Part shown: piece after piece, positions 1 through 55,226 of the stretch
Layout: every line of letters starts with the position of its first letter
Numbering within the stretch: position 1 is the stretch's first letter
Assembly (NCBI GenBank): GCA_030019435.1
Contig: JASEEV010000007.1
Span: 1 to 55,226 of the forward strand
Reading direction: 5' to 3'
Length of the DNA: 55,226 nucleotides
DNA from: Methanocellales archaeon
GTDB lineage: Archaea; Halobacteriota; UBA148
Made by a program: the position numbers and the translations under genes
Notes under the pieces: generated by a model
What the model was told of the DNA's origin: nothing
Seen by the model: the letters and a program-made list of their open reading frames with translations, nothing else
Database searches by the model: none

Positions 1-13
1 ACAAATTGCAATG

Positions 14-92
14 GGATAGACGCATTGGCAATAAAGCACATCAAATCTCATCTGGTTACGAGTGAAGCGAACCGCATACACCGTGTTAGGCG
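14..92 (-). repeat. degenerate attC-like site D
   Basis: Minus strand CGCCTAACACGGTGTATGCGGTTCGCTTCACTCG..., 32 nt after the stop of the 125-aa ORF. The distal half is only weakly conserved (GCCAATGCGTCTATC vs CCGCAATGCGTTAAGC at site A). Confidence 0.35.
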
Positions 93-123
93 AGAGTGCG
101 AACGAAGGGTTCAATTTACCGGT

Positions 124-501
124 TTAAGTAAAAACTGTGTAAAGCACCCAGATTGCGATCACTGCCCAAATTAATGTTACCAACCAAACTTTGGGAGACA
201 TGCCTACCTCTACTACCTCTTCACTCATTTTAAGCAGAGTTTTTGAATACGGAATTAAGGTCAGTCCCATTATAATTGCTGTAAACAACATCACAGCAGC
301 TACTTGTACTATGCTCAAGCTGGCAAGAACGTAGTATCCGACGATCACCGCTAATATCAGATAAACTATCATTGTCAATGTGCTTTCTTTAAACATCGCT
401 TCAGGCAATTTCATCCAGGGTTTAGGGTTAACAACATAAACCAGTAGCTTTACTAGGACCAAGATTGCAAAGATGGTTGCTAAAATCTCTATTGGCGTCA
501 T
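124..501 (-). CDS. small multi-TM membrane protein
   Basis: 125-aa ORF with several hydrophobic segments. Confidence 0.7.
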   Translation of the reverse strand: MTPIEILATIFAILVLVKLLVYVVNPKPWMKLPEAMFKESTLTMIVYLILAVIVGYYVLASLSIVQVAAVMLFTAIIMGLTLIPYSKTLLKMSEEVVEVGMSPKVWLVTLIWAVIAIWVLYTVFT

Positions 502-515
502 TTTTCACCTCCTTT

Positions 516-1673
516 CTACATATATTTGGCGTTGATCCTAACATAATCATACGTGAGATCGCAGCCCCAGGCTGTTGCCTCATGCTCTCCAAGTCCCAAG
601 TCCGCGGTGATGATAAGCTCATCGCTACTCATGATCTTCTTTGCCTCCTTGCTGTGATCAAGGATATTTCCATCTCTGACCAATGTTACCGTATTGGTGC
701 CGTCTGAGAACGCAAGCGTTATTTTATCTGGATCGAGATCTGCAGAAGAATTGCCCATCGCCGCTATGATACGTCCCCAGTTTGGATCCTCGCCGAAGAC
801 GGCAGCTTTGACCAATGGCGATCTTGCGATTGCTCTTGCCGCCTTTTTTGCATCTTCCGCAGATTTGGCACCGGTGACCTTTATCGTGATAAGCTTTGTT
901 GCCCCCTCGCCATCTCTTGCGATCATCTTCGCTAGTTCCATGCAAACGAAATCCAAGCCCTCTTGGAATCTTTCTTCAGATATTTTACTATCGCCGGTCG
1001 CTGTCAGGAGAGCCATATCATTCGTGCTCGTGTCGCCATCTATGACGAGCATGTTAAAGCTCTTATTTACCGATTTTCTCAGGCATTTGTGCAATGATTC
1101 TGTTGGCAGCAAGGCATCGGTGTAGATGAACGAAAGCATCGTTGCCATGTCTGGTGCGATCATGCCAGAGCCTTTTGCGATGCCGCCAATGCGGACATCG
1201 TCGATCTCTATGGCGATTTGTTTCGGTACCGTATCGGTCGTCATGATTGCCATGGCGGCGGCCATACTTCCGCTTGGATCTGACCTCAGATTGTCTACGA
1301 CCTTGCCTATGCGATTCTTGATCCAATCCATATCGACCGGACGTCCGATAATGCCCGTGGAGGCCACTCCTACGGACTTGGGATCAATGCCAAAGGCGTC
1401 TGCAACGAGCTGAGTCATCTTTTCTGCATCCCTAAGCCCTTTTCCACCGGTGAAGGCATTTGCGCTACCACTGTAGGCGATGATTGCATTCATGAAACCT
1501 GACTTTAGATGCTGGCTGGTGATTAGAACAGGGGCGGCTTTTATCTTGTTTTTTGTAAATACGCCAGCAGCGTTACCTTCTCCCACTATAATCGCAAGAC
1601 CCTTTTTGCCCTCTTTTATGCCGTATGCCCTAACGCCAGAGACGGCGCATACTCCTCCGCTCAGAAGCTTCAT
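516..1673 (-). CDS. argJ: glutamate N-acetyltransferase/ornithine acetyltransferase
   Basis: ArgJ motifs KGSGMIAPDMATMLSF and GEDPNWGRI; operon with argC. Confidence 0.95.
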   Translation of the reverse strand: MKLLSGGVCAVSGVRAYGIKEGKKGLAIIVGEGNAAGVFTKNKIKAAPVLITSQHLKSGFMNAIIAYSGSANAFTGGKGLRDAEKMTQLVADAFGIDPKSVGVASTGIIGRPVDMDWIKNRIGKVVDNLRSDPSGSMAAAMAIMTTDTVPKQIAIEIDDVRIGGIAKGSGMIAPDMATMLSFIYTDALLPTESLHKCLRKSVNKSFNMLVIDGDTSTNDMALLTATGDSKISEERFQEGLDFVCMELAKMIARDGEGATKLITIKVTGAKSAEDAKKAARAIARSPLVKAAVFGEDPNWGRIIAAMGNSSADLDPDKITLAFSDGTNTVTLVRDGNILDHSKEAKKIMSSDELIITADLGLGEHEATAWGCDLTYDYVRINAKYM

Positions 1674-2170
1674 TTTTTACCTCCGAGGCTGGCTATGATA
1701 TCTCCCCTGGTGACGATTCCGACCAATTTGTCATCTTCTACGACCGGAAGTCTATTAACACCGCGTTTGGTCATCATCTCCGCCGCTCTTTCAATGCCAT
1801 CATCAGATGAGATCGTGTACACCCGCTTGGTCATGATATCCCGAGCGGGCATGTTACCTATATCCTCTAGCGCTTTTTTCGTCTCAGCCCATCCCACCAG
1901 CTCACGTATGGGCACCTCGATGAGCTCCAACGGACTTGGCAGCCAGAGTTCTCTGGAATATTTTGGGGTGCGTAGAAGGCGAAGGATATCGCTCTCGGTG
2001 ATGATGCCAATGACCCTCTTGCGCTCCACCACAGGTATGCCGCTTATGTTGTTCTTCCTCAGCCTTTTTGCGACAGTGCTGACTGTATCGGTGGGAGCGC
2101 AGACCACTACCTTTTTGTTCATCACCTCTCTGATCTTCATGATTCTCACGGTGCCATCCCAGGTGCCCAT
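1670..2170 (-). CDS. CBS-domain pair protein (start probably MKIREVMNKKV)
   Basis: Two CBS motifs (PVVERKRVIGIITESDI; PVVEDDKLVGIVTRGDI). Confidence 0.9.
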   Translation of the reverse strand: MGTWDGTVRIMKIREVMNKKVVVCAPTDTVSTVAKRLRKNNISGIPVVERKRVIGIITESDILRLLRTPKYSRELWLPSPLELIEVPIRELVGWAETKKALEDIGNMPARDIMTKRVYTISSDDGIERAAEMMTKRGVNRLPVVEDDKLVGIVTRGDIIASLGGKK

Positions 2171-3162
2171 AGTCCGCTTTTCTCACCCAGCCCAAACATC
2201 AGGTTCATGTTCTGGATAGCTTGGCCGGATGCACCTTTCACCATGTTATCTATTGCGGAGATCACCACGACCCTATCCCCTTCCACGTCAAAGCAGCCGA
2301 TATCACAGAAATTGGAGCCTCGGACGGCGCTCAGTGATGGCATCGTCTCCAGAATCCTCATGAATGGCTCGCTCGCATACATGTCCTCGTAGAGCTCTAA
2401 TGCATCTTCGCTTGTCAGCGTCTCTTTCACAAAGATGTGCGCCGTCGTCAAGATTCCTCGCACAGAGGGAATTATGTGCGGCGTGAAGTGAATCTTGCAC
2501 TTGCCCAACAGCGCTAGCTCCTGCTTGATCTCAGGTAGATGTCGATGCGTGGTTACCTCGTACGGCGCGACATTTTCTGCCACATTCGGATAATGCGTCA
2601 CATCAGAGGGCATCATACCAGCACCGGAGATGCCCGTCTTTGAATCGAACACGATCCGTTCTGCTTTGGCTGCCTTTACCAAAGGGGCAGCTGCTAATAT
2701 TGCCCCAGTGGGAAAGCATCCCGGGTTTGCCACTAGATCGGATCGTTTGATCTCCGCTCTATGAAGCTCTGGCAGACCGTATGTCGCCTTCCTAGCTTGA
2801 TCGGTGTGAGTCGTCTCATATGTGGACTCATAGATCGCAGGAGCTAATCTGTAATCAGCACTCAGATCGACGACCTTGACGTTCTGTGCCAGCAAGTCTG
2901 GGACGTAGCCCATCGCAGCCTTATGTGGTACTGCCGTAAAAACGACATCGGAGCGTTTCGCAACTTCGCTTGTGGGAAGGTCCTCAAAAGACAAATCAGA
3001 TATCGCCGAGAGATGGGGGTGCACCACACCGATGGACTTGCCTTTGAACTTGCGCGACGTTACTGCCACTATTTCCGCATTAGGATGATTTGCTAACAGG
3101 CGAAGCAATTCCCCACCGGTATAACCTGATCCACCGATGATCCCGACTTTCATATGTATCAC
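2146..3162 (-). CDS. argC: N-acetyl-gamma-glutamyl-phosphate reductase
   Basis: GIIGGSGYTGGELLRLL and NPGCFPTGAILA active-site motif. Confidence 0.96.
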   Translation of the reverse strand: MIHMKVGIIGGSGYTGGELLRLLANHPNAEIVAVTSRKFKGKSIGVVHPHLSAISDLSFEDLPTSEVAKRSDVVFTAVPHKAAMGYVPDLLAQNVKVVDLSADYRLAPAIYESTYETTHTDQARKATYGLPELHRAEIKRSDLVANPGCFPTGAILAAAPLVKAAKAERIVFDSKTGISGAGMMPSDVTHYPNVAENVAPYEVTTHRHLPEIKQELALLGKCKIHFTPHIIPSVRGILTTAHIFVKETLTSEDALELYEDMYASEPFMRILETMPSLSAVRGSNFCDIGCFDVEGDRVVVISAIDNMVKGASGQAIQNMNLMFGLGEKSGLWAPGMAP

Positions 3163-3182
3163 TTATACCAACAATATAAAAG

Positions 3183-4613
3183 ATGTTTCGTTTTTGGCAG
3201 CAAAACTTATTGCGCATTTCGATAGATAAAGTTGTAATGCACCCACTATTCGAGAAAGCAGATGAATGTGCAAGACAGATCAAAGGACACACGTGTGCCG
3301 TTATAATCTCACACATCGATGCCGATGGCTTGAGTTCGGCAGGGATCATGTGCAAAGCCCTAGAACGAGATGGGATGGAGTATGAGACAAGATTTTTGAA
3401 GAAACTGGATTTGGCGGCGCTTGAGGACATAGCGAATCTCAACAAGATGACCATCTTCACAGATCTCGGCTCTACGATGATAGACCAGATCAATGCGCTT
3501 GGCATGGATGCCATCGTTGCCGATCATCACCAGCCAAAGAAAATTCCACATAAACATCACCTCAACCCTCACTTATTTGGCATCGATGGCGCTAACGAAC
3601 TAAGCGGCTCTGGAGCGGCCTACTTGATCGCCAGAAAGATGGGACCCAATCGGGATTTGGCGGACTTAGCGATCGTAGGCGCGGTTGGGGACATGCAAGA
3701 CAGGAGAGAGGGAAGATTGATCAGCATGAATCGCCAAATTCTGGAGGAGGGCATTGATGTTGGCGTTCTATCATTTGAGATTGATATTCGGCTTTTCGGA
3801 CGTCAGACCAGACCGATCTACAAACTGCTGGAGTATTGTGTAGATCCATACATACCCGGCATCACCGGTGATGAGGAAGGCTGCATCAAATTTCTGCGCA
3901 ACCTGGGGGTTCGTCTAAAGGACGAGGATTGGCGCAGATGGATCGATCTACATAAGGAGGAAAAACAACTGATCGTTTCCGAGATGATGCAACTATGTTT
4001 AACGAGCGGAATACCTGCACATAAGGTGCAGCACCTGGTAGGCGAGGTATATACGCTGCTGAAAGAGGAGAAGGGGACGGAGCTAAGGGATGCATCAGAA
4101 TACTCCACGTTACTAAATGCTACAGCACGCTACGATCATGCAGATGTCGGGCTTGCGGTTTGCATGGGGGATCGGGGACTGGTATATGCACACGCACGCA
4201 GCTTACTGGCTCAGCACAGACAGAACTTGATGGAAGGGCTGAAGCTAGTCAAGGAGCAGGGGGTCATAGCACTCCAAAATCTCCAATATTTCCATGCAGG
4301 GGATAGCATACGTGAGACGATCGTTGGGATTGTTGCAGGAATGAGCGCCAGTATGGGAGAGATAAACCGAGATCTCCCCATAATCGCGTTTGCCGATTCT
4401 GAGGAGGGCATAAAGGTATCCGCCCGGGGAACACAAGACCTAATCCAACAAGGACTGAACCTAGCGGTCGCACTCAATGAGTCCGCTAAAGAGGTAGGAG
4501 GCGTTGGGGGAGGACATGACATAGCAGCAGGGGCGACGATTCCTAGGGGATGCGAGGAGGAGTTTTTGTCCATCTTAGATGCGAAGATCGGCGCACAGTT
4601 AAAAAGGCGTTGA
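3183..4613 (+). CDS. DHH-family RecJ-like single-strand exonuclease (likely start ~3240)
   Basis: SHIDADGLSSAGI and VADHHQP DHH motifs; GGGHDIAAGATIP DHHA1 motif. Confidence 0.9.
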   Translation: MFRFWQQNLLRISIDKVVMHPLFEKADECARQIKGHTCAVIISHIDADGLSSAGIMCKALERDGMEYETRFLKKLDLAALEDIANLNKMTIFTDLGSTMIDQINALGMDAIVADHHQPKKIPHKHHLNPHLFGIDGANELSGSGAAYLIARKMGPNRDLADLAIVGAVGDMQDRREGRLISMNRQILEEGIDVGVLSFEIDIRLFGRQTRPIYKLLEYCVDPYIPGITGDEEGCIKFLRNLGVRLKDEDWRRWIDLHKEEKQLIVSEMMQLCLTSGIPAHKVQHLVGEVYTLLKEEKGTELRDASEYSTLLNATARYDHADVGLAVCMGDRGLVYAHARSLLAQHRQNLMEGLKLVKEQGVIALQNLQYFHAGDSIRETIVGIVAGMSASMGEINRDLPIIAFADSEEGIKVSARGTQDLIQQGLNLAVALNESAKEVGGVGGGHDIAAGATIPRGCEEEFLSILDAKIGAQLKRR

Positions 4614-4631
4614 TGGTTTTGCGAAACAAAG

Positions 4632-5129
4632 CTATTCCAGCTTTTCCTTCCAATCTCCTTTGATATATACGGAAGCTGCCATGGCAGCCATAGCGCCCTC
4701 TCCAACCGCGGTGACTATCTGCATCCCACCACAGGTGCAGTCTCCAGCTGCAAACACGCCCTCTATGTTTGTCCTCTGATGGTCGTCAACCTTTATACAA
4801 CCCCTCTCATCCAGCTCTATGCCTACCTTTTCCATTATCTGTGTCAGTGGAACTGCGCCCAAAGAGATGAAGATGCCATCGATGGGGATTTCTCGCTCCT
4901 CGCCACCATCAAATTCGATGATCTTTATTGCCTTGACCAGGGTATCTCCTTCAATTGCTTCAACGCTTGCGTTTAAAATCTGGACATTCGTCCTCTCTAC
5001 AAGTCTTTTTCTCACTATCTCTGCGATCTCCAACTCTTTTTCGTTCGAAATCAGTATCACTCTGCTCGCAAGGTCTGCTAGTAGTAGGGCTTCTCCCGCC
5101 GCCTCATCTCCAGATCCCACCACCGCCAC
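4632..5129 (-). pseudogene. C-terminal fragment of thioredoxin reductase-like flavoprotein, truncated by IS200-like insertion
   Basis: Begins inside the NADPH-binding motif AVVGSGDEAAGEAL, ends with FAD motif GVFAAGDCTCGGMQIVTAVGEGAMAA; N-terminal FAD domain absent. Confidence 0.8.
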
Positions 5130-5547
5130 GATTTTGTCTGCGTGATGTCTGAGCTGCTTGACCTCTAACGTAGTTGGTTGTTGTCTCTAGGTCTGTGTCT
5201 CCAATGCTCCTATAGAATTTGCCAGGGCTCCAGAGATGTCCTTTCGGATATCTGAGCCTATAATCTGGCTTCCTTCTGAAAAGCTCATATGCAGAGGCAC
5301 CCTTCAAAAGGTTGAATGCCTTTGAGATACTCATCGTTGTGGGAATTTCAACGATGACATGGATGTGATCTGGCATCACGCTGAGTTCTGATATGGATAT
5401 GTTGTGTCTCTCTGCTACCTTTCTGAGCGTTTCCTCGCAAAGCTTTTTATTCTCCTCCCTCCTAAACATCTTATATCGGTACTTTGGACACCACTCAAAG
5501 TGGTAGATACTTTGTCCAATTCGATGGCTTCCGCTAACTAAATCCAT
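5104..5547 (-). mobile_element. tnpA: IS200/IS605 TnpA Y1 transposase
   Basis: Y1 family: FEWCPKYRYKMF, MPDHIHVIVEIP (HUH), candidate catalytic Tyr in TNYVRGQ; C-terminal tail probably host read-through. Confidence 0.9.
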
Positions 5548-5558
5548 AGTAGACCTCC

Positions 5559-5581
5559 TGGGCAGGCATACTGCCTGCCCA
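5559..5581. repeat. perfect hairpin upstream of tnpA (IS end)
   Basis: TGGGCAGGCA-TAC-TGCCTGCCCA, 10-bp stem. Confidence 0.8.
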
Positions 5582-5619
5582 ATGGAGTATCACTTTTTAG
5601 CAAAAATAGTTTAATGTGC

Positions 5620-5662
5620 GAGCAATTCATCTGCCGACCTGAAGGTCGGAAATTTCTTGCTC
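5620..5662. repeat. two-tier hairpin
   Basis: GAGCAA/TTGCTC outer stem and CCGACC-TGAA-GGTCGG inner stem. Confidence 0.6.
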
Positions 5663-5675
5663 AGACGTTTAAGAT

Positions 5676-5760
5676 TGTGTATAACGTTTGCGGGTATATG
5701 AAGTTGCCAAGGGCAATTTGGGCGAGCGTAAGCGAAGCCGTATATCCGCTGTTATACGCA
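5676..5760 (-). repeat. attC-like site C
   Basis: Minus: TGCGTATAAC-A-GCGGATATACGGCTTCGC...CGCCCAAATTGCCCTTGGCAACTTCATATACCCGC-AAAC-GTTATACACAA; paired arms with asymmetric spacers (1 vs 4 nt). Confidence 0.65.
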
Positions 5761-5795
5761 GCGAACGAAGTGAGCGTAGTCGGCAAAGGGGGCGC

Positions 5796-5996
5796 TTATT
5801 TCCCAAGTGCTTTATATGCTGGTTTTATTGCAGCTAGTACAGCCAAAAGGATAAAAGCCCACCAGTATGGCAAAATCCGTACTGAAAAATAGGCTCCTAT
5901 TGGCAGCCCAACGCAAAACACACTTAGTTTTATTAACTGTACATCAACCCAGCCTAAATTTTTTACTTTTGAATCCGCCCAAGTTCCAAAACTCAT
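5796..5996 (-). CDS. small archaeal membrane protein
   Basis: 66-aa ORF MSFGTWADSKVKNLGWVDVQLIKLS..., TM segments; stop 35 nt before attC-like site C. Confidence 0.7.
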   Translation of the reverse strand: MSFGTWADSKVKNLGWVDVQLIKLSVFCVGLPIGAYFSVRILPYWWAFILLAVLAAIKPAYKALGK

Positions 5997-6058
5997 ATTT
6001 TTACACCTCCTTTATGTTTATTTAAATTCGACCCTATCCAGTCGTTACATGCGCATTA

Positions 6059-6859
6059 CTACTGTTTGCCTTTTTTAATGCTGCTGAACAACTCCTGGGC
6101 TTCTTTCGGAGTGGCATTTTCATGAATGATGGCGCGAATGGCTCTGATCATCGCCACCGGGTAATCACTTTGCCATATGTTTCTTCCTAAATTTACGCCT
6201 ATGGCGCCTTTCTGGATGCCGTCATGAACAAACTCGAAGACATCAAGCTCAGACTCTACTTTGGGTCCACCTGCGATAACTACTGGTACGGGACAACCCC
6301 TTACGACCTTTTCAAAACCTTCTTTGCAATAGTACGTTTTTACCACCCGTGCGCCCAACTCGGCAGCAATCCTGCAGCATAAAGCAAGATACCGTGCCTC
6401 GCGCTTCTCCAACTCCGCTCCGACGGCCGTAACTGCCATCACTGGAATGTCATACTCCTCGCACTCGTTGACAAGGTTCGATAGGTTTAACAACGACTCG
6501 TGCTCGTGTTCGCTGCCCACAAAGATGGAGAGGGATACTGCACTGGCATTAAGCCGGATGACTTCTCTCACAGAGGTGGTGATCCCCTCGTGAGATAGTT
6601 CCTCTTTTCTAGCCATGCTCGTACCGCCGGAGACCCTGAGGATGATTGGTTTGGTTTTGATGGGGTCCACGCAGGAACGCAGTACTCCTCTCGTGAGCAT
6701 GATCGCATCTGCGTAAGGGAGAAGAGGCTCAATGGTCTTACCCGGCTCCTCCAATTTGCGCGTGGGGCCCTGGAAGTACCCGTGATCTATGGGCAAGAAT
6801 AGGGCTCTACCATCGGATTGAATCAGCTGCGAAAGCCTGTTTTTCATCCCCCAATCCAT
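6059..6859 (-). CDS. DeoC/LsrF-like class I aldolase (LsrF / class I FBA group)
   Basis: PIDHGYFQGP, VVIAGGPKVESELDVFEFV, GAIGVNLGRNIWQ. Confidence 0.85.
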   Translation of the reverse strand: MDWGMKNRLSQLIQSDGRALFLPIDHGYFQGPTRKLEEPGKTIEPLLPYADAIMLTRGVLRSCVDPIKTKPIILRVSGGTSMARKEELSHEGITTSVREVIRLNASAVSLSIFVGSEHEHESLLNLSNLVNECEEYDIPVMAVTAVGAELEKREARYLALCCRIAAELGARVVKTYYCKEGFEKVVRGCPVPVVIAGGPKVESELDVFEFVHDGIQKGAIGVNLGRNIWQSDYPVAMIRAIRAIIHENATPKEAQELFSSIKKGKQ

Positions 6860-6875
6860 ATTCCACGCCTCCTTT

Positions 6876-7088
6876 TTATTTTTTAGGTCTGACGATTAAA
6901 TAGCCTTTTTCCATCAGCCAATGATGAAATTGCCATGTGGTGAATCTACAATGATTTTTACAAGTTTGTCTTATTTTTTGATATTCTTCAGAATCTCGTT
7001 TTTGAGCGTTCAAATCTAACTGTACTGGACATTTCACATCGTTACAAAATTCTCTCTGTTTATAATCCACATACCCAACGATTGACAT
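6876..7088 (-). CDS. small conserved archaeal protein
   Basis: 70-aa Cys/His-containing ORF. Confidence 0.6.
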   Translation of the reverse strand: MSIVGYVDYKQREFCNDVKCPVQLDLNAQKRDSEEYQKIRQTCKNHCRFTTWQFHHWLMEKGYLIVRPKK

Positions 7089-7222
7089 GATACACGATAA
7101 GTATTCTTGATTCCGATATTTAAAGATAGCTTTGCTAGTTTTCCGATATTTATGGCTCTCGGGAATGATCAGTGAGCTCTCATCGAGTGATGTTGCTTGT
7201 AGTACGACTTTTCTATGGAAAA

Positions 7223-7503
7223 TGCGGGGGGCAGGATTTGAACCCGCGAACTCCTACGAGAATAGATCTTGAGTCTATCGCCTCCAGTCCAACCGAGGAG
7301 AAACTACGTTTCTCCTTCGAACCTCTTTCTCTCCAAAGGGGCTCCGCCCCCTCTTGACACCCCAAGGTTCAAAGGGACAGAAACCTTTAGGTTTCTGAAC
7401 CCAGGAAATCTTCGATTTCCGTGGATGGAATCCCTTGCTGGGTTTCGAAAGGGTGAAGCCCTTCGCGAAGAAAGGTTGTTTGACCAGACTTGGCAACCCC
7501 CGC
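7223..7503 (-). tRNA. tRNA-Leu(CAA), interrupted in the D-loop (insertion ~7283-7479)
   Basis: GCGGGGG...CCCCCGC acceptor, ATAGA-CTCAAGA-TCTAT anticodon arm, class II variable arm, T-arm GCGGGTTCAAATCCTGC; D-arm halves GCCAAGTCTGGTCAA and GGCG ~196 nt apart. Confidence 0.85.
7283..7479 (-). other. hairpin-rich intron/insertion in tRNA-Leu
   Basis: Perfect hairpins at 7296-7316, 7338-7350, 7378-7397, 7404-7420; three with 3-nt loops that read C-GNA-G on the minus strand. Confidence 0.75.
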
Positions 7504-7542
7504 TTTTGCTGATATAACATACCATCTTTCTTTATTTGAAGG

Positions 7543-7929
7543 TTAGCCCTCCTTTACAATGTTTACATTAACGGTTCTTCTTCTCGGACCATCTAATTCT
7601 ACTAAAAAGATGCTCTGCCACGCTCCTAGGGCGAGAGAACCATTTTCGATCGGCACCACTATGCCAGGTCCTAGGAGAATAGATCTGAGGTGGGAGTGCG
7701 CATTAGAATCTATTTCATCGTGTCGATATCCTTTTCCCTTAGGAACTATCTCGTCAAGCATGGTTAGAATATCTGCCTTTAGCCTTGGTTCGTTTTCATT
7801 GATGATTATCCCAGTCGTCGTATGTTTGGAAAATACGATGCAAAAACCATCCTTCACATCTTTTATGAGCTCTCTTACCCTTTCTGTAATATCCACAAGC
7901 TCGGTTTCTTTGGATGTTTGAATTTGCAT
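7543..7929 (-). CDS. YjbQ/UPF0047 family protein
   Basis: IVFSKHTTTGIIINENE, HSHLRSILLGP; ORF extension beyond 7929 lies in a tRNA gene. Confidence 0.9.
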   Translation of the reverse strand: MQIQTSKETELVDITERVRELIKDVKDGFCIVFSKHTTTGIIINENEPRLKADILTMLDEIVPKGKGYRHDEIDSNAHSHLRSILLGPGIVVPIENGSLALGAWQSIFLVELDGPRRRTVNVNIVKEG

Positions 7930-7931
7930 AA

Positions 7932-8068
7932 AGCCGTCGGAGGGATTTGAACCCTCGACCTGCTGATCTCTTGCCAAGGAACCTACGGTTCCCTTGACCC
8001 TCCCCAAGGGGTTTAGAAGGAAGTCCTTCGGTTACGAGTCAGCCGCTCTACCACTAAGCCACGACGGC
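7932..8068 (-). tRNA. tRNA-Thr(CGT) with intron (7968-8032) at canonical 37/38 position
   Basis: GCCGTCG/CGACGGC acceptor, GCTGA-CTCGTA^...^A-TCAGC anticodon arm, T-arm GAGGGTTCAAATCCCTC. Confidence 0.92.
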
Positions 8069-8113
8069 ATAGAATATCATTCTTATGTGAACTTAAGAAT
8101 TGTGATGAGGATG

Positions 8114-9088
8114 CTACATCACCTGAAAGTCAATGCAGATGTTGTATCTATGGGGCGCATAGGATCGTACCTTTCTCATGCCTATGACCTTGATCTTGCA
8201 ACCATGACGTGCTGCAGCTTTTCTGACCATTTCAATTGCTTCTTCAAATGAATCCTCGGGCTGAATGTCATAATAATGGACTGTCGCCCCAGGTTTTGCG
8301 ATGACCATCGCATCATCTAGGTACTCCTCTGCACTATGCGGTAGGTTCATGATGATCCTGTCCCCTTGGCCTTTTAGGTTGGGGGACACCTCATGCACAT
8401 CACCCTCGATGATCTGGATGTTCGTTATGGAATTAAGAGCTATGTTCTTGCGGAGAAACAGGGTCGCATCTGGATTCTTGTCGATCGCTATTACGCGTTT
8501 CACGCGCTTGGCGATTAAAACGGAGAAAGGTCCAACGCCAGCAAACATGTCAACTACCGTTTCGTTTGGCTTAACTTGCGCAGCAACCCTCGCGCGTTCT
8601 GTCGATAGCCTAGGACTGAAATACACGCGTTGAAGATCTAATGCATATAGACAACCATACTCCTTGTGAACCGTCTCCGTACGACGCTCACCAGCGATCA
8701 CCCTGTAGCGGCGAACGCGAAACTCACCCTTTACGGGCGAGAGGGCAACTAGGACGGTTTTCACGTTCTTATGTACCTTGAGAATTGCTTTGCCAACTTC
8801 CATACTTCCCTCTGTGAGAATCGCGATATCACCGGCGATCTCATAAGATGGCGCAAAGCCAAGAATTTCCTCCAGAGTTTTTGGTTTTTCGATCTCCTCA
8901 AATTGCTCGATCGTTACTTCGGTGCCGGCAGGTACGAGCTTCTTATCCAGTATAGGAATGTACAAAAATCGGTCATCTGACTTGATCCTTAGGGATTTGT
9001 CCATGGCGCCAAGTTCGATCAGTTTTTTACGAAGAGTCTCCCCATTTGACTTTGGAACTTTAACACATGAAGATCTCACAAGCATCAA
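8114..9088 (-). CDS. trm5: tRNA (guanine-N1)-methyltransferase Trm5-like
   Basis: ETVVDMFAGVGPFSVLIAKR, IIMNLPHSAEEYLDDA. Confidence 0.88.
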   Translation of the reverse strand: MMLVRSSCVKVPKSNGETLRKKLIELGAMDKSLRIKSDDRFLYIPILDKKLVPAGTEVTIEQFEEIEKPKTLEEILGFAPSYEIAGDIAILTEGSMEVGKAILKVHKNVKTVLVALSPVKGEFRVRRYRVIAGERRTETVHKEYGCLYALDLQRVYFSPRLSTERARVAAQVKPNETVVDMFAGVGPFSVLIAKRVKRVIAIDKNPDATLFLRKNIALNSITNIQIIEGDVHEVSPNLKGQGDRIIMNLPHSAEEYLDDAMVIAKPGATVHYYDIQPEDSFEEAIEMVRKAAARHGCKIKVIGMRKVRSYAPHRYNICIDFQVM

Positions 9089-9116
9089 GAGCAGATGGTC
9101 TTGATGAATAATAAAA

Positions 9117-9548
9117 CTAGAGATGGAGTGGCATATCTTGAGCTACTTTTTGGTCTTCCGTCCTCTCATAGATACACTTGTATTCTCGTTGCGCTCGGTT
9201 GCCCCTGCGCTCTAGAATGCCTTCCCTATACATTCTTGCCAAATAGGTGGAAACGGTGCTCAATGGTATATTTCCAAAAGCGCGTTCATAATGCTCTTTC
9301 ACTTCTATGGAAGTGAACCAGACCTTTGGGTACTCGTACCTTAAAAATAGCCTCAGCCGTTCCTTGACAGTCAACGTCTCATCGGTTAGGTCCGAGGAAC
9401 TAGGGAGAGCGCATGAAGTCTCGGTGGGTGTGGGCTGGAAATCCAGAGCTTCAATGAGCTGAAGGACCCTTTTTTTACTGAGATCGCCCTCAAACGTCAC
9501 GTTGGTTTTCATCTTGCCTTCAACGATCTCCAGACTAATCTTCATCAT
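9117..9548 (-). CDS. winged-helix DNA-binding regulator (ORF opens to 9623; likely start MMKISLE)
   Basis: C-terminal wHTH: SIEVKEHYERAFGNIPLSTVSTYLARMYREGILERRGNRAQREYK. Confidence 0.75.
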   Translation of the reverse strand: MMKISLEIVEGKMKTNVTFEGDLSKKRVLQLIEALDFQPTPTETSCALPSSSDLTDETLTVKERLRLFLRYEYPKVWFTSIEVKEHYERAFGNIPLSTVSTYLARMYREGILERRGNRAQREYKCIYERTEDQKVAQDMPLHL

Positions 9549-9580
9549 GCACTCTCCTTTGGCGACCCATCCCCTCCAGA

Positions 9581-9920
9581 TGTGAAGCTGTCTTGTGAAC
9601 AGCGTGTGAACAATAAGATACACCCTATATATATACTTTTCAGTTGAAATAGAGGTTTAGACAAGCGAAAAAGCGATTCTAGTCTTAAAATGCTCCTTTT
9701 ACGCATTAAAGAGAGCTGTACTATCTTATTTTAATATTCACATGCCCACAAGTTGTGAATGCTTGTGAATAGCCTTGTAAATTGATATCTTATTTTTCCA
9801 TAAGAAGCCAATGGATAGTTCTATTTGTGCTAAACACGCCTATTCACATAGTTTAATTACTAATAAGCTAATAAATTTAATATCGATACAAAAATTAAGG
9901 TATTTGACGCACCTATTCAC
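9581..9920. promoter_or_regulatory. cluster of TGTGAA/TTCACA motifs
   Basis: TGTGAA at 9581, 9594, 9605, 9754, 9764; TTCACA at 9737, 9843; near-copy TATTCACGG at ~9914. Confidence 0.6.
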
Positions 9921-9940
9921 GGATGTGGTGAAGTGATGAA

Positions 9941-10717
9941 ATGCTTACATTTATCGGCCTAGGATTGTACGATGAAAAGGACATAACGCTGAAGGGTCTT
10001 GAGGCGATCAAAGATGCCGACCTCGTTTTTGCGGAATTCTACACCTCCGCACTGGCAGGATCTACACTCGAGACCATGGAACAGTTGTATGGGAAGAAAA
10101 TTGTGGTGTTGAGCAGGGAGGATGTTGAACGGGCGGATCAAATTCTAACACGCGCGAAAGACCAAAATGTGGTCCTCTTATCAGGTGGTGACTCCATGAT
10201 TGCAACAACACATGTAGACCTCAGGCTCAGGGCCATAGATCAAGGCATCCATACCAGAGTCATTCACGGACCGTCAATATGCTCTGCTGTGTGTGGATTG
10301 ACGGGATTACAAAACTATAGATTTGGCAAATCTGCCACGGTCACATTTCCCTACAAAGAACAAATATCAGAAGCCCCTTACGATACAATTAAAGCCAACA
10401 AGGAACATAATCTACATACATTACTGTTCATGGACATCACGGAAAAGTACATGACGATAAATCAGGCAATCGAGCTCCTCCTCAGGGTTGAGAGGAGCAG
10501 AGAAGAGGGGGTAATCAAAGGAATAGCAGTCGGGATAGCGCGTGCAGGCTCAGAAAATCCTATGGTGAAAGCGGACTATGTAGATCGATTGCAGAAATAT
10601 GATTTTGGGCCGTCGCTCCACATCATGGTCTTTCCTGGAAGATTGCACTTTTTAGAAGCGGAGGCGCTCATAAAGCTTGCTGGCGCACCCTTAGAGATAA
10701 GAAGTGAGGTGTTGTAA
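9941..10717 (+). CDS. dph5: diphthine synthase
   Basis: MLTFIGLGLYDEKDITLKGLEAIKDADLVFAEFYTS; IHGPSICSAVCGLTGLQNYRFGKSAT. Confidence 0.96.
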   Translation: MLTFIGLGLYDEKDITLKGLEAIKDADLVFAEFYTSALAGSTLETMEQLYGKKIVVLSREDVERADQILTRAKDQNVVLLSGGDSMIATTHVDLRLRAIDQGIHTRVIHGPSICSAVCGLTGLQNYRFGKSATVTFPYKEQISEAPYDTIKANKEHNLHTLLFMDITEKYMTINQAIELLLRVERSREEGVIKGIAVGIARAGSENPMVKADYVDRLQKYDFGPSLHIMVFPGRLHFLEAEALIKLAGAPLEIRSEVL

Positions 10718-12222
10718 TGCCCAGAGGTCCGATTGGAGTCATATTCGGAGAGACAGGCTCGCTTGGTTTCAAATTTGCCGTTGCAGACGGTCAAGTTGTT
10801 AGGCGCACAGGTTATGTGAAGGTATGGCATGAATCAGACGGCTGGGTGCTTGCACAAGTCACCTCCGTCACCAGGTCTAGCGATGTCTACTCGCTTGATA
10901 CCGCCATTAGTGCTGCAGATGGTATGCGAGTAAAAAGCGCAGATGAGAAGGTGGTCGCAAAGGCAAACGTGATAGGAGCAAGAGATGCTCAAGGAATGCT
11001 CAGGACCCCAAAGACGCCCTTCTCTCCGGGCGACAGGGTATATGAGGCAGATAGAGAGTTGATGCAGAGCACGCTTGGTCTCGCTCATGAGGGCATTTAC
11101 ATCGGCTTGTTACAGGGACATGATGTGCCAGTCCACTTGGATGTGAACAAACTGGTGCAAAAGCACTGCTCTATTTTGGCAAGAACAGGCAGCGGGAAAT
11201 CATACACTGCAGGCGTCATAATCGAGGAGCTACTAGAGCAGGATGCTCCCCTGCTAATCATCGACCCACATGGCGAGTATGTCTCTCTAAGGTATGAGAA
11301 CACAGAGTTGCAAGGCATGGCGCGATTTGACGTCAGCCCGAGAGACTATAGATCACAAGTGGTCGTATATACACCTGCGAATTTGGCATTAAACAAAGAC
11401 GCTGACAAGGTGTTCCGCTTGGATGGGATCAACCTCAGCGCCAAGGACTTGGCGCAAATGCTCACCATAGATTCTAACATACAGATGGGGGTTCTGCACC
11501 AAGCCATCAACAGGGTAAAGGAAGAAATAGAGTTGTACACGATAGACGACATCATGCATTTCTGCAGAGAAGAGAGGAGCAAGGCGAAATGGAGTGTGAT
11601 CAATGCATTGGAATCTCTACGTGAAACGGGCATCCTATCCAGTAGCCCAACAACGATGGATGAGATGATTCAAAGGGGAAGAGCGTCGATCATCGATATG
11701 AGAGGGGTGACGCCAGAATTACAAGGCATAATCATTGCACGTCTCTGTAATGATCTGTTCCAAGCAAGAAAAAGGGGAAAAATACCGCCTGCCATGCTTG
11801 TGGTCGAGGAGGCACATAATTTCTGTCCGGAGAGAGGGTTTGACAAAAGCGTGTCGAGCGACATTCTTCGGGTCATCGCATCAGAAGGAAGAAAATTTGG
11901 TCTGGGTCTCATGGTCGTATCACAACGACCAGCACGCATCGACAAGAACGTTTTATCGCAGTGCAACACACAGATCATTCTCAAGGTGACCAATCCAAAT
12001 GACCTAAGGGCGATCAGCAAGGGTCTCGAGGGATTCTCTTCGGGGATGGAAGAGGAGATAAAGAGGCTACCACCTGGAGTGGCATTGTTGGTCAGCAATG
12101 ATATTGAGCACCCCATTCTTGTGGACATTCGAGTCCGAAAAAGCAGGCATGGAGGAAAATCGATCCCAATCGTAACCAAAGAAGACAAAAGAGGTAAAAG
12201 ATGGACTATTATGTCACGTTAG
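10717..12222 (+). CDS. herA: HerA-like DNA translocase ATPase
   Basis: HerA barrel plus [19 protein letters not shown] Walker [22 protein letters not shown]. Confidence 0.9.
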
Positions 12223-12536
12223 AGGCGGCATGGCTGGTACGAGACGTTAGAAGTGTGGATGATGCGATGAGCGTAGCCGTCTCGGAAGCTGGAAAAAGAT
12301 TGAACCCAAAATTGGATTATGTGGACATAGAGGTTGGATCGACGACATGCCCAGCGTGCGGGGAGGAGCTGAAGAGCGTCTTCCTATCTGCGGATACCGC
12401 GTTGGTAGGGTTGACATTTGTGATCAAAGTTTTCAGCGCTGAAAGCGAGGAGCACGCATCCCGCATAGCAAAATTGGTGATCGGGAAAGCATTGAGGAGC
12501 GTCCCGCTGCAAGTGATCGACGTTAGTGAGGTCTGA
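12201..12536 (+). CDS. DUF555 protein
   Basis: [16 protein letters not shown]...[11 protein letters not shown]. Confidence 0.9.
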
Positions 12537-13420
12537 TGCAAAAAATTTCAGTCGTCGGGCATGTGGCCTTGGACTACATCTTCAGCATCCCGAGCTTTCC
12601 AGACGTGAATTCATCCACCTATGTTATTGACTACGAACGATTTTATGGTGGCGGAGCAGCGAATATCGCTGCAGCCATTGCAAAGTTGGGCGGGAAATGC
12701 GAACTCATATCTCCTGTGGGCATGGATTTCAGCGATTCTGGCTACGAAACCCACCTGGAAAATTTAGGTGTGAAATTGGATCATCTAGTCAAACTTGAGG
12801 GGGAAAAAACGGCGAGAGCCTACATATTTAATGACGAAAGGCAAAATCAGATCACGTATTTTTATTGGGGGGCATCAGACCACTTTCCAGAATTAGAGGC
12901 TCCTAAGGCGGAGATCGTTCACATAGCTACCGCTAACCCTAGATTTAACGTAAAAATGGCTCAGATGGCAGAATTCGTCTCATTTGATCCTGGGCAGGAT
13001 CTGGTGACGTATTCTGTGGAGGAGCTGCGCTCAATACTAAGCAATACAGACATGTTGTTTGCAAACAGACATGAGATCCAACGACTATGCAACATGACCG
13101 CCCGATCATTCTCAGATATCGGAGATGAGGTCGAGATAGTAGTGGTTACCTATGACGTAGGTGGTAGCCAAATCTATGCGGATGAGAGGATCGAAATCCC
13201 CTCCGTCCAAGCGAGGGCAATCGAGCCAACTGGTGCTGGCGATGGCTATCGGGCTGGGTTTCTGGTCGGATTTGTGAAGGGTTATGACCTAGAGGTCTGC
13301 GGGAAAATTGGAGCCACAGTTGCATCCTTTGTTGTGGAAAAGAGGGGATCTCAGACTAATCTACCAGACTGGAGCAAGATGAAAGAACGATACGAACGAT
13401 TTTTTCATGAGACCATATGA
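12536..13420 (+). CDS. PfkB-family carbohydrate/nucleoside kinase
   Basis: GGGAANIAAAIAKLG; PTGAGDGYRAGFLVGF. Confidence 0.93.
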   Translation: MQKISVVGHVALDYIFSIPSFPDVNSSTYVIDYERFYGGGAANIAAAIAKLGGKCELISPVGMDFSDSGYETHLENLGVKLDHLVKLEGEKTARAYIFNDERQNQITYFYWGASDHFPELEAPKAEIVHIATANPRFNVKMAQMAEFVSFDPGQDLVTYSVEELRSILSNTDMLFANRHEIQRLCNMTARSFSDIGDEVEIVVVTYDVGGSQIYADERIEIPSVQARAIEPTGAGDGYRAGFLVGFVKGYDLEVCGKIGATVASFVVEKRGSQTNLPDWSKMKERYERFFHETI

Positions 13421-14085
13421 AGCTAGCAGCACTCGTTTCAGGGGGAAAGGACTCCACCTTTGCCATGTACAAGGCACTCCAAGCTGGGCACGAGGTAATT
13501 GATCTTATTACGATAAAATCCCAGAATCCTAACTCATATATGTACCACACGCCAAACATACATTTGACGGAATTGTTCTCCAAAGCAAGTGGAATTCCTC
13601 TCCTCGTCGAGGAATCATCTGGTGAGAAAGAGCGTGAGTTGGAGGACTTGGAGAGAGCGCTACATAAAGTGGACGTGGGTGGCGTCGTGGTAGGAGTAAT
13701 AGAGTCCGAATATCAAGCATCACGCGTAGAACGAATCTGTAAATCACTTGGTCTCGATGTATATGCCCCGCTCTGGCATCAGGATTCGGAGGTGCTGCTC
13801 AGGGAGATGGTCCAAGTTTTGGATATTCGCATAACGCATGTAGCCGCCTTTGGCTTCGACAAAAGTTGGTTGGGGCGAAAGATGGATGAAAAAACAATAG
13901 AAGACTTAAAGACCTTAAAGGGGCGATACGGTATACACATTAGCGGAGAAGGTGGTGAGTACGAGTCCGTCGTGCTAGATGCGCCATTCTTCGCCAAAAA
14001 GATTGAATTGGTCAAAACCAAAAAAATTTGGTGTGAGGATTATGGAACTCTTGAGATTTTAGAGGCAATGCTGAGAAACAAGTGA
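13417..14085 (+). CDS. dph6: diphthamide synthase Dph6-like ATP-pyrophosphatase
   Basis: LVSGGKDSTFAMYKA; GEGGEYESVVLDAPFF. Confidence 0.9.
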   Translation: MKLAALVSGGKDSTFAMYKALQAGHEVIDLITIKSQNPNSYMYHTPNIHLTELFSKASGIPLLVEESSGEKERELEDLERALHKVDVGGVVVGVIESEYQASRVERICKSLGLDVYAPLWHQDSEVLLREMVQVLDIRITHVAAFGFDKSWLGRKMDEKTIEDLKTLKGRYGIHISGEGGEYESVVLDAPFFAKKIELVKTKKIWCEDYGTLEILEAMLRNK

Positions 14086-15821
14086 TCGCCATGGACAAGG
14101 GAATAGATGATCGGGTCGCTGAACTGGCTAAGTACATATTTAAAGCGCCACAATGGACTTATTCCATTCCTTTTCTGCTGTTCTTCTCCATCATGATAGG
14201 TATGAGCTTCGGTCATGGGTGGTTAGGCATCAGGGCTGGCTTACTTCTGATAGGCATACCAGCGGTAATCTCTGCATTGATCACTTCGCCCCTCGCTAAG
14301 ACATTTGGCGGGGACATGACGCTTAACAGATCATCATTGCTCGCCCTGGTATGCACCATCGCCATTGGAATCTTCTGCGGCGCTGGCGCACTTTTTTCAG
14401 CGACGCTTGATGGGTACATAATGGCATTGGGAGTCGTCTTCGCAATCAGAATGCTCATACTGCTCGCGGTCTCAAGCAATAACGTATGGAAAATGATGAC
14501 CCCTGCATCCCTCCAAACGCTGTTTGGGGGAGTCTTTCTTTCGCTCTACACCCATAGCGTGGTCCACTACACGAATTTGATGTTTGGATGCATGATATTC
14601 GTCCTTGCATCCTACTTATTCGCACGATACATCGATGCTCCAATGAAGAAATCATTTGGCGTAAGCGGTCTTGATTTCATCCATGATTTCATCACTCATA
14701 CTGCCGACGGATCCTCTGGAATAGAGGACTTTTTCAGGGAAATGGGGGAATCTGTGGACGTGCCGGTCACGGTTCTGAGCTTTAAGAGAAATGGTAAAAG
14801 CAAGGCGACATTTGTGATTCCCTCCATTCATCCTGGATTGATGGGGGAGATCGGTGGGGGGAATCTGCCAGTCAGAATAACAGAAAACTTTGATGGTCTC
14901 GTGTTCGTCCCACACGGTCCTGCATATCATGATTTCAATTTGGTTTCCGCCGACGAAATACCAAAGATCATCTCTGCTGCAAAGAAGGCGTTGGGCAATG
15001 TAGTATATGTGGACCTAGGAACCAAGTCTGTTAGGGTGAAAAAAGGTAATACCACCATTTTGGGTCAGCGATTTGGTGATTCCATATTGCTCACGTCATC
15101 GCAATCTCCTGCACCTACGGAGGACATAGAATTTGCAGTAGGATTGATGGCTATGGCAGAGGCAAGGGTCAAGGGAGCCAAGTACGCTGCGCTCATAGAC
15201 GCACACAATTGTACCGAAGCGTATGCAAAGGTGATAACGCCTGGAAGTCATACCTCTTATGACATCATCAAAGCCTCTTCAGAGGCGGCGGAAAAGCTAT
15301 CGGCAGCCAAAAATGCTCGAATTAGGGTTGGGGTCTCTAAGCGAGATGCTATGTATTCTTTGGATGAGGGGATGGGTGCCCTTGGAATTAGGGTCGTCGT
15401 CGTTGAAGTGCTGGGGCAAAAAAGTGCCTATGTACTGATCGATGGCAATAACATGGTACTTGGCTTGCGAGATCAAATCATCAAAGCACTTCCAGTGGAG
15501 GAGGCAGAGGTGATGACCACTGACACGCACGTGGTGAATTTCGTCGGAGACAATTTCATTGGAGCCAGAATAGATCATGCTGAGTTGATCAACACGATCA
15601 TGGAAATGACCGAGGAGGCAATAGAGGATCTGGAGCCTGTGCGAGTTGGGATGAATACTGAGTTCGCTGAAGACGTCCTGGTCTTCGGCTCACATCGGAC
15701 GGCGCAACTCGCAAGTACCGTCAACGCCATCATAGCGATGGGAGGAGCCCTAGCGATATCGATCATAATTGCAGCTCTTGCACTCGCGATATTCGTGTTT
15801 GCGATGAATCTTAAGATCTGA
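14082..15821 (+). CDS. DUF2070 membrane protein
   Basis: N-terminal TM region; soluble ALIDAHNC...GMGALGIRVVVVEVLGQKSAYVLIDGNNM. Confidence 0.9.
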   Translation: MIAMDKGIDDRVAELAKYIFKAPQWTYSIPFLLFFSIMIGMSFGHGWLGIRAGLLLIGIPAVISALITSPLAKTFGGDMTLNRSSLLALVCTIAIGIFCGAGALFSATLDGYIMALGVVFAIRMLILLAVSSNNVWKMMTPASLQTLFGGVFLSLYTHSVVHYTNLMFGCMIFVLASYLFARYIDAPMKKSFGVSGLDFIHDFITHTADGSSGIEDFFREMGESVDVPVTVLSFKRNGKSKATFVIPSIHPGLMGEIGGGNLPVRITENFDGLVFVPHGPAYHDFNLVSADEIPKIISAAKKALGNVVYVDLGTKSVRVKKGNTTILGQRFGDSILLTSSQSPAPTEDIEFAVGLMAMAEARVKGAKYAALIDAHNCTEAYAKVITPGSHTSYDIIKASSEAAEKLSAAKNARIRVGVSKRDAMYSLDEGMGALGIRVVVVEVLGQKSAYVLIDGNNMVLGLRDQIIKALPVEEAEVMTTDTHVVNFVGDNFIGARIDHAELINTIMEMTEEAIEDLEPVRVGMNTEFAEDVLVFGSHRTAQLASTVNAIIAMGGALAISIIIAALALAIFVFAMNLKI

Positions 15822-16695
15822 ACGGATCCACATGAACTAAAGCGGTTTCTATCGGCTCAACTTTCTTTAGTATCATTTTCTCGACAGCGTGAGCGATTCT
15901 ATTCGCTTCTTTCACTCTCATCGACCCATCTACTTCCACGTGAAGATTGACCCCAGCATAAGGTCCAAAATAATGGATTTTTATGTCATGCACTCTTTTC
16001 ACTTCTTTCACATGATGTGCGGCTTCCTTTATCTTTTGGGTGATATCCTCTCCGGGCGATCTCCCCATCAACGTGTTTATGTTTGCCCATCCCACGTCAA
16101 ATCCGATCTTCATGATGAACGCAGCGACAACGATTCCTGCAATGGGATCCAACATCGGAATCCCCAGATATCTCGCACCTGCGACTCCTACGAGGACGGC
16201 AAGCATCGCATAGACATCGCTTTTATGGTGCTGCGCATCAGCAAGCAGGGTAGAGGAGTTGATCCTTTTTGCGAGGTTTTTCACCCAAAAAGTCATCCAT
16301 ATCTTGAATGGTATGCAAATCACTATGGCGATGAGCGCAAGGATGCCTGGGGTTGTGGAAACTCCGGTAATTATCTCCATTGCCGAGTGTCTCATGAATT
16401 CAAATCCAATTATGCTGAGGGTGATCGCGAGAATTAGTCCAGCAATGGGCTCGGCATCTCCATGCCCATATGGATGATCAAAATCTGGTGGTCTTTTCCC
16501 TATGCTGAAGCCGACAAGAACGATTGCTGATGTTGCAATATCTGATGCTGTGTGAACAGAATTGGTGATCAGGGCTGTACTTCTTGATAAAATGCCGGCG
16601 ATGAACATGAAGATGGCTAGCAACATATTCCCGAATATGCCTATCTTCGCTCCTTTCTCACCGATTTTATACCTCTCCTTTTTGTCATCTCTCAT
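15811..16695 (-). CDS. cation diffusion facilitator transporter
   Basis: TNSVHTASDIATSAIVLVGF, FDHPYGHGDAEPIAGLILA; start moved to 16695 because the longer ORF overlaps tRNA-Arg. Confidence 0.93.
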   Translation of the reverse strand: MRDDKKERYKIGEKGAKIGIFGNMLLAIFMFIAGILSRSTALITNSVHTASDIATSAIVLVGFSIGKRPPDFDHPYGHGDAEPIAGLILAITLSIIGFEFMRHSAMEIITGVSTTPGILALIAIVICIPFKIWMTFWVKNLAKRINSSTLLADAQHHKSDVYAMLAVLVGVAGARYLGIPMLDPIAGIVVAAFIMKIGFDVGWANINTLMGRSPGEDITQKIKEAAHHVKEVKRVHDIKIHYFGPYAGVNLHVEVDGSMRVKEANRIAHAVEKMILKKVEPIETALVHVDPFRS

Positions 16696-16703
16696 CGCTA
16701 CCA

Positions 16704-16816
16704 CGGACCCGGGGGGATTTGAACCCCCGACCACCGGCTGTCCACGTGCAACGGTCACGTTGTCACGTACCGTTGAATAGAAGGCCGGTGCTATATCCAG
16801 ACTAAGCCACGGGCCC
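16704..16816 (-). tRNA. tRNA-Arg(TCT) with 38-nt intron (16740-16777) at 37/38
   Basis: GGGCCCG/CGGGTCC acceptor, CCGGC-CTTCTA^...^A-GCCGG anticodon arm, T-arm CGGGGGTTCAAATCCCCCC. Confidence 0.93.
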
Positions 16817-16872
16817 ATAAAATATATGGATTAGATAAAAAGTCATCTATACATAAAAAGTTTGGGGGTGAC

Positions 16873-17178
16873 GTAATCCAAGAATACACCTTTAAAAAGG
16901 GCTACAAGCCCGAGAAAGATCGAATACTTGCAGCTCTAAAGGATTGTTTTCCGGTCAAGATCACCGAGGGAGATGGTAAATACACGCTGAGTTACGGTGC
17001 GATGAAACAGATGACCGTATGGATAAATAAGAAGTTGTTCGTCGATATCAAGTCGGATTTGAGTGCGGACGAGGCAACGATCTTGGATACGAACAAGCGT
17101 TTTCGTGATTTCTTGTTAAAAGCGACCGGATACACAGCCAAACAACGCAGGGATATGGCTAAAAAAGGCCAATGGTGA
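16873..17178 (+). CDS. DUF5611-like small archaeal protein, no canonical start codon visible
   Basis: Frame reads VIQEYTFKKGYKPEKDRILAALKDCFPVKITEGDGKYTLSYGAMKQMTVWINKKLFVDIKSDLSADEATILDTNKRFRDFLLKATGYTAKQRRDMAKKGQW*. Confidence 0.6.
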   Translation, partial: VIQEYTFKKGYKPEKDRILAALKDCFPVKITEGDGKYTLSYGAMKQMTVWINKKLFVDIKSDLSADEATILDTNKRFRDFLLKATGYTAKQRRDMAKKGQW

Positions 17179-17253
17179 TATCCCTTGAAGGGCGATCATG
17201 AAAGTGAAAGATTTATTACTTAGCATCCTAGGTGTAAGCATGCCCTAGAGCGA

Positions 17254-17442
17254 ATGTGGCTGAGGGGCATTTCACACCGAGAGGTCAAAGAGGCTATCGT
17301 CAAGGGTCAAAAGATAATGCAAAGAGAGACAAAGCTGATAGAGTCGATCTATCGCTATTTCAGCGTGGTCTATGATGAGATGGTCTATAAGAAGGTTCGA
17401 AAAGTGTTCCCGGTAACTGTGAAAATACGTGTTGGTGAGTAA
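17254..17442 (+). CDS. DUF4258-like toxin (N-terminus possibly truncated)
   Basis: (HALER)MWLRGISHREVKEAIVKGQ; four-helix/strand toxin pattern upstream of a YgiT-type antitoxin. Confidence 0.6.
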   Translation: MWLRGISHREVKEAIVKGQKIMQRETKLIESIYRYFSVVYDEMVYKKVRKVFPVTVKIRVGE

Positions 17443-17776
17443 GATGGGATACAAGTGCAAGTGTGGAGGAGAGTTAAGAAAATCGCACACCGAAGTTGAG
17501 TTTTACGGCATTGACTTCGGAGTCAGAGAGTGCGAAGTCTGCAGTTCATGTGGAACCGAGTACCTAAGCGAGGATATCATAGAAGAGATGGAAGAAGAGA
17601 TCAAAAATAGAGGTATCTTTGCTTTAGAAAGGGCGGTCAAGATCACAAAATCGGGGAACTCGCTCGTCCTAAGACTTCCCCCGGAGATCGTGAAATTTCT
17701 GGAAATTCATCATAAAAGCACTGTTAGACTGTTTCCAGCAGATAAGCACAGATTAGAAGTAGAGGTTCTAGGGTAA
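17429..17776 (+). CDS. YgiT-type zinc finger + SpoVT/AbrB antitoxin
   Basis: CKCGGELR...CEVCSSCGTEYLSED then KITKSGNSLVLRLPPEIVKFL. Confidence 0.8.
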   Translation: MLVSKMGYKCKCGGELRKSHTEVEFYGIDFGVRECEVCSSCGTEYLSEDIIEEMEEEIKNRGIFALERAVKITKSGNSLVLRLPPEIVKFLEIHHKSTVRLFPADKHRLEVEVLG

Positions 17777-17920
17777 AAATCAAAATAAAAAATTGTAGAA
17801 GGGATTGCTCCCTTTATTTTAGCTTACTCTTCTCTTCGTCTCAGCACCAGATACGCTACAGCGAGCAATCCAACGATTGGCGAATACTGCCTCAAATCCT
17901 GGTACTGGTGTTGGTTTCCC
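17777..17920 (-). pseudogene. relic 3' end + terminator of PGF-CTERM surface protein gene (copy 1)
   Basis: Near-identical to 20773-20910; an extra g in aacgattggcgaatac shifts the frame. Confidence 0.85.
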
Positions 17921-17960
17921 AAAACAGAGGGTGTGTAACCAAAAATTATTAATGTAATTA

Positions 17961-18500
17961 ATGTGTACATTAGTTACGATGATCAGTGTCTTGGATGCAT
18001 CGAGTGTAGTGAGATTAGCGAAAACAGATTGCTTCCACCTGTTAAAGATATTTGAGAAGAACTATATGCCCAAAGAAGTTTATGAGGAGACGGTTGAAAT
18101 TCCAAGAGAGATAGGAGTTGAAGATGCTTTGATCACTCTGAGGGCGATCGAAAATGGGTTAATAGAGATTACGGACAGAGACGTGGACTATAAAAGAGTT
18201 ATGGAACTCTTTGGTTTCAAAGAGGTTGCAGACTCTAAGGCTATATCCCTATGCCTTGGAGAAGAAGGTGTGCTGATAACTGATGATGAGAAGATGATGA
18301 AAGCATGTATCTGGTTGAACCTCAAGTTTCAGAGGATGATTAATCTGATATTCTTGAACGTCATAAACGAGAAGATATCAGTTAAGGAAGCCAATACGAT
18401 ATTAGATCTGTTAAAAGAAAAAAGATTGAATTCCATACAAGAAATTGAGTACACTAGAATGTTGATTAGGAGGTGGAAAAATGAGCGTAATGTCAGTTAG
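17961..18500 (+). CDS. DUF3368-like PIN-domain toxin
   Basis: ISVLDASSVVRLAKTDCFHLL, DSKAISLCLGEEGVLITDDEKM. Confidence 0.82.
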   Translation: MCTLVTMISVLDASSVVRLAKTDCFHLLKIFEKNYMPKEVYEETVEIPREIGVEDALITLRAIENGLIEITDRDVDYKRVMELFGFKEVADSKAISLCLGEEGVLITDDEKMMKACIWLNLKFQRMINLIFLNVINEKISVKEANTILDLLKEKRLNSIQEIEYTRMLIRRWKNERNVS

Positions 18501-18789
18501 AATTCCAGACGACATAATGGAGTATGTCAGCAAGAAGGCTAAGAGCATGAGACTGGATAAGTCCTCAATGGCACGAATGCTACTGGTCAAAGGGGTTGAA
18601 GAGACAAAAAAAGAGGAGGCAGTGGAGCAGTACAAAAAAGGAAAGATGACGCTTCTAGAGGCCGCAAGATATGTTGGCGTGGATATATACACCATGGCAG
18701 AGATGCTGATAGAGAGAGGGGTCTATTCATCAGGTACAGAGGATACATTGGAGAAGAGTTTTAAGATGTCAAAAGAAGTCTCAATATAG
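18481..18789 (+). CDS. UPF0175-like antitoxin
   Basis: VRIPDDIMEYV...GKMTLLEAARYVGVDIYTMAEMLIERG; overlaps preceding toxin. Confidence 0.82.
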   Translation: MSVMSVRIPDDIMEYVSKKAKSMRLDKSSMARMLLVKGVEETKKEEAVEQYKKGKMTLLEAARYVGVDIYTMAEMLIERGVYSSGTEDTLEKSFKMSKEVSI

Positions 18790-18825
18790 ACGTTTTAGTT
18801 AGAAAGCCATTGCTAATCTAGAAAA

Positions 18826-18996
18826 TCAAAACAGCTCGCCAAGCAAATCTTCGACAGAAGTGACTTCCCTAACCCGGCCCACTTTAATATCTCGGTCGCT
18901 TTTACGGAGTGCTTCCATCGTTTTTGGATTACTGAGAATTTCAACTGAGTCGATGAGTGCTTCGATGTCTTCTCTTGTAACCATCTTCTCTTCCAT
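18826..18996 (-). CDS. short antitoxin-like ORF (not in ORF track)
   Basis: MEEKMVTREDIEALIDSVEILSNPKTMEALRKSDRDIKVGRVREVTSVEDLLGELF*. Confidence 0.6.
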   Translation of the reverse strand: MEEKMVTREDIEALIDSVEILSNPKTMEALRKSDRDIKVGRVREVTSVEDLLGELF

Positions 18997-19099
18997 TCTC
19001 TTTATCTCTTGATGTACGTCTTCAATTATTCTTTCATTATCATGTCCATATAATCATTTCGATTTGCATAGTTAGATGATGAAAATACTATATAGGCCT

Positions 19100-19195
19100 A
19101 AACGATCTAAAAAACAAAATAAAAAATTGTAGAAGGGATTTCTCCCTTCATTTTTGCTTACTCTTCCCTTCGCCTGATCAGATATGCGACTGTTA
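19100..19195 (-). pseudogene. relic 3' end + terminator of PGF-CTERM gene (copy 2)
   Basis: Minus encodes ...VAYLIRRREE* followed by GAAGGGAGAAATCCCTTC hairpin. Confidence 0.85.
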
Positions 19196-19254
19196 AATTA
19201 CTTTGAGCATAGATTCATATAGTAATTCATACATAATTCAGAATGGTGGTATGA

Positions 19255-19500
19255 ATGACGATCGTAATAAAATCGAAGGTTGGTTCGAGGGGTCAGATCG
19301 TGATCCCAAAGATAGCAAGGGAAAATCTCGGCATGATCGAGGGCTCAGGCATTATCATTGAGATGGTAGACGATGAGATACGAATCAAATCCACAAAAAG
19401 AGATATATTATCGAGGTGGAGCAGGATCGCAGATGATGAGGGCATGGATGTAAAAAAAGAGATAAAATACGGGGATAGGTTGTATGAAGAGATATTCTGA
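19255..19500 (+). CDS. vapB: VapB antitoxin (AbrB/MazE fold)
   Basis: SKVGSRGQIVIPKIARENLGM. Confidence 0.88.
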   Translation: MTIVIKSKVGSRGQIVIPKIARENLGMIEGSGIIIEMVDDEIRIKSTKRDILSRWSRIADDEGMDVKKEIKYGDRLYEEIF

Positions 19501-19924
19501 AACAGTATACCTTGATGCAAACTTCTTCATCTTCTCGCTGCTCGATAGAACAGAAGTTGGCGAAGGTGCAAGGATGATCTATCAAAAAATGGTCGAAGGA
19601 AAACTAAATACTGCTACATCGTCTCTGACATTTGACGAAGTGATGTGGGTACTGATCAAAGCAAATAAGAAGCATCTAATAAAGGATGCCGTGAATGACA
19701 TCTACAAAACTCAGAATTTAGCGATCTTACCTGTCTCAATCTCCATCCCATTAAATGCAATTGATCTAATCTTAAAAGGTCTAAATCCTAGGGACGCTTT
19801 TCATGTAGCTGTCATGATGGAAAACAAGATATCAACGATTATTTCAGACGATTTGCATTTCAAAGCGGTCGAGGATATCAAGTGCTTCAATTTCAAGGAT
19901 TTTCTTTTGGAGATAGAAGGTTGA
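19484..19924 (+). CDS. vapC: VapC PIN-domain toxin
   Basis: VYLDANFFIFSLLDRTE; LNPRDAFHVAVMMENKISTIISDDLHF. Confidence 0.88.
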   Translation: MKRYSETVYLDANFFIFSLLDRTEVGEGARMIYQKMVEGKLNTATSSLTFDEVMWVLIKANKKHLIKDAVNDIYKTQNLAILPVSISIPLNAIDLILKGLNPRDAFHVAVMMENKISTIISDDLHFKAVEDIKCFNFKDFLLEIEG

Positions 19925-19986
19925 ATTGGAGATGGTGCGACTTGGACCAAGGAAGTCATAAGTGACTGCTCGTTGCTAAGAAAGAA

Positions 19987-20095
19987 AAATCAAAATAAAA
20001 AATTAGAAGAAGGGATTGCTCCCTTCATTTTTGCTTACTCTCTTCGTCTGATCAGATATGCGACTGCTAGGAGTCCAACGATTGCGAATGTTATA
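19987..20095 (-). pseudogene. relic 3' end + terminator of PGF-CTERM gene (copy 3)
   Basis: Minus encodes FAIVGLLAVAYLIRRRE*. Confidence 0.85.
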
Positions 20096-20104
20096 AATTC
20101 ACCT

Positions 20105-20446
20105 TTAATCCATTCGTAATAGTTCCCTTGCGTAATTCAGAATATATTTTATGTCCTCGGTTGGTTTGTGTGGCAATGAACTTTCTTTCACATGTTTGTC
20201 ATCGCCTTCATGAAAATGATGTGGATATGTAGCTACATGCTTCCATGCCTCATGACCGGCATTATCCCAACGATAGATCGTATCATCCAAATGCCGTCGG
20301 TCCCAGTGATAGGCATATCTTCCTTTCATCCGCCTGGAATACCAGATGTCCAGTGTTGCACAATCTGTGAGATATAATCTTAGTTTTTATTCGGTTTCTA
20401 CAATGCTGGCTAACTGACGAAGTACATCATCGATCTCATCGATCAT
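20105..20446 (-). pseudogene. TumE/DUF6516-like toxin with in-frame TAA
   Basis: MIDEIDDVLRQLASIVETE*KLRLYLTDCATLDIWYSRRMKGRYAYHWDRRHLDDTIYRWDNAGHEAWK...; stop at 20387-20389; ATGA overlap with the upstream antitoxin. Confidence 0.7.
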
Positions 20447-20736
20447 CCAGCTCTCACCAACAAGTCCTTCAGCTTATCACGCCTGGATTCTAGGTGGTCT
20501 ACTTTGGTGAGATCGTCAAGCACATCTGATTCGCTTACCTCTCCTTTTTCTATGGAATGCTCTAGATCGTGGATGGACTTGATTCCATATTTATGGTATA
20601 TTGAGGAAAGTTCGGTCTCCACTTTGCCGAGCTCTGTGCGAAGGTAAGCTCTTAGACCCTTCGAGAGAATATCGTCCTTACTAACTCCAATTTCCTTTGA
20701 AACTTTACTCAATATAGAGCTCAAACTTACCACCAC
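20443..20736 (-). CDS. cognate antitoxin (TumA-like position)
   Basis: 97-aa helical ORF coupled to the toxin frame by an ATGA overlap. Confidence 0.65.
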   Translation of the reverse strand: MVVSLSSILSKVSKEIGVSKDDILSKGLRAYLRTELGKVETELSSIYHKYGIKSIHDLEHSIEKGEVSESDVLDDLTKVDHLESRRDKLKDLLVRAG

Positions 20737-20830
20737 ATACCTGATGATGAAAATACTATATAAGCCTACTTAAACGATCTAAAAATCAAAATAAAAAATT
20801 AGAAGAAGGGATTTCTCCCTTCGTTTTTGC

Positions 20831-23416
20831 TTACTCTTCTCTTCGTCTCAGCACCAGATACGCCACAGCGAGCAATCCAACGATTGCGAATACTGCCTCA
20901 AAGCCTGGTACTGGTGTCGGTGTCGGCGTTGGTACTGGAGTCGGTGTAGGTGCTGGTACATATGGTGTTGGTGTCGGCGTTGGATATGGTGTTGGTGTTG
21001 GCGTCACTGCTGGAGTTGGTGTTGGCGTCGGCACTACCTCTGTTGCGAGCGTCACAGTTGTTGTAGCCACCGCATCATCTGTAACTACTGCCGTCCTTGT
21101 AGCACTGGATACAGTCTCTGTTGTCGTTCCTAGCTCGTCTCTCACAGTGATGGTATAGTCACCTTCTGTTCTGCCAGTGGTATCCCAAGTCTTGCTGAAC
21201 GCGCCGTTACTGACAAGTGCTTTGAGTGGTAGCTCCCATGCCCCCATGGCTATGGTGATCGAGATTTCTGTTCCATCTTGTCTGTTGGACGTACCTGTGA
21301 TCTCAACGTCATCGCCTATCTTCACCGCTGCCGGAGCGCTCACGGTAATCGTCGGTGCCTCTATTGTGATCGGTGCTTCAGAAGATTTTCCATCTGCGTC
21401 AGTTACTACGACTTTGTACGTTCCTGGACCAAGGTTCACTATGTAGGTCCCATCTGTGCTGAGTTTGTCTGCGACGGCTTTGGGCTCGTTGAGCGTGTTC
21501 CAGTACTCGGTATGTTTGCCGAGGCTGTCCACGCAAACGTCTGTTGCCAGCGTCTTCGCATAGTTCGGTCCTTCTACTCGTATCCTGGTTAGCTTTGTAC
21601 CAGCTATCTCGTGCTCTATGTTTATCTCGGCTCGATCGTTGACTGCGATCTTGGCTGGCACGGTTACGGTTATCGTTGGATCTTGTATGCTTATGTGTAT
21701 CGTGTCATAGACCGTGGTCCTTGAGGCCATTATCGCTTTTATCTTGTAGGTGCCAGTGTATACGGCAGTCGTGTACCAGACAGCTGTGAATTTACCACCT
21801 GACACGGTCACATCGGCTAGGGCTGCACTTACTGCATCGTCTACCCTGAATGTGACTACAGTGCCATCTGGTTGATTCAACGTACCTGTAATCGTTACGT
21901 CTTTGCCCTTGGGAGCGGTCGAAGGTGCATCTACTGTCATCACCGGTTCTTCGATCAATATGGATGTTGATGCCTTTAGATCTCCATAGTTGGCTGTAAT
22001 TGTGTACACATCAGGTACAGGGAATTTTATTTTCTTCAAGTAAGTACCAGCCGCATCTAAACCAGCTGTCTCCTCGATATACTGAGTACCATTGGAGTAT
22101 TTCGCTGTAATGGTGATTTGGTAACCATAGGGTAGATTGGATGTACCTGTGATCGGAACCTTGTTGTTGATGGCTTCTTTTGCTGGTGCACTGACATCTA
22201 GCTTGGCTTTTTCAACTATGACAGTGGTAGTTGCCTTTGCTTCCCAGTCAGTACCAGCGTCTGTCGTTGCTTTTATCGTATATGTGCCATCCACGACAGG
22301 TGTCCATTTCGTGGTCGACTTCCATGTGCCATCTGCTTTCACTGCGGCACTTCCGGTGTACATCGGGCTGCTCTCATTTGTGGTCGCATTCCATACTTTG
22401 ATGGTGACTTCTGTGCCTTTATCTCTGTTGGATTTGCCTGTGATATCGTAACTGTGGTGTACTGCTGCACTTGTAGGAGCGGTTATGTCAATCGTTGGCG
22501 TCACAATCTCAATGGACTTCTTCACTGATACACCAGCGGTTTTCGCTGTGATATCGTATACACCAGTTGCATGGAGTGATGTGTTCCATTTTACGAACCA
22601 TTTACCAATACTGTCCGCTGTCGCACTGAGACTCACTGCTGATGGACCTTTTACGTCGAATGTGATAGCACCAGAGTAGTTCGTCGTCTCACCATGGATC
22701 TCCACGATGTTACCTCTCGCAGCAGTTGCTGGAAGAGTCATGGTTATCGTGGCTTCTTCTACAGTGAACGTACGGTACTTTTTGTTGCCAACCTTGTCTT
22801 TGGCTTCGACAGTATATGTGCCCACTTTATCTGGTTTCCAAGTATCGTTCATCCATCCAAGGCCACCAACGTCAGTCGTTGCATTAGGACCGAATCGTAT
22901 TATGTTATCAGCGTCCCTGACCGTGACGGTAACGGGTCGCAAGTTACATGTACCATTGAATTCTACCGTATGACCTAGGAGGATTTTATCCTCTTTCCCA
23001 GTGTTTTTGTCCCAGACCTTTATCGTGAGAGTTGGTGCTGCCATCGTCACTCTTGTCCATCCCAAAATACCACTGGTATCGCCACTAACTGTCACGTTGT
23101 AGCTACCAGCTACGGTTATGATGTCCTTGGTAGCAACGGTGAATGTCGCCTCCTCCTTAGCTGTTGAAGTAGTGGTTCCAAGGGTTATCGCTCCAACGGC
23201 CTCGGTTGCAGTTCCTGGTATTCCATTTGCAGTGGCGGTTATGGTTTCACTTGTTGTAGAATTGTAAGTCACATCAAGGGTTTCTCCGATCACTATGGTA
23301 GTCGGTGATACTGATGCAGAAGGAGCTTCTGCTGCCCCTACTGGCGTCACAAATGCTGCGAAGACTGCTAGGATCATTAGTGTCGCTAAAAGTATGGCTG
23401 TAATCTTGTTCTTCAT
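20831..23416 (-). CDS. PGF-CTERM secreted surface (S-layer-like) protein with repeated Ig-like domains
   Basis: Signal peptide MKNKITAILLATLMILAVFAAFVTPVGAAE; ~90-aa repeats; TPTPTP linker; PGFEAVFAIVGLLAVAYLVLRRREE archaeosortase tail. Confidence 0.92.
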   Translation of the reverse strand: MKNKITAILLATLMILAVFAAFVTPVGAAEAPSASVSPTTIVIGETLDVTYNSTTSETITATANGIPGTATEAVGAITLGTTTSTAKEEATFTVATKDIITVAGSYNVTVSGDTSGILGWTRVTMAAPTLTIKVWDKNTGKEDKILLGHTVEFNGTCNLRPVTVTVRDADNIIRFGPNATTDVGGLGWMNDTWKPDKVGTYTVEAKDKVGNKKYRTFTVEEATITMTLPATAARGNIVEIHGETTNYSGAITFDVKGPSAVSLSATADSIGKWFVKWNTSLHATGVYDITAKTAGVSVKKSIEIVTPTIDITAPTSAAVHHSYDITGKSNRDKGTEVTIKVWNATTNESSPMYTGSAAVKADGTWKSTTKWTPVVDGTYTIKATTDAGTDWEAKATTTVIVEKAKLDVSAPAKEAINNKVPITGTSNLPYGYQITITAKYSNGTQYIEETAGLDAAGTYLKKIKFPVPDVYTITANYGDLKASTSILIEEPVMTVDAPSTAPKGKDVTITGTLNQPDGTVVTFRVDDAVSAALADVTVSGGKFTAVWYTTAVYTGTYKIKAIMASRTTVYDTIHISIQDPTITVTVPAKIAVNDRAEINIEHEIAGTKLTRIRVEGPNYAKTLATDVCVDSLGKHTEYWNTLNEPKAVADKLSTDGTYIVNLGPGTYKVVVTDADGKSSEAPITIEAPTITVSAPAAVKIGDDVEITGTSNRQDGTEISITIAMGAWELPLKALVSNGAFSKTWDTTGRTEGDYTITVRDELGTTTETVSSATRTAVVTDDAVATTTVTLATEVVPTPTPTPAVTPTPTPYPTPTPTPYVPAPTPTPVPTPTPTPVPGFEAVFAIVGLLAVAYLVLRRREE

Positions 23417-23583
23417 TATCTTTTTAACCTCCTTTGCTTTTTGTTGAGGTGATATGTCATCCCATATATAAGACTTTTCTTTGGGTGACATTCTCCCATC
23501 CCCAACTTAAGCTCATATTAGAACGTTACCTTATTTAAATGCTTTGTGGTGTTCGATGTCGTCGATGTTTTCCATCTTTTTTG

Positions 23584-23784
23584 CTATCGTAGACGTTTTT
23601 TGGCATCTAACCAGGATAGCATGGCTTCGGTTACAGCTTCTCCAACCGTCATATCCCTTTTGGTAGCCTCTGCTTTGAACTCCAGATAGGTTTTCCTATC
23701 GATTCCTTTCACGTTTATCTCTGATTCCCTTGGTTTAGCCTTCCGCATAACCTTGTCTTTGGCTTTTTCGAAAAGATCGACCAT
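23584..23784 (-). CDS. small RHH/antitoxin-like protein
   Basis: 66-aa ORF SEINVKGIDRKTYLEFKAEATKRDMTVGEAVTEAMLSWL. Confidence 0.6.
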   Translation of the reverse strand: MVDLFEKAKDKVMRKAKPRESEINVKGIDRKTYLEFKAEATKRDMTVGEAVTEAMLSWLDAKKRLR

Positions 23785-23825
23785 GTGAAACAGTGGAACG
23801 AGGGTTGATATAAAGATTTCTGATG

Positions 23826-24626
23826 TTATCGCCTTATCACCCTTGTTACATCGCCAATCACTTGCTCATAATTGGGCACACTTGACATGGGCAACAGATT
23901 CCCCAGATCCCTTTCATATTCTGCCTTCTTCGGAAACTTCAAACCATCCTCGTCAAACCTCATCCCGACAGAATCCAGTTTCGCCTTGACTAACGAATGA
24001 TCTATCTTGACATCGTCTTGTATCAAGCACCAAGCATCGAACAGATCTCTCGATGCAGAACGCATCGATAATGCCTTGAGTTTTTCAGCTAGAATTTCCT
24101 CTTTAGTCATTGTGAGCAAAAAGAACATCGGCACATCTGGATATTCGGGAGTGATCTGGATCCATCGTGGTTCTTGAATCGTGCCACCGCGTGCACCTAT
24201 ATCCAGTCGTATGGCATTTGTTGACGCCCTGCTCCCGGTAAATCGTGGTCCCTTGAATCGAATCCGTGCCGTATAAGATTCTTCGAACAGCTCTTCTTTG
24301 TCAAAACTGAATCCCATGCCGAGGAGTGCGACGTCTTTCAATGATCGATGTACAATTCTCTGTAACGTCTTAGGCTCAAGCGTGCTGTTAAAATCCAAGT
24401 CCTCAGAGAATCGTGGGTACTTGTATGCCAGTTTTAGACATGTTCCTCCCTTGAGCATGATCTTGTCAGTGATGCGATAGATGGCATACAAGAACGTGGT
24501 TTGCAAGTAGTCCTTCTCTTGGTAATACTGCCCAATGTAATTTTTCCTAGCAAACTCAGCTAGTTGTCTTTTGGTGATCAATATATCGCCTCCTGTTCGA
24601 TCGAGATGTTCCACCTCAGCATCCAT
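23826..24626 (-). CDS. AbiEii nucleotidyltransferase toxin
   Basis: MLKGGTCLKLAYKYPRFSEDLDFN; EEILAEKLKAL. Confidence 0.88.
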   Translation of the reverse strand: MDAEVEHLDRTGGDILITKRQLAEFARKNYIGQYYQEKDYLQTTFLYAIYRITDKIMLKGGTCLKLAYKYPRFSEDLDFNSTLEPKTLQRIVHRSLKDVALLGMGFSFDKEELFEESYTARIRFKGPRFTGSRASTNAIRLDIGARGGTIQEPRWIQITPEYPDVPMFFLLTMTKEEILAEKLKALSMRSASRDLFDAWCLIQDDVKIDHSLVKAKLDSVGMRFDEDGLKFPKKAEYERDLGNLLPMSSVPNYEQVIGDVTRVIRR

Positions 24627-25369
24627 TCCCTATCATAACCGCCACCCTTGGGCCCTGAAGGATCCAGCAGTGAGTACCCTCTTCCAATGTTGTCCTTTAG
24701 CACATGTATCAACGATGGCTCGATCGGCAGATCTAACACCTTCGTCAGATACCCAAGCCGCTTGATCAGTGATTTATTTTTCATACGCAACGCATAATCG
24801 ATGAGCATTTTCACATCGGTCTCCTTCCAAGCGTTGGACAGACACTTGGCAAGTTCAACCATACCGCCAGCATATCTTGGCAGCAGTAACGAGTCGATGA
24901 GTGATTTTTCCTTGTCAGCCATGATCATCCCATCCACTCTGAGGTATCCAAAGAAGCGTGATGGCGATAATGTGACAAACCTGATTTGCATCCCATTGTG
25001 CTCTATTTTTTGCTTTCGTTTTGTGGTTGCGACGAAAATGGTTAGGGGCAATTGCTCTGTGAACCCATGAAAACTGAGGGCGGTCCAAAAACTGACGTAT
25101 GCCGGAAAAACTAGGTAGGGGGCAACGCTCAAGATGTCTGGTCCTGGAGAAGGTGCAATTGTCACGTATTTTCCGTTTTCGATCTCTGAGATCAGCCCTT
25201 TTTGCTTCATCCGAGAGACCAATTGATAGCATCTCGTTCTTTCCATGCCCATTAGCCTCTCGATATCCCTGGGGCTAAATACCATTAGGTTAGAGGAACG
25301 GATCGATTCCAATACCAAAAATTCGCTTTTCGATATTGAACTTTTGGCAATAATTTTGTGTTTTTTCAT
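24578..25369 (-). CDS. AbiEi-like winged-helix antitoxin
   Basis: N-terminal wHTH; YLVFPAYVSFWTALSFHGFTEQLP; overlaps AbiEii. Confidence 0.88.
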   Translation of the reverse strand: MKKHKIIAKSSISKSEFLVLESIRSSNLMVFSPRDIERLMGMERTRCYQLVSRMKQKGLISEIENGKYVTIAPSPGPDILSVAPYLVFPAYVSFWTALSFHGFTEQLPLTIFVATTKRKQKIEHNGMQIRFVTLSPSRFFGYLRVDGMIMADKEKSLIDSLLLPRYAGGMVELAKCLSNAWKETDVKMLIDYALRMKNKSLIKRLGYLTKVLDLPIEPSLIHVLKDNIGRGYSLLDPSGPKGGGYDREWMLRWNISIEQEAIY

Positions 25370-25451
25370 AGAATATAGTAAAAAGTTCTAAAACTTAAGT
25401 CTTTCGATTACATCGGTGGTGCTATCACCTATGAAAAACCCTATATAAAAA

Positions 25452-26451
25452 TTATCTGTAAGGATTATAGGCATCCCTCCTTGTTAACATATAATAGACG
25501 CAGACAAGCATTTTTCTGGCTGTAGCTACAATCGCCACATTATGTTCTTTTCTAGCCTTTATCCTTTCATAGAAGTTTCGTATGTACTCATCGTTTCTTA
25601 TAGCTACATTTGCACACTGAACAAGTATCCATCTCAGCTGTTTTGTTATTCTGCCATGGTATATAGAGTCTCCAGAAGATTTGATTGATGGATTCAAGCC
25701 AGCATAGCTAACCAGATTTGTATGGTGCTGGAACCTGCTGATATCAGCTATCTCAGCTTTGATCAGCATGGCTGAGTAGATACCTATTCCAAGCATCGTT
25801 ATTAGTAGTGACACATCCTCATCCCTGCTTGCCATCTCCATAGCAATCTACCTGATCTATTTTCTCGTTAATAGAATCGAGCATTCTCGCTCTCTACAAT
25901 TCTTGCATCGTTCTCATCTAGCTGGAGTGATTCCAGAAACCCTTCCAGATTTCCCAAAGAGATTGTATTTAGATCTGATGCCATTTCTTGTTAGAACAGC
26001 ATGTACCCTGTTCTTCACTCTTGTCTATCCTCGATAAGTGCCTTCCTATATCTAACGAGGGATCTTAGATCCCTTATCAGTTTGCTTGGTATGTGGGACT
26101 CAGCGATTAGATTTGCTCTTAGTAGGTGGGCTAGCATCTTGGCATCTAACCTGTCATTTTTAACCTTTGCAGATGCTATTGCTTTTGTCTTGCCAGGATT
26201 CACTAGTTTCACATCTGAGTTCTTTTCCATTATCTCATATATGTACATCCAGTTGCTTGTTGCTTCTATTGCAATCTTGCTTCCTTCAAGCTCCTCAGAT
26301 GTCTTTTCAAGTTCTTCTCTATCTCTATTCTTAGCTCGTCTATTAGCTCTCCTTCTCTGTTCATTATTGCCAGGTAGGAGTATTCGTGTATATCCATTCC
26401 AACATATCTCGGACAATCACCTATACACGCTCTTGGCGTAGTACTATCCAT
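25452..26451 (-). pseudogene. IS110-family transposase, fragmented
   Basis: YVGMDIHEYSYLAIMNREGE / VNPGKTKAIASAKVKNDRLDAKMLAHLLRA / FQHHTNLVSYAGLNPSIKSSGDSIYHGRITKQ in separate frames. Confidence 0.88.
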
Positions 26452-26624
26452 CCTTATCCACTCCCCTAGTCAACTTAACGTGCTCTGGGCACATAACAGC
26501 CACAGAGGTTAATAAGAATGATAGCCTGATGTCAATAAGATTTTGGTTTTTCATGTAGTCAACTAAAATGTGAGACAGACAAGTTTATTAGAGCCAAAGA
26601 ACAATGAGAACTTAGGGAACAAAA

Positions 26625-26822
26625 ATGGACGAAATAGAAGCCGTATATGAAAAAGGTGCATTTAGGATTTTGAAGCCAGCGAAGATAGAATCTGATATTG
26701 TAACTGTGAAAATATTAAATAGAGACGAGATTCTGACGGAAGAGGACATGGAAGACATCCTTGAGGCCGTGAGCGAAAAGGAAAAGGGCAAGTGCTATAA
26801 GTTAGATGAAGTATTCCAATGA
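26625..26822 (+). CDS. AF2212/DUF104-like antitoxin
   Basis: MDEIEAVYEKGAFRILKPAKI. Confidence 0.85.
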   Translation: MDEIEAVYEKGAFRILKPAKIESDIVTVKILNRDEILTEEDMEDILEAVSEKEKGKCYKLDEVFQ

Positions 26823-27079
26823 CTTTTGAAGTTGTCTTTTCACCAAAGAGTTATAAACAGATAAAATCTTTTGATGATGAGCTAAAGGAACGAATAAAGA
26901 GAGCAGCTATTGAAATTGGCAATGATCCGTGGCACAGAGGAACAATAAAAGTAAAAGGTTATGAAAACATAAGAAGAAAGAGAGTTGGCAAGTTTCGACT
27001 GCTTTATACCACCGACAAACAACGAAAAGAAGTCCTGATAGTAAAAGTAGAAAGAAGAGATGAGACCACATATAAATAG
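26819..27079 (+). CDS. relE: RelE-family toxin
   Basis: SPKSYKQIKSFDDELKERI...RRKRVGKFRLLYTTDKQRKEVLIVKVERRDETTYK. Confidence 0.88.
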   Translation: MTFEVVFSPKSYKQIKSFDDELKERIKRAAIEIGNDPWHRGTIKVKGYENIRRKRVGKFRLLYTTDKQRKEVLIVKVERRDETTYK

Positions 27080-27087
27080 ACCTACGT

Positions 27088-27177
27088 CGCCTAACAGCGG
27101 ACATACGGCTACGCTTTGCTCCGCCCAAATTGGCTCACTCCGTTCGCCAACTTCGTATGTCCGCAATGCGTTAAGCG
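27088..27177 (+). repeat. attC-like site A
   Basis: CGCCTAAC-A-GCGGACATACG...CGTATGTCCGC-AATGC-GTTAAGCG: 11-bp perfect inner arm, outer core arms, asymmetric spacers; 8 nt after relE stop. Confidence 0.75.
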
Positions 27178-27201
27178 AAAGAACTGCTAAACAATCTATA
27201 A

Positions 27202-28098
27202 GTGAAGAAAATGAAATTATCTACAGAAGATGTTGAGCTGTTTTATAGACTGTACCATCCCCTGCTAGTTTATGTCAATAAAAAGTTTAAGATAGTGGAG
27301 GGTATAAATTTTCCAGAGGATTTTAAAAAATTTCCTATAGAAGAAATAAACAAACTTAGAGATAAGTTATACGAGCAGCCAGAATTGATCGATTCATTTG
27401 TTAGGGAAAACCCCTTAAACTTTTCATCCCACGAACTAAAAATGATTAGCACCTGGAAAAATTTTGTTAAAGGAAGATTCCTTATTTTTCGTTATTTGAA
27501 GAATTATACTGTTTTTCTTGATCCAAACGAACCGCCAAAAGCTTATGGAGTTCTTGCACTTAATAGCCCGTTTGAGGAACTTATTGGGCCTTACTTGCCA
27601 ATAATGGTTGAGGCTGTGCTTTTACCGTTCAAGGATAAAATTATATACGACAGTATCTTTTCCCCGTATTCTATCACTTTTGGTAGTGGGATGCGCCGCA
27701 GCTTCAATGATGCTTATCAAGAAGCTAAATCGAGATTTGGGATTATTACATCTCTTCCATTTGCAGCAGAAGAGGTGGAACAAAGCGATTCTGATAAATT
27801 AAAATTTTATCTAAGGAGTGAACGTAATCGTGAAATGTACTGGAAGGAAATAGAGGAATTAATTAACAAAGATCCAAGTCTTTTAACGCTTTACCATCAA
27901 GAAATGGGTAAAATTCATGCTAGAACATATAAAAAACAGTTGCATGAAATTGGTTTGACTGATGCATGGTTTGCCATACTTGAAGGCATTACCATCGCGA
28001 GTGGAGCAACGAAAGATGAGGTCGAACAGATTTTACAACGTATTCTCCCTACTGAGAAAAGGAGTTTTGTCTATATCTTTCAATTAAGGGAAAAATGA
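27202..28098 (+). CDS. cassette-borne hypothetical protein (ATG probably 27211)
   Basis: 298-aa ORF flanked by attC-like sites A and B. Confidence 0.8.
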   Translation: MKKMKLSTEDVELFYRLYHPLLVYVNKKFKIVEGINFPEDFKKFPIEEINKLRDKLYEQPELIDSFVRENPLNFSSHELKMISTWKNFVKGRFLIFRYLKNYTVFLDPNEPPKAYGVLALNSPFEELIGPYLPIMVEAVLLPFKDKIIYDSIFSPYSITFGSGMRRSFNDAYQEAKSRFGIITSLPFAAEEVEQSDSDKLKFYLRSERNREMYWKEIEELINKDPSLLTLYHQEMGKIHARTYKKQLHEIGLTDAWFAILEGITIASGATKDEVEQILQRILPTEKRSFVYIFQLREK

Positions 28099-28122
28099 AG
28101 ATGTTCGGGTATGCAGTTCCAT

Positions 28123-28211
28123 CGCCTAACAAAGCGTATCTGGCTGTGTGCCTTCTTCACTCCGCCCAAATTCGCCTTCAGCAACTTCTTTTATCCGCAA
28201 AACGTTGTGCG
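28123..28211 (+). repeat. attC-like site B
   Basis: CGCCTAACAAAGCGTATCTGGCTG...TCCGCCCAAATTCGCCTTCAGCAACTTCTTTTATCCGC-AAAAC-GTTGTGCG; 24 nt after ORF stop. Confidence 0.65.
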
Positions 28212-28265
28212 CCATTTCGCCAAGCGCCGAAAAATCCTTTAACCCAGAAACCATTAAAACCGTTT

Positions 28266-29285
28266 ATGCGCGTCGCAATGTACTATAACAACAAAGATGT
28301 GCGTTTAGAGGAGATGCCGATCCCGCAAATCGGCCCTGGCGAGCTACTGGTAAAAGTAATTGCCAGCGGTATTTGCGGCAGTGATGTCATGGAGTGGTAC
28401 CGCATTAAAAAAGCGCCTCTGGTGCTCGGTCACGAGATTACCGGAGAGATCGCTGCGATCGGAAAGGAGGTAAAAAAATACAAAAAAGGTGATAGGGTTT
28501 TCGTCTCTCACCATGTTCCATGCAACACCTGTCGTTACTGCATGAGCGGCCATCATACCGCTTGTGAAACCCTACACAAGACGAATTATGATCCTGGCGG
28601 TTTTGCGGAATTCATCCGCGTTCCACAACTAAATGTCGATAAAGGTGTGTTTTTGCTTCCCAAAGAAATGTCCTTCGAAGAGGGTACCTTTATCGAGCCA
28701 TTGGCTTGTGTTGCGCGGGGACAGAGGCTGGCGCGTATGCAACCCGGCCGGAGTGTATTGGTCTTAGGCAGCGGCATTTCTGGATTGCTGCACATACAAT
28801 TAGCTAAAACACTTGGAGCAGAAAGAATCATTGCGACAGATATCACCGAATATCGCCTTAAAGCAGCGAAAAAATTCGGGGCAGATGCTATCGTACATGC
28901 CAAGGAAGATGTGCCAGCTGAAGTGCGCAAGGTGAATGAAGACAAGCTGGCAGATCTTGTGATAGTTTGCACTGGGGCACTTGCAGCTGCTGTGCAAGCG
29001 TTGCAATCTGTCGACAGGGGCGGCACTGTTTTATTTTTTGCAGTACCCGGTGTTGATGTTCCTGTTCCGATGAGCGAGCTTTGGCGTAACGAAATAACCC
29101 TGATGACTTCCTATGGTGGCAGCCCTAAAGACATCCAAACGGCGATAGAATTGATCCGTTCTAGAAAGGTCAATGTCGAGGATATGATAACGCATAGATT
29201 AAGCTTGAAAGACACGGCTAAGGGTTTTAAGCTTGTAGCAGATGCGAAAGAATCTATCAAGGTAATTATTGAGCCACAGAGATAA
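28266..29285 (+). CDS. Zn-dependent alcohol/polyol dehydrogenase (MDR family)
   Basis: ASGICGSDVMEWYRIKKAPLVLGHEITGEIAAIGKEV; VLVLGSGISGLLHIQLAKTLGA; start moved to MRVAMYYNNKDV. Confidence 0.92.
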   Translation: MRVAMYYNNKDVRLEEMPIPQIGPGELLVKVIASGICGSDVMEWYRIKKAPLVLGHEITGEIAAIGKEVKKYKKGDRVFVSHHVPCNTCRYCMSGHHTACETLHKTNYDPGGFAEFIRVPQLNVDKGVFLLPKEMSFEEGTFIEPLACVARGQRLARMQPGRSVLVLGSGISGLLHIQLAKTLGAERIIATDITEYRLKAAKKFGADAIVHAKEDVPAEVRKVNEDKLADLVIVCTGALAAAVQALQSVDRGGTVLFFAVPGVDVPVPMSELWRNEITLMTSYGGSPKDIQTAIELIRSRKVNVEDMITHRLSLKDTAKGFKLVADAKESIKVIIEPQR

Positions 29286-29831
29286 ATGTTAAAGGAGATG
29301 GCAAAGTTCGGAAAGAAGCTTGTAGAGAGCGGCTTGATAAGCTCTCATTTTGGCAACATCAGCGTCAGGGTTAGCAACAAGATGATCATAACCAAAAGAG
29401 GCGCAATGCTGGATGAGATATCCGATGGCGGCGTTATTGAGATCGATCTGGAAACGCCAAAAAGTTTTGACATGAAAGCTTCAATAGAGGCGATAGTTCA
29501 CAGGGAGATATACAGGAGCACATCTGCCCTTGCCGTAATCCATGCACATCCTCCATATGCGGTGGCCGAGTCATTGATGGTGAAGGGAAAGAGCATAAAG
29601 CCCATGGACTGCGAGGGTCTTTACTTCCTCCACGAGATACCTATAGTAGAAGGCGAGGCGGGTTCAAAACAGCTTGCAGAGTGTGTGGTCGGTGCGCTGC
29701 AGGATCGCAAGGGCGTTATAGTAAGGGGGCATGGCACCTTCGCAATAGGGAAAACGTTGGAGGAGGCATACATCGTAACTTCGATGATCGAGCACAGCTG
29801 TAAGGTAAAATATCTTTGCTCAATGAGATGA
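29286..29831 (+). CDS. class II (AraD/FucA-like) aldolase
   Basis: GLISSHFGNISVRV, AVIHAHPPYAVAESL, IVRGHGTFAIGKTLEEAY. Confidence 0.9.
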   Translation: MLKEMAKFGKKLVESGLISSHFGNISVRVSNKMIITKRGAMLDEISDGGVIEIDLETPKSFDMKASIEAIVHREIYRSTSALAVIHAHPPYAVAESLMVKGKSIKPMDCEGLYFLHEIPIVEGEAGSKQLAECVVGALQDRKGVIVRGHGTFAIGKTLEEAYIVTSMIEHSCKVKYLCSMR

Positions 29832-29925
29832 AGGTTCAATTCAAAAGTGAGACTTCACATTCAAATGGCCCTTCACACATACTCACCGCAAAGGCTTTAT
29901 ATTATATTTACACTATACTTATACG

Positions 29926-30159
29926 ATGATCAAGATGTCCAGTAAATCGATCCCAGTTAAGTTACCAGACGAACTGATACACGAGATAGACGAGCTTATA
30001 GCAGAGGGGAAATTTTTGAGCAGAAGCGATCTGCTAAGATATGGTGCTAGGCTGATTGTGGGCGTAGAGAGGAGAAAATTGCCGTTGCACACGCTGGCAG
30101 AGGAATATGCGTACAAGGAGATCGTATCCAAACTAGAGCGCACGAGAGATGAAGCATAA
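29926..30159 (+). CDS. RHH (CopG-type) antitoxin
   Basis: IPVKLPDELIHEIDELIAEGKFLSRSDLLRYGARLI. Confidence 0.88.
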   Translation: MIKMSSKSIPVKLPDELIHEIDELIAEGKFLSRSDLLRYGARLIVGVERRKLPLHTLAEEYAYKEIVSKLERTRDEA

Positions 30160-30566
30160 TGCCGGCAATCGACATCGACGTGCTATATGCCTATCTTAAG
30201 CCAACTGATTGGCTAAAAGCATCATCGAATGCAATAATCTCGAAAATAGAATCGGGAGTCCTAGACGGATATACCTCAATAATTGCGGTCACAGAACTCG
30301 AAATAGTCTCCAAAAGGGACTTTGACGTCTCGTTCTCCAACTCCATCTACGCTAACATTAAAGAGATCAAAAACATCGGGCTCAAGGTGTTAACTGAAGA
30401 TGTAGTCTCTAAGGCGGTAGGCATCAGGGAAAAGTATGGTCTAAACATTTTCGACTCGATCCATGCGGCAACCGCGCTCCTGAATGACAAAATCGTGATA
30501 AGCACAGATGATGTCTTCGACGATGTGAAAGGCTTGAACAGGATCGATCCACGAACAATAGGATAA
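30159..30566 (+). CDS. PIN-domain VapC-like toxin
   Basis: [40 protein letters not shown]. Confidence 0.88.
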
Positions 30567-30594
30567 AAATCGTTTTGCATGGAGGAGATCGAAC

Positions 30595-31242
30595 GTGAAG
30601 ATCACGAGAGAACAGCTGGCAAGGATGATCGATCATACCCTTCTAAAGCCAGATGCGACCGCTAAGGACATAAAGAACCTTTGCGCTGAAGCCATCGAGC
30701 ACAATTTCGCATCCGTCTGTGTCAATCCCGTCCATGTTTCCTTGGCTGCGAAAATGCTGGAGGGGACGAACATCAAGGTGTGCACCGTCATAGGCTTTCC
30801 GCTTGGGGCGAGTACCCCTAAGACCAAGGCATTCGAAACGAAAAATGCTCTCACAAATGGAGCGCAAGAGGTGGACATGGTGATGAACATCGGCGCATTG
30901 AAATCTGGTGATTATGAGGCGGTAAAACAGGATATAAGCGCAGTCGTTGCTGTAGCAAGAGATGCGATCGTCAAAGTGATCCTCGAGACCGGATTATTGA
31001 CGGACGAGGAGAAGGTGCATGCATGTCGACTTGCCAAAAAGGCCGGTGCGGATTTCGTGAAAACTTCTACTGGTTTTTATGGCAAAGCTACTGTCCATGA
31101 CGTCAAACTGATGCGAAAGGTATTTGGAAAAGGCATCAAGGCATCTGGCGGAATCCGCACGTACGAGGATGCCGTCGCTCTTGTCAAAGCTGGTGCTACA
31201 CGAATAGGAACGAGTGCTGCACTTTCGATCATCCAGAACTAA
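30595..31242 (+). CDS. deoC: deoxyribose-phosphate aldolase
   Basis: [62 protein letters not shown]. Confidence 0.96.
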
Positions 31243-31562
31243 GAGCCCCTTATTAGATGTATCAGCACTATGACGAGAGAGAGTAAAACGTTGCCAGCTA
31301 TCAGCAGAAGGGCAAACATCAGTGGACTTTTTAGCGATAAAACTTCTATCCAGGAGATCGTCTTCAGATCGTTCCATTCCGTCTCATACCACACCCTTTG
31401 CCTACGAATGAAACAGTCAGGCGGACGAAATGCTGAAATGACCTTTGGAACTACTTTTGGACATGCACCAGTAGGAGCATCACATACCACCTTGTAAGGA
31501 CACTTGAGGGCATGATGACGAACGGCTTGGCTAACTATATCCTTAACTACTTCTTCACTCAT
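31239..31562 (-). CDS. hypothetical protein with C-terminal TM anchor
   Basis: Cys-containing N-terminus, [22 protein letters not shown]. Confidence 0.6.
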
Positions 31563-31716
31563 GTTCCTCTATAAGATTAATTAATATGATATAGATTTAC
31601 CTATGTTGATAACTTATAAACCATAACAACCTATATGGTCCAAAGGAGGGAGATAAATCCGGACTAATCACCTCGGTGAGACACTGCTGAGGCAAATTCA
31701 GACCAATTATCTTGTC

Positions 31717-32094
31717 GTGACACTAGCAATATCCGTTGCCATGGCGCTAGTCATGCTTGGGATCGCACTTGGGATCATATACATGTCCAAGTGTGGAAGC
31801 CCGATCCATCCAGCCCTCATGCTGATGATCGGAGCGATCTCATTCATCATGGGCTCCGCGTTTTTCGATAGCAGGGGCGCAGATCAGGTTAAGTCATTAA
31901 TTGGTGGAGGGGTTATTGCACTCTCATCGACATTTGTGATCGTATCGATAGCAGGCAGCGTCATGTACGCTATATATGGCGTCAACGATAGCCCATTCCC
32001 CTATAGCTGGGAAACGCTGGTTTCCATGTTGGCGGTTTGTATGGTTGCCTCCATGATCATCTTAGAATTCGTGTTGTATAGGCTCCGCAGTTAA
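31717..32094 (+). CDS. multi-TM hypothetical protein
   Basis: Four hydrophobic segments. Confidence 0.65.
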   Translation: MTLAISVAMALVMLGIALGIIYMSKCGSPIHPALMLMIGAISFIMGSAFFDSRGADQVKSLIGGGVIALSSTFVIVSIAGSVMYAIYGVNDSPFPYSWETLVSMLAVCMVASMIILEFVLYRLRS

Positions 32095-32499
32095 CTCGAT
32101 CGTTATCTCAACATCTCTCGATCGTATCTTTTTTACAAAACCTCGGTCAAGGTGAAATGCAGCCTTATCTGCATGAATCATCAGCGTTCTGCCGCATGTG
32201 TATGAGCCCATTCGTCCGACCAGATCGTTTTTGTGCGAAAACGTCAAATTTGGATGCCCACGTCCAATTATCCGCTCGTGTATTTCCTCCGCAATGATAT
32301 CCACTATGATCTGCATATCAGGCAGTCTTGCCACCTGTTTGAATTGAGGTGAAAGATCCTTTGCGCCCTTATCCGCTGATACGGCTATGATGCAATCCGC
32401 ACGCTTGGCGATCTCTGCATCCTTGGTGATCTCAAACGTGGTTTTGTGTCTTGCGACGATATTTGGATGCCCACGTGCATATATGAGCTCTCTAGCCAC
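32062..32499 (-). CDS. DUF371 protein
   Basis: ARGHPNIVARHKTTFEITKD...GRGHPNLTFSHKNDLVGRMGSYTCGRTLMI. Confidence 0.9.
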   Translation of the reverse strand: MARELIYARGHPNIVARHKTTFEITKDAEIAKRADCIIAVSADKGAKDLSPQFKQVARLPDMQIIVDIIAEEIHERIIGRGHPNLTFSHKNDLVGRMGSYTCGRTLMIHADKAAFHLDRGFVKKIRSRDVEITIELTAEPIQHEF

Positions 32500-32537
32500 G
32501 ACTAACTATTTGTATTCTCCGCTCTTATTCATTATGA

Positions 32538-33176
32538 ATGGAATTCGAAGCAGAAAGGACCAAGCTGGTGGAAGGACTTAGATTGTATGGAATAAGCGAA
32601 CGGATATTAGATGCGATAAAAAAAGTTCCCCGTCATTTGTTCGTTCCTCCCCCCTACAGAGCACAAGCCTATGCTGACCACCCCCTTCCAATCGGTGAGA
32701 ACCAGACGATTTCAGCGCCGCACATGGTCGCAATGATGTGCGATCTATTGGATCTACGAAGGGGGATGATCGTATTGGAAATAGGCGCTGGTTGCGGATA
32801 TCATGCTGCAGTTATGGCTGAGTTGGTCAGAGATGGACATGTCTACACGGTAGAGCGTCTTTTCTCGCTGGTGAATTCTGCGAGGAAAAATCTCCAGACC
32901 GCCGGCTATTCAAACGTGACAGTCTTTGTAGGAGATGGCACGTTGGGACTCCCGGACCATGCGCCCTATGACCGAATCAGTGTGGCGTGTGCAGCTCCAG
33001 ATGTTCCTCCCCCCCTGATAGATCAGCTAAAATCCGGTGGAAGGATGGTGATACCCATTGGACGATACTTCCAAGAGCTCTACTTAGTTGAGAAAAGAAA
33101 TGGAATTATCAAAAAGGGAAAAGGCGGCGTGGTATTTGTTCCGCTAATTGGAAAATATGGGTTTCAAGTTTTGTGA
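32538..33176 (+). CDS. pcm: protein-L-isoaspartate O-methyltransferase
   Basis: VPRHLFVPPPYRAQAYADHPLPIGENQTISAPHMVA; VLEIGAGCGYHAAV. Confidence 0.96.
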   Translation: MEFEAERTKLVEGLRLYGISERILDAIKKVPRHLFVPPPYRAQAYADHPLPIGENQTISAPHMVAMMCDLLDLRRGMIVLEIGAGCGYHAAVMAELVRDGHVYTVERLFSLVNSARKNLQTAGYSNVTVFVGDGTLGLPDHAPYDRISVACAAPDVPPPLIDQLKSGGRMVIPIGRYFQELYLVEKRNGIIKKGKGGVVFVPLIGKYGFQVL

Positions 33177-33920
33177 GATCGCTTCATCTACGGTTAGCTC
33201 TCCCTTGGCGACTTGCCGCGCCAATCTACGAGAGATGGTGAACCTGCCGTTCGACCGCTTCCGACTCCACTCTTGGACGAGCTGAATTTCTCTTCTAGAG
33301 GGTTCGATTTGTTTTTTGTCTACTGGAATCCCCTCAAGATGAGCGATGTTGATTGCCGCCACTATATCAGAAATCTGACCCCTAACTCCTTTTCCCAGAC
33401 TGGGCGTGGTAAAACTTTCGTCCACCAGCTCCACAGGTACTCCTAGTTTAAGAAGCACATTTATGATCTGCGTTCTCGCAAGACGGGCACCGTGTCCAAC
33501 CCTGACTATGATATCTTGAGCGGATTTTTCACTTAGAACGTCATGTACGATCTTGTCGATCCTACCAACCGATACCTGATGCACTGATATGACCATGCCA
33601 TCTCCAATGACAGCGATGCCGGAATACTTGCCTGGATCGATGCCAATTATGATTCTCTCATATTTATGTCTATCAAGCAAACGCTGAGCCCTATCTACGG
33701 TCGTAGAGGGTTTTTTGGCAATTATGATCGCATCGGGGTCAAAGTCGATCTCATCGAACTCGTCTTCTGTTGTGATGACCACTCTGACGCTGAGAGGTAT
33801 CGCCTCCTTTGGAGAGAGCGTTACGAAGTCCAGATTCCGCGCTTTCAGCTCTGCCACAATAGATCGATGAACCAAAAAATCCTCAGTTATTAGTGCGATC
33901 TGCCTACGCCTCGTAACCAT
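33144..33920 (-). CDS. DUF460-like protein with RuvC/RNase H-like motif
   Basis: IIIGIDPGKYSGIAVIGDG; DIVAAINIAHLEG. Confidence 0.75.
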   Translation of the reverse strand: MVTRRRQIALITEDFLVHRSIVAELKARNLDFVTLSPKEAIPLSVRVVITTEDEFDEIDFDPDAIIIAKKPSTTVDRAQRLLDRHKYERIIIGIDPGKYSGIAVIGDGMVISVHQVSVGRIDKIVHDVLSEKSAQDIIVRVGHGARLARTQIINVLLKLGVPVELVDESFTTPSLGKGVRGQISDIVAAINIAHLEGIPVDKKQIEPSRREIQLVQEWSRKRSNGRFTISRRLARQVAKGELTVDEAISQNLKPIFSN

Positions 33921-34012
33921 CCCCAGTATAAAAATGCATATGGAGATACTTAAACTTTGTTACCAGAATGTGTACCAAAATTTTTTTAACATCAGAGAAC
34001 TATGATAGTTTT

Positions 34013-34213
34013 TGGCGGGATGAAGCCTACGACGAAACCAAAACCATCGCCTACGGGCGATGGGTGTCGTGTATGAACCTGGGTTAACAACCAGGGAAGG
34101 ACGCGAATAAATACCTTGGCAGAAAGGTATGACGGGAGACACGTAGGAAAAAAGACCCAAAGAATGAAAAGTCGACGCAAGTTGAAAAGTATTTCGAGGG
34201 TCAAGTCCCGCCA
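34013..34213 (+). ncRNA. candidate orphan structured RNA, ~201 nt
   Basis: Closing stem TGGCGGGA/TCCCGCCA plus seven internal helices, including CCATCGCC-UACG-GGCGATGG and TCGAC-GCAA-GTTGA; no credible ORF. Confidence 0.6.
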
Positions 34214-34219
34214 TTGTAT

Positions 34220-35236
34220 TTATGGGCTCCACTGGTCCAATGTCTTCTGCTTTTGAGCCGAGGCTTCGCTCAAACGCTCTAATGCCTTATCAACCCTATC
34301 TACGGAAAAATCATGTTGATCGCAGAGGAATTTTCTGACAAGATCTTCCTTTAGTTTTTGCCACTCGATTTCGTAGGCAGAGGTGACCTCTGGGCAGAGG
34401 AAAAACTCTCGGATCACATCAAAATTTTCAATGCCCTCATTTAACTCCGCAAGCGCTCCCTCTATGGTGCCATGCTTTTGGATCAATTTTAACGCTGTCT
34501 TCGGTCCTATGCCTTTGATCCCTTCGTTGTAATCGGTGCCTATGAGTATGGCGATGTCTATCAACTGCTCAGATGTAATATCCAACGCATCCAACATCGT
34601 GCTCAGCTCGAGCATCTCCGGCTTTACATCGACATATATGCTTTTTCCTGGTAATTTCCTGCGTCCCGTGATCGTCAGATTCCTGACCAGCTTTGGTGCA
34701 CCAAATAACAGCGCATCATAGTCCTGCGAACCGACGGCATCGGCATCACCGTTGATCACCATGAATGCAGCTTGTGCCTCCCCCTCGGACGGAGCTTGGA
34801 TGCATGGGACACCCATGTACCCTAGAAGAGTCTTCGCACCCTCGATCATTTGCGCATCCACTTTTGAGGATGCTTGGGCGTATTTGAACGCATCCTCCTC
34901 GCCAAGAGCCCTTGCCATGATCCATCGTCTTTCCGCAATGCCTCTTGTCTCAGCCCGCTCCTTGATCGTTCGAGCTTTGAAGTCTGGTGGCTCTCCATCA
35001 AACACAAAGATGGGTTTGATGCCAGCCTCGACCAAGTTTGTAGTTCTATACAGAAGCCCAGAAAGATGCGATGTAATGTTCCCCTGCGAGTCCATCAGCG
35101 GAGTACCATCTGGCTGGCGAATGATGCTAAGAAATTGATAAAGGGTGTTGTAGGCATCTATGGCTATCGTTTTCCCGAACAACTCTTTTAGTTCGATTTC
35201 CTTCTTCTCGACGATATCTCTGAGGTCTACTCCCAT
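34220..35236 (-). CDS. fen1: flap endonuclease 1
   Basis: MGVDLRDIVEKKEIELKELFGKTIAIDAYNTLYQFLS; GVPCIQAPSEGEAQAA; QKTLDQW PIP box. Confidence 0.97.
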   Translation of the reverse strand: MGVDLRDIVEKKEIELKELFGKTIAIDAYNTLYQFLSIIRQPDGTPLMDSQGNITSHLSGLLYRTTNLVEAGIKPIFVFDGEPPDFKARTIKERAETRGIAERRWIMARALGEEDAFKYAQASSKVDAQMIEGAKTLLGYMGVPCIQAPSEGEAQAAFMVINGDADAVGSQDYDALLFGAPKLVRNLTITGRRKLPGKSIYVDVKPEMLELSTMLDALDITSEQLIDIAILIGTDYNEGIKGIGPKTALKLIQKHGTIEGALAELNEGIENFDVIREFFLCPEVTSAYEIEWQKLKEDLVRKFLCDQHDFSVDRVDKALERLSEASAQKQKTLDQWSP

Positions 35237-35342
35237 GTTTTTCGCCTTAATTACATATGTATAGGTGAATCATAATAGTTGGTGTTAAGTGCCAAGGGTC
35301 CAGATAAATAGTTTAGATAAAAATAGTTGGAAAATGAGAGAA

Positions 35343-35669
35343 TCACCGATATGCTCGTCTTGAGAATTCCTCCATTGCCTCATTTACTCTGTTGACCATC
35401 ATGTTTAACCGGCGCTCCACATCATCCTCAACGCTTTGTATGTTAACTCGTAGCGATCTTTCCTTAGCATCGATCTTATCGTCTATCGCCCTCAGCCTGA
35501 CGTTCACGCACAGGATCATCGCAGCTAATGCTCCGACCAAGACCATTGCTGACAGTACCACTACTGCATCACCCATGCCATATTGACCAATCCACCTGAA
35601 CGTGAGCACGAACGCCGACACCACCATCACGATTGAAAATATCAGGTCTTTTGCCTCCATCTGTTCCAC
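35343..35669 (-). CDS. membrane-anchored coiled-coil hypothetical
   Basis: Two TM helices then coiled coil. Confidence 0.6.
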   Translation of the reverse strand: MEQMEAKDLIFSIVMVVSAFVLTFRWIGQYGMGDAVVVLSAMVLVGALAAMILCVNVRLRAIDDKIDAKERSLRVNIQSVEDDVERRLNMMVNRVNEAMEEFSRRAYR

Positions 35670-35741
35670 CTCATTCGGTAAAGTTTAACTTTGGTCATAT
35701 TATTACCTTCTCCATGGTATTTAATATAATGGGGTAACAGC

Positions 35742-36626
35742 TTGAAAAGAATCATGGATCATTTACTGCTCGGCAGCATGGGCGTCTTCCTGTTAGCCGT
35801 GCAGGTCGTTGCGCTGTTGCTGGTTAATCCGCTAAGCACCCACCATATACAAGCGTTTGAGAATCCACAATCTCTTTTGAATCCGATATGGTATATGGGC
35901 CTGATCTTAGCCTTCACGCTTTTGGTGCTTTGCATCATAAAACTGGATCTAAGATGGGTCATCCATCTCATCATCTTGCTAGCCGTGGCATTCACATTGT
36001 ATCTTGTATTCTTTGTGATGCTCTCTATGATCGCACCGCCCTTTTCTTCCATCGGCTCACTTACGCTGACGACAGCGCTCACGCTCCTACTGTATAAATA
36101 TCCGGAGTGGTACGTCATTGATCTCACTGCCATCTTGATCGGTGCTGGGGCGGCTGCTCTGTTTGGGATCTCGCTTGCAATCGTGCCCGCGTTGATCTTA
36201 TTGATCGCGCTAGCGATATATGATGCCATCGCAGTATACCAGACAAAACACATGATCATGCTTGCTGAGGGCATGTTAGAGCTCAGAGTTCCGATCTTGT
36301 TCATCATTCCCAAGCGCAGGGGCTATTCGTTTTTGGAGCGAACTCCAAAAGGGGAAAAAGACGCCTATTTCATGGGATTGGGCGATGCAGTAATGCCCTC
36401 CATCCTGGTAGTATCTGCTAAAGCCTTCATCCCAAATGGACTCGTTAACCTTCCAGCCCTAGGCGCCATTATTGGATCGCTGGTGGGGTTTGCAGCGTTG
36501 ATGTTCATTGCCAGGGAGAGACCACAAGCTGGTTTGCCGTTCTTAAACACGGGCGCCATAATAGGATTTGTGATCGGATATTTTTGCAGATATAGATGGA
36601 TGATTAAGTATATATTTCTCTATTAA
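35742..36626 (+). CDS. presenilin/signal-peptide-peptidase-type aspartic membrane protease
   Basis: IYDAIAVYQTKHM and MGLGDAVMPSIL (YD/GLGD catalytic motifs). Confidence 0.88.
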   Translation: MKRIMDHLLLGSMGVFLLAVQVVALLLVNPLSTHHIQAFENPQSLLNPIWYMGLILAFTLLVLCIIKLDLRWVIHLIILLAVAFTLYLVFFVMLSMIAPPFSSIGSLTLTTALTLLLYKYPEWYVIDLTAILIGAGAAALFGISLAIVPALILLIALAIYDAIAVYQTKHMIMLAEGMLELRVPILFIIPKRRGYSFLERTPKGEKDAYFMGLGDAVMPSILVVSAKAFIPNGLVNLPALGAIIGSLVGFAALMFIARERPQAGLPFLNTGAIIGFVIGYFCRYRWMIKYIFLY

Positions 36627-36647
36627 TCATTATAATATGGTATCACC

Positions 36648-37523
36648 ATGGAACTTACACCTGTCCAAAGACAGATTATTACGGCTTTGATAAACCTATT
36701 TCGGCAGAAAAATGCAGCGGTGAAAGGTGAAGATATCGCTGAAGTCATCGGCCGCAATCCTGGCACCATTCGAAATCAGATGCAACCATTGAAAGCACTT
36801 AAACTCGTGGAGGGCGTTCCGGGACCGAAGGGCGGGTACAAGCCGACTGGGAGTGCTTACGAAGCCCTTAGCATCGATGAAGTGGAGGAGGAGGCGATAG
36901 TTCACATCTATCGAAACGGCATCGAAGTGAAGGGTGCAACGGTCTCAGATATCGATTTTACTAGTCTAAGACATCCAGTCTTGTGCCATGCAGCCATAAA
37001 GGTTCTTGGGGACATACATGATTTCGATACAGGGGATAAAATCCAAGTCGGACCCACACCAGTGAACAAGTTGATGATCAGGGGTGAGGTATGTGGAAGG
37101 GATGATACCGATAACGTTGTATTGTGCAATATCACCGAGATGGTCTCGTTGCCAAAAAAACCGATCAAAGAGTACATATCTAAGAAACTTCTCTACGTAG
37201 AAGCCAACGCCACTGTACAAGAAGCGGCACATGCATTGATCGAACAAAACATTCATGGTGCCCCAGTGAGGGAGAAGGACAAACTTGTTGGAATCGTCAC
37301 GTTCAAAGATATCGGAAGGGCATTAGCAAATGGAAAAGTTCGATCCAAAGTCATGGATGTCATGGTCAAGGACATCATATCGATCGACGGCGACCGACCA
37401 CTCGATGAAGCGATCAAGGTCTTAGATAAGTATAAGATAGGGCGGCTGATGGTGACTGAGAGAGGAGAGGTGATAGGAATCATCTCAAAAACGGACATTC
37501 TTAACGAACTAGCGGTGTACTAG
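36648..37523 (+). CDS. wHTH + tandem CBS regulator
   Basis: N-terminal HTH; two CBS motifs. Confidence 0.9.
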   Translation: MELTPVQRQIITALINLFRQKNAAVKGEDIAEVIGRNPGTIRNQMQPLKALKLVEGVPGPKGGYKPTGSAYEALSIDEVEEEAIVHIYRNGIEVKGATVSDIDFTSLRHPVLCHAAIKVLGDIHDFDTGDKIQVGPTPVNKLMIRGEVCGRDDTDNVVLCNITEMVSLPKKPIKEYISKKLLYVEANATVQEAAHALIEQNIHGAPVREKDKLVGIVTFKDIGRALANGKVRSKVMDVMVKDIISIDGDRPLDEAIKVLDKYKIGRLMVTERGEVIGIISKTDILNELAVY

Positions 37524-37586
37524 TGGGAAGAAGGGGCGCAGACCATCAGCACGAGGGTCAAGCAAGACGACAAAGTTTTATATAGA

Positions 37587-37802
37587 TTGCTAGTGGTGGG
37601 ATACATGGGGATTATGATGACCGAAATCCAGACCGAGCAGATCATCAAGGAACTACAACAAGACCCAGAGGTCTTGAACAGGGTGTATGCCCTTTACCTC
37701 CTAGAAACACATCGAGGATGCCTCAAAGACAAGAAACTGGAAAAACTGTCAGACGATGAGATGATCTCCTGCTTTGCAAAGAAAAAGGGATTCGAATTAT
37801 AG
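37587..37802 (+). CDS. small hypothetical protein
   Basis: 71-aa ORF. Confidence 0.5.
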   Translation: MLVVGYMGIMMTEIQTEQIIKELQQDPEVLNRVYALYLLETHRGCLKDKKLEKLSDDEMISCFAKKKGFEL

Positions 37803-38223
37803 CTCCCCTAAGCTCTTAACCACAATCCTGCCCTTGGCCTTGCTTTTGAGCTCAACATCCTCTGTTACAAGGGTGCAACCGCTCTTCTCAGCTATGAAAA
37901 AATGCAAAGCATCCTTCAAATGAAGTTTAAGCTCTCTTGACAGTATCTTAGCTTGATTCCAATCCTCAGAAGTGACTTCAACAATGGTCAGTTTTTCAAC
38001 GAGCAAAAACTCTCTTAAGTAGGTATCGATTATCTCACCTCGCGATAATCTCGTCTTTCGTGAGAGCTCGTGAATGGTTAGGTCTGAGATGACGAGATAA
38101 TAGGTGCACCTAATGATCTCTTCTAAGACCTTCCCCAGCTCGCTCAAAAAGAGGCACAAAGCCCTTCATCTCTTGCTGCCAATAAGCAAGAAAGATATTG
38201 GTGTCAAGATAAAGATTAGACAT
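37797..38223 (-). pseudogene. PIN-domain (VapC-like) toxin with frameshift
   Basis: 5' frame MSNLYLDTNIFLAYWQQEMKGFVPLF..., 3' frame ...LSELGKVLEEIIRCTYYLVISDLTIHEL...LKDALHFFIAEKSGCTLVTEDVEL; switch near a T5 run. Confidence 0.75.
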
Positions 38224-39714
38224 CTAAAGCAGCCCAGAGCGCTGAAGCAAAAGCAAGTCCTCTGTATCCAACTTTTCACCTTTTCTAAATTGATCATATA
38301 TCTCTTCGGCTTTTTTCCGAGCCTCAAGCCTCTTTTTATCCTCTTTATTTTCTCGGCTCTTTCTCTTTAAGCTGGCGATTAGCTTATCAAAATCACGAAT
38401 CTCTTTTTGTGTCTTGATGAACCCATGATGCATTTCATCAGCAGTTTCTTGCGCCTTTACGAACTCCTTATGCACAGCATCTGCCTCAGCCCTTATCTGG
38501 TCAACCTCCCTAAACGTAGCGATCATTTTTTCGTGTTGTTCTTGAGCCAAATTTGCGTACTCCGTCACTTTCTCATGATATTCAGAGGCGTGATTCCAGA
38601 GGGTTTGTGCCTCTTCCAAAAGCGTTTTGAGCTCTATATTTTGCTCCAACTGCTCCTTTTTCTTCAGATATTTTTCCTGCAAAGAGGAGATCCGCTCAAC
38701 CAATTGGCGCTCTTTGTCGATGCTCAGCACTTCCGTCTGTTGTCTAAATTCCAACTTATCGATTTCTCGCCTGAGTTCATCGAGCGATGGCCCACTTGCA
38801 TTGCTCTTTTTGCGCAATTTGTCCAATCGAGCGTAGACCTTGTTCGCTTTTTCGTTTAGTTCATCTCGCTTGGCTTTATGCTCGCTTACCTTCTCGTTAT
38901 ATTCGTCCCTCTTCTTTTTGTACGTTTGTGCAGCGATCACCAGTTCTCTTGCTTTCTGGTTAAGCTCGTCCCTTTTCATCGATAACTTAGATGCCTTCTG
39001 GTTGAGTTTATTTCGCTTTTCTTTGAGTTTTTCCGCTTCGCTTTTCAACTTCTCCTTCTTTTCTTGTAGTTCTTCTAGCATGTCCCCTCTTGGCTTAGGT
39101 AGTAGAGGGATGATTGTTGCCAGGTTCTTCTGAGTTATCACCACATCTGCAATGTCGCGTAACACTGGATTCGGGCTGAATGCTATCGAGAGTCCAGCGT
39201 CCTTAAACATGTGTAGATCGTTTGCTCCATCTCCCACGACCACACAGTCCTTGGCCTCTAATCCCTCTGATTTTACGATTTCCGCAAGCACCAATTCTTT
39301 GGAGTTTCGCTCCATCAAAGGTCCTGTCACCTCTCCGGTTACAACCCCGTTTTCTATGACCAGCTCATTAGCAACGACCCTATCAAGACCGAGCTTTTCT
39401 CCGACCTTTTGCGCAACAACCATAAAACTTCCAGAGATCATCGCTGTCTTGTAGCCCATGGATTTTGCTTCTTTGATCAATTGCTCGGCACCTCTCATGA
39501 TCGGTGCGCTCTCTGCTATTTTGATGACATCTGTTTCAGGCAGATTCTTGAGAAGTCGCACCCTGTCTCTGAGAGCGGTTCCAAAATCGATCTCGCCCTG
39601 CATCGCCTTTCGGGTGATTGCAGCAACCTCTCCACCAACACCAGCAGCTTTAGCAAGCTCATCGATTATTTCAGCATCGACGAGAGTATTATCCATGTCA
39701 AATACGATTAGCAC
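38224..39714 (-). CDS. phosphoserine phosphatase (SerB/HAD) fused to long C-terminal coiled coil
   Basis: VFDMDNTLVDAEIID, KTAMISGSFMVVAQKVGEKLGLD, VVGDGANDLHMFKDAGLSIAFSPNP; then ~280 aa Lys/Glu-rich heptads. Confidence 0.9.
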   Translation of the reverse strand: MLIVFDMDNTLVDAEIIDELAKAAGVGGEVAAITRKAMQGEIDFGTALRDRVRLLKNLPETDVIKIAESAPIMRGAEQLIKEAKSMGYKTAMISGSFMVVAQKVGEKLGLDRVVANELVIENGVVTGEVTGPLMERNSKELVLAEIVKSEGLEAKDCVVVGDGANDLHMFKDAGLSIAFSPNPVLRDIADVVITQKNLATIIPLLPKPRGDMLEELQEKKEKLKSEAEKLKEKRNKLNQKASKLSMKRDELNQKARELVIAAQTYKKKRDEYNEKVSEHKAKRDELNEKANKVYARLDKLRKKSNASGPSLDELRREIDKLEFRQQTEVLSIDKERQLVERISSLQEKYLKKKEQLEQNIELKTLLEEAQTLWNHASEYHEKVTEYANLAQEQHEKMIATFREVDQIRAEADAVHKEFVKAQETADEMHHGFIKTQKEIRDFDKLIASLKRKSRENKEDKKRLEARKKAEEIYDQFRKGEKLDTEDLLLLQRSGLL

Positions 39715-39848
39715 ACCATCACCATCAAAGCAATAATAAACACGTTGGTGCTCTCTCTTTTCAGATGTATCACATCCTTTTTAACCTTTTCCATCACAAG
39801 ATATATTGATTGGGAATCCAATTAACGATGAAATGCTGAGGGATCAGA

Positions 39849-40415
39849 ATGGGGAAACTTGTCATCATAACAGGAGTGCCCGGTGTAGGAAAATCCACTG
39901 TGGTACAACTTGCATTGGAGCAGATCAAAGAAAAATATGAGATGACGAATTTCGGAGATTACATGTTTGATGCTGCCAAGGAGGCTGGGCTGGTAGAACA
40001 TAGGGATGAGATGAGGACAAAGGTGCCCCTTGAAAGTTATAAGATGATACAGGAGCTGGCTGCTGAGAAGATATCAGCCAAAGCAAAGGAGATGAACATC
40101 ATCGTAGATACGCATTTAAGCATTCTCAAGCCCCAAGGCTATTATCCTGGTTTACCACATAGCGTGCTCAAAAAACTGCCGCTGGATCTGCTCGTTGTGG
40201 TCGAATCCAGCCGGAAAGATATCATGGCCAGAAGACGAAAGGATACGGATGTCCGAAAAAGGGAGGAGCCGATCATGGAGCAACAGCGTCTCAATCGAAT
40301 GTATGCAGCTGCATGCTCCGTCGTCACAGGTGTTCCCGTATTTGTCTTGAAAAACGAACAGGGTAAAGCAAGGGAAGCAGGAGACAAACTTAGAATGGTG
40401 CTGGAAAGGATATGA
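39849..40415 (+). CDS. adkA: archaeal adenylate kinase
   Basis: MGKLVIITGVPGVGKSTV; VDTHLSILKPQGYYPGLP. Confidence 0.93.
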   Translation: MGKLVIITGVPGVGKSTVVQLALEQIKEKYEMTNFGDYMFDAAKEAGLVEHRDEMRTKVPLESYKMIQELAAEKISAKAKEMNIIVDTHLSILKPQGYYPGLPHSVLKKLPLDLLVVVESSRKDIMARRRKDTDVRKREEPIMEQQRLNRMYAAACSVVTGVPVFVLKNEQGKAREAGDKLRMVLERI

Positions 40416-41200
40416 TGTCAACGGATATCGATCTTGAGAAGATGGTGGAAAAGATCACTAAATTTATCAGGACCAACGTTGAAAATGCAAATGCTAAAGG
40501 TGCAGTCGTAGGGCTAAGTGGCGGCATAGATTCCAGCGTCACAGCTTTTCTTTCCGTCCGAGCGGTCGGCAAGGAAAACGTTTTGGGCATCTTGCTCCCA
40601 GAAAGGGACGTCACCAAGGCAGATGATATCTGCGATGCTCTACGAATAGCAAGCCTGCTCGGCATCGAGCATAAGATCATTGAAATTTCCGGGATCCTAG
40701 ATGCCTTTGCATCTATCATCCCAAACTATGATCCCAACGCAAGAGTGTGTAATGGTAACCTTAAAGCGCGCACAAGGATGTGCATCCTCTATTATCATGC
40801 AAATCTGCTAAATCGTCTCGTGATCGGGTCTGGCAATAGAACTGAGATCCTCTTGGGCTATGCGACAAAATACGGTGATGCTGGTGTGGACATACTTCCG
40901 CTCGGAGCGCTGTACAAAACGCAGGTCCAAGCGCTTGCAAAGCATCTTAAGATCCCAGAACAAATTATCCAAAAAGCACCCTCTGCTGGTCTGTGGAGAG
41001 GTCAGACGGACGAGGAGGAATTGGGAATTTCATACGAATTGGTCGATGCCATTTTGACGAAACTGATCGATGAAAAGAAGAGACCTATCGACACAAAAAA
41101 AGAACTGGATATATCAGAAGACGTTATAGAGCGCGTAATCAAGCGCGTTGAAGAGAACAAGCACAAAAGGGAGATGCCGCCCATACCAGATATCAGATAA
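40412..41200 (+). CDS. nadE: NAD+ synthetase
   Basis: VVGLSGGIDSSVTAFL; VIGSGNRTEILLGYATKYGDAGVDILPLGALYKTQV. Confidence 0.96.
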   Translation: MMSTDIDLEKMVEKITKFIRTNVENANAKGAVVGLSGGIDSSVTAFLSVRAVGKENVLGILLPERDVTKADDICDALRIASLLGIEHKIIEISGILDAFASIIPNYDPNARVCNGNLKARTRMCILYYHANLLNRLVIGSGNRTEILLGYATKYGDAGVDILPLGALYKTQVQALAKHLKIPEQIIQKAPSAGLWRGQTDEEELGISYELVDAILTKLIDEKKRPIDTKKELDISEDVIERVIKRVEENKHKREMPPIPDIR

Positions 41201-41276
41201 TTTGTGAATTTCCACTTTCACCCCCAACAGTAAGATATATAAGTAATATGGTAAAACATAAAAATAGGTATGTAAG

Positions 41277-41537
41277 ATGACAAGTGTAAAAATGTCTACA
41301 AAAGGACAAATAGTTATACCCACTGAGATCAGAAAGAAACACGGAATAAAACCAGGGGACGAGCTCGAAGTTCTCGACTTCGGAAAAGAGATCGTCCTGA
41401 CCCCGGTTGCAAAGGATGCAATTAAATATGCAAGGGGATTGATAAGCTTTAAACGCCCGGTTTCTGAGATGCTCTCAGAGGTGAGGAAGGAAGAACAAGA
41501 GTTTGAGAGGAAGAAATTAGGAAGCTTACGGCGATGA
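41277..41537 (+). CDS. vapB: AbrB-type VapB antitoxin
   Basis: VKMSTKGQIVIPTEIRKKHGIKPGDELEV. Confidence 0.9.
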   Translation: MTSVKMSTKGQIVIPTEIRKKHGIKPGDELEVLDFGKEIVLTPVAKDAIKYARGLISFKRPVSEMLSEVRKEEQEFERKKLGSLRR

Positions 41538-41941
41538 TTGATGAGAGATACGCACTCGATACTTTTGCAATCCTGACATATTATGGTGGAGAAGATGGTG
41601 CTGATGCGATAGAAGAGCTATTGATTAAAGCTAGGAGCGAAGGGGTAAAATTATACATCAACTACGTTAATTTGGGAGAGGTCTATTACATTATTTTCAG
41701 AGAAGAGGGCGTTGACAAGGCAAATGAAGCTGTGGCTTTGATGAAAAGATGGCCCATTGAATTCATTTGCGCTGATGAGCGGATTTCGCTAGTTGCGGGG
41801 AGAATTAAAGCGATCCATCCTATTTCCTATGCTGATGCTTTTGCTGTCGCTACGGCTGTTAACATGGGGGCAAAGGTGGTTACTGGCGACCTTGAGTTCA
41901 GGGCTGTAGAAGATGTCGTCCCGATTTTCTGGATCAAGTGA
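41534..41941 (+). CDS. vapC: PIN-domain VapC toxin
   Basis: YALDTFAILTYYGGEDGA; ISYADAFAVATAVNMGAKVVTGDLEF. Confidence 0.9.
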   Translation: MIDERYALDTFAILTYYGGEDGADAIEELLIKARSEGVKLYINYVNLGEVYYIIFREEGVDKANEAVALMKRWPIEFICADERISLVAGRIKAIHPISYADAFAVATAVNMGAKVVTGDLEFRAVEDVVPIFWIK

Positions 41942-41955
41942 AAATGATATCAAGG

Positions 41956-42257
41956 ATGGATATGTTAGAAAAATGCATAATGTGTGGTAAGAAACTGAAG
42001 AGGGGAAAAGTAGATTACGAGATCTGCGGCATCAATCTAGGAAAGTTTCCAGCAGACGGCTGAAAGAATGACGGAAGCTGCTAAGAAAGCTGGCGTTTTT
42101 GGGATCGCAAAAAAGACGAGGGTCAGCTATACCGGAAAATCATTAATGGTGCGCATACCCAAGCAAATAGCAGAGTTCGCAGATTTGAAAAAAGGGAAAA
42201 GAAGTCGAAATATTTCCTGAAAGCAAAAAGAAAATTTCAGTGAAACTTCTGGATTGA
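41956..42257 (+). pseudogene. decayed YgiT-type zinc finger/AbrB antitoxin
   Basis: MDMLEKCIMCGKKLKRGKVDYEICGINLGKFPADG* then KTRVSYTGKSLMVRIPKQIAEFADLKKGK(fs)EVEIFPESKKKISVKLLD*. Confidence 0.75.
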
Positions 42258-42983
42258 TCAGGACCTACTCAAGACTTTCTCAAACAACCATTCGTATTCT
42301 TGTGGTTTCGTGAGAAAACCCAACAATGATGGGTCTTCTCTTATAAGCCCATACATTTCCTTGTTTTTCCTCAGCCCAACCTCTGAGAAGTTTGTTGGCC
42401 CTAGAAACCGCAGCTCCGGAACATTTCCGTAATTTTCATTTTTTACGAACCCGGTAACCAACTCAAAGTATGCAGCCCCTCCCTTTTCTTTTATGGGCTC
42501 ATAGATAGATGAAAAATCGCGAGCAACCCAGTTGCACATTTTCAGCTCTTTGTTGGAGGGATTTATGGTCACATGACCATAACCAGGTGGTATGATCACC
42601 TTATCCCCTCTTTCAGCCTTGATCAGTACAACGTCCATAACATCATCGCATTTTTGCAATAGATAATGTGCTTCTCCCTCAAGCACTTCATAGACCTCGG
42701 CATATGACAGTTTTGCTCCTGGTACGAGGGGGTGATAATGTCCAGCCGTTTTCACATACTCCACGCCTAAAACACGTGGCGGGATGATCGTAATATCATA
42801 TCTCAGACCATTTTTCTTTATGATCGCTTCGTCCCTTCTGCTCAGGGACAGATCCCTATACATATAATATAGGTCAAAATTTCCAGCGCTCTTCAGCCAT
42901 CTTTTATCGTAGATGACCCCTTTCATGTCATCTAGCCTTCTTATGCTTGGCTCTGCTATCTTGGTTCCAAATTCTAATATCAT
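42258..42983 (-). CDS. cupin-type glucose-6-phosphate isomerase
   Basis: TAGHYHPLVPGAKLSYAEVYEVLEGEAHYLLQ; VIIPPGYGHVTINPS. Confidence 0.9.
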   Translation of the reverse strand: MILEFGTKIAEPSIRRLDDMKGVIYDKRWLKSAGNFDLYYMYRDLSLSRRDEAIIKKNGLRYDITIIPPRVLGVEYVKTAGHYHPLVPGAKLSYAEVYEVLEGEAHYLLQKCDDVMDVVLIKAERGDKVIIPPGYGHVTINPSNKELKMCNWVARDFSSIYEPIKEKGGAAYFELVTGFVKNENYGNVPELRFLGPTNFSEVGLRKNKEMYGLIREDPSLLGFLTKPQEYEWLFEKVLSRS

Positions 42984-43648
42984 GCTATATACACTGACGT
43001 ATCGATTCTTATGCCATCTCGGATCTCGTACTTGATGAGCTGCGTTGGCGCAGGAAATGTGCCCCGCACCTTGGGAATTAGGAGAGTGCTGCTCACCATA
43101 TCCCCATCTCTTCTAGTCTCAATGTCAAAAATCACATCACATGTGTTGCTGATGCTTTTCATGATCTTTTCGTCATGAACACCCTTCAAAACATATAAGT
43201 ACGAGATGCTGTCCGTTTCCTTGGTTATGTCATATATCAGGTCGACCAGTTCTTTCATCTTGCTGTAGCTGATGTCCTGCTCCAAAAAGAAGGAAAAGGT
43301 ATCGATCACACAAGTGAAATCCTTGACCTTTCTTAGCTTACCAAGCTCGTTCGTAAAGTGGTCTATGACCTTTTCTCCTCCCTCATGGTATTGCCCATAT
43401 ATGTCGATGAAATTTATGTCATCCGTCTTCAGACCGAAGTCGAGTATATTTTGTTTTATGTATTTTGGGCTCCTGTCAGTTGCGAAATAATATGCTCTCC
43501 GTGCTGCAGCGAAGTGGTATAGAAAGATCTCAGACATCGACTCTGGGTTTGCGCAGAAAAATACCACTGAACCTCTTGGCAGGCCTCCATGCAGATACAG
43601 GTCCAGCATATCGATGCCTGTGCTTTTTTTCTGCCCCATGTGTATCAC
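42980..43648 (-). CDS. RAD55/KaiC-like RecA-superfamily ATPase, degenerate P-loop
   Basis: TGIDMLDLYLHGGLPRGSVVFFCANPESMSEIFLYHF; DFTCVIDTFSFFL. Confidence 0.8.
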   Translation of the reverse strand: MIHMGQKKSTGIDMLDLYLHGGLPRGSVVFFCANPESMSEIFLYHFAAARRAYYFATDRSPKYIKQNILDFGLKTDDINFIDIYGQYHEGGEKVIDHFTNELGKLRKVKDFTCVIDTFSFFLEQDISYSKMKELVDLIYDITKETDSISYLYVLKGVHDEKIMKSISNTCDVIFDIETRRDGDMVSSTLLIPKVRGTFPAPTQLIKYEIRDGIRIDTSVYIA

Positions 43649-43679
43649 ATTTGTGCCATTGCCTATTTGAAAGTATTGT

Positions 43680-45620
43680 TCAGATGAACAGCGTAAACAC
43701 CAGATATGCTAGGGAGACCATTATGATCGAGTGCTTTAGACCTGAGAGGACGTTACCTTCCCCCATCTGTCCTGCGATCAGACCAGAGCAAAAACCTTGA
43801 ATTACACATGCATGGAAGAATATCCTATTGAACAGAGCGATGTCAAAGGCTCGCATGAACTCTGCTCCACTGACACCGGTCCGTTCAGCGCCGGCCATTA
43901 CCGGCAAGAACGTTCTGGTCATAGTCGCGATGATGAATAAGAACACGAAGAATGCCATGTAGACGATGACCACGTATATGATCATCTGACCAAATCGCTC
44001 CTCCTTCAACACCTGATGAGATGCAGCATCCCTTGCTCCCACAGCTAGCACATCCTTTGTCTCCCCGCTTGCTCGATTCGCTTTGGTTATCAACGTCACT
44101 ATGCGAGAAACAGAACTTGTCTTTATTCTGTTTCCAAATCGCTTAAACGCCTTCTCGATCTCCATGCCCCATTGTACGTCCCTCCACATCTTCCTGATCT
44201 CAGTGCCAAGCGCTCCTAGGCTTGATTTCGCTATCAATTCGATGGATTGTGTTAACGTCAGCCCACTTTCATTTGCACTTGCCAATTTTTTCAAAAAATC
44301 AGGCATCTCATCAGCTATCTTTTTCTCTCTTCTGGCGGAGAGCTCAAAGAACACCGCCAGAGGGAGCAAGACTATGAGCAGCGTAAATACGATGTAGTCA
44401 TCTATCACACTGATCGCCGTGCTGATATCCCTCATCTGACCCATATGGAGGAATAATTCGATGATGAAAAATACTATTCCGACTGGCACGCTAATATATA
44501 AAGCACGCAAGGGTTTTTCATATAGACTTCTGAGGGGGTTTTCCAAAAACTTTTTGAATTCGATGGTTTTTCTTCCTTTTTCAAGACGCTTAAATAGTCT
44601 TTCTTCCTCCTCCCTCGGTTCTTCTGTGCTTTGGGCTCTGTACTCTTCCATTTCCTTAATCTCAAAAAGCGTAACGCCTTTCTCGATCTCTGGACTCATC
44701 ATGCTGATGAGAACGATGAACATGGCTGAGCCTATTGGTATGACTGCATAGATGATTATGTAGAGGATCGTCATGGGACCAGGACTCATCGTAGCCATCA
44801 CGGTGTACATGACCATGATGAACAGAGGCCCGGCGACAAAAGCAGTCACATATGATTCAGCGATCAATCCAAGCGCCTCTAAGAATCCCCGTTGGCTCCT
44901 GACCGCCCTTTCCAAGTACTGCTCTGACTTGTCGCTTAGGTACGTGGTTATGCTGCCACCACTATCTATTACCGACAACAAATTGTCAACTAGGTCTTGA
45001 AAGTTCTCAGATGGTGATGTCTCGCTCACATTTTGGATTGCGGTCCTTAGGTCTTGACCAAAATAATCCATGTTTCTTATGATCATGCCTGCTTCCTTCG
45101 CCACCTCTCCGTAGGCAGAGGACTCACTCAATGATCTGAATATGTCAATGATGTTCAATCCGCCCTTGCTCAAGGCATACATGAACGTAGCAGCATGTGG
45201 TAGTCGTATGTCTATCTTGGTCTTTCTTTCCCCAGCTTTGAACCCAGGAATGGCTAGCATGATAAGATAGCTTATGAACCCGAATAAGATCGCCAGCGAT
45301 GCTACTAGGAAGATGGCAAAAATCGTCTCCCTGTAATCTAGCGTCCACCACAGATAGGGAGGAACTGTGAATTTGAAGATTCCCTTGGGAACGCCGATCG
45401 TGTACATGAAAGCAAAGAAGATCGCTAGGCCCACAAGCGCACCCACCAGACCAGTGATCAGCGAATATAGCATCGCTCTCGCGACATACATATCATAAGG
45501 AGTTGCGATTCTGGCTTGTCGCAAATTTTTCTCTAAGGCATGGTACTTCTCCTCATTTTTCCTCACCCTCGGACCAAGCACCCTAAATGCAAATCTACCA
45601 ATTGCGTCCATAGAACTCAC
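43680..45620 (-). CDS. tadC: TadC/PilC-like type II secretion F-domain membrane protein
   Basis: Two T2SSF-like domains with TM clusters. Confidence 0.88.
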   Translation of the reverse strand: MSSMDAIGRFAFRVLGPRVRKNEEKYHALEKNLRQARIATPYDMYVARAMLYSLITGLVGALVGLAIFFAFMYTIGVPKGIFKFTVPPYLWWTLDYRETIFAIFLVASLAILFGFISYLIMLAIPGFKAGERKTKIDIRLPHAATFMYALSKGGLNIIDIFRSLSESSAYGEVAKEAGMIIRNMDYFGQDLRTAIQNVSETSPSENFQDLVDNLLSVIDSGGSITTYLSDKSEQYLERAVRSQRGFLEALGLIAESYVTAFVAGPLFIMVMYTVMATMSPGPMTILYIIIYAVIPIGSAMFIVLISMMSPEIEKGVTLFEIKEMEEYRAQSTEEPREEEERLFKRLEKGRKTIEFKKFLENPLRSLYEKPLRALYISVPVGIVFFIIELFLHMGQMRDISTAISVIDDYIVFTLLIVLLPLAVFFELSARREKKIADEMPDFLKKLASANESGLTLTQSIELIAKSSLGALGTEIRKMWRDVQWGMEIEKAFKRFGNRIKTSSVSRIVTLITKANRASGETKDVLAVGARDAASHQVLKEERFGQMIIYVVIVYMAFFVFLFIIATMTRTFLPVMAGAERTGVSGAEFMRAFDIALFNRIFFHACVIQGFCSGLIAGQMGEGNVLSGLKHSIIMVSLAYLVFTLFI

Positions 45621-45621
45621 T

Positions 45622-47292
45622 TTAGAATGTTTTGCTTTCTATCATTTCCATTACCCTTTCGGGGTCAATGTAATATGCTTGTATGATATCCGTAATCTTC
45701 TTGAAATCCTTGATTTTGTTTTCGACCATGTACTCCAGGATCGTTTGCCTGTTTTCCAGTTCTTTTTTCAATTCCTTTTGAGTCCACCCTCTTCGTCGCT
45801 TGATTTCCTCTAGAGCCAACGACTCGCCAACTTTGTCAAACCCGTCTGTCATCGGGTTCCATACAAAAATATCCACGGTCTTGAGTTTTTTTGTGTCTGG
45901 ATCGATTTCGGTTAGCTCTGCTATTCTGTCAACACGCCTGACGCGCCTATCTCCTATATATGTTTGGATCTGAACGCATACTATATCCAATGCCTGTAGC
46001 ATCGTTCTCGGCACATTGATCGGCTCACTCTCCAACCGATGGACTACTGATGGTACGGAGTCAGCATGCATTGTCGAATAAGTGGTATGTCCAGTGGACA
46101 TTGCCTGGAAGAGTACTATGGCTTCACTACCCCTAACTTCGCCGACAAGAAGATATTCTGGTCTTTGTCTTAGCGCGGCTCTGAGCAACTCATACATGCC
46201 CACTTCGCCCCTTTCTTCTCCAGCGAACGATTCCCTGGTCACTTCAGCGATCCAGTTGGGATGGGGTAGTTTTAGTTCTCGAGTGTCCTCTATCGTTACG
46301 ATCTTTGATTTTGGTGGGATGAACAAGCAAACTGCGTTCATAGAAGAGGTCTTTCCACTTGCAGTACCACCAGCGAAGATTATGCTCTTGTTGTTCTCAC
46401 TGCACAGCCATAGATATGCCATGCATTCTGAGGAGAACGTGTTCCAGTTGATAAGGTCAACGGGCGTGATCGGAATCTCTTTGAATTTCCTGATCGTAAA
46501 TGTGCTTCCCTTCGTTGTGATTTCCCTTCCAAGCGATATCTGTATACGTGATCCGTCCGCCATTGTGGCATCGATCAGGGGGTTAGCTATAGAGATGTGT
46601 TTTCCACATCGCTGCGCCAACCTGATGACAAATGAGTTCAGTTCCTCCTCCTCAAAAACGATGTTAGTCGCTATGCTTTCATAGTTTTTATGATACAAGA
46701 ATACTGGAGCATTCGGTCCATTACACGATATATCTTCTATAAAAGGATCATTCATCAATGGGTCTATCCTTCCGAATCTGATGTAATTCCTCTTTAGGAA
46801 ATATAAGATTTTGGCAAAAGACCTGGGGTCTATCTCTTTGACATAGTCCCTCAGAATTGTTTTTGCGTTCTCGGTCAGCACTTCTTCTCTGTCCGTTGTC
46901 TCTCCAATGTCTTCAAGTATCAGCACATCTTGCAAGCGTTCATGCAATTCTTCCAACAGCTCTCTCTCAAATGGAGTTAGTGCTGGCTCAACGACGTTAT
47001 ACAGATATTCGTGCTTCTCTTCATTAAATAAGATCGTGATGAATGCATATGGCTCCACCACCCAATATCGTTCTACTTCCTTGTATCCCTCTACTCCTCT
47101 AAAAATGGCAATTGGCTCTTCCTCGAAGTCGTACTCTTCTGCAATTTGTGTCTCGCTTAGCTTGCTTGGCAAGCTCTTGATACCATCCAGTACGGCGCTG
47201 AGTTTTTTTCCAGCTTTTTTAAAGTCAAACATCTCGTTCAACGTTTTCGCCCTTTTTTCGAGCATGCTCTTAAATCGGCTATACATCGTCAA
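45622..47292 (-). CDS. tadA: TadA/CpaF-like secretion ATPase
   Basis: IIFAGGTASGKTSSMNAVCLFIPPKSKIVTIEDTREL; RPEYLLVGEVRGSEAIVLFQAMSTGH. Confidence 0.95.
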   Translation of the reverse strand: MTMYSRFKSMLEKRAKTLNEMFDFKKAGKKLSAVLDGIKSLPSKLSETQIAEEYDFEEEPIAIFRGVEGYKEVERYWVVEPYAFITILFNEEKHEYLYNVVEPALTPFERELLEELHERLQDVLILEDIGETTDREEVLTENAKTILRDYVKEIDPRSFAKILYFLKRNYIRFGRIDPLMNDPFIEDISCNGPNAPVFLYHKNYESIATNIVFEEEELNSFVIRLAQRCGKHISIANPLIDATMADGSRIQISLGREITTKGSTFTIRKFKEIPITPVDLINWNTFSSECMAYLWLCSENNKSIIFAGGTASGKTSSMNAVCLFIPPKSKIVTIEDTRELKLPHPNWIAEVTRESFAGEERGEVGMYELLRAALRQRPEYLLVGEVRGSEAIVLFQAMSTGHTTYSTMHADSVPSVVHRLESEPINVPRTMLQALDIVCVQIQTYIGDRRVRRVDRIAELTEIDPDTKKLKTVDIFVWNPMTDGFDKVGESLALEEIKRRRGWTQKELKKELENRQTILEYMVENKIKDFKKITDIIQAYYIDPERVMEMIESKTF

Positions 47293-47348
47293 TTCTAAAC
47301 TGTTTTGATGCCTAATAAAACCTTTTTAAGCATCAAGGCGATAGTTGT

Positions 47349-48203
47349 ATGATAATGAGGAGCGAGTTCTCAAGATGTGAAAATGCAGTCGAGACACCAA
47401 TAGGAATGATATTGGTGCTTACAATCATGACGACTGCGATCGCCGGAATTTATGCCGTAGGGGTGCCATTGATCAGGGATGCTCAGCACAACGTGCGTAT
47501 ACAAAGCATGCAAAACGATTTTAAGATCCTCCAAGCAGATGTCAATGAGCTAAAAGGACCTTTACCGGGGGAGGGACCATCAAGGATCACCACGCTAAAC
47601 ATGGGCGGTGGATCGATTACGGTAATGCCAGATGCTCCTACCACGAAGATACAGGTGAATTATGTGAACGATACTAGTGATTATTATGTATTCGATGACC
47701 CCCTAGATGTTGGAAACATCAAATATGCCCTAAGGGACGACACCATCATCTACGAAAATGGGGCAGTAATCACAAAGTATGCAGTCGGCGAGATTATGAT
47801 CTCACGACCAAACATGTTCATAACTCCAAGCATAGGAAATAACATAACGGTAATGTTGCATATGATCAAATTCTCTGGAAGCCTCTCTTCGGTAGGTGGT
47901 GGAGTTACATCTGTCTATTCAAGATTCATGGAATTTGACAATTCCTCTGATTTCAAGAATAAACCCGTAGCAACTACTCTCTACCAAAACGTTAATATCA
48001 CGATTACTAGTGAGTATTATCAGGCGTGGGCCAATTTCTTTGAAAACGAGCTCAAAAATGCTGGGTTGAGCAGTCCGTCCCAATACAAAATTACTCAATA
48101 CCCGACAACGAAGCAAGTGGTTATCAACATTTACGGCAAAACAGCTGGTGATGATATTTACCTTTCCGTACACGAAACCATCATAAGATCGTCGGTGAGT
48201 TGA
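47349..48203 (+). CDS. archaeal pilin-like/DUF7289-like secreted protein
   Basis: N-terminal hydrophobic helix IGMILVLTIMTTAIAGIYAVG then beta-rich ectodomain. Confidence 0.7.
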   Translation: MIMRSEFSRCENAVETPIGMILVLTIMTTAIAGIYAVGVPLIRDAQHNVRIQSMQNDFKILQADVNELKGPLPGEGPSRITTLNMGGGSITVMPDAPTTKIQVNYVNDTSDYYVFDDPLDVGNIKYALRDDTIIYENGAVITKYAVGEIMISRPNMFITPSIGNNITVMLHMIKFSGSLSSVGGGVTSVYSRFMEFDNSSDFKNKPVATTLYQNVNITITSEYYQAWANFFENELKNAGLSSPSQYKITQYPTTKQVVINIYGKTAGDDIYLSVHETIIRSSVS

Positions 48204-48682
48204 TGACGAATATATTTCATGACCAATCTGCCCAAGCCCTCCCAATTAGCTACATCCTAACTTTTACGCTTTCCGTGGGGCTACTGGTGATTGTGATCAT
48301 ATCTTACCAGGTAATGGTGGCTGGCACCTCAAAACAAGCGATGAGAGTAAGCTATGCTGACATCGGAAATGATGTTGCAGGAACCATCGCCGACATCTAT
48401 CTCACTGCCTCAGCGGGCAGCACCGGAAATGTGACCAGAACGATCAGGATTCCCACAGAAGTGGCTGGAGAGGGGTACATAATCGAACCATCCGATTCGC
48501 CGTTTACTACTGAGTATAACCCGAATGAAGCAATCAAGATATCGGCAGAACATGCCAATGTCGTCGTATACGTTCCGCTCAGCAACATCGATCAAAGCAT
48601 CGATGTCTCTGGAAAAGCCTACAGCGGTGCTGGGGAACTCAAGGTCGAATACGACATAAATAAAACAATTACCTTGAGCTAA
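48200..48682 (+). CDS. pilin-like protein
   Basis: N-terminal AQALPISYILTFTLSVGLLVIVIIS helix. Confidence 0.65.
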   Translation: MMTNIFHDQSAQALPISYILTFTLSVGLLVIVIISYQVMVAGTSKQAMRVSYADIGNDVAGTIADIYLTASAGSTGNVTRTIRIPTEVAGEGYIIEPSDSPFTTEYNPNEAIKISAEHANVVVYVPLSNIDQSIDVSGKAYSGAGELKVEYDINKTITLS

Positions 48683-48689
48683 GGAATAA

Positions 48690-49361
48690 TTGAACATGAG
48701 ACGAGAAACCGATATTTGGGATGAGGGCGTCATCAGCATAGACTTTGCCGCTGCCATAGTCCTCTTTTTATTCGTTTTCTTCTTCGTGTTCTATTCTCTT
48801 TCTGGCGCGATAACACCATATGAAAGTGAGTATAACAGGATGTATCCGATCGCAGATCGAGTTGGCGGGATATTGATAAAAGATCCTGGGTTTTGGTCAA
48901 ATGGAACGGACTGGGAGGATCATGTTGATGATATCAAAAGACTTGGATTTGCTATGAACGATGATGCACACAATCTATTATCGATATATAAGCTTGATGC
49001 AATGATGACAGGGCATAATAGCACTCCATATCCTTCAGATTTCAACTATAATGATACTACTGGGCTTCCTTTCTGGGAGTTGAGCGAAAGCTCAGCAAAC
49101 TATTCCAGCGCTAAGAACGCATCCGGCGTTCCATCGGCAAATGAGTTTTACATGCAGATTCGTCCGATAAATGATACCACGCTGTCTACAACTAATCTCG
49201 GTCTAGCAAATACCAATTCCACAAATATTCCCCCAAGCATGGGTGACGTGGTAAAGATCGAAAGGGGGGTATTTATCAAAGGTAACGAGAGCGGTGGATG
49301 GGTCTACGTAAAATATGAAGGAAAAGTTGTTGGATACAAATTAATAATATGGATGTGGTGA
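48690..49361 (+). CDS. pilin-like protein
   Basis: GVISIDFAAAIVLFLFVFFFVFYSL. Confidence 0.65.
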   Translation: MNMRRETDIWDEGVISIDFAAAIVLFLFVFFFVFYSLSGAITPYESEYNRMYPIADRVGGILIKDPGFWSNGTDWEDHVDDIKRLGFAMNDDAHNLLSIYKLDAMMTGHNSTPYPSDFNYNDTTGLPFWELSESSANYSSAKNASGVPSANEFYMQIRPINDTTLSTTNLGLANTNSTNIPPSMGDVVKIERGVFIKGNESGGWVYVKYEGKVVGYKLIIWMW

Positions 49362-49362
49362 G

Positions 49363-50667
49363 ATGGGCAAGGATTTCCTCCAGAACCATGAAGCTCAGAT
49401 GTATGCAATAGAGGCGGTGCTTGTAGCCGGGATGATGATCGCTGCCCTTTTCTTTGTTGTAGCATCCATACCTCCAGACGTCACACCTGCTCAGGATTTT
49501 GCAAAGGTTCAGCTGAAAAGATATGGTCAGGATGTGCTCATGCTCTTTTCATATAAGGACATAAAAATAGCTGTGGGCTTGCTTGAGTACACATTGTATA
49601 GGGAGTGGAATGATCGAATCAGTGGTGACACTTCCACTTTAGAGCACAAGTGGTATCATGACCATTATATTACAGCTTCTCCTGAAAAACAAAATGAAGG
49701 TCTCACGACGTATTATGGCAATCAAAACTGGACGACCCAGTATCTGGTCATGATCGGAGATAATGATGATCTATATGATGGAGAGGGGGAAATACTCACT
49801 TCATACTTCGCCCTTCAAGGTGCTACAACTCTGGGGTGGCTGTGGCCAGAAGATAACGGGACGCTGTACAATCTCATGCCGTTTACTTCTGGGGAGAAGT
49901 GGAAAGTAGAAGAGTACAATTCAAATTCAATAACCTTCGAAGAAGATTCAAAGAAAGAAGGCGATTACACCGCCAACATGGTCTGGTTTGAGGATGACAA
50001 GGGAGGAGTCTCAAATCCGGTGATCGTCTGGGTGGATAAGAGGGTGGAAGACCATGATAGAGTAGTCACCTTGAACGTGAATGAGTCTCAAGGGGAGCTG
50101 AATGAAACGTTGCAGTTTGCAGAGATCGGCCAGGGGCAATATGTCGTGGTTAATACTCCCTCTGGCCCTGATGAAAGATTCCACGTGATAGGTGCGAGTG
50201 GTACTGAGATTAAAGGGGTGGGATCGGATAAGGGTGTCGCTGTTACCAAATTGGCGACAAGAAAGTACAAGGTCACTTTCGATAAACCCGCGAAAGGGGG
50301 CTACTCAATACACTGGGGTCCAGGATACTCGTACCGATGGTCAGACCCAGTTTTCGTCTTGGTCGGCAAACCAGGTCTGGCAGTAGGTGAGCTTATAAGC
50401 CCGCTTGAAGCTGTCTTCTTCGACTCAGGATTCAACCTCACTGCCCTTAACGATAGACTTCATAGCTACTTACCAGAGAACGTTGAATATAACCTATACT
50501 TCCTCAACGGCAATGGAACGATCGCCCATAGTTATGAGGGTGAGATGAAGATCATTAACGGAAATCCTGCTCCAGGGGCAGTTGTAGTGAGCATACCAGT
50601 GTTCGCAACAGCTGATGGCTCCACTTACGACACATATACCGTAAAACTGGTGTTGTGGTACAAATGA
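49363..50667 (+). CDS. large pilin-like surface protein
   Basis: AQMYAIEAVLVAGMMIAALFFVVAS then 400-aa ectodomain. Confidence 0.65.
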   Translation: MGKDFLQNHEAQMYAIEAVLVAGMMIAALFFVVASIPPDVTPAQDFAKVQLKRYGQDVLMLFSYKDIKIAVGLLEYTLYREWNDRISGDTSTLEHKWYHDHYITASPEKQNEGLTTYYGNQNWTTQYLVMIGDNDDLYDGEGEILTSYFALQGATTLGWLWPEDNGTLYNLMPFTSGEKWKVEEYNSNSITFEEDSKKEGDYTANMVWFEDDKGGVSNPVIVWVDKRVEDHDRVVTLNVNESQGELNETLQFAEIGQGQYVVVNTPSGPDERFHVIGASGTEIKGVGSDKGVAVTKLATRKYKVTFDKPAKGGYSIHWGPGYSYRWSDPVFVLVGKPGLAVGELISPLEAVFFDSGFNLTALNDRLHSYLPENVEYNLYFLNGNGTIAHSYEGEMKIINGNPAPGAVVVSIPVFATADGSTYDTYTVKLVLWYK

Positions 50668-51056
50668 TGAAAGATGAGCAAGCGCAAATGATCATACTCG
50701 CAGGAATCATCATAGCAATTGGAATAGTGCTACTTGCCATCATCGTTAACACAGCTGCCCTTTCTGGCGAAAGAACGATCAGACAAGAGCTCAGCGATGT
50801 GAACTATGATTTTAAGTGCCTGAAAGATACCTATGGAGATGTCCTGAAAAGAGCTGCAAGCGAGTCGGGTGGCAATCCTTTTGATGCAGCGAACTATCCG
50901 AAATATGAGCAACAGCTCATCGAGATATGTGCATCTGAGGGATATGCCCTGGCATTTGATAATCGCACTTATGCCGGCACCAATGCGACCGTGACCATAA
51001 CCTTTTCAGATGGTGAGACGACATATATCGAGACCAAGACCTATGAACTTGGGTGA
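50655..51056 (+). CDS. pilin-like protein
   Basis: DEQAQMIILAGIIIAIGIVLLAIIVNTA. Confidence 0.65.
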   Translation: MVQMMKDEQAQMIILAGIIIAIGIVLLAIIVNTAALSGERTIRQELSDVNYDFKCLKDTYGDVLKRAASESGGNPFDAANYPKYEQQLIEICASEGYALAFDNRTYAGTNATVTITFSDGETTYIETKTYELG

Positions 51057-51661
51057 ACATGAACCTGATAGACATATTAAAATGGAAGGAATACCTTGTC
51101 GAGAAGTTAGAGAAAAAGGAAACTTGGGTGGCCTTAACCAAGTTTTTCGCTCCGTTTGGCATTGCAGGCATCGTTGCCCTTGCGATAATTTTGACAAACT
51201 ATTTGAAGCTCGGCGGTGTGATGCTCAGCTATTTCTTCCCACCTACAGCGCTGTTGGGTAGGGTATGGGCGATACCCTTAGGTTTGGGATTGGGTCTAAA
51301 CGTATGGGCAGTCATAGGTGCGATCGTATTCGTGGATGCAGACACCAGCCTGTTTATGGTATGGAACTTTGACCTTGCCATAAAAATCCCATTTCTCGGG
51401 GAGTTGATCTTGAGAGCAGAGATGAAAGGACATGAGAGTTTGGATAGATACCCTTGGATACGGAGATTGGCCTTTGTAGGCATCGCACTTTTCGTGGCGG
51501 TCCCCTTCCTTGGAACCAATGCTGTGATCGGAGCCATCATAGGAAGGATCATTGGTATGAAGCCATGGTATACGTGGTTAGCAGTAGCGATCGGCTCGAT
51601 TTTAGGATGTGTATTTGTCGCAATTCTGGCTTATGGAGTCCACCTACTCATCCCCATATGA
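51053..51661 (+). CDS. COG2426-type small multidrug export membrane protein
   Basis: FPPTALLGRVWAIPLGLGLGLNVWAVIGAIVFVD; PFLGTNAVIGAIIGRIIGM. Confidence 0.82.
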   Translation: MNMNLIDILKWKEYLVEKLEKKETWVALTKFFAPFGIAGIVALAIILTNYLKLGGVMLSYFFPPTALLGRVWAIPLGLGLGLNVWAVIGAIVFVDADTSLFMVWNFDLAIKIPFLGELILRAEMKGHESLDRYPWIRRLAFVGIALFVAVPFLGTNAVIGAIIGRIIGMKPWYTWLAVAIGSILGCVFVAILAYGVHLLIPI

Positions 51662-51850
51662 ATCGAAGGGCTCCACCCTGCTCCATTTCGAAGGAAATGC
51701 GAGCTGTTTCATTCCCCAAAGGAAATGCGAACACTCACATTTCTCCGAAATGTGAGCACCCACAGATCTTCGATCTGTGGTTTTTCAAAACCCAGGGTTC
51801 AAAGGGACGAATTCAGGATGCGAAGCATCCGCTTCGCCATTCAAGTCCCT
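51662..51850. repeat. intergenic hairpin array
   Basis: ATTTC-GAAG-GAAAT, CACATTTC-TCC-GAAATGTG, CACAGATC-TTC-GATCTGTG, GGATGC-GAA-GCATCC nested in AAGGGAC...GTCCCTT; shares CCCA(A/G)GGTTCAAAGGGAC with the tRNA-Leu insertion. Confidence 0.8.
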
Positions 51851-51856
51851 TGGAGC

Positions 51857-54358
51857 TCATAGGATGATGTCGATGTCGAGCTCCTCTGCTAACTCCTTGT
51901 ATCGATTTCTTATCGTGACTTCAGTCACGCCTGCTACATCTGCCACTTCTCTTTGCGTCCTTCTCTCTCCACAAAGAATGGATGCGATGTAGATTGCGGC
52001 TGCTGCAACCCCAGTAGGACCTCTTCCAGAGGTCAGCTCTTTCTCCCCAGCCTGTCGTAGGATCTCGACTGCCTTAGATTGAACGTCCCCCTTCAAATTT
52101 AGACCTGAGGCAAATCTTGGAACATAATCTATGGGCGAGGTTGGTATGAGTTTAAGTCCAAGCTCCCTAGATACAAATCTGTACGTGCGCCCGATCTCCT
52201 TTCTGCCAACTCGTGAGAACTCTGAGATCTCGTCCAATGTCCTGGGCACAGAACACTGTCTACAGGCTGCATATAGTGCGGCTGCTGCAACGCCTTCGAT
52301 ACTGCGTCCCCTGATCAAATTTTGGTCCACCGCCTTCCTATAAACAACTGCAGCCGCCTCCCTGACATCTCTGGAAAGTCCCAATGTAGATGCGAGCCTA
52401 TCTAATTCTGATAATGCAAACGCTAAGTTACGTTCGGTTGCGTTGCTTACTCTGATTCTACGCTGCCATTTTCTCAGTCTATACAACTGAGCTCTGCTCC
52501 TCGATGATAGCGATTTACCATATGAATCTCTGTTTCGCCAGTCGATCATCGTTGACAATCCTTTGTCATGTATGGTGTTGTGCAAAAATATGCCGCCCAG
52601 ACCGCCAACGAAGTTCTCGTAGTTTGGCACTGACAGATCATATGCGTATTCACTTGAGGCTTTGACATTTTTCTTGCTCGTTATTCTCAGGAACACGAGT
52701 GGTGCTGTTGCGAGCTTCAGTAGCTTCTCGTCGTTGAAATCTTCTGCGATTGATATCGCAAGGTCTCTGTTGATTCGCTTTCTCTCTCTATGTTTCCACA
52801 CGTGTTTGTATTCCTGCGGTGCGGGTATTAGGTCTTCTAGTGCGCCTTTTCTTCGTCTTTTGTCCACTCTCTCAATGAATCCTAGCTCTGCTGCACTATC
52901 TGGATTTGTTATACGTGTGCCTGTGCTGTGTGACTGATCTAATTCTTGCCCTGAGGGGAGTATATGTCTTGGAATTTCTTGTTCATTGTAGTTCGCGTGT
53001 ATGCCCAGTTGGAGGTACAGCATTAGTATGTCGTTGCTCAAGTCTTTGTTCACTGATACTGTTGAAACTTGCACGACTGGTCTACTGCCGTTTTCATTTT
53101 TGAGATATACGCTACCGTCTCCGTTCACATACCCTTGCAAGAAGGCTAGTTTCATATCGTTTGATAGTGAGTAGATGAATTTTGGCACCCTTTTCTCATG
53201 AGCATTCATACCCAACTTAAATACGTCAGCAAACAATATTGCTAGGAGTTTACTGGGCACCTCGATCTGCACCGCTGATTCCTTTTGGTAAACACTTGGG
53301 TTTAGCCCAAATATGTTTCTCAGTAGGCGTTGAACTTCCTCGATGTACCCTCTCTCGTCCTTACTGAATGAGAAGTTAACATTGTGATACGTGCCCTTCA
53401 CGCTGCCCTCGCTAGCGTAGTACCCAAGAAGCTTGCACAGCTCTCCAGTGATTTCCAGCTTGATCGGCAACTCGTTTGGGCTGCTCCGAATTCCAATTCT
53501 TGCGTCACTAGGAATGCCATCAAGCATGGAGGCTATGCGTAGTGGAAGCGAGTTGCGCCTTTTCCAGTCTTTCGGTACTCTCTTTGGGGTGCCACCGTTT
53601 AGTTGTATCGCATCCAATTGAGCAAATACCTCGTCACCTATGTTTCGTACGTAAAGCCGACCATAGAGATCCTCATCGGACAGTTTTGAGAACTCATCCA
53701 GTAGGTCGATCGCTGATTTTCCACTCCCCGCAGTAGGAATGTAGTTCGGAGCAACGACGAAGTCACCCTCTCTTAGCTGAGCCACAGTGGTTGGCACAAC
53801 CTCATTGTCATGAACTGTGAAAACACTGTGCGCACCTGTGACTCGGACTTTTCGTTTGCCTTCAAGCACCAGCTCGTAGAGGTCTTCATGAAGCTTGTGC
53901 CTCGCCACATACTGAATCGGCTTAAAACTTACTTTGTAGTCCTCGTCGAATGCTACCGCATTGTATCCTTCGATCGGAACAAACTCCACTTCGCCATCAA
54001 TCTCACTGGCGATCATGTGTTTATCAACAAACTCCCCAATCTTCACTATTTCAACTTCACCACTCTTCTCATTCTCAATCACTATTGGTTCGTCGTAGTC
54101 AACACTATAGGTCATCGGTGCTCCAACTCTAGAACGCTTCATTCGTTGATCGTGATCGAAGGCTCGCCATTCAGGTCCCATGTCTATAAAATCTTCCTCG
54201 ATGACAAGACCGCATTCATCACAGACTAGCTCGGCTCTCTCATAATCATGTACAAGTTGGGTGCTTCCGCATTCTGGGCATTCTGTTTTGGTCTCCTCAT
54301 ATTCGCCCAGACCCTCACGTTCTTTTTTTATTTCCTTTGCCTTTTTGACGTCTTCCAT
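51857..54358 (-). CDS. tfb: transcription initiation factor TFB containing an intein
   Basis: Zn ribbon [39 protein letters not shown]|intein|[24 protein letters not shown]; cyclin repeats. Confidence 0.97.
52577..54106 (-). mobile_element. intein with LAGLIDADG homing endonuclease (510 aa)
   Basis: Begins [20 protein letters not shown] block [13 protein letters not shown] and [13 protein letters not shown] dodecapeptides, ends [14 protein letters not shown]. Confidence 0.95.
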
Positions 54359-54495
54359 GTTCCCACCTTGTAAAATGTGAACAAGCTCATTTCTCAGTGC
54401 ACAAAAATCGTTTCTGCTTTGTTGAATAATTCAACTTACTAGGAGAAAATGTCTCTCTCGATCCAATCTTTTGACCTCACGACCTTCATCCCGGC

Positions 54496-55224
54496 TCAGC
54501 TCATGCTTATGAGCATGTTGTAGAAGATGAACTTCATCTTGACCTCACGAAACATTCCCTCTTGGCTTGTGGATCTAACAGATTCCCCCATGATCCTCTT
54601 CACAGCAGATAGCAGCCCTTCTGCAGCCCAGCGTTGACCGTATCCATGTCTCTCCTTCCACTTCTCATAGCCTAGCTTTCTGCGTTCTCGAACGCATTTG
54701 GCTCTATATGGTGAGCCCCTGGCTCTCGTGCTTGCATTCTCTCTCGTCTTTATGCCTGATTCTATGCTCTTCTGCCTCAATAAATCGAAGTTCTCCTTGG
54801 CATCGTAGCCACCATCAGCCAGAACACGCTTGATCTTGCCCTTGCCGAGGTTATCCTCAGCCTGCTCAACGAGATCCTCGAACATCTTGCCGTCTCCTGT
54901 GCGTTCATCCGTCACCTCCAGGGCTAAGAGCTTTTTACTCTTCACATCCACTGCTATATGGACCTTGATCCATCCCCTGCGTCTTTTCCACCTTTCTCTC
55001 ATCCACTCTCCCCTGTTAGTCACCTTCACACCAGAGGAGTCTAGGGCGATGATCACATCCTCGCCCTGTGGAAGATCCTCGATGTCGATGTCAAGTTGGG
55101 CCATCCTCTTGAACATCGTCGTATAGTCTGCGGCATTAAGTCCAGAGACGAATTCTGAGAGCTTCCTGAGGAAGCCCTCCATCTGCCTGTACGGCAGATA
55201 GAACAGGATGTGGACGAAGGCCAT
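54496..55224 (-). mobile_element. IS5-like DDE transposase (runs to window edge)
   Basis: IALDSSGVKVTNRGEWMRERWKRRRGWIKVHIAVDVKSKKLLALEVTDERTGDGKMFEDLV; VLADGGYDAKENF. Confidence 0.9.
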
Positions 55225-55226
55225 GA

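Follow-up and report, generated by a model that had tools for sequence, protein, structure and literature searches.

A predicted bulge-helix-bulge intron in the D-loop of tRNA-Leu(CAA) from a Methanocellales archaeon, at a site shared by leucine tRNA genes of its order

The tRNA-Leu(CAA) gene and its insert

The analyzed stretch of DNA (hereafter the window; 55,226 nt of contig JASEEV010000007.1) carries at positions 7223–7503 of the minus strand a class II tRNA-Leu(CAA) gene that spans 281 nt in its unspliced form. As aligned to two intronless leucine tRNA genes of the same order (L151 and L159, described below), the first exon (24 nt, 7480–7503, minus strand) covers tRNA positions 1–21, i.e., the 5′ strands of the acceptor and D-stems and most of the D-loop, and ends in GCCAAGTCTGGTCAA. 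The second exon (61 nt, 7223–7283, minus strand) starts with AGGCGATAGAC and runs from position 22 to the discriminator base, including the CAA anticodon arm, the variable arm, and the T-arm. The putative intron between them (196 nt, 7284–7479, minus strand) lies at position 21/22, although a junction at 22/23 would yield an identical mature sequence, and the spliced tRNA is 85 nt long. The first-pass annotation had described a class II tRNA-Leu(CAA) with its D-loop split by about 196 nt, and both the coordinates and the size proved correct. No tRNA was called by ARAGORN in the raw window, while the spliced form of this gene was recognized as tRNA-Leu(CAA). Rfam models reported only two other tRNAs in the window, both with shorter introns in the anticodon loop: tRNA-Thr(CGT) at 7932–8068 (minus strand), whose intron contains the related module GGGAACCGTAGGTTCC, and tRNA-Arg(TCT) at 16704–16816 (minus strand). 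A core helix drawn by hand for the tRNA-Thr(CGT) intron contains a C-A mismatch.

The perfect hairpins noticed inside the insert in the first pass are present, and its predicted fold reaches –86.4 kcal/mol, compared with –65.5 ± 4.7 kcal/mol in dinucleotide shuffles (z = –4.5; none of 200 shuffles equally stable). A second or intact tRNA-Leu(CAA), which had been named beforehand as the sign of a dead gene, was not found in the source genome (94% complete); it holds one leucine tRNA gene each for the anticodons CAA, CAG, GAG, TAA, and TAG, all five interrupted in the D-loop. Introns were present in 21 of the 39 tRNA genes examined in this genome, a census assembled from stretches and searches that may be incomplete, while about 8% of tRNA genes contain introns in Euryarchaeota (PMC4090602). 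A 3′ half of tRNA-Asn with no 5′ half (L040; C11 near 126000–126500) and two halves of tRNA-Arg(CCT) located on two contigs and having complementary acceptor stems (L033; end of C26) were also observed, and these could be either genuinely split genes or places where the assembly broke within a repeat array.

The splice motif and its distribution

In introns at position 37/38, the ends of exon 1 and of the intron pair as the core helix, and each core strand is followed on its 3′ side by a splice bulge; the cut rule of archaeal EndA was the basis for the predicted 5′ splice site. One bulge-helix-bulge (BHB) motif was found at the exon–intron junctions (all positions on the minus strand), where the first-pass annotation had been unable to draw one unambiguously. 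Its 4-bp core helix pairs GGUC (G18, G19, U20, and C20a; 7482–7485) with GACU (7286–7289) and is set between two 3-nt bulges, AA^A on the 5′ side (7479–7481) and GG^A on the 3′ side (7283–7285), whose geometry places the predicted splice sites between 7480 and 7479 and between 7284 and 7283, respectively. The inner helix is formed by CAACC (7474–7478) and GGUUG (7290–7294), while the outer helix is the invariant D-stem itself, with GCC (7492–7494) pairing to GGC (7280–7282). The CAACC/GGTTG pair and the CTGG at both junctions, listed as isolated features in the first pass, are part of this structure. Cutting at the predicted sites joins GCCAAGTCTGGTCAA to AGGCG and gives a 13-nt D-loop, as in the intronless leucine genes. 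An alternative BHB, with a core built from bases of the intron 5′ end and exon 2, was rejected, as it left an overlong D-loop and the wrong order of helix and bulges, whereas the 37/38 order fits.

Leucine tRNA genes were collected in two ways, by using the gene as a BLAST query on 60 relatives and by running a degenerate pattern of its 5′ half over 11 genomes from the order, among them Met12 “Ca. Serpentinarchaeum” (G005; PMC11176372), Met33H (G008), and UBA148 (G002), to whose family the source species is assigned. Each genome had two to six leucine-like genes, with the fewest where the genome is incomplete. In total, 42 distinct intron-bearing leucine genes were recovered from the order versus only two intronless ones, both tRNA-Leu(TAG): L151 in G005 (GCCAAGTCAGGTCAAAGGCG) and L159 in G006 (GCCAAGTCAGGCTAAAGGCG), which fix the sequence of the mature D-loop. 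The point of insertion is the same to the nucleotide in 41 other distinct leucine genes of the order, which places the insert far beyond chance, and in three genes of one outside genome (G156).

The BHB was evaluated on 45 distinct genes (the 42 from the order and the three from G156). The core helix is fully paired in 42 of them; sliding its 3′ strand by one to three positions leaves no gene fully paired (16 at a slide of –4), and 98.7% of the core cells are paired in the 45-gene alignment. Over the whole motif, 87.5% of cells are paired, compared with at most 49% in slid versions, and 43 cells have changed on both sides, compared with 18.7 in shuffles (0 of 500 reaching the observed value). 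The expected leucine anticodon was called by ARAGORN in 45/45 spliced and 2/45 unspliced genes, i.e., each gene gives an ordinary tRNA of the right identity once its insert is removed. Covariation in the core helix is weak (with the 3′ strands shuffled among genes, pairing as good as that of the real set arises in 520 of 10,000 trials), because the 5′ strand is fixed by the tRNA through the conserved GG of the D-loop; a C-A mismatch occurs in the core of three Leu(TAA) genes (G001–G003). On this comparative evidence, the reading of the insert as an intron is secure.

Folding was treated as neutral with respect to the motif, because unconstrained predictions place the core above P = 0.5 in only 25 of the 45 genes and the strict form lies 0–7.3 kcal/mol (median 4.1) above the minimum. 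For the window gene, ensemble probabilities are 0.97 for the core helix and 0.98 for the D-stem, with the 3′ bulge closed. This bulge reads GGA (AGA in the sister leucine genes) and can pair with U16-C17-U17a (UCU) in the minimum-energy fold, and the strict BHB with both bulges open is 6.4 kcal/mol above that minimum; this pairing is missing in relatives whose 3′ bulge reads ATA, AAA, or GTA. The mechanism proposed below is at its weakest here: EndA would need either to trap the open form or to bring it about. The atypical processing suggested in the first pass need not be invoked, except for the mispairing that the 3′ bulge allows in this species.

Outside the order, a short-intron pattern that by its design cannot detect long introns was applied to 397 genomes of the phylum and matched seven genomes of the order, G156 (CSMAG_2293), and one gene in G392. 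The introns in the three leucine genes of CSMAG_2293 are clearly similar to those of the order. When a species-level genome collection was scanned, candidates in the same region turned up scattered among genomes of other phyla, with a complete 4-bp core in Hermodarchaeota, Geothermarchaeota, and Aenigmatarchaeota and an incomplete one in Thaumarchaeota, Bathyarchaeota, and Hecatellales, from which it follows that this D-loop site has been used repeatedly in archaea. Among the genomes scanned, only this order has a D-loop intron in a near-complete set of leucine genes, while in G156 the set is partial.

The intron interior and dispersed palindromic repeats

Leucine inserts range from 28 to 253 nt over isoacceptors and species, being 28–61 nt in most relatives and 83–241 nt in this species, and their sequences are little conserved between species. 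The extra length in this species consists of perfect hairpins, represented in the window intron by GGAAATCGAAGATTTCC (7404–7420), AGAAACCTAAAGGTTTCT (7379–7396), GGGGCGGAGCCCC (approximate; 7338–7351), and GGAGAAACGTAGTTTCTCC (7297–7315). They belong to a dispersed repeat family: GGAAATCGAAGATTTCC recurs in other tRNA introns, protein genes, and spacers, and GGAGAAACGTAGTTTCTCC also in a 23S rRNA gene. Genome searches gave 64 matches (E up to 10) with the intron as query and 39 (E up to 0.01) with a longer copy, located in other leucine introns, in the anticodon-loop introns of tRNA-Lys, Gly, Gln, Met, Thr, and Asn, and in spacers. Within the window, the genome search located another copy of the array at 51677–51814, downstream of a TFIIB-like gene; the latter (51857–54358, minus strand) encodes an 833-aa product in which, judged by eye from the translation only, there seems to be a long intein-like insertion. 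In the source genome, Leu(TAA) and Leu(CAG) have introns that are 99% identical, so introns also move between isoacceptors, and intron movement between tRNAs has been described for Thermoproteales (as cited in PMC4033280). The suggestion of a mobile insertion in the first pass accordingly holds for the interior only, where dispersed repeats lengthened a short ancestral intron, and fails for the insert as a whole.

The same hairpins also occur outside introns. In the 23S rRNA gene (L113:100–185; C65:40311–40382) they account for about 80 extra nt in one helix, and in a ferredoxin gene and a CBS-domain protein gene (L039 and L035; C22:76071–76308 and C6:13996–14060) an array lies directly before the stop codon, the sequence around CGAAGGGG...CTTG reading ...CTC–array–TAA and ...AAG–array–TAG. 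Repeats in frame and free of stop codons are found in the linker of an MBF1-like protein (L048; C11:33745), in an ABC-transporter-like reading frame (L044; C11:95848), and in an MJ1316-domain protein (L038; C44:57112), where about 70 profile positions are spread over 100 residues. A strict scan, which is a weak one as it also missed the ordinary Thr intron, found no BHB at the repeat edges in these three genes, and in-frame translation is therefore preferred over mRNA splicing there. An IS200-type Y1 transposase is encoded in the window at 5104–5547 (minus strand; PF01797, E = 1e–30) and could, speculatively, mobilize the hairpin repeats; the genome searches returned no repeat modules next to it.

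Rickettsia palindromic elements are dispersed palindromes that occupy spacers and also in-frame positions within proteins. The present family works like them, and like REP/MITE elements, in being palindromic and dispersed, with one palindrome family in spacers, RNA genes, and in-frame protein positions, an analogy that extends to the manner of occurrence only; it differs in being archaeal and in being lodged in tRNA introns and 23S rRNA.

Splicing enzymes, alternative readings, and implications

Each of the 11 genomes encodes EndA in one gene of 348–353 aa (348 aa in the source genome) that adjoins a gene identified by eye from its translation as tryptophanyl-tRNA synthetase-like. It has the α′2 arrangement, in which two EndA units stand in tandem and a single one is catalytic: Tyr284, His295, Lys326, Arg319, and Arg345 of the C-terminal half are invariant in the 11 genomes, while the catalytic His is replaced in the N-terminal half. 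The closest sequences are those of the A. fulgidus α′2 enzyme, and the predicted model (pLDDT 90) best matches the M. kandleri subunit fusion 5x89, followed by A. fulgidus 2gjw. Like A. fulgidus EndA (1RLV, 2GJW), the enzyme of the order is a tandem single gene with the catalytic Tyr/His/Lys only in its C-terminal half, has two invariant Arg at the expected places, and lacks the crenarchaeal-specific loop (CSL); it differs in being about 45 aa longer (33% identity by structural alignment) and, if the present reading holds, in acting on D-loop introns. In comparison with the 3p1y chimera, the CSL after the FYG motif, a loop that like the ASL marks broad-specificity enzymes, is absent from the order's EndA. 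RtcB is encoded in the genome as well. According to reviews, α′2 enzymes require a canonical BHB (PMC6379350, PMC4033280), and the introns of the order keep this geometry; they usually act at 37/38 (PMC4090602), which constitutes a prior against EndA acting on D-loop introns.

The BHB together with EndA and RtcB points to a protein-spliced intron at 21/22, and we consider it highly probable that the tRNA-Leu(CAA) gene is functional and carries such an intron in its D-loop. The motif, its position, its conservation, and the presence of both enzymes were established computationally; from these we infer the cutting, ligation, and charging of tRNA-Leu(CAA), with the EndA/RtcB mechanism being very likely. 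In the precursor, a helix would form between G18-G19-U20-C20a of the D-loop and the GACU at the intron's 3′ end, with 3 nt bulged out of either strand; the single α′2-like EndA would cut after the second base of each bulge, and RtcB would join the exons into a normal class II tRNA-Leu. Very probably, the intron is ancestral to the order, has been copied between leucine isoacceptors, and has reached 196 nt in this species through the gain of dispersed palindromic repeats, which would be removed on splicing.

Other explanations fit parts of these data. A mobile repeat could have destroyed this gene and left another one to read leucine codons; this would agree with an insert made of dispersed repeats and with the failure of ARAGORN on the unspliced sequence, but we judge it very improbable: the genome has no other Leu(CAA), the interruption falls on the same base in nearly all leucine genes of the order, the exons, D-stem, and splice motif are conserved, and neither an intact second copy nor decayed exons were seen. 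It is hardly more credible that the insert is retained in a mature tRNA with a giant D-arm; the predicted minimum does show it stacked onto the D-stem in a single long helix, but its length varies from 28 to 253 nt over isoacceptors and species, two leucine genes do without it, and all spliced D-loops are standard. Group I introns known from tRNA genes are located in the anticodon region, and a self-splicing intron of this type, as in some bacterial tRNA-Leu genes, has a negligible chance here despite the length near 200 nt and the heavy structure. No catalytic core was matched by Rfam models in the window, nor over the gene at a relaxed threshold, the introns of relatives (28–61 nt) are too short, and a BHB is present.

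Box C/D guides occur within some tRNA introns of archaea, and splicing as proposed could be combined with a second role of the excised intron as a guide or other small RNA, which would explain the strong fold (z = –4.5). We regard this addition as unlikely, though less so than the other three, as no guide RNA family matched, the interior is built of repeats that also occur in reading frames and spacers, and the sequence is little conserved between species.

Non-canonical archaeal BHB introns are known from Thermoproteales, Thaumarchaeota, and Nanoarchaeota, with D-region sites at 20/21, 22/23, and 25/26 (PMC4090602, PMC3218864). The introns described here resemble them in the EndA-type BHB, in a site away from 37/38, and in the similarity of introns between different tRNAs (intron transposition), but they belong to a Halobacteriota order, use one D-loop site in nearly all leucine isoacceptor genes, go together with an α′2-like instead of an (α-β)2 EndA, and reach 253 nt compared with 11–129 nt (PMC4090602). 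A few euryarchaeal cases are cited within PMC4033280 and PMC3218864 from Methanopyrus kandleri and Methanothermobacter; M. kandleri also provides the best structural match to the EndA of the order, but its enzyme is (α-β)2, whereas here there is one tandem gene and the whole isoacceptor family is affected. The rarity of introns outside 37/38 in Euryarchaeota, stated in the first pass, agrees with the literature (PMC3218864, PMC4090602) and fails for this order. While D-region BHB introns as such are known, a near-complete leucine set in a euryarchaeal order with an α′2-like enzyme is unreported in the literature searched, where no description of these leucine introns was found; the main text of the Met12 paper mentions neither tRNA nor introns (PMC11176372).

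The D-loop introns explain why simple annotation would miss leucine tRNA genes in these genomes, and the growth of tRNA introns is linked here to a dispersed palindrome family. It may be, although we stop a little short of favoring it, that an active family of palindromic repeats spreads into places where, owing to RNA splicing or to flexible protein linkers, it does no harm (rRNA expansion segments, linkers and C-termini of proteins, and tRNA introns of the D-loop and anticodon), with the tRNA introns as safe havens, and that an α′2 EndA without a broad-specificity loop let a euryarchaeal lineage grow as intron-rich as Crenarchaeota while strict BHB geometry was kept. Reviews link non-canonical tRNA introns to two-subunit EndA and Crenarchaeota-like lineages; as the order combines near-complete leucine D-loop introns with a tandem single-gene EndA lacking that loop, the two-subunit rule becomes directly testable, and the question is posed whether the 4-bp/3-nt geometry is sufficient at any position.

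Follow-up and report, generated by a model that had tools for sequence, protein, structure and literature searches.

The tRNA-Leu(CAA) gene of an uncultured archaeon, represented by a metagenome-assembled genome, carries an insertion filled with perfect hairpins that share one type of loop, which raises the question of whether such folds are maintained for the RNA or reflect a process acting on the DNA. The locus lies within a window of 55,226 nucleotides, the whole stretch of DNA analysed here. Three perfect stems with 3-nt loops had been described in the first-pass annotation, and all of them were recovered on the forward strand: a 9-bp hairpin, AGGAGAAAC-TAC-GTTTCTCCT (7296-7316), a 5-bp hairpin, GGGGC-TCC-GCCCC (7338-7350), and a 7-bp hairpin, GGAAATC-TTC-GATTTCC (7404-7420). 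Read on the minus (tRNA) strand, the triloops are GTA, GGA and GAA, each with a C-G closing pair, in agreement with the C-GNA-G pattern reported for them; a fourth hairpin, CAGAAACC-TTTA-GGTTTCTG (7378-7397), is present in the same insertion. The most probable reading, to which we assign a probability of roughly 80%, is that each of these hairpins is a copy of a short palindromic DNA module (~20-40 bp) and that such modules have multiplied and stacked in this lineage, with spliced introns as an inferred refuge and a process on single-stranded DNA (ssDNA) as their likely origin.

The placement of the hairpins in a tRNA-Leu insertion proved correct: they occupy a BHB-type intron in the D-loop of a minus-strand gene (7503-7224; Table 1). 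Removal of 7479-7284 leaves a tRNA with a body matching that of tRNA-Leu genes lacking an intron elsewhere in the phylum. The junction reads GGUC-[AA|A]-CAACC ... GGUUG-GACU-[GG|A]-GGC, in which exon GGUC pairs with intron GACU as a 4-bp central helix between the 3-nt bulges AA|A and GG|A, CAACC/GGUUG forms the intron helix, and the outer helix is non-contiguous, being interrupted by the D-loop. The features by which archaeal BHB tRNA introns are recognised, a normal tRNA upon removal and a BHB-type junction, are thus both present, here with a non-contiguous outer helix. Introns at the same position were found in six other genomes (G001, G005, G006, G008, G009 and G010), with short forms of ~30-56 nt. 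Given these shorter introns in other genomes of the order and the BHB-type junction, the insertion is best described, as far as the sequence goes, as an ordinary type of archaeal intron that has been made larger, with splicing predicted. The fold of the pre-tRNA-Leu is much better than those of shuffled sequences (z -5.1). ARAGORN did not recognise any tRNA in the window, an outcome probably due to the length of the introns or to their location outside the anticodon loop, and a custom finder was used instead. The only similar DNA found on plasmids was one tRNA-size match at the 3' exon, outside the insert. As a separate observation, each of the ten genomes of the order has its splicing endonuclease in a single gene bearing two PF01974 domains (G000:C29:1595-2392 in this genome), although the D-loop introns present are of a kind more commonly associated with other endonuclease types (PMC4033280).

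Table 1. Features of the tRNA-Leu(CAA) locus and related elements in the window.
Feature	Position	Strand	Basis or remark
IS200-type Y1 (HUH) transposase, HIH and Tyr motifs intact; candidate carrier	5104..5547	-	Motif reading
Hairpin beside the Y1 gene, CTCC-[AT]-TGGGCAGGCA-GTA-TGCCTGCCCA-GGAG	5555..5587	-	Plan as in modules (bulge, long perfect stem, GTA triloop); sequence differs
tRNA-Leu(CAA) exon 2, 60 nt	7224..7283	-	Joined with exon 1 gives 84-nt mature form
tRNA-Leu(CAA) intron, 196 nt, D-loop	7284..7479	-	BHB-like junction; introns of relatives
tRNA-Leu(CAA) exon 1, 24 nt	7480..7503	-	tRNA reconstruction
Module D, CGA-[a]-GGAGAAAC-GTA-GTTTCTCC-TCG, one-base bulge, perfect stem 7296-7316	7293..7327	-	Recurring copies
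Module C, GGGGC-GGA-GCCCC hairpin (7338-7350)	7331..7363	-	Recurring copies
Module B, CCA-[c]-GGAAATC-GAA-GATTTCC-TGG hairpin and CAGAAACC-TAAA-GGTTTCTG hairpin	7375..7424	-	Recurring copies
Module A, 5' part of intron (CAACCTTTCTTCGCGAAGGGCTTCACCCTTTCGAAACCC)	7440..7478	-	Recurring copies
tRNA-Thr(CGT) with intron	7932..8068	-	Related hairpin CAA-[g]-GGAACC-GTA-GGTTCC-TTG, perfect stem 7978-7992
Array E, intergenic copy with three GNA/TNC hairpins; also in tRNA introns	51678..51832	+	Repeat search

The shared loop grammar had been taken to indicate selection for the fold, serving either RNA processing or ssDNA-based mobility, and the grammar itself turned out to extend across the genome. Hairpins with C-GNA-G or C-TNC-G loops were counted over 1.34 Mb of the 1.42-Mb genome and compared with 20 shuffles preserving dinucleotides only. 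Rather than matching random expectation, the class is in strong excess, with 124 hairpins against 31.4 in shuffles at stems of at least 5 bp, 60 against 2.6 (shuffle maximum 5) at least 7 bp, 35 against 1.0 at least 8 bp, and 17 against 0.2 at least 9 bp. Since triloop hairpins of all kinds number 191 against 100 expected, this class makes up most of the excess. Its distribution is highly uneven: tRNA genes account for 0.46% of bases yet hold 24 of the 60 hairpins with stems of at least 7 bp, and most of the 23 tRNA genes (among 42 found) that exceed 95 nt, reaching up to 357 nt, carry such hairpins. In G001, a genome of the same family (genus g2), the loop class stands at background (3 vs. 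1.6 at stems of at least 6 bp, in 390 kb) although its tRNAs have introns too, which implies that the loop rule is dispensable for tRNA processing.

Several features go beyond the first-pass annotation, namely a single-base bulge, modular repeats, and copies outside tRNA genes. The hairpins follow a common plan with differing sequences, consisting of a basal stem of ~3 bp, one unpaired base, a perfect stem, and the triloop. The one-base bulge ~3 bp from the stem foot occurs in 36 of the 124 hairpins, compared with ~4.2 when flanks are random. When copies were picked by their 5' flank only, a procedure that avoids selecting for pairing, 9 of 11 contained a perfect stem of 7-8 bp, as against ~1% of random places. 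A MAFFT alignment of module D mixed differing stem lengths, and pair counts from it were not used. Paired base changes among copies include TCGA/TCG versus TCAA/TTG at the stem foot (CGA/TCG, CAA/TTG) and GGAG/CTCC versus GGAA/TTCC, while inner stems vary yet still pair, as in GGAGAAAC/GTTTCTCC, GGAAAAAC/GTTTTTCC, and GGAACC/GGTTCC. On the transcribed strand of tRNA genes, 20 of 28 loops read GNA and 8 read TNC, and one hairpin occurs with its loop both ways round (GGAGAAAC-GTA-GTTTCTCC and GGAGAAAC-TAC-GTTTCTCC) in copies that otherwise match. The presence of both orientations argues against a function specific to the RNA strand and for a DNA-level or symmetric process. Assignment to the stable C(GNA)G RNA triloop class is not supported, as GNA is not on the transcribed strand in all copies.

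The tRNA-Leu intron is pieced together from modules A, B, C and D, each recurring in the genome at ~75-100% identity and with relative orientations that vary between copies. Module D is the most repeated, with 42 matches when both orientations of the palindrome are counted, and near-full copies of module B occur at ~10 sites, most of them more than 90% identical. Outside tRNA genes, modules were found within the gene for 23S rRNA, as in-frame inserts in DUF504-like, FecE-like ABC ATPase and MBF1-like genes, at the 3' ends of two others (one CBS-domain-like, the other ferredoxin-like), and in intergenic DNA; the names of these protein genes were read off translations. Module C is shared among the 23S rRNA, FecE, MBF1, and tRNA introns. 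Across 294 genomes of the phylum, the C-D element was detected in this order only, apart from one weak match, and a search of viral contigs found no module D pattern.

Other repeats and neighbouring genes were also recorded. A second dispersed repeat, module F, consists of a C-GAA-G hairpin beside AGTTGTAAC...GTTTCAAC and occurs at L097 8376, L099 6468, L112 5011, L125 3009, L144 9618 and 13926, and L145 7347, where one copy has a small upstream ORF on one side and a PIN-like ORF on the other (names read off translations). At L075 4360-4603, module D copies are duplicated along with a coding-start stretch (CCTTTGGTATCATAGCAACCGC) whose open frame resembles phosphopantoate-beta-alanine ligase, the stretch being masked in part, and at L070 15767-16017 a module A + D unit is directly duplicated upstream of a small ORF, the two copies being separated by masked bases. 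The window also contains, at 51857-54358, a transcription factor B (TFIIB) gene with an intein bearing a LAGLIDADG homing endonuclease domain. MCR alpha was not found in four genomes of the order.

The mobility option of the first-pass annotation gains from these dispersed copies and, in addition, from empty and filled sites in relatives. The 75-nt element of the 23S rRNA gene, which is made up of modules C and D in a relative orientation opposite to that in tRNA-Leu (C inverted), and whose boundary is ambiguous by a few bases, is absent from G001, where the two sides are 97% and 96% identical, and likewise from G005, G006, G008 and G009. The DUF504 gene of this genome has 28-30 additional residues in frame; G006, G008, G009 and G010 lack the insertion, and a remnant, short and divergent, is seen in G001, G003 and G004. 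The FecE and MBF1 insertions lie in linkers, at which relatives have older or divergent linkers. The FecE-like ABC gene (L065 15071-16363) is 90-91% identical to those of G008 and G009, members of another family, and only 76-78% identical to those of its own family; G008 and G009 share its hairpin element, and this pattern of identities suggests that the gene was transferred laterally together with the element. Around tRNA-Leu, G008 and G009 share 95.7% identity over 2.3 kb, and 44 positions of the alignment are gapped. The 44-nt insertion in the G009 tRNA-Leu gene, absent in G008, consists of two hairpins, CCACTTAC-TGC-GTAAGTGG and GTGCCTGC-GAA-GCAGGCAC, both of which obey the loop rule with stems unrelated to the earlier ones. 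A 90-nt intron stretch containing this pair is 100% identical between the tRNA-Leu and tRNA-Met of G009, and both corresponding introns of G008 lack the pair, so that two processes can be told apart, hairpin insertion and the copying of introns from one tRNA gene to another. Weighing against the mobility reading, the comparisons defined neither a transposition event nor an end sequence or a rule for target sites.

Among the mechanisms that might generate such a pattern, replication- or repair-linked strand switching at C-GNA-G mini-hairpins, which would copy one arm to the other and keep stems perfect while intron recombination spreads them, is rated at somewhat below even odds. It would account for different stems obeying one loop rule, for loops inverted in otherwise matching copies (as expected from arm-to-arm switching), for orthologous hairpins in G001 that are imperfect or rebuilt (GGAGAAAT-GCA-ATTTCTCC), and for identical introns in different tRNAs, but by itself it does not explain how modules entered protein genes and the 23S rRNA gene, since relatives offer no template at those sites. 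Mobilisation of the hairpins by the genome's own IS200-type Y1 transposase acting in trans, which would make this an archaeal system of the REPtron or PATE kind, is possible, though on balance unlikely. The Y1 gene, intact and with its HIH and Tyr motifs, lies 1.7 kb from the tRNA-Leu hairpins, and its own hairpin has the same plan as the modules, with an outer stem, a bulge in the 5' arm, a long perfect stem and a GTA triloop; a second Y1 copy, in C14, is broken, and its hairpin corresponds to the first with one pair compensated. G009, which has the recent hairpin insertion, encodes a full-length Y1, and G001, with GNA hairpins at background, has only a broken Y1 match with two stops. Against this, none of the 60 hairpins has a GTAG, GTGG or CGTC foot, the nearest module is more than 1 kb from the Y1 gene (5104-5547), module stem sequences are unlike those of the transposon, and no Y1 was detected in G006 though that genome has module D. 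The likeness between the Y1 end hairpin and the modules, as judged from sequence, is a resemblance and not proof, and leaves the Y1 gene as a candidate carrier only.

Explanations acting through RNA fare less well. Selection of GNA triloops for the processing or stability of pre-tRNA introns, which was the RNA side of the earlier proposal, might be read from the predominance of GNA on the transcribed strand (20/28) and from the position of module D, which in several introns is close to the 3' splice site. It is nevertheless improbable, because the RNA carries TNC in 8 of the 28 loops, loop-inverted copies exist, the class is at background in G001, where orthologous introns are mostly short (~30-80 nt) and free of these hairpins, and the same modules occur in 23S rRNA, ORFs, and intergenic DNA. 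RtcB circularises introns in archaea, and circular intron RNA could in principle reinsert by reverse splicing and then be copied to DNA, in keeping with the sharing of introns by different tRNAs and with the module in the 23S rRNA gene. However, the 23S copy is an internal part of the intron (C + D, with C inverted) rather than the whole, and the modules in protein genes have no splice motifs, so that this route is considered the least probable of all. Overall, the spread of palindromic DNA elements is supported over selection for an RNA-level GNA triloop.

The favoured reading, multiplication of palindromic DNA modules, may be outlined as follows. Each module comprises a perfect stem of 5-10 bp, a C-GNA-G or C-TNC-G triloop and often a one-base bulge ~3 bp from the foot, and copies are scattered through the genome as lineage-specific insertions for which relatives show empty sites. 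The first insertions were likely made by an ssDNA process reading folded hairpins, such as an IS200/IS605-like HUH transposase or a replication-linked relative; such a process would explain the loop and bulge rule together with unconserved stem sequence. Module arrays may then accumulate in tRNA introns because predicted BHB splicing cuts out whatever is inserted between the splice helices, making these introns a refuge; the copying of whole introns from one tRNA gene to another also contributes to the spread there. In 23S rRNA and proteins, modules would presumably persist only in tolerant loops and in frame.

Known systems offer partial parallels. Rickettsia palindromic elements (RPE) are short dispersed palindromic repeats of a small genome, found in frame in protein genes (PMC10969869), and the present family resembles them in its dispersed palindromic repeats and its in-frame inserts with empty orthologues, clear for DUF504. 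It differs in being archaeal, in its 20-40 bp modules with a C-GNA-G loop and one-base bulge and no common peptide shown, and in its hosts, which add rRNA and tRNA introns, the latter (predicted to be spliced) being the main site. The REP/TnpA-REP system (REPtron) involves high-copy short hairpins, some with stem irregularity (PMC8266576). Short many-copy hairpins and a Y1 HUH transposase in the genome are common ground, whereas the modules are not only extragenic; REP/REPtron was rejected on the GTAG/GTGG 5' foot (0/60) and on the lack of clustering at the Y1 gene. The PATEs of Haloquadratum walsbyi are transposase-free palindromic elements with near-terminal palindromes like those of IS605 transposons (PMC3119063). 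They share with the modules an archaeal host and the lack of a transposase, but single hairpins or arrays without sequence match to the Y1 hairpin are found here; PATE was set aside since the Y1-associated hairpin sequence is present at two Y1 loci only, the plan being alike and the sequence not. Mitochondrial double-hairpin or repetitive hairpin-forming elements are likewise small, structurally divergent, and subject to lineage-specific bursts (PMC2800124), in contrast to which the present hairpins are chromosomal, archaeal, and located in tRNA introns and in frame in ORFs. In Thermoproteales, tRNA intron transposition has placed similar introns in different tRNAs and at non-canonical positions, as is also seen here (PMC4033280, citing Fujishima 2010). 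The same source gives under 100 nt as the usual intron length, whereas growth by hairpin inserts here takes introns well over 100 nt, and the modules leave the tRNA context. By analogy, the family may be regarded as an archaeal variant of dispersed palindromic elements, an analogue of RPE, REP, and mitochondrial hairpin elements.

A more far-reaching proposal, which we advance tentatively and rate at about one chance in three, is that these modules constitute a new class of archaeal ssDNA hairpin elements that would be set by structure, hide in spliced tRNA introns, and seed rRNA and in-frame protein inserts. The structure that would define the class, put forward with the same caution, is a C-GNA-G loop, a one-base bulge, and a perfect but freely varying stem. 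To our knowledge, Rickettsia is the main source of palindromic elements lying in frame in protein genes, and the hairpin elements described so far come mostly from bacteria and mitochondria. In a search of open-licence papers, no earlier description was found for archaeal tRNA introns, 23S rRNA, or ORFs. The finding joins two questions, one about the growth and movement of tRNA introns in archaea, the other about the means by which small palindromes spread when they carry no gene of their own; sister genomes with filled and empty sites provide a test ground for both.

Follow-up and report, generated by a model that had tools for sequence, protein, structure and literature searches.

Archaeal SRP RNA (RF01857) is a single-copy, stand-alone RNA with a helix joining its 5' and 3' ends, and archaeal RNase P RNA (RF00373) is a multi-branched housekeeping RNA, comparable in size to the RNA described here. 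Comparative genomics has also yielded RNAs of unknown function that are supported by covariation and restricted to particular lineages (the kind in PMC2864571; GOLLD, ROOL and OLE in PMC12286853), and sRNA162 of Methanosarcina mazei is an intergenic, independently promoted archaeal RNA (PMC3510493). The locus analysed here resembles each of these in the features just named. It is found in a small order of deep-subsurface and serpentinite archaea, the Met12/'Ca. Serpentinarchaeum' group. Met12 (G005 in our set), with a genome of 1,067,436 bp, has been proposed as Ca. Serpentinarchaeum, a non-methanogen that lacks Mcr as sequenced and was placed within the Methanocellales by the authors (PMC11176372). 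No description of such an RNA was found in the literature, and the words 'non-coding' and 'noncoding' do not occur in the main text of the Met12 paper (PMC11176372).

The window, meaning the whole stretch of DNA that was analysed, is 55,226 nt of contig JASEEV010000007.1 from a Methanocellales archaeon. On present sequence data, it encodes a discrete, strongly structured RNA, delimited by a covariance model (R1); the mature RNA is likely to extend from about 34013 to 34213.

34010-34216, + strand: structured RNA gene, matched by covariance model R1 at 232 bits

The minimum free energy (MFE) of the + strand RNA is -83 kcal/mol, against a mean of -51.7 for shuffled sequences (z -7.9, with 0 of 200 shuffles folding as well). 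The value for the minus strand is z -4.1, and the + strands of the homologues range from z -1.6 (G006) to -7.7. The + strand, which the sequence-only reading had taken as the RNA strand, was assigned because the consensus pairs of the nine full copies include 42 G-U cells and only 9 A-C cells. That reading had also proposed an orphan structured RNA of about 200 nt that was not RNase P RNA, SRP RNA or rRNA, and had named an Infernal comparison with Rfam as a check. The proposal holds, with transcription inferred only: covariation is strong (see below), and a search of the window stretch with Rfam 15 found no family matching the RNA at E<=10. Searches of the relatives gave only weak matches well under threshold; one of them, to the IRES_HepA model, is on the opposite strand of L005, where it overlaps the RNA locus, and scores 14.2 bits (gathering score 55).

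The known archaeal RNAs were considered individually. RNase P RNA was rejected because there is no RF00373 match and no long-range pseudoknot of the RNase P P4 type, and SRP RNA because there is no RF01857 match; the genuine gene is elsewhere in each case. An rRNA fragment or 5S rRNA was rejected in the absence of an Rfam match and because alignments were inconsistent between members. RNase P RNA, SRP RNA, full-length 23S and 16S rRNA and 5S rRNA were found at separate loci where searched, barring some incomplete assemblies. As a separate observation, the RNase P RNA genes are 420 nt long in G000 (L257:3716-4135, - strand) and 401 nt in Met12 (L255:909-1309, + strand), compared with 294 nt in G001-G003. 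The extra sequence in the long forms enlarges the first hairpin as well as a second site; it folds into long hairpins, with no obvious intron. Two tRNA genes in the window are also long (7932-8068 and 16704-16816, both - strand), at 137 and 113 nt where the model has 71 positions. Both probably contain introns, and an ARAGORN run found neither.

BLASTN found one strong match in each of G001-G009 (76-86 % identity), covering all three families of the order (f1, f2 and f3). With R1, 10 of the 11 genomes of the order have a match, observed as one copy in each, nine of them at >200 bits; the only genome without a match is a 63 % complete assembly. Nothing credible was found outside the order in an R1 search of a 397-genome sample of the phylum or in a more sensitive run on 40 genomes. 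Weak R1 matches (15-21 bits) in G024 and G030, both within reading frames, and in G000:C44, overlapping one, were taken as chance. A scan with a DNA pattern derived from the RNA returned at least 119 stretches and, among the matches listed, R1 confirmed two, in the Methanocellales-labelled MAGs Yes46-10 and CSMAG_2511. The copy in G007, which is from the same genus as Met12, keeps about the first 80 nt followed by unrelated sequence (L223:6404-6628, on an 8-kb contig). This may represent lineage-specific decay, in which case the RNA is dispensable in one lineage, or an assembly fault.

A consensus structure of 57 pairs was built on the nine full-length copies, which represent the three families. 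Its elements are as follows.

34013-34021, + strand: P1, 5' strand, pairing with 34205-34213 and closing the whole molecule; two-sided changes in two pairs, 98.8 % of cells paired
34205-34213, + strand: P1, 3' strand, with a T-rich stretch directly after it
34026-34031, + strand: P2, 5' strand, pairing with 34142-34147; two-sided changes in 2 of 6 pairs
34142-34147, + strand: P2, 3' strand, pairing with 34026-34031
34038-34039, + strand: P3, 5' strand (CC), pairing with 34134-34135 (GG), a helix inside P2
34134-34135, + strand: P3, 3' strand (GG), pairing with CC at 34038-34039
34044-34063, + strand: P4 hairpin, UACG tetraloop in 9 of 9 copies; two-sided changes in 5 of 8 pairs
34067-34106, + strand: P5 stem-loop, made up of P5a and P5b, with a GUURAYAA-like loop
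34067-34072/34101-34106, + strand: P5a, two-sided changes in 3 of 6 pairs
34078-34082/34091-34095, + strand: P5b, two-sided changes in 2 of 5 pairs
34112-34129, + strand: P6 hairpin, two-sided changes in 3 of 7 pairs
34154-34158, + strand: P7, 5' strand, pairing with 34198-34202; 95.6 % of cells paired, nearly invariant
34198-34202, + strand: P7, 3' strand, pairing with 34154-34158
34162-34164/34193-34195, + strand: P7b, standard pairs in 9 of 9 copies
34166-34168 (GAA) opposite 34188-34191 (AGUA), + strand: internal loop between P7b and P8, both sides invariant in 9 of 9 copies
34172-34185, + strand: P8 hairpin, loop GCAA in the window; P7b, the internal loop and P8 together span 34162-34195

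P1, P2, P4, P7 and P8 lie exactly where the sequence-only reading had placed them, and the helices it had called P5 (P5b here) and P6 are present as drawn. Its P3, which paired ACGA with TCGT, is not kept in relatives, where the 5' strand reads A-N-G-A; the TCGT strand instead starts P5a, a covarying helix missing from that reading. The first pair of P3 as defined here is C-G in five sequences and G-C in four, the flip being seen in other families, and an adjoining A/G opposition is invariant (9 of 9 copies). Two special tetraloops had also been pointed out and only one is general: UACG is invariant in the nine full copies, and the GNRA loop of P8 (GCAA) is specific to the window. The A-rich single-stranded linkers are nearly unchanged among copies, which suggests, though only by inference from their constancy, that they serve in contacts with proteins or within the tertiary fold and not in antisense pairing. 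In its sequence pattern, the GAA/AGUA internal loop is like a sarcin-ricin (bulged-G) motif, with no 3D result to support the likeness. Single-sequence MFE folds of G001, G002, G006 and G008 depart locally from the consensus fold.

Among the cells of the 57 pairs in the nine full copies, 96.8 % hold standard pairs. Two-sided changes were found in 20 of the 57 pairs (55 cells), a count not reached in any of 500 shuffles, and when the structure was slid along the alignment the paired cells dropped to 33-42 %. As relatedness inflates pair comparisons of this kind, a tree-aware null was used, in which the same number of changes per column was placed randomly on the inferred tree (300 simulations). 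Here, a mean of 6.7 and a maximum of 13 pairs had two-sided changes, and 85.2 % of cells were paired (maximum 91.1 %); a second transversion setting gave 81.5 % paired cells and 5.6 pairs. Collecting homologues and testing covariation, which had been proposed as a further check, thus came out in favour of the structure, with 20 pairs against a null maximum of 13. P4 and P6 covary well. However, P7 is almost invariant and hence cannot be tested by covariation and, as the nine full sequences come from only three families, parts of P1 and P2 likewise remain untested in this way.

Upstream of P1, the copies have a conserved element, TACCAGAATNTKTACCAAAA, and an AT-rich TATA-like stretch.

33961-33980, + strand: conserved upstream element TACCAGAATGTG/TACCAAAA, from the alignment of upstream regions
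33973-33990, + strand: BRE/TATA-like core promoter TACCAAAATTTTTTTAAC, conserved in the nine full copies; P1 begins about 27 nt further downstream

The upstream element consists of direct near-repeats of TACCANAAT spaced by 12 nt, with three in G001. Outside the RNA gene, no match to the 20-mer had fewer than two mismatches. In G003 the copy at the gene itself has three mismatches, one shifted match with two mismatches in G004 is the neighbouring repeat, and the remaining matches are about as frequent as in a backward control. The element is a probable operator private to the RNA promoter and the putative site of an unidentified regulator, for which there are no binding data. The BRE/TATA sequence is at the archaeal distance from a predicted start at P1, its role being inferred from archaeal promoter rules.

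We conclude, with a probability of roughly 0.62, that this is a stand-alone structured ncRNA gene of about 204 nt inherited in one archaeal order, whose product is a trans-acting RNP scaffold; its transcription and function are inferred. Transcription of the + strand would be driven by the BRE/TATA promoter, with the 5' end at P1 or immediately upstream of it and termination in the T-rich sequence that comes after P1. In the consensus fold, P2 and P7 meet P1 at a three-way junction, which P1 closes, and P2/P3 encloses a multi-branch junction of P4, P5 and P6. Much like SRP or RNase P RNA, the RNA may then be the scaffold of a ribonucleoprotein, here an order-specific one acting in trans in a role that is unidentified. 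Protein or tertiary contacts would be made by its A-rich junctions, which are invariant, and by the UACG and GAA/AGUA loops. That the RNA is stable and abundant is likewise an inference, made without evidence of a transcript, a partner or a phenotype. The further proposal, that it is a new housekeeping-grade RNP RNA of one reduced-genome archaeal order and serves a core function whose RNA component is unknown in other lineages, is tentative and could well be wrong.

A trans-acting regulatory sRNA, antisense or Lsm-dependent, with loops that pair with mRNAs and under the control of the private upstream element, is possible though unlikely. Such an RNA would account for an own promoter with a conserved operator-like repeat, and there is precedent in archaea, e.g. 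sRNA162 (PMC3510493). However, antisense sRNAs do not usually have an extensive closed multi-branch fold that is kept order-wide and changes at the pace of SRP RNA, and no exposed conserved seed was identified. The closed fold, the invariant single-stranded linkers and the single copy together favour an RNP scaffold over an antisense sRNA, which is again an inference.

It seems improbable that the RNA is a decoy or mimic (6S-, 7SK- or Ro/Y-like) altering the activity of a protein to which it binds, be it RNA polymerase, a translation factor or some other. An RNA that is compact and closed, and that carries hairpins and a sarcin-ricin-like loop, could mimic an rRNA or nucleic-acid site, but no consistent similarity emerged when it was compared with the 16S, 23S, SRP and RNase P RNA of the same genomes: 2 of 21 comparisons exceeded shuffles, in unrelated places and in different members, and were taken as chance. 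Nothing specific indicates a partner.

It is quite improbable that the RNA is a guide or ribozyme, namely a box C/D or H/ACA guide, an omega-type RNA of a mobile nuclease or an RNase P/MRP relative, despite a size and multi-branch shape that superficially fit some such classes. Beyond the lack of an Rfam match, no copy contains a box C (RUGAUGA), by which a box C/D guide was rejected, and ACA positions are not common to all copies. No formal H/ACA scan was made; P5 has a small internal loop with A-rich sequence after it and an upper stem of only 5 bp. Antisense matches of 9 nt to rRNA common to the four genomes tested were not found. Long-range pairing of >=4 bp outside the nested helices, sought in at least eight of the nine sequences, is not conserved, hence there is no RNase-P-type pseudoknot, and RNase P RNA is encoded separately. 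The RNA is single-copy at fixed loci, where none of the adjacent genes was recognised as coding for a transposon nuclease, and no homologue was found in viral contigs or in phages and plasmids.

It is very doubtful that the RNA acts in cis, as the leader or terminator of a neighbour (fen1, DUF460-like, tfx or metG). The RNA adjoins these genes, and in f2, where it lies between an unassigned gene and a tfx-type regulator gene, the latter is downstream on the same strand. However, in f1, where the RNA lies between a DUF460-like gene (assigned on a weak Pfam match of 20.2 bits, below the cut-off) and fen1, and in f3, where it lies between an apparent relative of the f2 unassigned gene and metG, the downstream gene is convergent and the upstream gene divergent. 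A riboswitch or cis-regulatory leader was rejected on the same grounds, the convergent downstream gene in f1 and f3 and the differing neighbours. The RNA and its promoter element are kept beside fen1 in f1, tfx in f2 and metG in f3; the differing neighbours indicate that the RNA is an independent gene, the constancy of the promoter that it probably acts in trans, and the association with DUF460 and fen1 is incidental. The locus thus meets the criteria for a stand-alone structured ncRNA, with a covariation-supported fold, its own promoter and conservation apart from its neighbours. We note that a protein of about 180 aa without any Pfam match adjoins the RNA divergently in f2 and f3 (L221:4368-4910, - strand; L224:5316-5882, + strand).

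A chance fold or coding remnant without RNA function, in favour of which no evidence emerged, is refuted, as far as comparison of the copies can decide, by the covariation above the tree-aware null, together with the z of -7.9, the order-wide conservation, and the frame-breaking indels and stops that leave no reading frame open in all copies, every frame having stops in some of them.

Genomes of about 1 Mb retain few dispensable genes. That an order with genomes of this size retains a single-copy structured RNA with its own promoter, changing no faster than SRP RNA, is the main significance of the finding, and the RNA probably serves an important but unidentified role. If it is an RNP scaffold, the conserved structural RNAs of archaea, which are very few, gain another member. 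What is new is an RNA family without a relative in Rfam 15; orphan structured RNAs of unknown function are well known as a kind. Existing data can be used to test the rival explanations, since public deposits include Met12 metatranscriptomes from which rRNA was not removed (PMC11176372).

Relative to sRNA162 (PMC3510493), the RNA differs in having an elaborate closed fold across three families and no mRNA pairing shown. It has no sequence or model relation to RNAs of the GOLLD, ROOL and OLE kind, and is distinguished from them as an RNA of about 204 nt that is chromosomal, single-copy and archaeal, with a private archaeal promoter. RNase P RNA differs in being encoded by a separate gene, in matching a model and in having a pseudoknot, and changes more slowly between the same pairs of genomes. 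SRP RNA, too, is at a separate locus, where it scores 184-208 bits, and the orphan RNA has no match to its model or above-chance similarity to it. However, the two RNAs change at about the same rate across the order (identities of 78.1 % for the orphan RNA and 77.6 % for SRP RNA between G000 and G009, and of 77.4 % and 77.2 % between G001 and G009), and in f1 both start with TGGYGGG or similar.

Follow-up and report, generated by a model that had tools for sequence, protein, structure and literature searches.

How did an array of hairpins come to fill, to the base, the gap between two convergent genes of an uncultured Methanocellales archaeon? In the stretch of DNA analysed here (55,226 nucleotides, hereafter the window), the array occupies exactly the space between the TGA stops of an open reading frame at 51053-51661 and of a TFB gene on the minus strand (51857-54358). 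A large intein, equipped with LAGLIDADG homing endonuclease domains, splits the TFB gene of 833 codons, and an IS5-family transposase gene (54496-55224, minus strand) adjoins the TFB gene. The first-pass annotation had placed the array in a dispersed modular hairpin family able to occupy tRNA genes or intergenic space, on the basis of an 18-mer, CCCAGGGTTCAAAGGGAC, common to 51791-51808 and to 7361-7378 in a tRNA-Leu gene, with a closing TCCCTTG strand behind each. We reproduced the 17/18 identity of the two stretches and found every one of the listed hairpins in the array, namely CACATTTC-TCC-GAAATGTG, CACAGATC-TTC-GATCTGTG, GGATGC-GAA-GCATCC and GGGCTCCACCC. The closing strand of the tRNA-Leu gene lies at 7431-7437 as described, but that of the array lies at 51846-51852, nine bases off the 51837-51843 given. 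As evidence, however, the 18-nt match had to be discarded, being at chance level (BLAST E 0.475 in the own genome; ~2.4 such pairs expected per random 55-kb window). What does place array and tRNA-Leu insertion in the same family is not the 18-mer but a set of modules in the insertion (B, C, Q, L, A and I) that are 88-100% identical to other copies.

The window copy has the module order A-D-E-F-G-L-K (Table 1). Module F is nearly complementary to module D, so that D-E-F can fold concentrically. Module K is an AAGGG(G/A)C hairpin that is also found alone at the rpoK 3' end (C12:27170), where its stem reads GGGGC/GCCCC versus GGGAC/GTCCC in the window; its loop in the window holds a nested second hairpin (51816-51830). 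The fold of the whole array is far more stable than that of shuffled sequence, with z = -8.2 as RNA and -6.8 as DNA and 0 of 200 shuffles as stable.

Table 1. Features of the hairpin array, of element-bearing tRNA genes in the window and of the two-hairpin unit.
Feature	Positions in the window	Strand	Remarks
Hairpin-array element	51662-51856	+	195 bp; empty in L078/L079, copies elsewhere, fold z -8.2
Module A, GAAGGGCTCCACCC hairpin, 5' end of unit	51665-51678	+	same position in tRNA-intron copies
Module D, CTCCATTTC-GAA-GGAAATGCGAG hairpin	51678-51704	+	100% to consensus
Module E hairpin	51707-51731	+	89% to consensus
Module F, CTCACATTTC-TCC-GAAATGTGAG hairpin	51734-51756	+	module scan, fold
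Module G, CCACAGATC-TTC-GATCTGTGG hairpin	51760-51780	+	also closes the order-wide two-hairpin element
Linker L (TTTTTCAAAACCCAGGGTT)	51781-51799	+	94% to consensus
Module K, CAAAGGGAC...GTCCCTTG hairpin	51800-51853	+	96% to consensus
tRNA-Leu(CAA), 196-nt D-loop intron 7284-7479	7224-7503	-	modules Q, B, C, L, A/H, I
tRNA-Thr(CGT), 65-nt anticodon-loop intron 7968-8032	7932-8068	-	module A-like start and short module-I variant (O)
Two-hairpin unit, 51 nt			TGTTGAAATYCC-NNN-GGRATTACAACTCTCRCAGATS-TTC-SATCTGYGACA; traced from the module G hairpin
Two-hairpin unit, abbreviated form			TGTTGAAA...GACA

Is the array one of many? The host genome (G000; 1.42 Mb in 87 contigs, 94% complete), the sole member of its genus among the relatives sampled, holds seven further strong matches to the array (76-96% identical, E 1e-23 to 1e-50). 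A query of concatenated modules gave 82 matches, a core covariance model 52 hits at E<=1 and a module scan 41 clusters, a few of which are single hairpins, all counts being approximate because the assembly is incomplete. The copies draw on a series of hairpins arranged as A-B-C-D-E-F-G, then linker L, H and I; the longest copy, C22:76071-76308 (238 bp), contains the complete set and the others hold subsets. The unit has CRAAGGGG...CCTTG(G) as its boundaries. Additional hairpins split module G at C22:16655. Across 16 distinct triloop stems, 96 of 96 cells are paired, compared with a mean of 67.6 and a maximum of 80 in 5000 shuffles; within the five-sequence core alignment alone, covariation was not significant. 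Since palindromes can also persist through repair copying, such pairing is no proof of selection on an RNA.

Copies at C11:125.7-127.1k were set aside as probable chimeras. Here, halves of different tRNAs are joined at element copies: the tRNA-Asn 3' half duplicates C18, and the tRNA-Arg(CCT) 3' half has its 5' counterpart at the end of C26 (C26:8700). The stretch is probably a chimera or mis-assembly, and the two tRNA-Arg(CCT) halves, one at the C26 end inside an element and one at C11:125.7k, would likewise reflect mis-assembly at repeats, a split tRNA gene being less likely. N-runs flank tandem repeat copies at C44 and C87.

The tRNA-Leu and tRNA-Thr genes of the window are part of a longer series. 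Element-bearing anticodon-loop introns occur in genes for tRNA-Thr, Lys, Asn, Gly, Gln, iMet, Pro, Arg, Ala, Cys and Ser, and all five tRNA-Leu genes read have an intron at the same place in the D-loop (7284-7479; C12:25218; C11:105.7-106.1k; C22:30.5k), an unusual intron position outside Thermoproteota. The tRNA-Leu(CAA) intron, which the R1 model hits at 7293-7355 with 43.5 bits, can be read off the sequence as a BHB with GGTC/GACT and an inner helix CAACC/GGTTG. All 6 host tRNAs that could be scored keep an intact BHB, with its 4-bp central helix and a 3-nt bulge at each exon-intron junction; the iMet intron, being out of register, was left unscored. The central helix is made of tRNA-specific bases, which also terminate the shorter introns found in relatives: the tRNA-Thr(TGT) intron is 117 nt long here versus 15 nt in G001, that of tRNA-Gln 172 versus 28 nt and that of tRNA-Gly 161 versus 41 nt in relatives. 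Because the splice-end bases are specific to each tRNA and common to the relatives' element-free introns, the introns came first and the repeat entered later, and the element is thus a passenger inside pre-existing BHB introns. The possibility that the repeat unit is itself the mobile intron was rejected, since the splice-end bases vary by tRNA, lie outside the unit and occur in relatives that lack it. The tRNA-Arg(CCT) gene of G006 (L225, C26) contains a 71-nt core-like intron with module A, linker and a partial module I, that of G001 (L224, C2) is intronless, and the host's own copy is long and cut by a contig end; the comparison of G001 with G006 points to intron loss or gain within the order. 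ARAGORN at default settings misses all intron-bearing tRNAs of the window.

Beyond tRNA genes and intergenic space, the two locations that had been named correctly but too narrowly, copies also occupy 23S rRNA and protein genes, the latter either internally or at their ends. We found them in spacers between tRNA genes, in 23S rRNA at C65:40311, at the ends of the genes for rpoK, a CBS protein and a ferredoxin-like ORF, and upstream of ribosomal protein L39e. In-frame copies lie in three protein genes. In that of an MBF1-like protein, the copy separates the N-terminal segment from the HTH domain; in that of an MJ1316-domain protein, the Pfam match extends over 100 residues, against 75 positions in the profile; in that of an ABC ATPase, the copy follows the ABC domain. 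Open frames run through all three inserts.

Several of these sites are empty in relatives. The TFB protein beside the array is 93% identical to those of Methanocellales archaeon STD1_76 (L078) and of Methanocellaceae archaeon UBA148 (L079), which, judged by this protein, are the nearest named relatives; in both, the stops of the TFB gene and of the convergent gene overlap as TCATAG, versus 195 bp apart here. At the ferredoxin-geranylgeranyl reductase site, a full-length copy of ~240 bp before the reductase gene is absent in G001 and G003, with flanks ~83% identical, and the 23S rRNA insert measures 74 nt here versus 4 nt in G001, with flanks 95% identical. Relatives without the element were also found at the CBS and L39e sites, with some length variation. 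MBF1 and MJ1316 were ruled out as clean insertions, both sites being length-variable in relatives. For the main family, the empty sites showed no target duplication, and the copies revealed no target in common. Together, the genome-wide copies and the empty sites in relatives bear out the proposed dispersed modular family; the result named in advance as refuting it, an absence of other copies, did not occur.

How far does the main family reach? An exact 21-nt pattern of modules D-E returned 0 records across 85,488 GTDB species, a set from which the own genome was possibly left out, and was absent from the viral contigs searched. Over 149 Halobacteriota genomes the core model gave 24 hits in G000 and 5 in the other 148 (G006 two, G008 one, G009 one, G035 one weak), with no hit in the remaining 144, four same-family genomes included. 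The ABC-ATPase insert is common to G000, G008 and G009. As this gene region is 86% identical, against mostly 65-70% (one segment 83%) at three other loci compared between G000 and G008, the insert is either old or was moved horizontally.

The most useful lead on the mechanism at present comes from a two-hairpin sister element (Table 1), with its symmetric target, its lack of duplication and its precise absence from one sister genome. The R2 model counts 31 copies in G005, 14 each in G000 and G007, 9 in G006, 6 in G009, 4 in G010 and 3 in G008, none in G001-G004, and a few weak hits in two distant families. Host copies lie on C28, C52, C86 and C5, those of G005 include L264-L283, and a TnpB guide RNA or IS end considered at C28/C52 was dismissed because the sequence there is the two-hairpin element. 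Two modules of the window array resemble this element, and the model also hits the array (51731-51784, 37.1 bits, E 6.7e-8 in the window); the overlap consists mainly of hairpin G and the two-hairpin layout, and the unit as a whole probably descends from a common ancestor. The unit sits in frame in genes for LeuRS, thymidylate kinase (Tmk), TiaS, a ThiS-like protein, Endo_dU and Asn synthase in G005, CarB and DUF362 in G007, Elp3 in G010 and CobQ in G006 and G008, in both orientations and several frames. Elp3 aligned to a solved relative shows a single clean gap of ~20 residues at the insert, and thymidylate kinase also has a gap there, whereas that of LeuRS is spread out. In Elp3 or LeuRS the insert would be translated as VEIPxGLQLSQIFDL. 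Two-hairpin copies are not all harmless, since at least one, at G006:C28:48515, introduces a stop codon into an apparent PIN-domain gene.

The CobQ genes of G008 (C1:128222, L311) and G009 (C7, L310), 94% identical here, differ by exactly 51 bp (17 codons), and apart from one ambiguous base nothing at the site is duplicated. As the outgroup G006 also has the insert, G009 may have lost it precisely. Two further G008/G009 loci guessed to be orthologous by synteny showed no homology. In the flanks of 29 copies, T stands at -7 in 24 (p 1e-9) and S-A-A at +5 to +7, with A at +7 in 27 (p 7e-12); the target motif is thus roughly symmetric and two-sided, and its SAA side is already there in the empty G009 allele. 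The element's own termini are TGT/ACA ends of 3 nt only.

Based on these observations, we consider it likely that the array represents a single insertion of a mobile repeat, non-coding and non-autonomous, that spread recently, at the DNA level, in G000. Copies would persist where an extra hairpin is harmless, as in the gap between convergent genes, in BHB tRNA introns, which are spliced out in any case, at gene ends, at the tip of a 23S rRNA stem-loop or as open frames in protein linkers or loops, and arrays would grow by nesting, new hairpins entering the loops of older ones. The constant unit, the target preference and the precise empty sites would point to an enzyme acting on DNA; we infer a mover that acts in trans and a repeat that is either selfish or neutral. 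More tentatively, and as a proposal that could well prove wrong, we suggest that at least two interacting palindromic families in the order invade protein and RNA genes and nest hairpins into composite arrays, the 51-nt unit joining a TTS-N4^N4-SAA-like target without duplication, being precisely losable and being moved by novel integration machinery. No transposase could be tied to the hairpin family. The only intact Y1 transposase gene found in G000 lies in the window itself (5104-5547, minus strand), where it overlaps the start of a shortened pyridine-nucleotide oxidoreductase ORF; its product scores 106.5 as IS200 versus 53.4 as RAYT (cut-off 80), and a link to RAYT was dropped as this only intact Y1 protein is of the IS200 type.

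Could this Y1 enzyme be the mover, acting in trans on degenerate IS200/IS605 derivatives? Elements of the PATE/IS605 type have hairpins near both ends, make no target duplication and, in Haloquadratum, shrink to terminal-only forms of 52 bp (PMC3119063). Both families here are made of hairpins, the two-hairpin element has near-terminal palindromes, and the CobQ insert, without duplication and precisely absent in G009, is what single-strand transposition predicts. Nevertheless, we regard such an origin as unlikely: the two-hairpin target is symmetric (T at -7, SAA at +5 to +7) rather than one-sided over 4-6 nt, no IS605 parent with these ends was identified in a search narrower than the whole genome, and a single intact Y1 gene faces dozens of copies. 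Residence in frame in conserved genes is a further difference from PATEs. That very similar modules occur in introns of numerous tRNAs, both at the canonical site and in the D-loop, would alternatively fit a spliced intron that is mobile as in Thermoproteales, whose tRNA introns, by the account cited in PMC4090602 (Fujishima et al. 2010), transpose by an unknown mechanism; the other copies would then be re-inserted introns. We hold this to be improbable, since the splice-proximal bases are tRNA-specific, lie outside the repeated unit and recur in the relatives' element-free introns, the protein, 23S rRNA and intergenic copies, found far outside tRNA genes, carry no intron-end residues, and a search of G000 found no reverse transcriptase.

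Ectopic recombination or gene conversion between similar tRNA introns, stimulated by breaks at hairpins, would dispense with transposition altogether. Most copies do lie in or near tRNA genes, and long identical tRNA segments beside elements are common to C11 and C18, but the three clean insertions at unrelated sites (TFB, ferredoxin-reductase, 23S rRNA), with flanks undisturbed, make this explanation very improbable. Most doubtful of all appears a functional RNA or DNA structure, e.g. a terminator or 3'-end hairpin that would serve TFB and its convergent neighbour in both directions. The exact placement between two stops and the very stable fold would suit such a role; the closest relatives, however, lack the array at the same place, the same sequence also occurs in introns, rRNA and coding regions, and the window sequence has no T-run at either end of the array.

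In-frame palindromic repeats in conserved protein genes are known from Rickettsia and Wolbachia. A limited open-access literature search, which may have missed such a case, found no archaeal one. Judged by behaviour, RPEs and the SMRs and PATEs of Haloquadratum appear nearest to the mobile repeat described here, and for its tRNA part the intron transposition of Thermoproteales. RPEs are small non-coding palindromic repeats with several families per genome, many of them in frame in unrelated conserved genes and others intergenic (PMC10969869). Both families here likewise sit as palindromic repeats in frame in unrelated protein genes, but they are archaeal, occur also in spliced BHB tRNA introns and 23S rRNA, and are likened to RPEs by behaviour and not by sequence; moreover, as many as about ten hairpins make up the composite array of the main family, and the sister is only 51 nt long with a symmetric target. 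SMR-A of Haloquadratum walsbyi is a transposase-free element of ~110 bp with prominent terminal inverted repeats, which inserts without target duplication into the palindromes of other elements, mainly inside PATEs and IS605 elements (PMC3119063). Our case, likewise from a Halobacteriota host, shows neither a target duplication nor a linked transposase, and its hairpins nested in hairpin loops (module K in the window, module G at C22:16655) may correspond to such insertions, but SMR-A is not in tRNA introns or conserved proteins. MITEs differ in that no target-site duplication is found here, neither at CobQ nor at the empty sites of the main family. REP/BIME elements are dispersed hairpins in composite arrays, extragenic, and come with RAYT; dispersed hairpins and composite arrays are found here too, but the Y1 enzyme is IS200-type and no RAYT was found in this 94% complete genome. 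No known system fits all tested features, and the best reading by analogy would be non-autonomous mobile palindromic elements, an archaeal counterpart of RPEs. Such elements offer a tangible origin for the long and odd tRNA introns of archaea, for expansions of rRNA and for protein inserts confined to single lineages, and the target motif, together with the precisely empty site of the sister element, makes the mechanism testable.
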